Position numbers and translations under genes: made by a program. Shown piece by piece: positions 1 to 21,256 of a stretch of DNA of 21,256 bases (the stretch's first letter is position 1; every line of letters starts with the position of its first letter). The DNA comes from a virus: IMG/VR virus record IMGVR_UViG_3300033571_006106, positions 1 to 21,256 of that record; one strand, written 5' to 3'. The notes below the pieces were generated by a model. The model was not told where the DNA came from. It searched no databases and saw only the letters and a list, made by a program, of their open reading frames with translations.

Positions 1-3000
1 CAAGCTCAATATCAAAGTCAGTATTCTGTACTTGATAATCCTATTACTCTTAACCTAGAGCAGAATAAAAAAGTTGTAGGTAATGAAGTACTTAGAAAAC
101 TTACTAACCGGTTAGAAAGCAGTTTAGGTGTAAAGTCAAATATCATTACTGCAAATGATGCATTTACAATGCTTGCAGAATATGGTATTGAATATAGCAA
201 TGAGCCGGGATTTTTCTTCAATGGGGAAGTATACTTTATAGAAGATAAGGTTACTTCAGAGTTGATTCTTCATGAATTTTCTCACCCCCTGATTAAATCT
301 ATGCGGACAGCTAATCCTCAGCTGTTTGAAAAGTTATATGACCAACTAAAAGGCACACCAGAAGGTGATGCTATAATCCAATTAGTAAAAGATAGATACT
401 CAAATCAGTTCAAAGAAGGAACTGATGACTTCAAAGAAGAGGTTATTGTAAGAGCTCTTTCTGCAGCAGCTGATGCTGAATTTAATAATAAACCACAGTC
501 TACTGGTTTTATCGCATGGGTTAAAGAAATCCTGTATAATCTAAAACAGTTTTTCAGAAAACTATTCCCTGGAGAGAAGATCAAAATAGAATCTCTTTCT
601 ATTGATACTAGTCTTGAAGAGTTAGCACAAATGTTATTGTCTAAAGATTTTCAGATAAACACTGAAATAATATCATTAACTGATGTTGCTGAGTTTAGCA
701 AAGAAGTAAAAGATCAATTGCGGGCAGATATACAAAAGCTAAACAATGATATCACAAGACAAACAATATCTAACTTTACAAGAAGGACCAGAGCACAATT
801 AGAGAAAATTGATAATATAAATACCAAAGATCTTAAAGTAGTTCTAAAAGATAATTTAGGTAGATCAGACTTAGCTGAAATTCTAAACAGCTTAAAGCCA
901 TTCAATGTAGCTACAGAGCCTGTATTTACAAATCCTGTTGCAGAATTTAATTATATGCAACAGAGAGCGGAGGCAATGGTAAATGCTCTTTTGAGACTTG
1001 AAATGATTTCTGAAAGGATGCTAGAGCATTTTAAAAAACTAGCTAAAAATCCAACACCAGAAAATGTAGCTAAGGCATATTATTATACCAGTCTTATTAA
1101 AGAGTGGGAAGGATTTGCCACAGATTTCCGTAATCAAACAAGAAAAGAGCAAGATGCTGGAAATATAAATGCTAGTGATCCTATAGTAAAACTAGCTAAT
1201 ACCATACTTGAAAACTTTGCAAGAACTGAGCAATATAGAAATTCTATCCAAATGGCTGGTAGTGAAGAACTTTTGACTAATCAGCTACAGGGTATGATGA
1301 AAAATATTAATGACCACTATGAAAAACTTTTAGAGTACAAGACAAGGAAAGGTGCACCAGCAAGAGAAATAAACAGAATTAAGAAAGAAGCTGAGTTAGT
1401 TAAGCTTGACAATGAAAAGATCAAATCCTTATTAAGAGGAGATCTGGGTGATGCCCACCCCTTAAATAGCTGGTTTGAATCTTATATGTATAACCAAGAT
1501 CCTGTAATATTTGGATTTGCTCAGTATGTTACTGACAATTTTATGGATATGCATGCTGAGATACAAGAAGAGTTTAACAAATTCATAAATGAACTAGATC
1601 CTCTCCTTGATAAAGCTGGTTATAAGACTGCACTTGAGCGTCTTAAGATGGGTAAAGATATGTTAATGGAGGATGAGCGCAGAATTGATGCAGAGGGTAA
1701 TGACAAAAAAGTATTGACATTCATCACTCCATTTAAGGACTATATAAATAAGATTGAAAGACTTGAAAAGGCAGCAGCCTTAGCTAAAGATAAAGTTAAT
1801 AGAGAAAATACTGATGAATCCAAAGTAGAGCTTGCTGCAGCATTAAAAGCAGTCAGAGATGAAAGAAGTAATTTCTGGCATCAGCCGTTTACTGCAGCTT
1901 ACTATGAAAGATATAAGTTATTTGATAGTCCTATAGGACAATTAGCATATGCTAAACAACAAGAAATTCTATCAAAAATCCAAGGATTAAATACTTCCAT
2001 AACAGATTTTGAGGAGTTAAGCTTTATAAGGGAGCAGGAAGAATTATTCTGGAAAGAATATCAATTTCTTGCTAATGAAACTTATGAAGATGGTTCACCT
2101 AAAGTAGACTCACCAGATGATGGAGTATATGATCTATCTATTGCAAAGATACTTCAGCAGTTCAGAAATGAGACTAAAAAGTTTTATGAACCGAAAGAGA
2201 AGACAGGATTATTTAATACTGAGTATATAAAGTTTGTTCAATCATTAGAAGGCCTTGATCCAAACTCTAAGGAATATAATGATAAGATGAGAACTTTCTT
2301 AGAGAACAATACTATAGTTTCATTATCTGATGAGTACTATAACGACCTGAGTAAGATATTTGTAAGACTAAAAGCATTAGCAATATCTGAACAAGACAAA
2401 AAGATAGTTGCTCTGTATGAAGAAAGATCTGCTCTGTTGTCTGGTAATAGAGATGAGAATCGCCAGCCTATAGGTAACCAGATGAATATAAATGTTCTAA
2501 AAAGGCTTACTGAGATTGAAAAAGAAATCACAGCTTTGAGAAAAGCTAAGGTAGGCAGTAGCGGACTTACTGGTTATGAACTTGATACATACTTAGATCT
2601 TAAAGCTCAGGTAGAGGAGAACCAATATTATGGTGGTGAACCTTTATCTGATGATAATGCAAAACTATTCCTAGAACTAGATGCTAGATATCAAGCAGCT
2701 AAGGAAAAAGGATTATCTGATAATGATATAGAGATGCGTGAGGCTCTTTCTGATCTAAGTAATATGCAGAAGAGAGTATTATCATCTTACTACATTGATA
2801 CTATCAACGGCATGATAACTCCCCAAATGAGAGAAGTCATGAAAAATGAGTTGAACCTTACTGGATTTGATCAAAATAGCAATATTTTTCTAGAGAACTA
2901 TGACTTTATAACAAAACTAAAAGCCGTTAGTCCCGCTTTTGCAGCATGGCATGAGGCTAATCATACTCTAGTTGAGTACAAGTCCAAAGGACGGCAATAT

Positions 3001-5364
3001 AGAAGGTTTAAACCATCTTCAGCCTGGACATATACTGTACCTAAAAATCCAAAGCACTACAAATCAACAGTTATATATGATACCGATGGTACTACTATAA
3101 TAGATATTATACCACGAGTACCAAACAAATCATATTTTTACAGAGCTGTAAGAAAAGAAGTTGATGGTGTATCAATCATTACTCCAAGGATTACATATCT
3201 AGATTGTATCAAACAAGGTATTCCATTAGAGAATGCTACAATTGATATGAATGGTAACTTCTTACCAAGAGCTGATGTTGCAAATTCACCATATAAAAAT
3301 GAGAAGTATTATGAGCTGATGAAGGACAAAGACAAATACAATGTTCTTCTTGCTCTATTAAAAAATCATCTCTCATATCAACAGACATTACCGTATGACA
3401 GCCGTCTTGATATTGAATCACCAAGATTCCGTAAAGAGAACCTAGAAATTATTGCATCTAGAAGAGAAAAGGTAAATCCTATTGTATCCTGGATTAAAAA
3501 CTTAAGATCATACTTTGCATCAGCACCGGATGATCTTGAAGATAATCTAAATCCATCACAGGAATTAATGGTAGTAAATGCCGACCTGTATGATACAGAT
3601 TATACTAAGATTCCTATTAATGGTATCTATGATTTGGAGATAGTTGAAACTTCTGAAGATGTCCTGCGTGGTATAATGCGCTATATGCAGTCTGCTAAGA
3701 GACAAAAGAAACTACTTGAAATTCTACCATATGCCAAAGCTATTCAGAGTGTAGTTAATAATCCTGATAACAGACCTAATGTTATTGGTGCTACTATGAC
3801 AAACATGAAGAGTAGCATGCTTAATGCAGCAAGTAGATATATTCCCATAAACAAAGAACACAAAAGTGTTAGAGCTGCAGCAATTAATGCCTTCATAGAA
3901 AGAGAATTTGAAGGTAAAACTCAGGCCGGTATGTTGGCTCAATATACTCCTGTACAGAAAGTTGCTGATAGCCTTATGAAAATATCATCATTTGCATTCT
4001 TTGCATTTAATATTCCAAGTGCATTGAAAAATGCCTGGGGTGCTAGATTCCAAAGTATGATTGAGGCAACCGCAGGAAAGTACTTTGGCTGGCAAGATTA
4101 TACTGTAGGGTCAGCATGGGCAAGTAAAGTTACTGCAGAAATATCATTCCAGATATATAAGAAAGAATCAAGATCTGTTGATGTTCAGCTAGTAGAATTA
4201 ATGGACCCAAGCCAAGGTAGATTTACTCAAAGTATCCGTGAAGGTGTTGGGACTACAAGATCTGCTCTTACAGACTTAACTGATTCATTTAAGTATGGTA
4301 CTAATATCCGTAAGTGGACTGAATTAAATGCTACTCTATCTGTATTTGGTGCCATGCTTAAGAATACTAAAATAAAAAGGACTCTTAGTAATGGTCAAGA
4401 ACAAACAATCACATATGACCAAGCTTGGGAAGTAGTTGATGGTGTGATTCAACTAAAAGATGGTATTGACAAAAAGTGGGATAAGGGTGGTTCAGAATAC
4501 AAAAACTTTGTAAGAAAAACTAAAGGAGTAATAAACAACCTGAATGGTGCCTTCTCTACATTTGACCAACCAGGTGCAGGAAGATGGTTATTGTATCGTT
4601 TTGTAATGTATATCAAATCATACTTTACAAGGATGTTCATGCACAGGTTCCAAACTAAAATTAAAGGTAACTTCTTTACAGGTCAATACTTACCAAGATA
4701 TGATGCATATACAAATGATATAGCACTAGGTTTTTATCTAGAAGGTATAAGAGCTTTGTTTGATATCATTAAGAGTAAAGGAGCCGGTATTAAATCAATG
4801 CATCCTGATGAGTTGAGATCTCTTAGAAGAATGATAGGTGAGGTAGGACTTCTTACAATTCTTAATATGGTTATCATCAATTTGCTCTTTGGATTTGATG
4901 AAGACGATGATGATAGATATGAAAAATTAAGAGCTAAGAGTGGTTCACTACCATTACCTTTTGTTACTCCAGATCCAGATAGACCATTTCAAGCGGGAGG
5001 TTATTTATCTAATCATTTACTGAGTCTTATTTTACAGATAAGATCAGAAAATGAAGCATGGATGCCATTACCAAACATGGGATTAGACGAGTATACAGGT
5101 ATACTTACAATGGAAGCTGTTCCAATGGCAGCTACAGTTACTAAGTATGTTGACTTACTAGACAAATCATGGGATGCTCTTCAAGGAGATAAAAGCGCTT
5201 ACTATCAAAGAGATGTTGGTCCATATGATTGGCAGAAAGCTGAATCACTGAAGATGATGAACTATGCACTTAAGAGTATAGGTGTTACTGGTAAAATTGT
5301 TGATCCAGTTCTACAAGCAGAAACAACAATTAAACTACGTAATGCAGATATATTAGGTAATTAA
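1..5364 (+). CDS. Giant virion/ejected-type protein with zinc-peptidase motif (5' end outside window)
   Basis: The reading frame is open from base 1, so the true start lies upstream and the ATG at 169 is internal; 1,787 residues are visible. Near the left end there is an HEFSH zinc-binding motif (bases 271-285), followed about 50 residues later by acidic residues in a helix (FKEEVIVRAL, about 430-459). This is the layout of a gluzincin-like metallopeptidase. The middle is long, charged and helical, with coiled-coil character. The C-terminal part has two hydrophobic stretches, about 3985-4035 and 4840-4890, the second followed by a run of acidic residues. In crAss-like and other podovirus-type phages, very large proteins of this kind are packaged in the capsid and ejected with the DNA, and carry assorted enzymatic domains. 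Placement here as such a cargo protein is inferred. Protease activity is unproven. Confidence 0.75.
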   Translation, partial: QAQYQSQYSVLDNPITLNLEQNKKVVGNEVLRKLTNRLESSLGVKSNIITANDAFTMLAEYGIEYSNEPGFFFNGEVYFIEDKVTSELILHEFSHPLIKSMRTANPQLFEKLYDQLKGTPEGDAIIQLVKDRYSNQFKEGTDDFKEEVIVRALSAAADAEFNNKPQSTGFIAWVKEILYNLKQFFRKLFPGEKIKIESLSIDTSLEELAQMLLSKDFQINTEIISLTDVAEFSKEVKDQLRADIQKLNNDITRQTISNFTRRTRAQLEKIDNINTKDLKVVLKDNLGRSDLAEILNSLKPFNVATEPVFTNPVAEFNYMQQRAEAMVNALLRLEMISERMLEHFKKLAKNPTPENVAKAYYYTSLIKEWEGFATDFRNQTRKEQDAGNINASDPIVKLANTILENFARTEQYRNSIQMAGSEELLTNQLQGMMKNINDHYEKLLEYKTRKGAPAREINRIKKEAELVKLDNEKIKSLLRGDLGDAHPLNSWFESYMYNQDPVIFGFAQYVTDNFMDMHAEIQEEFNKFINELDPLLDKAGYKTALERLKMGKDMLMEDERRIDAEGNDKKVLTFITPFKDYINKIERLEKAAALAKDKVNRENTDESKVELAAALKAVRDERSNFWHQPFTAAYYERYKLFDSPIGQLAYAKQQEILSKIQGLNTSITDFEELSFIREQEELFWKEYQFLANETYEDGSPKVDSPDDGVYDLSIAKILQQFRNETKKFYEPKEKTGLFNTEYIKFVQSLEGLDPNSKEYNDKMRTFLENNTIVSLSDEYYNDLSKIFVRLKALAISEQDKKIVALYEERSALLSGNRDENRQPIGNQMNINVLKRLTEIEKEITALRKAKVGSSGLTGYELDTYLDLKAQVEENQYYGGEPLSDDNAKLFLELDARYQAAKEKGLSDNDIEMREALSDLSNMQKRVLSSYYIDTINGMITPQMREVMKNELNLTGFDQNSNIFLENYDFITKLKAVSPAFAAWHEANHTLVEYKSKGRQYRRFKPSSAWTYTVPKNPKHYKSTVIYDTDGTTIIDIIPRVPNKSYFYRAVRKEVDGVSIITPRITYLDCIKQGIPLENATIDMNGNFLPRADVANSPYKNEKYYELMKDKDKYNVLLALLKNHLSYQQTLPYDSRLDIESPRFRKENLEIIASRREKVNPIVSWIKNLRSYFASAPDDLEDNLNPSQELMVVNADLYDTDYTKIPINGIYDLEIVETSEDVLRGIMRYMQSAKRQKKLLEILPYAKAIQSVVNNPDNRPNVIGATMTNMKSSMLNAASRYIPINKEHKSVRAAAINAFIEREFEGKTQAGMLAQYTPVQKVADSLMKISSFAFFAFNIPSALKNAWGARFQSMIEATAGKYFGWQDYTVGSAWASKVTAEISFQIYKKESRSVDVQLVELMDPSQGRFTQSIREGVGTTRSALTDLTDSFKYGTNIRKWTELNATLSVFGAMLKNTKIKRTLSNGQEQTITYDQAWEVVDGVIQLKDGIDKKWDKGGSEYKNFVRKTKGVINNLNGAFSTFDQPGAGRWLLYRFVMYIKSYFTRMFMHRFQTKIKGNFFTGQYLPRYDAYTNDIALGFYLEGIRALFDIIKSKGAGIKSMHPDELRSLRRMIGEVGLLTILNMVIINLLFGFDEDDDDRYEKLRAKSGSLPLPFVTPDPDRPFQAGGYLSNHLLSLILQIRSENEAWMPLPNMGLDEYTGILTMEAVPMAATVTKYVDLLDKSWDALQGDKSAYYQRDVGPYDWQKAESLKMMNYALKSIGVTGKIVDPVLQAETTIKLRNADILGN

Positions 5365-5385
5365 TCTAACATAAACTAATAAACC

Positions 5386-5532
5386 GTGGCAAAGAAAACT
5401 ACAGAGAAAAACAAAAGCTATGCACCAAAGATCACAGAGGTAAACAGACCTGGGGTGCATAGCAAAAAGAAAAACAGTAAGCTTAAGAAGTCTAAGAACT
5501 ACGTTAAAGCTTACAGAGGTCAAGGAAGGTAA
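5386..5532 (+). CDS. Small highly basic protein (48 aa)
   Basis: A GTG-initiated frame of 48 codons begins 21 bases after the stop of the giant protein. An in-frame TAA lies two codons before the GTG, so this is the only plausible start. About a third of residues are Lys or Arg, with a central lysine-rich stretch and the C-terminus KAYRGQGR; there are almost no hydrophobic residues. It could bind nucleic acid or be a small virion component. It is the last gene of the rightward block, and its stop codon lies inside the terminator stem. The family is not recognised. The steady base composition, lack of overlap and tight spacing favour a real gene, but its size limits certainty. Confidence 0.55.
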   Translation: MAKKTTEKNKSYAPKITEVNRPGVHSKKKNSKLKKSKNYVKAYRGQGR

Positions 5533-5552
5533 GGGGGTTATCCCTTACCTTC
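5525..5552 (+). terminator. Hairpin terminator between convergent blocks
   Basis: GAAGGTAAGGG (5525-5535) and CCCTTACCTTC (5542-5552) form a perfect 11-bp stem with a 6-base loop, followed on the + strand by TATATTTTCT. The stem overlaps the stop codons of the 48-aa gene on the + strand and of the 29-aa frame on the - strand. The T-rich tail lies on the + side only, so it best terminates rightward transcription. The hairpin could also stall leftward transcription. Confidence 0.75.
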
Positions 5553-5634
5553 TATATTTTCTATCAGCAATACATGAGAATATAAATGCTATTGCCAAGA
5601 TAGTAGATAGACAATATAGTTGACCTAGATCCAT
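5545..5634 (-). CDS. Possible 29-aa membrane peptide
   Basis: ATG (5634-5632) starts 5 bases after the stop of the NMAD1-type gene, and the frame runs 29 codons to TAA inside the terminator stem. The peptide starts MDLGQLY, has one hydrophobic run of about 14 residues (STILAIAFIFSCIA), and ends in the basic tail DRKYRR. This is the pattern of a single-span membrane peptide with a cytoplasmic basic tail. It would be the last gene of the leftward operon. The spacing and composition suggest a real gene, but a frame this short can arise by chance. No family is recognised. Confidence 0.4.
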   Translation of the reverse strand: MDLGQLYCLSTILAIAFIFSCIADRKYRR

Positions 5635-5639
5635 ATGGA

Positions 5640-6011
5640 TTATTTTACAAGATTATAATTAATTCTGTGTGTAATGTTGTCAGAAGCAGGAAGCTTCTCT
5701 TTTAGCATACCTTCCATCAATATTAGATAATTGATAGCATCACCAAATTTTTCAGTGATAAGTGCTTCTGAAGGCATGTTACCTAGTTCTACATCATTAA
5801 GTATGTCTTTAATTGATTGAAGATGCTTAACAGCAAATTCCCAACATACTTTTTCTGCTGAGTCATGAAAACTAAGACCAGTAGAAGACTTGAAATTGTG
5901 AAAAGGAGATTTATCCCCACAATACTCAAGGTTCTTTGTAATGAGAACAGAGCGGATTAATTCAATCCGCTTTTCTACTATTAGTTTGTGGAAATCTTCT
6001 CTTGTAAACAT
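5640..6011 (-). CDS. NMAD1/DUF1599-type nucleotide modification-associated protein
   Basis: This 123-aa protein has the features of the nucleotide modification-associated domain 1 (DUF1599) family: KNLEYCGDKSPFHNF at about 26-40, a W-E-x-x-x-KH-x-x-SI helix at 57-67, and EKFGDAINYLILMEGML at 87-103. Family members are small, all-helical, MazG-like proteins often encoded by phages and linked to nucleotide pools or modified bases. The acidic and lysine residues in the helices fit a metal-dependent NTP-binding site. Its ATG overlaps the stop of the upstream ribbon-helix-helix gene by one base (TAATG), so the two are translationally coupled. The exact substrate is unknown. Confidence 0.7.
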   Translation of the reverse strand: MFTREDFHKLIVEKRIELIRSVLITKNLEYCGDKSPFHNFKSSTGLSFHDSAEKVCWEFAVKHLQSIKDILNDVELGNMPSEALITEKFGDAINYLILMEGMLKEKLPASDNITHRINYNLVK

Positions 6012-6232
6012 TACAGTTCAAATGAAGTGTACATTTCATTTCTAATTTCAAATTCACCAGCGGGCACTGATGAAGTTGCCATTGCTGCTATACCAGCAAC
6101 AAGTGCTTGCTCAAGCATTTTATTAAACTTGCAGTTGTTCTTTTCAGCCATTTGAGCAATTGTTTCATCAATGTGCTTAGGAAGGCGCATATACCTAACT
6201 ACAGATTCTTTTTTGTCTTTCATATGTAACAT
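6011..6232 (-). CDS. Small ribbon-helix-helix DNA-binding protein
   Basis: This is a 73-aa protein. Residues about 8-50 fit the ribbon-helix-helix fold: a short beta strand (SVVRYMRLP), helix 1 (HIDETIAQMAEKNN) and helix 2 (KFNKMLEQALVAGIAAMA). Such proteins bind DNA as dimers and usually regulate their own operon. The start used (6232) lies two bases after the polymerase stop; a second ATG three codons later is also possible. The C-terminal 20 residues are acidic and may bind a partner. It sits between the DNA polymerase and the NMAD1-type gene, so a role in regulating the end of the operon is likely but inferred. Confidence 0.65.
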   Translation of the reverse strand: MLHMKDKKESVVRYMRLPKHIDETIAQMAEKNNCKFNKMLEQALVAGIAAMATSSVPAGEFEIRNEMYTSFEL

Positions 6233-6234
6233 AT

Positions 6235-8235
6235 TTAAAACAAAGATATCTGAAGAGATTTGGATTTTCCACGAATGTTAGAAATTTCTTTATATATGGC
6301 CTCTAAGTAATACTCTTCATTGATACCATAATCAGCCCAAGGCTTGTCTTCATAAGTATTGAAGAGTGTTTGCATCCATTTACCAGCCTCTATTTGGATT
6401 TCTCTTTTGTCAACACTATTGTGTTTGACAATCTTACAACCCTTGATAGAGACATAATAGCGTACAATGTTCTGAAGATGAGTATCATAGCGCATACCTT
6501 TGCTGAAACAAGTCTCCATGAAAAACCAATCTCCTCTTGCTTTAGCACCGGCACAATAGTCTATAATATTTCTGTTAGCCTGTAGGAATTTCTCAGGCAT
6601 AATATCATGGACAAAGTGATGATAAATAGCTTTAGGAATAATCAAGAAGCTCTTGTTTTTATGCATTGCTAGATCTGAGAATTCAAACCGACCTTTGCAC
6701 TTGGTAGCACTGTAATAATACTTACCGTTATCTTCTCTAAAAACCCAATGACTTGACTTTTTCTTGAGACTATGGAATTCATCTTCTGAGCATTCTTTTT
6801 CTGTAAATACAGCAATATAGTTGTTAACATCAGCAAGGATAATCTTTTTGTATTGATCATGTTCTAGCTGCAGTTGAGTGAGTTTTTCCCATCTGTCACA
6901 TATCTCAAGATATTTATCTTTCATATGTTCAGGGATCATCATCTCCAAACCATCTGTATTCTGCATAATAGGAATAGATCCTGGTATTTCTGTACTTAGC
7001 ATCTCATAGAGCATAGCAAGACTCAGCTGACCATTTATGGTGATCCGCATTGTGAATTCAGGATCATATAGAAAAGCATTCTTGTCATTGCTCAAGCCAT
7101 AAGTTGAATTCAGAATAATCTTGTACACATAGTTTCTAGGATCTTTTTTAGGAATCTTTTTCCTTTCTTCAAAGAACCATTCATACTGATCACAGAATTC
7201 TTGTTTAGGTAGATGAGCAGGAGCCCATTTGTTTCTAATAGCAAGATTGGGATAGAAGCTAGTAACATCTGATGTCATAATAATCATTCCATCCTTTGCT
7301 TCATATATACCCGCCTTTCTTGCACCATGAATACCACCGAGACCAAAGTCAGTTCTTACACCTTTATGTGTAACAGAATACTTAAAACCGCCTTTTGTTT
7401 CAGTAGTGTTTACTATTAAACCTTTGAACTCTTTTAGAATTCTTTGAAACTCTACGGTCTTAAACTCAATATAAGGTAGAATGATCTGACCAACATCAAT
7501 AGTCTCTCTATTGGTCCGCAATTGCTTTAAATCATACTTCTTTATACCTGTTTTCTGGCTCAAGAAATGAAGAAACAGTTCCTTAGATATCCGTGGCTCT
7601 GATGCATTGTATAGATTGATACCATATTCTTTTGTCAATACACCTCTGAGAGCTATGAGATCCTTGCTCAAATTCATAATAGCCTTAGTAGACCTTACAT
7701 CATTGATACAATACTCAATGATGATATTGATCTCCTCATTTGTATTGATATAAGTGCTATGATGAATTGGCATCTCCTGCATCTGCTCCCAGTCCATAGT
7801 ATACTGAATCCACTTTAGACTAGAACTCTTTGCTGGATTATCCCAATGATTGAGTTTGAATACATCTATCTGATTGATACTCAAGTCTTTTTCAGAATAC
7901 TCTGCAAACTCACCCGCGTGTCTTCTTTCAATGACAGTTTGAGCAAAGTTGTAAAGTTCATTAGCTATGAATACGGGATCACCATATACAAGTGAATCCT
8001 GCATCTCAAGAATGTACTGAGTAATTTGAGCATCAAATGCCAGTCCATTGAATGATATATGCCATTCCCCGGATTGCATATTTCTATTCAGAAACTGCAC
8101 AAGAGGAACTATATCATTCCTATTTTCATGAATGACAAAGACATGTGTTTCATCAGATTTGTAATCTTGGAATACAGCTATGAAACAGTTAATCAGTGTT
8201 TCATAGTCCATAACCCAGTTGGTTTTTACTGACAT
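6235..8235 (-). CDS. Family B DNA polymerase with 3'-5' exonuclease
   Basis: A 666-aa replicative DNA polymerase. The proofreading exonuclease motifs are visible: Exo I as DYE (D10, E12), Exo II as FNGLAFD (N63, D68) and Exo III as YCIND (Y175, D179). The polymerase domain follows: GGIHGA at about 300-305, motif A DVTSFYPN (D323), motif B KIILNSTYG (K372, N376, Y379, G380) and motif C QNTDG (D428). Motif C has Asn where most family members have the first Asp of DTD, but the metal-binding second Asp is kept. Motifs A and B are only about 43 residues apart, and the protein is short for the family. It begins after a terminator-like hairpin, so its expression may be separate from or attenuated relative to the upstream genes. 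Confidence 0.92.
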   Translation of the reverse strand: MSVKTNWVMDYETLINCFIAVFQDYKSDETHVFVIHENRNDIVPLVQFLNRNMQSGEWHISFNGLAFDAQITQYILEMQDSLVYGDPVFIANELYNFAQTVIERRHAGEFAEYSEKDLSINQIDVFKLNHWDNPAKSSSLKWIQYTMDWEQMQEMPIHHSTYINTNEEINIIIEYCINDVRSTKAIMNLSKDLIALRGVLTKEYGINLYNASEPRISKELFLHFLSQKTGIKKYDLKQLRTNRETIDVGQIILPYIEFKTVEFQRILKEFKGLIVNTTETKGGFKYSVTHKGVRTDFGLGGIHGARKAGIYEAKDGMIIMTSDVTSFYPNLAIRNKWAPAHLPKQEFCDQYEWFFEERKKIPKKDPRNYVYKIILNSTYGLSNDKNAFLYDPEFTMRITINGQLSLAMLYEMLSTEIPGSIPIMQNTDGLEMMIPEHMKDKYLEICDRWEKLTQLQLEHDQYKKIILADVNNYIAVFTEKECSEDEFHSLKKKSSHWVFREDNGKYYYSATKCKGRFEFSDLAMHKNKSFLIIPKAIYHHFVHDIMPEKFLQANRNIIDYCAGAKARGDWFFMETCFSKGMRYDTHLQNIVRYYVSIKGCKIVKHNSVDKREIQIEAGKWMQTLFNTYEDKPWADYGINEEYYLEAIYKEISNIRGKSKSLQISLF

Positions 8236-8268
8236 ATCATTTAATTAGATTAGTTGAAAGATAAAAAA

Positions 8269-8295
8269 ATCGGGAGGGTAATCACCCCTCCCGAT
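8269..8295 (-). terminator. Rho-independent terminator upstream of the polymerase gene
   Basis: On the - strand, ATCGGGAGGG and CCCTCCCGAT form a perfect 10-bp GC-rich stem with a 7-base loop, followed at once by seven T residues (8269-8263, the first being the last base of the stem). It lies 19 bases after the stop of the 130-aa gene and 34 bases before the polymerase ATG. It would end or attenuate leftward transcription. I could not identify a convincing Bacteroides-type promoter (TTTG and TAnnTTTG) between it and the polymerase. Confidence 0.85.
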
Positions 8296-8313
8296 AACAA
8301 TCAACAAACACAA

Positions 8314-8706
8314 TCAAACAGCTGCCTCAGCTAAGGCACTGTTCTTTTCGGTATTCATAACAGATCCAAAATCAAAGGTATCTGCATTAATGGCAAACAT
8401 ATTAATAAATGATTCAATCTCAGCGCTCTTCTCAATATAATACTCCTGAAAAGTTTCAATTGTTCTACGCTCTTCTTTATATGGCTTAGACCCAGCCCTT
8501 TTGATTTTCTTATCCATTACATCACCATTATCATCTAGCTTAGGAAGCATGTGAAATACTTCTTTCTTGGTACTACCTATAATTGCTAAAATACCCATTC
8601 TTGAGTCATAAATAGCTTCTACATATGGACAATCCTTTGTGGTAGGAATTAATTTAAATGATGGCTGCTCATTCCAGTCAGCACTAATTAAAAGCATGTT
8701 TTTCAT
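8314..8706 (-). CDS. Hypothetical phage protein (130 aa)
   Basis: No family is recognised. The N-terminal 60 residues look like a small beta-rich domain (MKNMLLISADWNE, then AIYDSRMGILAIIG). A basic linker follows (KKIKRAGSKPYKEERR, about 66-81), then a helical C-terminus. It is the last gene before the terminator at 8269-8295 and lies 14 bases after the stop of the 190-aa gene, so it belongs to the same transcript as the exonuclease. The strict operon spacing supports a real gene. Confidence 0.75.
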   Translation of the reverse strand: MKNMLLISADWNEQPSFKLIPTTKDCPYVEAIYDSRMGILAIIGSTKKEVFHMLPKLDDNGDVMDKKIKRAGSKPYKEERRTIETFQEYYIEKSAEIESFINMFAINADTFDFGSVMNTEKNSALAEAAV

Positions 8707-8720
8707 AATTGTTGATTTTG

Positions 8721-9293
8721 TTACAAAGATATGTCTTGTTTTGGTCCAGACAAACTTTTTACCTTCATTGTTAAATGTTCCTTAGTAAAATTTGGAGGAT
8801 CACATAACTCGACCACTTCTTTAAATATGCTTACATCGCAGTCAAGAATCTTAGCATACATGTTGTAATAGTCATCCTGTGGATTAAGATAACTATCTAC
8901 ATAGATGTAATTCTTTTTACTAGATGCATAATTGCTGAGTATAGATGATTTGAGATCCTTTGTCAATTTAGAATACTTGCCTTGCATAAATGCACACCAG
9001 TCTTCTACATGTTCAGAATAATCAAATACATATATGCCTTCACCTGTCTCAGATTCATAATAATCATGATACATAGGATTCTTCAGCAAGAATTGTTTCT
9101 CAAATGCAATGTACTCTGGATCATCACGGAGATGAAAAACGCATATTAGTTTGTGATCAATAGGACGGAAATGCCCTTCCCAAGAGATGTATGTCTCTAT
9201 AGGAGTAACACTTGAGCCCTTTTTGATTCCGAGTGCAGGATATAAGAATACCCTTGATTTTTGGAAATAACCTTTATACAAATGTTTAAGCAT
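8721..9293 (-). CDS. Hypothetical phage protein (190 aa)
   Basis: The function is not recognised. The protein is soluble and rich in Tyr and Asp. An N-terminal beta-rich region (RVFLYPALGI, ETYISWEG, KLICVFHL) is followed by an acidic, aromatic section and a helical end containing YMYAKILDCD-like segments. There is no signal peptide or membrane span. It starts 11 bases after the exonuclease stop and is followed by the 130-aa gene, so a role alongside recombination or replication is suggested by position only. Confidence 0.75.
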   Translation of the reverse strand: MLKHLYKGYFQKSRVFLYPALGIKKGSSVTPIETYISWEGHFRPIDHKLICVFHLRDDPEYIAFEKQFLLKNPMYHDYYESETGEGIYVFDYSEHVEDWCAFMQGKYSKLTKDLKSSILSNYASSKKNYIYVDSYLNPQDDYYNMYAKILDCDVSIFKEVVELCDPPNFTKEHLTMKVKSLSGPKQDISL

Positions 9294-9304
9294 TCCTGTT
9301 GCGG

Positions 9305-10315
9305 TTATAAAGTGTAAATACCATCCCTATATTCATAAGGTAGTAAATAATTTCTACTAGTGTAATGATATTCGGCTTTATCAAGCAAATCATTTAATCT
9401 AGTAATCCATGTTTGTAAAGTCTCATCTGAGACCTTAAATATACAGGTCTGATTGAACTTATCAACCACAATAAAATTAAATTCAATTGTCCAACCATCT
9501 TTGATTGAATAACCAAATAGCTCAGTCAGCTTATAATATATTGCAGCCTGAACCCAATAGTTATAATACTCAATTGTTTCTTTGAACTCTGAAATACTTT
9601 TACCAGTGGACTTTAAGTCATTGATAATCACCTTCTTATCAGTAGGATTAATTACCAGGTTATCAATAATTCCCCTAATACCAAAAGGTCTATCGTGCAG
9701 ATAACCTTGTAGCTTGTGTTCATTATAGACAACCGTTTCACCTGTAGAGTCAAGCATAAGTGTATCACGAACTACTTTATTATCCAAGAGCTCGTTTACA
9801 ACATCCCTACACTTCTGATATGTTTCCATATCAATAACAACTTTACTACCTTTTTCTCTGAGGTAGTTATAGTAACTACTATTTTGTTCAGTTACTATTT
9901 TCTCAATCCTCTGTGCATCAGTCTTTAAAGTCTGGTGCAGATTAACTGTCTTGAGAATTTCAATAATTACTTGCTCATGACTCTTAAGATCAAGATCATG
10001 TGCATTGATTGTAACAGCATAGGAATAAACTTGATCTATTATTGCCTTACTGTTTTCAGAAGGTAGTTTATCAGGTGATATCACAAATTGCTCGTGAAAC
10101 TTATCACCATCTAAAAGAAGTGCATGAATCACTCTACCTTCTATGAGATGTGATTCAACTTTTTCTTCTCTCAGCTTTAATATATACTGGTTATAAAAGA
10201 TCCTTGGGGAATACATAAGTTTCCCCAAGGAGCTATAACTAAAATAAAAAGGTCTGGAATAAAACTCATCCTCTAATGCTAGCGGATTAATATCATCCCT
10301 CAAGGTCTGCAGCAT
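9305..10315 (-). CDS. PD-(D/E)XK exonuclease (RecB/Cas4/RecE-like)
   Basis: A 336-aa nuclease of the PD-(D/E)XK superfamily. An N-terminal FSYSSLGKLMYSPRIFY segment (25-41) matches the 'S-x-S-x-L-x-x-x-x-x-x-P' start of the RecB/Cas4 group. It is followed by EGRVIHALLL (59-68), with the conserved Gly and His. The core catalytic residues are D218 (RGIIDNL), D233 and K235 (NDLKST), then the Q-x-x-x-Y motif WVQAAIYY (Q256, Y260). Phage members of this group digest DNA ends to provide single strands for annealing. Together with the Sak4-like ATPase and SSB in the same operon, this suggests a recombination set. Its start overlaps the end of the preceding gene by 23 bases. An 11-bp inverted repeat lies within codons 29-38. 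Confidence 0.85.
   Translation of the reverse strand: MLQTLRDDINPLALEDEFYSRPFYFSYSSLGKLMYSPRIFYNQYILKLREEKVESHLIEGRVIHALLLDGDKFHEQFVISPDKLPSENSKAIIDQVYSYAVTINAHDLDLKSHEQVIIEILKTVNLHQTLKTDAQRIEKIVTEQNSSYYNYLREKGSKVVIDMETYQKCRDVVNELLDNKVVRDTLMLDSTGETVVYNEHKLQGYLHDRPFGIRGIIDNLVINPTDKKVIINDLKSTGKSISEFKETIEYYNYWVQAAIYYKLTELFGYSIKDGWTIEFNFIVVDKFNQTCIFKVSDETLQTWITRLNDLLDKAEYHYTSRNYLLPYEYRDGIYTL
10201..10231 (-). repeat. Intragenic 11-bp inverted repeat in the exonuclease gene
   Basis: TCCTTGGGGAA (10201-10211) and TTCCCCAAGGA (10221-10231) are perfect inverted copies separated by 9 bases, inside the coding sequence near its 5' end. In the - strand transcript it forms a stable hairpin followed by UCUUUUAU. 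It could slow transcription or translation just after the start of the nuclease gene. It may also be a chance product of the codons, although 11 perfect pairs is much for that. Confidence 0.6.
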
Positions 10316-11552
10316 ATTCTTTTATTTCTAGTGGTTCAATTTCTGCTAGGATTGCAGGATCATCTTTGACAACTATGTTATCAATGACAAAATTTGTCAT
10401 TGAATGTTTGACAGCCCTATTCATAAATTCAACTGCATATTCCTTAAGAAGAGCTATGTTCTTAGTATTGAACTGACCATACTTTTGAAATGTCTCATAC
10501 ATGATATCTGGATTAAGACGCCAAGCACCATCACCTACAAAATCCTTCAAGCTTTTATATCCAACAGTTGTTCTTAGATCACATCTCTTGATTTTATACT
10601 CATATTGATCAAAGATTCTCAGCAGATAATAAATGCTAGCTTCAAAATTACAGTTAATCATAATAGATACCGCAAGATTGTGATTACTTATTTCATAAGT
10701 ATCTAACATTTCACAAATAGAATTGTATGATTCTTCTGTTATTTCAGTAGCACCAAGAATATTTAAGACATCGTTCTGTAACACACAATTATGTTTAACA
10801 ATATCTGTTATAAATGCAAGAGATTCTTCACTAAGAACAGCAGGACACCCAGAATTCAGTTTACCAGCAGCTTCCAAATTATTAAGTTTTGGAGTAGATC
10901 TTGCCAATTCCACAGAAATTTTAAGTGTTTCATAAAGTTTGGCTTGATTTGCAAAACTAAGTGATATAAAGAAGTATTCAGTTTCTACTGACTTAATCTG
11001 TTCTATTACAGTTTTTAAGAATGTAAGTCTTTCTAGTTCTTCAGGAGTAAACTCAGTAATAAGTTTTAATTGCTCCTTAACAAAGTCTAAAAAGATTGAC
11101 CTTGACATTACAGAAACCATCTTAGATGTCATCTGAGATGAAAAACCAGATTCTGGTAAAACAACAACATCAGCTTTATCCATTGAACGCACTATTGATC
11201 CGCTGCCTGTAGAAAGAAAATCCCTAAGTTTATACCTAGGCATATTACATTTCTTGCTTACAAGGACTTTAGAATCTTTAGTAACAGTACCAACAGAAGT
11301 ACCTAAATTTATAATACCATCTTCACTGCATCTAGTATAATGATAATGAGTTCCAAAATCTTTACGATCACCATATGCTTCAGTTTTTACAGAATCTAAT
11401 TGATCTTCTGTTAAACAGACATGTTCAGCATAATAGAATCCTGGAACTTTATCTACAATAAATTTTGGAATATACATTATCTCTGATTGTTTAGCGTGAA
11501 AATCACAATAAACAACTGGAAACACTACTAATTTATCGGTTACCTTTTTCAT
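10293..11552 (-). CDS. Unknown 419-aa protein downstream of the MoxR-type ATPase
   Basis: No family is recognised. The first ~135 residues look like a mixed alpha/beta globular region, with HYHYTRC at about 69-75 and a segment VLVSKKCNMPRYKLRDFL at about 96-113 followed by KADVVVLP. The rest (about 140-400) is mostly helical, like an alpha-solenoid or scaffold. There are no nuclease, ATPase or membrane motifs. It begins 6 bases after the ATPase stop and overlaps the exonuclease start by 23 bases. Its position makes it a candidate partner or client of the MoxR/VWA machine; this is inference. Confidence 0.8.
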   Translation of the reverse strand: MKKVTDKLVVFPVVYCDFHAKQSEIMYIPKFIVDKVPGFYYAEHVCLTEDQLDSVKTEAYGDRKDFGTHYHYTRCSEDGIINLGTSVGTVTKDSKVLVSKKCNMPRYKLRDFLSTGSGSIVRSMDKADVVVLPESGFSSQMTSKMVSVMSRSIFLDFVKEQLKLITEFTPEELERLTFLKTVIEQIKSVETEYFFISLSFANQAKLYETLKISVELARSTPKLNNLEAAGKLNSGCPAVLSEESLAFITDIVKHNCVLQNDVLNILGATEITEESYNSICEMLDTYEISNHNLAVSIMINCNFEASIYYLLRIFDQYEYKIKRCDLRTTVGYKSLKDFVGDGAWRLNPDIMYETFQKYGQFNTKNIALLKEYAVEFMNRAVKHSMTNFVIDNIVVKDDPAILAEIEPLEIKEYAADLEG

Positions 11553-11558
11553 AACTTA

Positions 11559-13763
11559 TTATTTTACTACCATTTTAACAATTTCAGGATTAAGCATAAG
11601 CTTCTGAAATTTAACTTTGTTAGAATTTACAATATTCCTAATCATGAAATACTTAAGATCATTAGTGAACAGAGTTTCATCTAGTGTCAGATCTGTTAAT
11701 CTTTGAAGTATTTCTGGTGTTACTGCATGCTTTTGAGAATAATTAACAGTATAGTTTACTATACGGGTTGCCAGTAGGCTAGCAAGATCAGCCCTATAAG
11801 AATCACCTTCTCCAAAGGTAGATCTTAGTACACCTTTGACATATTCCCAAGAAGAATTCTCAATGATATCTTTTGGAGAAATGATCTTGTCAAGTTTATT
11901 GGCAATAAACATACTAAAGGTTGTACTGAACTCAGGACCTACAGAACCCTCACCAATCATCTGAATCATTGGAAGACTGTCTTCAAACTTTTCAAAAGAA
12001 CTGATGGAATTAAAGAATGTAGTAATACCACGAGCATTGATGTTTTCTGTAACTAACTCCGGATGCATAATCAAAAAGTTAATACAACGAGAGTCAATTT
12101 CAACAGACTCAGCCCACTTAGCCCAGCAATCTATATCAAACTTTAGATTTGCTGTAATAAAGCGAGTTCTTTGAGCTGTGTCAATAGAGTTTACAAGATA
12201 GTCACCATTATCAGGATTAGATGTTAGAATTACATGCCAATCCTTTGGAAGCTTCCATGAGATATATTCTTGCCTATCAATAAGTTCCATGATAGCCTGA
12301 ACAAATCTCAAATCAGCACGGGTCCAGTCATCAAGTATAAGTAAGCCACCTTCCGTTGCACCCTGTATCCATTCTGGAGCAGCATGTGACATTCTCTTCT
12401 CACCAGTTGGTCTATATCTATTTGCAATATATGAAGCCATAACAGATTCAGGTATCCATCTAGTCTCTGTTTTACCATCTTCTGTTTTAACTACCTCATG
12501 TTCTTTGATAGGAAAACCAACAAGGTCACCTATCTCCTCAAGCTGAGCCAAGTTCAATTTTATAAACTTAAGACCCATCTCTTTTGCCAATTGTAATATG
12601 GCACTTGTTTTACCTCAATTTGTTATCGTATAGGCTCTTTATCCTATACCTCTGCATCTTCATATTATACATGCAGTTCAGACTATATCATCACTATTTC
12701 TAGTGTCGCGCGCTCGTGGGGTTTTACTGTCTGTTCTAGACTCCATACCCTAGTCGTTGCACCTTCTATCTATTCCTAGATAGCTTGGCTCAGGATTGTC
12801 CACGCCAGTGGAGTTTCCCTGAATTCACGCGATTTTTACCCTGGGACTTGGTAAAATTCATATCGTAAACCATTGTAAAAAGTGCCCTTTGTGATTCTCA
12901 TAGAACATGCTGATTGTGAAAGATTTAAGCTTTTAGCTAGAGCTTTTATACTTATCCAGGTATCTTTTACATTACCAAAGATATCTACTGATCTAACTGT
13001 TTTATTCTGCTCTACTCTTTTAATCAGTTTGTTCGTTTTAGTGTATGACCATATAAATCCACAAGATGAGTTAGCTTTTCCAGAAGCGGCTTTTGATATA
13101 CCGTGCATTGGAATACCCAATGCTCTACTAGCTTCTGAACAAGATTCATATTGATCAATAAATATACCTTCTGGGGTATATCTATATACAGGTTTTGAAC
13201 CACTTCGTTTGATTCTTCCAGTTTTAAATCCTTCTCGTAATGTATTAGAGATCTTTTGTCTTGACTCTATACAAAATATTCTTTTTGAAGGATTTAAATC
13301 AAGGTTTAAATCGGGACTTAAAATATCTATATAATGAGACTCCTTATCTATAAGATATTGAGAATCACATAATTCTATGATTTTAAAGAGAAATTTCTCT
13401 TTACCATACTTATTAAAGACATTTTGCATATATCTGTTTGAGTGTTTGTTTCTCAACAGGTCTGATGTATGCCTTTTGAGTCTGTAGTAGATATTAATAC
13501 TACTTCCTATATAGGTATGATTATTACATATAATCATATAGATACCTGATTTTTTACTTAGATTTTTATGTAGACAATCTTTGAATAACTCTTTCATGTC
13601 TACAAGATACAAATTATTTTGAATTAATCCCAGCTTCACCTTCAATATTTACAGCTACCGGATTCTTACCTGATGTTTGCAGATAACGATTGTTATTAAT
13701 AATATGTGATAGAAAATCTTTTAACTCAGTGGTATTAAGACTGATTTGTGTTGCCTTTTTCAT
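11559..13763 (-). CDS. MoxR-type AAA+ ATPase, split by a group I intron (exons 13763-13627 and 12615-11559)
   Basis: The gene has two exons: 13763-13627 (137 nt) and 12615-11559 (1,057 nt). Joined, they encode 397 residues in frame. Exon 1 ends GAAGCTGGGAT and exon 2 begins AGGTAAAACA, which rebuilds the Walker A P-loop GEAGIGKTS (42-50) across the junction. Walker B LLILDD (about 137-142), sensor 1 LTSNP (176-180) and a likely arginine finger in AQRTRF (193-198) follow; this order fits a MoxR-like AAA+ ATPase. MoxR proteins work with VWA partners as metal-insertion or remodelling chaperones, and a VWA gene ends one base before this ATG. Without splicing, translation stops after 49 residues (INSK, then TAA). 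Exon 2 alone lacks the P-loop, so activity should depend on splicing. Confidence 0.9.
12836..13597 (-). CDS. GIY-YIG homing endonuclease encoded in the intron
   Basis: The 253-aa protein from ATG 13597 has an N-terminal GIY-YIG nuclease domain: GIYMI (18-22), TYIGS (28-32), Arg39 in YYRLKRH, and Glu86 in DKESHYID. It is followed by a NUMOD3-like segment (SRQKISNTLREG, 112-123) and two NUMOD1-like DNA-binding repeats (about 137-184 and 203-248). Such enzymes cut intron-less copies of the host gene and so spread the intron. The frame can be extended upstream to a TTG at 13645 in exon 1, but the ATG lies within the intron, just before the domain. The stop of unspliced exon 1 (13616-13614) is 16 bases upstream of the ATG, so re-initiation on unspliced RNA is plausible. 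Its 3' end overlaps the intron's guide sequence. Confidence 0.92.
   Translation of the reverse strand: MKELFKDCLHKNLSKKSGIYMIICNNHTYIGSSINIYYRLKRHTSDLLRNKHSNRYMQNVFNKYGKEKFLFKIIELCDSQYLIDKESHYIDILSPDLNLDLNPSKRIFCIESRQKISNTLREGFKTGRIKRSGSKPVYRYTPEGIFIDQYESCSEASRALGIPMHGISKAASGKANSSCGFIWSYTKTNKLIKRVEQNKTVRSVDIFGNVKDTWISIKALAKSLNLSQSACSMRITKGTFYNGLRYEFYQVPG
12841..12847 (-). other. Internal guide sequence of the intron (P1)
   Basis: On the - strand GTCCCAG is complementary to the last seven bases of exon 1 (CTGGGAT), with the conserved U-G wobble at the cleavage site. The guide lies in the last sense codons of the endonuclease gene (Val-Pro-Gly-stop), so one stretch serves both as protein code and as splice-site recognition. 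This pairing decides the exact 5' splice site at 13627/13626. Confidence 0.9.
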
Positions 13764-13764
13764 T

Positions 13765-14940
13765 TTAGTTTAATTTGATTTGTTGACCTGGAAGTTCTGG
13801 ATTTAGATTTGAAACTGATGATAGCACCCATAGCATTTTACCTTTTGGTTTATTTGGAGCAGGTGCCTCACCATCTGTCAAATACACAAGACTTGTGTAT
13901 TTCTTTTTATTTGCATCATAATAGTCTATTACGGGATCAAATGAAGTTCCACCCCTTCCGTTAATCTCAATTTGAGTACCGGATTTTTTATACGGTTTGA
14001 TACTTTTAATAGCAGTATCACATTGAATTACAGTTACTTCTGAACCTGTCTTAAATATATGATCTATCTCATGAAAAAAATCTACTAACTCATCATCACT
14101 AACAGAGCCAGAGACATCTACAGCAACTAGAATATGTTTCTTTTGTTTGATCTTTAATCCGGGATTAGCAGTAAATCTTTTGTTTTCTTTTCTTCTTAAT
14201 TTCTTAGTATAGACTTTCATTGAGCTACCTGCAAATCTTCTGAGATAACCACGCCAATCAAACTTTGGTGGTTCTGAGAAATCTAGAGCATCCAGTATTG
14301 ATTTAATTTCACCTGGAACGGTTCCCCTAGATTTTTGAATCTGCTCAGCAATATTTTTCATAGTGTGAGCAGCCTGTGATTGCATTAGTTTCTTTTCAGA
14401 TTCACCAAGCTCATCAAACTCTGACCAGTCATGATGAGGATTCATAAGACCATCTGAAGATTTGTCTTCATCCTTATTCATTGCACTTAGCAAATTCTGA
14501 AGAGTAGGATTATCTTTATTTGCACTAAGAATTTCATAATACTTTCTTGTACCTGCCTTATACGGCAAGTCTATACCTGGAAATGAATTCAATTGAATTG
14601 CACCATCAGGTAAGTACTCTCCACTGATATATTGATTAACTTCAATGTCAGCAGCAATGTTGAACAACTTCTTATCTGCATATTCATCGCTCATAAATAT
14701 ATGAGCAAAACAAATATGAAGAGTTTCATGTTTCAATAAACCAAGCCTATGATCTTCAGATAATTTAGACCAGAAGTCTTCATTAATTATCAACTCTTGA
14801 TTTATTCCGTTCTTACCTACAGCAGCAGTAGGTACTGATTTACTCCATCTCTTATTAAGAGAAACTAAAAAGAGCCCGTAATAGGACTCTTTTAGTATAA
14901 GGTTTTTAATAACCTTAGATAATGATTCTTGTTTTGTCAT
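13765..14940 (-). CDS. VWA-domain protein with N-terminal metallopeptidase-like domain (DUF2201 type)
   Basis: A 391-aa protein. The N-terminal domain has LLKHETLHICFAHIF: HETLH at 71-75 plus His80, a zinc-peptidase-like HExxHxxxxH, followed by NIAADIEVNQ (94-103), as in DUF2201-type proteins. The C-terminal VWA domain (about 268-391) has a complete MIDAS metal site: DVSGS (275-279), GGTSFDP (T332) and TDGE (D356). In bacteria, such proteins are paired with MoxR ATPases. Here the ATPase ATG follows this stop after one base, and the order is the same. The start overlaps the RuvC-like stop as ATGA. Whether the peptidase motif is catalytic or structural is unknown. The function in the phage is inferred to be protein remodelling. 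Confidence 0.88.
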   Translation of the reverse strand: MTKQESLSKVIKNLILKESYYGLFLVSLNKRWSKSVPTAAVGKNGINQELIINEDFWSKLSEDHRLGLLKHETLHICFAHIFMSDEYADKKLFNIAADIEVNQYISGEYLPDGAIQLNSFPGIDLPYKAGTRKYYEILSANKDNPTLQNLLSAMNKDEDKSSDGLMNPHHDWSEFDELGESEKKLMQSQAAHTMKNIAEQIQKSRGTVPGEIKSILDALDFSEPPKFDWRGYLRRFAGSSMKVYTKKLRRKENKRFTANPGLKIKQKKHILVAVDVSGSVSDDELVDFFHEIDHIFKTGSEVTVIQCDTAIKSIKPYKKSGTQIEINGRGGTSFDPVIDYYDANKKKYTSLVYLTDGEAPAPNKPKGKMLWVLSSVSNLNPELPGQQIKLN

Positions 14941-15437
14941 AGATTTTTTCTTCTAGCATATTCCGCCATTAAAAGGGCATCTACTAATCCATCATTTGGT
15001 TTTGTTCCCTTACCAAATGTATATTTTACATCAGGAAATATTCTCTTAGCTGCAATAAGTGCCATAGCTTTAGTATCTCTTGCACTTTTACCAACCTTAG
15101 TTATTTCCTCCACACCCTGAAACATTTCTTTTTGCCATTGCTTTGCAGGAACCTTTGTATAAGGTAATCCTAGACTAATAGCTAGCATCTCTAATGCGCC
15201 AGACTGATGTCCCATAGAAAAAGCAGTTGCTTTGCTTGTTCCAAATATTACACCAAGCTTTTCAAATACAAGATGGGCATTTTTATGTTGAGATGCATTC
15301 TCTATTATATCCTTTAAGAAGGCATAATCTACTTCAGTGCCAATCATGGGCATAGGAAATGATGTTATAACGGAACCATCAATTACAACTATAGCACCTG
15401 ATTTACCAATATCTACACCTATATATTTCTTACTCAT
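14937..15437 (-). CDS. RuvC-like Holliday junction resolvase
   Basis: A 166-aa RNase H-fold nuclease. The four acidic positions are visible: D9 in YIGVDIGKSGA, E59 in LVFEKLG, and D149 and D153 in NDGLVDALLMAEYARR. The segment VPAKQWQKEMF (96-106) is typical for phage RuvC-like proteins. The enzyme would cut four-way or branched DNA formed during recombination and replication, before packaging. It overlaps the primase by 8 bases at its start and the VWA gene by 4 at its end, so the three genes are translationally coupled. Length is usual for the family. Confidence 0.88.
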   Translation of the reverse strand: MSKKYIGVDIGKSGAIVVIDGSVITSFPMPMIGTEVDYAFLKDIIENASQHKNAHLVFEKLGVIFGTSKATAFSMGHQSGALEMLAISLGLPYTKVPAKQWQKEMFQGVEEITKVGKSARDTKAMALIAAKRIFPDVKYTFGKGTKPNDGLVDALLMAEYARRKNL

Positions 15438-16410
15438 TCTTTAATGCTTTTTTTAGTAAAGGCTGTAATATTTCTCTGACTTTATCATAACCATAGATTT
15501 TAACAGAATCTGATATGTCCTTTTCTAGGGGCAGGACAATATAAGGCAGATCATAAGTATCATGATACTTTTTCATTGCTCTAATACCGGCTTCATCATT
15601 ATCAAATAGACAAGCAATACTGGTATACTTAGCTTTGAGAGCATCAATTGTATCCTTTCTGATTAGTGTAGACTCAGAGTCTGGTGCTATAAACTCAATG
15701 TTATAACCAAAATTTCTGAGACACATGCCATCTTTAAGACTAGAAACTATAACCAAATACGGTTTGGTAAAAGTAAGCTGATCAGTGCCTTGAGTATATG
15801 GTGCAAGTTTCATAAACTTCTTATCAGGATTTAGCGGTTGGTATATTTTGTATATACTACCATCCTCTCTATAATACCCATACATGTATGGTTTATTATA
15901 GGTAAAGAAAGAATACTCACCATTATCATTTTTACTGAAGGTAACAGAATCAATGGGCTTGACACCATATGTCTGAAGTATTTCTGATCCAATACCATAT
16001 TGTTGCCAATACTTTGCATCTAGAACATTCCATTCTCTAGTTGAATGATCTTCCAGCTCATAGATAATTCTATCTCTAAGCTCTTCCTTTTTTACAGCAA
16101 TACCATTTTCACTAACAAACTGAGAATAGTCACCTATAATCTTAGCAAGGGCCTGACCTCTATTAAGAGAAAATAGTTTTTCTACTAGTACAACACCATC
16201 ACCACCTAAGTCTGTGGAAAAGTCTTTAAAGAAATACTTACCATCTCTCTGAAAAATAATCATAGATGGTTTTGTGTCTCTAGAATTAAATAGTGAAAGT
16301 ATTGGAACATCTTGACCAGTAAGCCTTTCTCGGAGATTGCAATAAGTTTCAAATATCCAAGAACTAGGAACATCCGAAATTTCTTGAACTAAACTAGTTG
16401 TTCTGATCAT
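15430..16410 (-). CDS. DnaG-like primase with atypical TOPRIM and no zinc cysteines
   Basis: A 326-aa primase. Residues 38-80 align by pattern to the CHC2 zinc-ribbon of DnaG (SLFNSRDTKPSM, then FKDFSTDLGGDGVVLVEKLF), but the zinc-binding Cys and His residues are absent. The TOPRIM domain occupies about 217-300: YLVIVSSLKDGM replaces the usual 'EG-x-x-D' first motif, with Ser where the catalytic Glu is expected. FDNDEAG (269-275) gives the second motif and KDISD (297-301) the third. It would make RNA primers for the DnaB-type helicase and polymerase of this operon. It starts after a terminator-like hairpin. The substitutions might be a feature of a phage subfamily, not inactivation. Confidence 0.85.
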   Translation of the reverse strand: MIRTTSLVQEISDVPSSWIFETYCNLRERLTGQDVPILSLFNSRDTKPSMIIFQRDGKYFFKDFSTDLGGDGVVLVEKLFSLNRGQALAKIIGDYSQFVSENGIAVKKEELRDRIIYELEDHSTREWNVLDAKYWQQYGIGSEILQTYGVKPIDSVTFSKNDNGEYSFFTYNKPYMYGYYREDGSIYKIYQPLNPDKKFMKLAPYTQGTDQLTFTKPYLVIVSSLKDGMCLRNFGYNIEFIAPDSESTLIRKDTIDALKAKYTSIACLFDNDEAGIRAMKKYHDTYDLPYIVLPLEKDISDSVKIYGYDKVREILQPLLKKALKNE

Positions 16411-16428
16411 AACCCAAAAATAATAAAA

Positions 16429-16454
16429 GGGAGAATCTATTGCTAGACTCTCCC
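16429..16454 (-). terminator. Rho-independent terminator between SSB-like and primase genes
   Basis: On the - strand GGGAGAGTCTA and TAGATTCTCCC form an 11-bp stem, including one G-U pair, with the tetraloop GCAA (a GNRA loop). The run TTTTATTATTTTT follows. It lies 15 bases after the SSB-like stop and 18 bases before the primase ATG. It would end or reduce transcription after the SSB-like gene, so that SSB is made in larger amounts than primase. Confidence 0.85.
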
Positions 16455-16469
16455 CTTATTAATTATTTA

Positions 16470-17189
16470 TTACAGTTCAAAGTCAGTAGCTACACGGCTG
16501 GTAGTCTGAACTGAATTGAATTTATCTACATCAAAGTCAGAACCTGAAGTAGATCCAAATGATTGAACCGTCTTAGGCTTAGAAGCTTTAATGTGTTTGC
16601 TAGAATCAAAGGCAATTACCTTATCAGTATTACCTTTTGCTGATTGATAAGCATATTGTCCACGAACAGCAGGCTTTGGTAAATACAAATCAAAGTTTGT
16701 ATAGCCTTCCTTGTTTATATATTCTTTACCAGCAATACAGAAATAAATCTCTTTATCTGCAAACGGCTTGTCTTGATTGAACTGATGAATCAGTGATTCA
16801 ATAGTGTCATGCTGATTATCCTGATTTTCAAGCCAAGAAGTACAACCAAGTTCTTTACAAAGATTAGAAAGAGCTTTAACAATATCTAGGTCACGCTTGA
16901 CCTCTATACCTGACTTAGTAGTACCATCTGCATAAGGATACTCAGACATTCTAACACGGCCAATCTGACCTTTGTGTCTACCCATCTCCGGGTTATTACG
17001 ATCTACATAGAAACCTTCAAAATCATCACCCATATCTGGGCCTACAACATGAAGAGTCAAATTATATGCACCTTCTTTATATGGAACTTTGTCTAAAGTT
17101 ACAGAATAAATTGTGCAGGTTTGATTACCTGGTTGAATTACTTTGGGTGCTGAAGACCCACCTGTACTAATGTTTGCTGTACTAATCAT
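16470..17189 (-). CDS. Single-stranded DNA-binding protein (OB-fold type, phage)
   Basis: A 239-aa protein. The central part (about 22-170) is beta-rich, compatible with an OB-fold (CTIYSVTLDKVPY, YNLTLHVVGP, EIYFCIAGKEY). The C-terminus is flexible, Ser/Thr-rich and ends in an acidic-hydrophobic tail (ATDFEL; earlier DFDVDKF), as in SSB proteins that recruit partners by their tail. It lies directly downstream of the Sak4-like ATPase, upstream of a terminator, and among replisome genes. The assignment rests on tail, fold pattern and context; sequence similarity to bacterial SSB is not apparent. Confidence 0.65.
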   Translation of the reverse strand: MISTANISTGGSSAPKVIQPGNQTCTIYSVTLDKVPYKEGAYNLTLHVVGPDMGDDFEGFYVDRNNPEMGRHKGQIGRVRMSEYPYADGTTKSGIEVKRDLDIVKALSNLCKELGCTSWLENQDNQHDTIESLIHQFNQDKPFADKEIYFCIAGKEYINKEGYTNFDLYLPKPAVRGQYAYQSAKGNTDKVIAFDSSKHIKASKPKTVQSFGSTSGSDFDVDKFNSVQTTSRVATDFEL

Positions 17190-17206
17190 TTTACTTACTT
17201 TTTTAA

Positions 17207-17962
17207 TTAATCAATATATATTTTATCCCAGTGAGTTACAAAAGAGCCATCATCATTTATTTCAGAGAGAACAATCTCCTGATTTTTTAAATGATCTGGT
17301 CTGGCACCACATGCAATCTCATCAGTTGTTTTAAAGCTTAGGATATTCTTATTACCCTTACGATATAGATATCCAATAGCATCTGACTTAGAGCAGACAA
17401 TCCTTTTGAGTTTGCCGGTCAAATCCAAATCTAAAGAATTAAATTCAGCACCAGCTTTCTCTAAAACAATGTCCTTAACGTGACCAAGGAATATTACTCT
17501 TGGAGCCCATGTCTTTATATATGCAGTAACTTTCATATAAGCTTCACGGACCCAAGGATAACCTGCACCATTAGGTAAGTTTAATATATTACCATACTTA
17601 GCCTTACCACCTCTTTCAGGATCAAACCAGTTTGCACCCATAGGACTCTGTGAATATAGAGTTTCACCATAGGGAATGCACATCTCCTCTAAAGCTGTTA
17701 CAGTATCAACTGCAATATACTTATAAGGATTACCTGCATCTTTAATTGCAGCTCCGATCTTTTTAATGTCCTGGACACTACTTGCTTTGATCTTCATAGC
17801 ACTGACATAATCAGAACCATCCTCAAGATCTAATACAAGACAATCTGGAAGCTGAGCAACAATACTTGTTTTACCTACCTTAGGCTTAGAGAAAAGAATC
17901 AAATTACTTGGACTCTTAACTGTAGCTTCTACTTTGCTTAGGGGGAGAATTATCTCGCTCAT
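17207..17962 (-). CDS. Sak4-like/AAA_24 RecA-fold ATPase
   Basis: A 251-aa protein with a RecA-like nucleotide-binding core: Walker A SKPKVGKTS (25-33), an acidic strand CLVLDLEDGSDYV (41-53), and Walker B YKYIAVDTVTALEE (80-93). The LGHVKD segment is a likely sensor motif. This is the pattern of AAA_24/Sak4-type phage proteins, which promote single-strand annealing together with the phage SSB. The SSB-like gene follows 17 bases later, and an exonuclease lies further down the operon, which supports a recombination role. It overlaps the upstream gene by ATGA. Confidence 0.82.
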   Translation of the reverse strand: MSEIILPLSKVEATVKSPSNLILFSKPKVGKTSIVAQLPDCLVLDLEDGSDYVSAMKIKASSVQDIKKIGAAIKDAGNPYKYIAVDTVTALEEMCIPYGETLYSQSPMGANWFDPERGGKAKYGNILNLPNGAGYPWVREAYMKVTAYIKTWAPRVIFLGHVKDIVLEKAGAEFNSLDLDLTGKLKRIVCSKSDAIGYLYRKGNKNILSFKTTDEIACGARPDHLKNQEIVLSEINDDGSFVTHWDKIYID

Positions 17963-18495
17963 CTTTGGATTAATTTATTTAACCATTCCTTATTACTTAC
18001 TGGCTTACCTGTAACTATTGCAGCAAAATCCCGTATTGTCATATGAGTAAATGGTTCATCAGTTAGATCTTTACCAAACTCTACAAAAGGATCAACAGGT
18101 GCTGCTTTCTTTTCAGGTACTTTAACTTTAACTAGTTCTGATACTGGAATAAGATATCTCACATATCCCAAATCACTTGGCTCGGTTGTTTCATACTCTT
18201 CACTCCAATGAGGATTGTATCTCCACAACCACAGCGTTCTATTTGCATCTTCCGGCTCATATTCCCTGCTGACAAACTCAGTGTAAATATCAGCTTCTCT
18301 GCGTAATTCTGTTGCAAAGAAACTAACATACAACTCATCTTTGCCACGAGGTCTATAAGCCATCTTAGGAAAAAATAAAGCACCAGGAATTCCCAAAGCT
18401 TCAAAAGAATCTTGATGTTTTTCTCTTAGTGCATCAATCTTAGCTTTTGTAACTTCAGTAGTACTCTTGGCGCTACCAGATGTGCTTATACTCAT
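17959..18495 (-). CDS. Hypothetical protein (178 aa) between helicase and Sak4-like genes
   Basis: The function is not recognised. The first ~25 residues are Ser/Thr- and Lys-rich and probably disordered. The middle is a beta-rich region with many aromatic residues (ELYVSFFATEL, TLWLWRYNPHW). A Lys/Pro-rich linker (about 124-135) leads to a C-terminal helical part (THMTIRDFAAIVTGKPVS). Its ATG follows the helicase stop by 10 bases and its TGA overlaps the next ATG. Position among replication genes suggests a replisome accessory role. Confidence 0.78.
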   Translation of the reverse strand: MSISTSGSAKSTTEVTKAKIDALREKHQDSFEALGIPGALFFPKMAYRPRGKDELYVSFFATELRREADIYTEFVSREYEPEDANRTLWLWRYNPHWSEEYETTEPSDLGYVRYLIPVSELVKVKVPEKKAAPVDPFVEFGKDLTDEPFTHMTIRDFAAIVTGKPVSNKEWLNKLIQR

Positions 18496-18505
18496 AACTT
18501 ATTTA

Positions 18506-19492
18506 TTATTTACTTCTTCTTTCTTGAATTGGTGGAGTAGTCATTTCTACAATACGCATTTTCTCAAATTCTGCATTGAAGAAACTCATACGGGCATCAC
18601 CATTTCTACATTTTAAAAAGTGCATTACCAGAACCCTATCACTATCAATGATATATCTGTCGGGTCCATAGTATCTTATCTTCTGCTTGCCTGGTCTGTT
18701 CAGACCAATCAATGTATCAGCATGCTGAAGCAAAGCATCAGATCCAAAAATATCTGATTCTAGAATATAGTTCCCATACTTACCATCTTCATTGCGTTCA
18801 GGATTATCAATATTCCTGTTCAGCTGACTGAGAATAATAAATGCAATAGGATACTTCCTCTTTAGCTCAGTAATAGCCTCTCCCAGATTATAGAGAGTGT
18901 CATACTTGTCCTTTTCAAAGGGAGCCTTTTTAAGTAATAGAGAGTGGTCAAGAGTGACAATAGTTTTAGTAAAACTAAAGCCATCTTCTGTCTTCTTGGC
19001 ATTGGCGTTCATATACTGACTAATGGTTTCTTTAAACTCATTAACAGTTATAGGATCTTCTACAATGTCAATAGGATATTTTACTCTCTCTACAGCGTGC
19101 TCATAACAGCGCTGTAAATCATAGTCTGAGAGAACACCATCCGCACTGCAAAGATATTTGTAGGACTTGCCAAGTACACTACAATACTCTCTGATAGCAC
19201 TTGTTCTGGATAACATCTCAAACTGGAATTCTAATACCCTGAATGGTTCTTCAGGATTCAATTTAAATGATTCCCTGATGATCTGATCCTTAATAAGAGT
19301 CTTACCTGCACCAGGTCTACCACCAATAACGGTTAGAGAATTCCATTCTATCCCATCAGTAGTTGCATCATTAAATTTTGCCCACGGTGTTTTAATACTT
19401 CTAATATGACCTTCTTTTCTTCCCTTCATGTAATTGAGGGATTCTAGAAAGCCTTCCTTCTGGCTTTTCCAGTTCTGAAATACACCTGACAT
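18506..19492 (-). CDS. DnaB-type replicative helicase (SF4, RecA-core only)
   Basis: A 328-aa helicase. Motif H1 (Walker A) is IGGRPGAGKT (56-65); H1a contains FQFEM (89-93); H2 (Walker B) is VTLDH (179-183); H3 is ILSQLNR (220-226); H4-like KCRNGD is at 294-299. The set is that of SF4 hexameric helicases such as DnaB and T4 gp41. The N-terminal DnaB domain that binds primase is missing; only ~40 residues precede the core, so interaction with the primase must be arranged differently. It unwinds DNA at the fork. It is 23 bases downstream of the winged-helix-like gene. Confidence 0.92.
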   Translation of the reverse strand: MSGVFQNWKSQKEGFLESLNYMKGRKEGHIRSIKTPWAKFNDATTDGIEWNSLTVIGGRPGAGKTLIKDQIIRESFKLNPEEPFRVLEFQFEMLSRTSAIREYCSVLGKSYKYLCSADGVLSDYDLQRCYEHAVERVKYPIDIVEDPITVNEFKETISQYMNANAKKTEDGFSFTKTIVTLDHSLLLKKAPFEKDKYDTLYNLGEAITELKRKYPIAFIILSQLNRNIDNPERNEDGKYGNYILESDIFGSDALLQHADTLIGLNRPGKQKIRYYGPDRYIIDSDRVLVMHFLKCRNGDARMSFFNAEFEKMRIVEMTTPPIQERRSK

Positions 19493-19515
19493 AAGTATGC
19501 AAATATAAGAAATTG

Positions 19516-20085
19516 TTAGACAACTTTATCAGAAAAATGCGGTTTGTCCGGTAGAAAATCACCAGATTCTATAAGAGCGCAATAGTTTGCTAACTCTGAG
19601 GTTCTGGTCTTATCCGGATTAGTTTTAGTGATAAAGTATTGAGAGTTACGCATGTATAGATAATTCTGTTTTTCATACTCATCTACATACATTGCGGTTG
19701 CTTTTATTACAGTCTCCCAACTGTAGTTGTAAGTTTTGAAAAACCACTTAAATGCACCTTCAAGATTCTTTTCATTAACTCGTGATTGTACACCACTAGG
19801 TAATTTACCTTTTGGAAATAATTCAAGATAGCGTTTGACATAATCACCATTCATAGGCTTATTCTTACCTACAGCAGAAGCTGCAGGTTCTAATGTGTCT
19901 ATAACATATAAACCCTGTGGAGTAATCTTATCATCCTTATCTACATAACCTTTAAGTCTAAGGGCTCTTATTTCAGCCATAGAATTAATTTCCAATGGTT
20001 TAATAGAATAGTGCATACACCAAAGCAAATAAATCTGATTTGGAGTTGCTTCAAATTTATGAGTTAGTGCAGCTAACTGGTTCAT
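19516..20085 (-). CDS. Winged-helix-like protein upstream of the helicase (possible helicase loader/initiation factor)
   Basis: This 189-aa protein has no recognised family. Residues about 15-63 read as a winged helix: helices NQIYLLWCMHY and MAEIRALRLKGYV, then a two-strand wing VDKDDKITPQGLYVID. The C-terminal part (about 77-175) is helical and aromatic (FKWFFKTYNYSWETV). It is translationally coupled to the DnaA-IV-like gene by ATGA, and is followed by the DnaB-type helicase. That order, DnaA-like protein, unknown, helicase, suggests an initiation or loading role. This is inference from context only. Confidence 0.7.
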   Translation of the reverse strand: MNQLAALTHKFEATPNQIYLLWCMHYSIKPLEINSMAEIRALRLKGYVDKDDKITPQGLYVIDTLEPAASAVGKNKPMNGDYVKRYLELFPKGKLPSGVQSRVNEKNLEGAFKWFFKTYNYSWETVIKATAMYVDEYEKQNYLYMRNSQYFITKTNPDKTRTSELANYCALIESGDFLPDKPHFSDKVV

Positions 20086-20789
20086 TTATAATACTTCTTT
20101 GTTTCACTTAACTTACCAAATACTAACGCGTGAACGTTATGTGGCAAAATTACACCTTTATTTAAAACACTCTTAACTGATTCAATAACTTTACTTCTGT
20201 ATACTTTATCAATTGAAAACATATTTTCAAATGCTCTACAATTATGGATAGAAGTAGCATGATTTCTGAAGCCAAGTCTTTGACCACCATAAGCATGAGT
20301 ATTACCACATGTATACATCAGCCAAAATAGAAATTTTCTGGCATCTGTAACATCACGCAATCTACTTTTGCTCATTATTTCTGATACTGTCACATTAAAT
20401 GCTGCAGCAACACTGGGTAGGAATATATCAAATATATTATATGATATATCCAAATGAACAGATGGTAGAGTTTCATCAGCTACAGCTGTAGACTGAGTAC
20501 TAAGTACACCAAGTTCAAAATGATATGCAGCAAAGTGTTTTAATCTTTCTTCAAATTTGCTTTTAAACATTGGTGGAACTAAATCCATTAGTGGCTTAAT
20601 ATCTCTAAGCACCGGATTAGATTTAGTTGGTGGCTCTACAATCTTACTGATGATAGTTGTCACATAGAATGACAACGCCTTGTTCATATGCCAATTAAAT
20701 GGAGTCTTAGTCTTATGAGAAATATCCACTAAGGCATCATAAGTTTCATCAGGTAAACACAATTCTAACTTTTTAGGATCTATTACCAT
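20082..20789 (-). CDS. DnaA domain IV-like DNA-binding protein with N-terminal RHH-like region
   Basis: A 235-aa protein. Residues about 122-205 match the pattern of the C-terminal DNA-binding domain IV of DnaA: FNVTVSEIMSKSRLRDVTDAR (131-151) corresponds to the 'f-x-v-x-x-x-x-l-x-s-x-R-x-x-x-x-x-x-R' helix pair, and GFRNHATSIHNCR (173-185) to the DnaA signature with GRDHTT. Residues 8-50 (LELCLPDETYDAL, then FNWHMNKALSFYV) look like a ribbon-helix-helix segment. No AAA+ ATPase domain is present. It may bind the phage origin without being an ATP-driven initiator. It overlaps UDG at its start and the winged-helix-like gene at its end. Confidence 0.75.
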   Translation of the reverse strand: MVIDPKKLELCLPDETYDALVDISHKTKTPFNWHMNKALSFYVTTIISKIVEPPTKSNPVLRDIKPLMDLVPPMFKSKFEERLKHFAAYHFELGVLSTQSTAVADETLPSVHLDISYNIFDIFLPSVAAAFNVTVSEIMSKSRLRDVTDARKFLFWLMYTCGNTHAYGGQRLGFRNHATSIHNCRAFENMFSIDKVYRSKVIESVKSVLNKGVILPHNVHALVFGKLSETKKYYK

Positions 20790-21256
20790 ACTATTTGTTT
20801 TTCATTTTGAGACATTAGATAAATATTAATTTGATTAAACATATCACCACAATCCCAACCAGCCTGTCCTGTATAAGCAGCGCTAGCAGGATGGGCAACA
20901 AGTAATTTATGATTGTTTGCGGGAACTAAATCTGCATATTCTTGAGCTTTTTTACCAAGAAATGTATAACTAAGTCCCTGTTTATTCCATACTAATGTGT
21001 CTAGTACGGCTAATAAAAACGGTCTCCATAATAAATAATGAGTGCCCGGTTTACCAATAGTAGTGGTTAATGCTGAATTTAACAGCAATACACCTTGTTC
21101 AGCCCACCTTGTTAGATCATAATCTGAACTAACAGGTTCATCTGGATAAACTGTGGCTTTTATGGCATTCAATATATACCTGAGTGATGCTTCAGGTCTG
21201 TTTTGTTTACTACAGGAAAAAGCAATACCATCAGCTGTATCTATCTGAGGGTAAGG
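20783..21256 (-). CDS. ung: Uracil-DNA glycosylase, 5' end outside window
   Basis: The frame is open to the right edge and gives 157 visible residues. Family 1 UDG motifs are present: PYPQIDTADGIAFS at the start (the water-activating GQDPY loop, of which the first three residues are beyond the edge), the core WAEQGVLLLNSALT, and LVAHPASAAYTGQAG (HPS loop, with Ala replacing the second Pro and changes after it), followed by DMFNQINIYL. The enzyme removes uracil from DNA. A TTG in the middle of the frame is not the start, because coding continues upstream of it. It is the first gene visible in the replication operon, and its stop overlaps the next ATG. Confidence 0.92.
   Translation of the reverse strand, partial: PYPQIDTADGIAFSCSKQNRPEASLRYILNAIKATVYPDEPVSSDYDLTRWAEQGVLLLNSALTTTIGKPGTHYLLWRPFLLAVLDTLVWNKQGLSYTFLGKKAQEYADLVPANNHKLLVAHPASAAYTGQAGWDCGDMFNQINIYLMSQNEKQIVW

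Follow-up and report, generated by a model that had tools for sequence, protein, structure and literature searches.

The ATPase gene on a 21,256-base viral fragment (hereafter the window) is interrupted within the codons of its nucleotide-binding P-loop, which raises the question of what the interrupting element is, how it came to lie there, and whether it regulates the gene or is simply a mobile passenger. We find that positions 12616-13626 are a group I intron, predicted to be self-splicing, and we consider it highly probable that this is a mobile, endonuclease-bearing intron, probably mosaic, lodged among the Walker A codons of an AAA+/MoxR-like ATPase gene of a phage, with splicing in vivo and endonuclease cleavage inferred.

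The divided ATPase gene and its intron

The minus-strand ATPase gene (Table 1) encodes 397 amino acids when its two exons are joined. The join is in frame and restores GEAGIGKTS, as the original prediction had it with coordinates exact to the base, and it places the insertion point within codon 46 (AT/A), just 5' of the Gly-Lys-Thr of Walker A. The predicted spliced junction is ...GGGAU/AGGUAAAA, and exon 2 is open over 351 codons. An unspliced message cannot encode Walker A, its reading frame meeting an in-frame TAA at intron positions 11-13. The product is an AAA+ ATPase: GKT, the LDD-type acidic residues of Walker B, and TxNP are invariant among 20 relatives, and an AlphaFold model of the uninterrupted relative L003 (pLDDT 84.7) shows the AAA+ fold, with Z scores of 12-13.5 to AAA+ chains. 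Among the best of these solved chains are NorQ (Z 12.9) and CbbQ (Z 12.3), both of them MoxR proteins, tied with RFC (clamp loader) and dynein; the Pfam models AAA_5 and AAA_3 match 19/20 and 14/20 of the relatives, in all cases weakly. Based on these weak matches, the presence of NorQ and CbbQ among the best though tied chains, and the metallopeptidase-vWA gene directly upstream, the protein is likely "MoxR-like"; as to the initial assignment to the MoxR type, the AAA+ protein and its partner fit a MoxR pair, but scores to MoxR-subfamily Pfam models are low. A nucleotide search of named phages with the locus gave no match, and the ATPase is only 22–28% similar to proteins of named phages. The upstream gene strongly matches phrog_1314, which PHROGs labels "HNH endonuclease"; this label looks wrong, as Pfam shows metallopeptidase and vWA domains there. 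On the opposite strand, positions 1-5364 of the window hold a 1,787-aa open frame that is cut by the contig end, contains an HEFSH protease-like motif, and has no PHROG match.

The covariance search proposed with the original prediction returns a match to the Rfam group I intron model (RF00028, Intron_gpI) at 12890-12658 (-), over the full model length and above the gathering score of 50 bits (75.2 bits, E 9e-18), and the predicted intron boundaries are right to the base. All core helices from P3 to P9 had been thought drawable, and the minimum-energy fold of the core indeed contains P3, P4, P5, P6/P6a, P7.1, P7.2, P8, P9, and P9.1, and none of 200 shuffled sequences is equally stable (z -4.1); P7 (GACUA/UAGUC) is the expected pseudoknot. 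In an alignment of 15 related cores, built by MAFFT without a structure reference and read against a structure drawn on the window intron itself, 93% of cells are paired and double changes occur in 29 of the 40 pairs, a result matched by 0/500 shuffles; P7 is invariant across these cores and hence outside the reach of covariation. P7.1 and P7.2 (GGGU..ACCC and GUCU..AGAC) are located between P7 and P3 in the minimum-energy fold, an arrangement that is the mark of subgroup IA, and we designate the intron IA-like by this rule.

The predicted splice sites are fixed by comparison with relatives. The proposed pairing of exon CTGGGAT with intron GTCCCAG is confirmed as P1, with the guide at 12847-12841 and the canonical U.G at the splice site, and the 3' end of the intron is the omega-G at 12616. 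In the two same-site introns of L249 and L276, exon 1 ends in CUGGGCU in place of CUGGGAU and the guide reads GGUCCAG in place of GUCCCAG, so that an A-U pair of P1 becomes C-G. Likewise in P10, exon 2 of the window opens with A-GGUAAAA, facing the intron strand UUUUACC, whereas that of L085/L092 opens with A-GGCAAAA and faces UUUUGCC. These P1 and P10 differences are compensating exon-intron changes. The guide is also coding sequence: the endonuclease frame reads it as Val-Pro-Gly before its stop codon (GUC CCA GGG UAA; stop 12838-12836). Within 12856-12833, a GGUAAAA segment just past the guide could pair with the P10 strand in place of exon 2, placing the guide inside a hairpin that competes with P1/P10; we rejected this arrangement as a switch because the same joining segment is A-rich in related introns, which makes chance likely.

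The endonuclease frame is open and exceeds the Pfam cut-offs for both of its domains (PF01541, 39.4 bits against 22.6; NUMOD1, 38.0 against 22.8). Comparison with the L085 endonuclease gives dN 0.215, dS 1.85, and dN/dS ~0.12 (Nei-Gojobori), a rough ratio with dS near saturation; the gene is thus maintained by purifying selection. Most of its best matches in named phages are endonucleases from crAss-like/Bacteroides and Flavobacterium phages, and no match was found in bacterial or archaeal genomes. The original prediction had suggested homing into a conserved target and had not named this gene; its presence and the selection on it bear the suggestion out.

Table 1. Features of the ATPase locus (window coordinates)
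Feature	Positions	Strand	Basis
Exon 2 of ATPase, from GKT on, with Walker B LLILDD; D147/L148 (second-intron site of relatives) intact	11559..12615	-	In-frame join; relatives
Group I intron, 1011 nt, IA-like	12616..13626	-	Rfam 75.2 bits; same-site introns in L085/L092, L249, L276
P9.1-type hairpin with GGAUAAAGAGCC	12628..12649	-	Fold; kept in Walker-A and Walker-B site introns
Catalytic core P3-P9 (P7 12755-12751 with 12685-12681)	12652..12832	-	Rfam, fold, covariation
Homing endonuclease gene in P1 loop, 253 aa, GIY-YIG + NUMOD1	12836..13597	-	PF01541 E 8e-10, PF07453 E 2e-9
Internal guide sequence GUCCCAG (P1)	12841..12847	-	Sequence; counterpart in L249/L276
Intron strand of P10, UUUUACC, facing GGUAAAA of exon 2 (12614-12608)	12850..12856	-	Sequence; L085/L092 counterpart UUUUGCC/GGCAAAA
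Intron 5' leader TAATTCAAAATAA, holds in-frame stop	13614..13626	-	Common to all Walker-A-site introns of ATPase gene
Exon 1 of MoxR-like AAA+ ATPase (codons 1-46, the last one split AT/A)	13627..13763	-	In-frame join with exon 2; relatives unbroken across join
Metallopeptidase (DUF2201_N)-vWA (DUF2201) fusion gene, directly upstream of ATPase	13765..14940	-	Pfam E 4e-17 and 9e-18

Empty sites and the case for a mobile intron

As a rule, relatives lack the intron. With the spliced protein as query, we retrieved 80 viral loci of 55–68% identity, every one unbroken at the join, where they read G[ED][AS]G[IL]GKTS or a near variant; with the exon-2 product of L092 as query, 78 of 80 loci are continuous, the other two being the carriers themselves. 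With most relatives intronless, the intron is dispensable. The original prediction had named intronless relatives without the join as evidence against it; the join is present throughout the 80, which favors the prediction. At the identical position, introns occur in three further lineages (L085/L092, L249, and L276); that of L085/L092 is homologous and inserted at the same nucleotide, with an ATPase exon 2 ~67–69% identical and endonucleases 71% identical to those of the window. In the exon tree the window ATPase groups with those of the intronless L003, L005, and L023, and L085/L092 fall elsewhere; a single clade of the window and L085/L092 ATPases is not rejected (p 0.12), and horizontal movement of the intron is accordingly possible and not proved. 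Both homing between lineages and loss from intron-bearing ancestors are possible. Group I introns match in 2 of 50 kin records, which were chosen by high scores of the unbroken gene so that carriers are under-represented; we considered and dropped the description of this phage group as intron-infested on the basis of this count in such a sample. A separate observation concerns L085 (11087-11144) and L092 (7237-7294), which differ at eight positions in these segments and are otherwise identical over 8,044 shared bases. All eight differences are synonymous by reading and lie 11-68 nt past the start of the GKT codons, just 3' of the 3' splice site of the intron; they are possibly a homing-site conversion tract and possibly mixed strains in the assembly.

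In the mechanism that we propose, the exon end CUGGGAU of the pre-mRNA would pair with the guide GUCCCAG, guanosine would attack after the U of CUGGGAU, and exon 2 would be held by the 7-bp P10 for ligation at AU/A, giving GEAGIGKTS. Intronless alleles are presumably the target of the GIY-YIG endonuclease, which would cut them in the conserved P-loop DNA, with repair copying the intron in. The original prediction went further and placed "the remodelling machine" under splicing control. An intron co-opted to time ATPase production would be in keeping with an unspliced message that cannot encode Walker A and with a leader that supplies an in-frame stop, but any intron in a needed gene would block the unspliced product likewise; most relatives are intronless, the intron carries a selected homing gene, and we see neither a conditional element nor any other sign of regulated splicing, so that we consider this reading very improbable and do not retain it. 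There is equally little reason to favor a decayed intron, with the endonuclease or ribozyme inactive and the ATPase gene broken: the endonuclease frame is open and has the low dN/dS given above, the core helices are intact, and exon 2 is open throughout. A mobile intron explains all of these features without a regulatory role.

A further intron site past Walker B and the probable mosaic make-up of the window intron

The introns that most resemble the window core are found in this ATPase gene as well, just past Walker B (LLDDYTRAD/HRFMQAT, after D147 in window numbering), where 24 contigs have a gap. In L249 and L276 both sites are occupied, and each of these four introns scores above the Rfam gathering threshold. 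In some Walker-B introns (L249 and L262) the endonuclease ORF also runs through its guide (GGT CCG CAA TAA). The two halves of the window intron differ in their affinities. Its 5' half (leader, endonuclease, and guide) is 60–61% identical, nearly gap-free, to the Walker-A introns of L249 and L276, reaching 77% in the leader for L249, and 52% identical to Walker-B introns, for which the shuffled level is 46–48%. Its core and tail are 56–64% identical to the same Walker-A introns (64% for L249) and 84–87% identical to Walker-B introns. A cleaned core tree places the window and L085 inside the Walker-B introns (99/98), and the cores of L249 and L276, which have a different P4 type (UUGCUGG vs UUCAGG), group elsewhere (96/99); the hypothesis that all Walker-A cores belong to one clade is rejected with AU p-values of 0.035 and 0.027, which are modest and come from a short alignment of about 160 columns. 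The endonuclease tree unites the four Walker-A proteins (99/97) but is not decisive: with fewer outgroups, SH-aLRT support for their clade drops to 80, and the test does not reject a rival grouping (p 0.49).

We conclude from these comparisons that the window intron is probably mosaic, with a 5' targeting half near that of Walker-A introns and a catalytic half near that of Walker-B introns. The best reading, which we think fairly likely, is that the catalytic core was exchanged, in one direction or the other, at the GGGTAA junction. The 5' targeting half would have stayed at the Walker A site and been combined with a 3' catalytic half that is also found in Walker-B-site introns of related phages. 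A history without core exchange in the window lineage is the less likely one: a single Walker-A lineage would exist in which L249 and L276 are the odd members, their core fast-evolving or replaced, and the likeness of the window and Walker-B cores would date from an old copy between the sites. The alternative endonuclease topology that is not rejected would suit this history, as would replaced cores in L249 and L276, in which case the window intron would have the older arrangement. However, a core 84–87% identical to Walker-B introns, together with an endonuclease half whose identity is close to that of shuffled sequence, requires either exchange or very unequal rates, and the different P4 type and separate grouping of the L249 and L276 cores imply at least one core replacement in most readings. 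Returning to core exchange, we tentatively posit an element of two cartridges, in which endonuclease and guide make up one 5' targeting cassette and the core can be swapped; in this way a core also found in Walker-B introns could be joined to Walker-A targeting of the same gene; Walker A codons, which are common to unrelated phage ATPases, might then be a general landing zone. Since the guide is itself part of the endonuclease ORF, DNA and RNA targeting would travel together. We also observe that the two-site carriers L249 and L276 have dissimilar cores (63% in L249) and that Walker-A-only carriers have a core of Walker-B type; similar cores within one gene may be selected against (two cases each).

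Walker A codons in other phage genes and comparable known systems

We scanned viral contigs for an IA-type P7 followed, 65-95 nt on, by GGNAARWS, with the codon-swapped AARGGNWS as control, and found 101 and 65 contigs, respectively. After removal of redundancy, the frame continues open for GK[ST] in 34/62 cases and for the control in 10/52, which argues for recurrence of introns at Walker A. PHROG profiles put most of 20 exon-2 products at a fixed column per family; besides terminase large subunit, DnaB-like helicase, and primase-helicase, the families include two more of helicases. When exons are joined on a plausible guide, full P-loops result, for example in L106 (GARPGVGKT), L142 (AGNRVGKS), L162 (GAGVKMGKS), and L177 (GGRPGSGKT), where a recognisable P-loop was chosen by eye among scored candidates and single cases are tentative. 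Rfam group I cores score above gathering in L126, L129, L140, L142, and L159 and below it in L162 and L108; L106, L119, L123, and L177 have no Rfam group I match at E 0.01. Since their guides and insertion phases differ, these introns look like independent insertions. Among 66 introns sampled regardless of site, a sample dominated by window-like introns, many of them in this ATPase gene, an open GK[ST] lies at the junction in three, one of which is not Walker A (control intervals, 0-2). With two Walker A cases, we dropped the idea that this target is strongly enriched; Walker A is shown to be a recurrent landing site, for which we claim no enrichment factor. A limited literature search found no paper on group I introns in phage P-loops. 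L140 has two group I intron matches (2648-2862 and 3224-3440) within or next to a single terminase gene; the former precedes the GKS of Walker A.

The T4 td intron with I-TevI is a phage group I intron with a homing endonuclease. In Bastillevirinae, the genes with reported introns encode polymerase, TerL, thymidylate synthase, and ribonucleotide reductase (PMC11878797), and group I introns with homing endonucleases in phage genes have been reviewed (PMC3984707). The window intron shares with the T4 td and Bastillevirinae introns a P7.1/P7.2 core, an internal homing endonuclease gene, and a conserved target gene, and differs from them in its AAA+/MoxR-like host gene and in an endonuclease gene that lies in the P1 loop with its last codons serving as guide. 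CrAss-like phages have group I introns in core genes, including the AAA domain ATPase ATP_43b (PMC7886860), in which they resemble the window, although among the kin of the window matches are limited to the 2/50 records noted above. The inteins TerL1-a/b of mycobacteriophages lodge in the P-loop (PMC5050341) and are likewise mobile elements in the Walker A of a phage ATPase, whereas the window element is predicted to be removed from RNA by a ribozyme and not from protein. In jumbo phages, a pair of MoxR AAA+ and metallopeptidase-vWA proteins has a proposed role in virion assembly (PMC7824862); the window likewise has adjoining AAA+ ATPase and metallopeptidase-vWA genes, but an intron interrupts the former.

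Three features make this locus worth a specialist's attention: two intron sites in a single gene, a guide formed by the last codons of the endonuclease, and the probable core exchange. The P-loop preference known for inteins is seen here at the RNA level, and the overlap of the guide with the endonuclease stop codon predicts joint inheritance of both specificities. As a natural series of empty sites, four same-site lineages, and a second site in the same gene, the locus bears on how a mobile ribozyme gains a new target.
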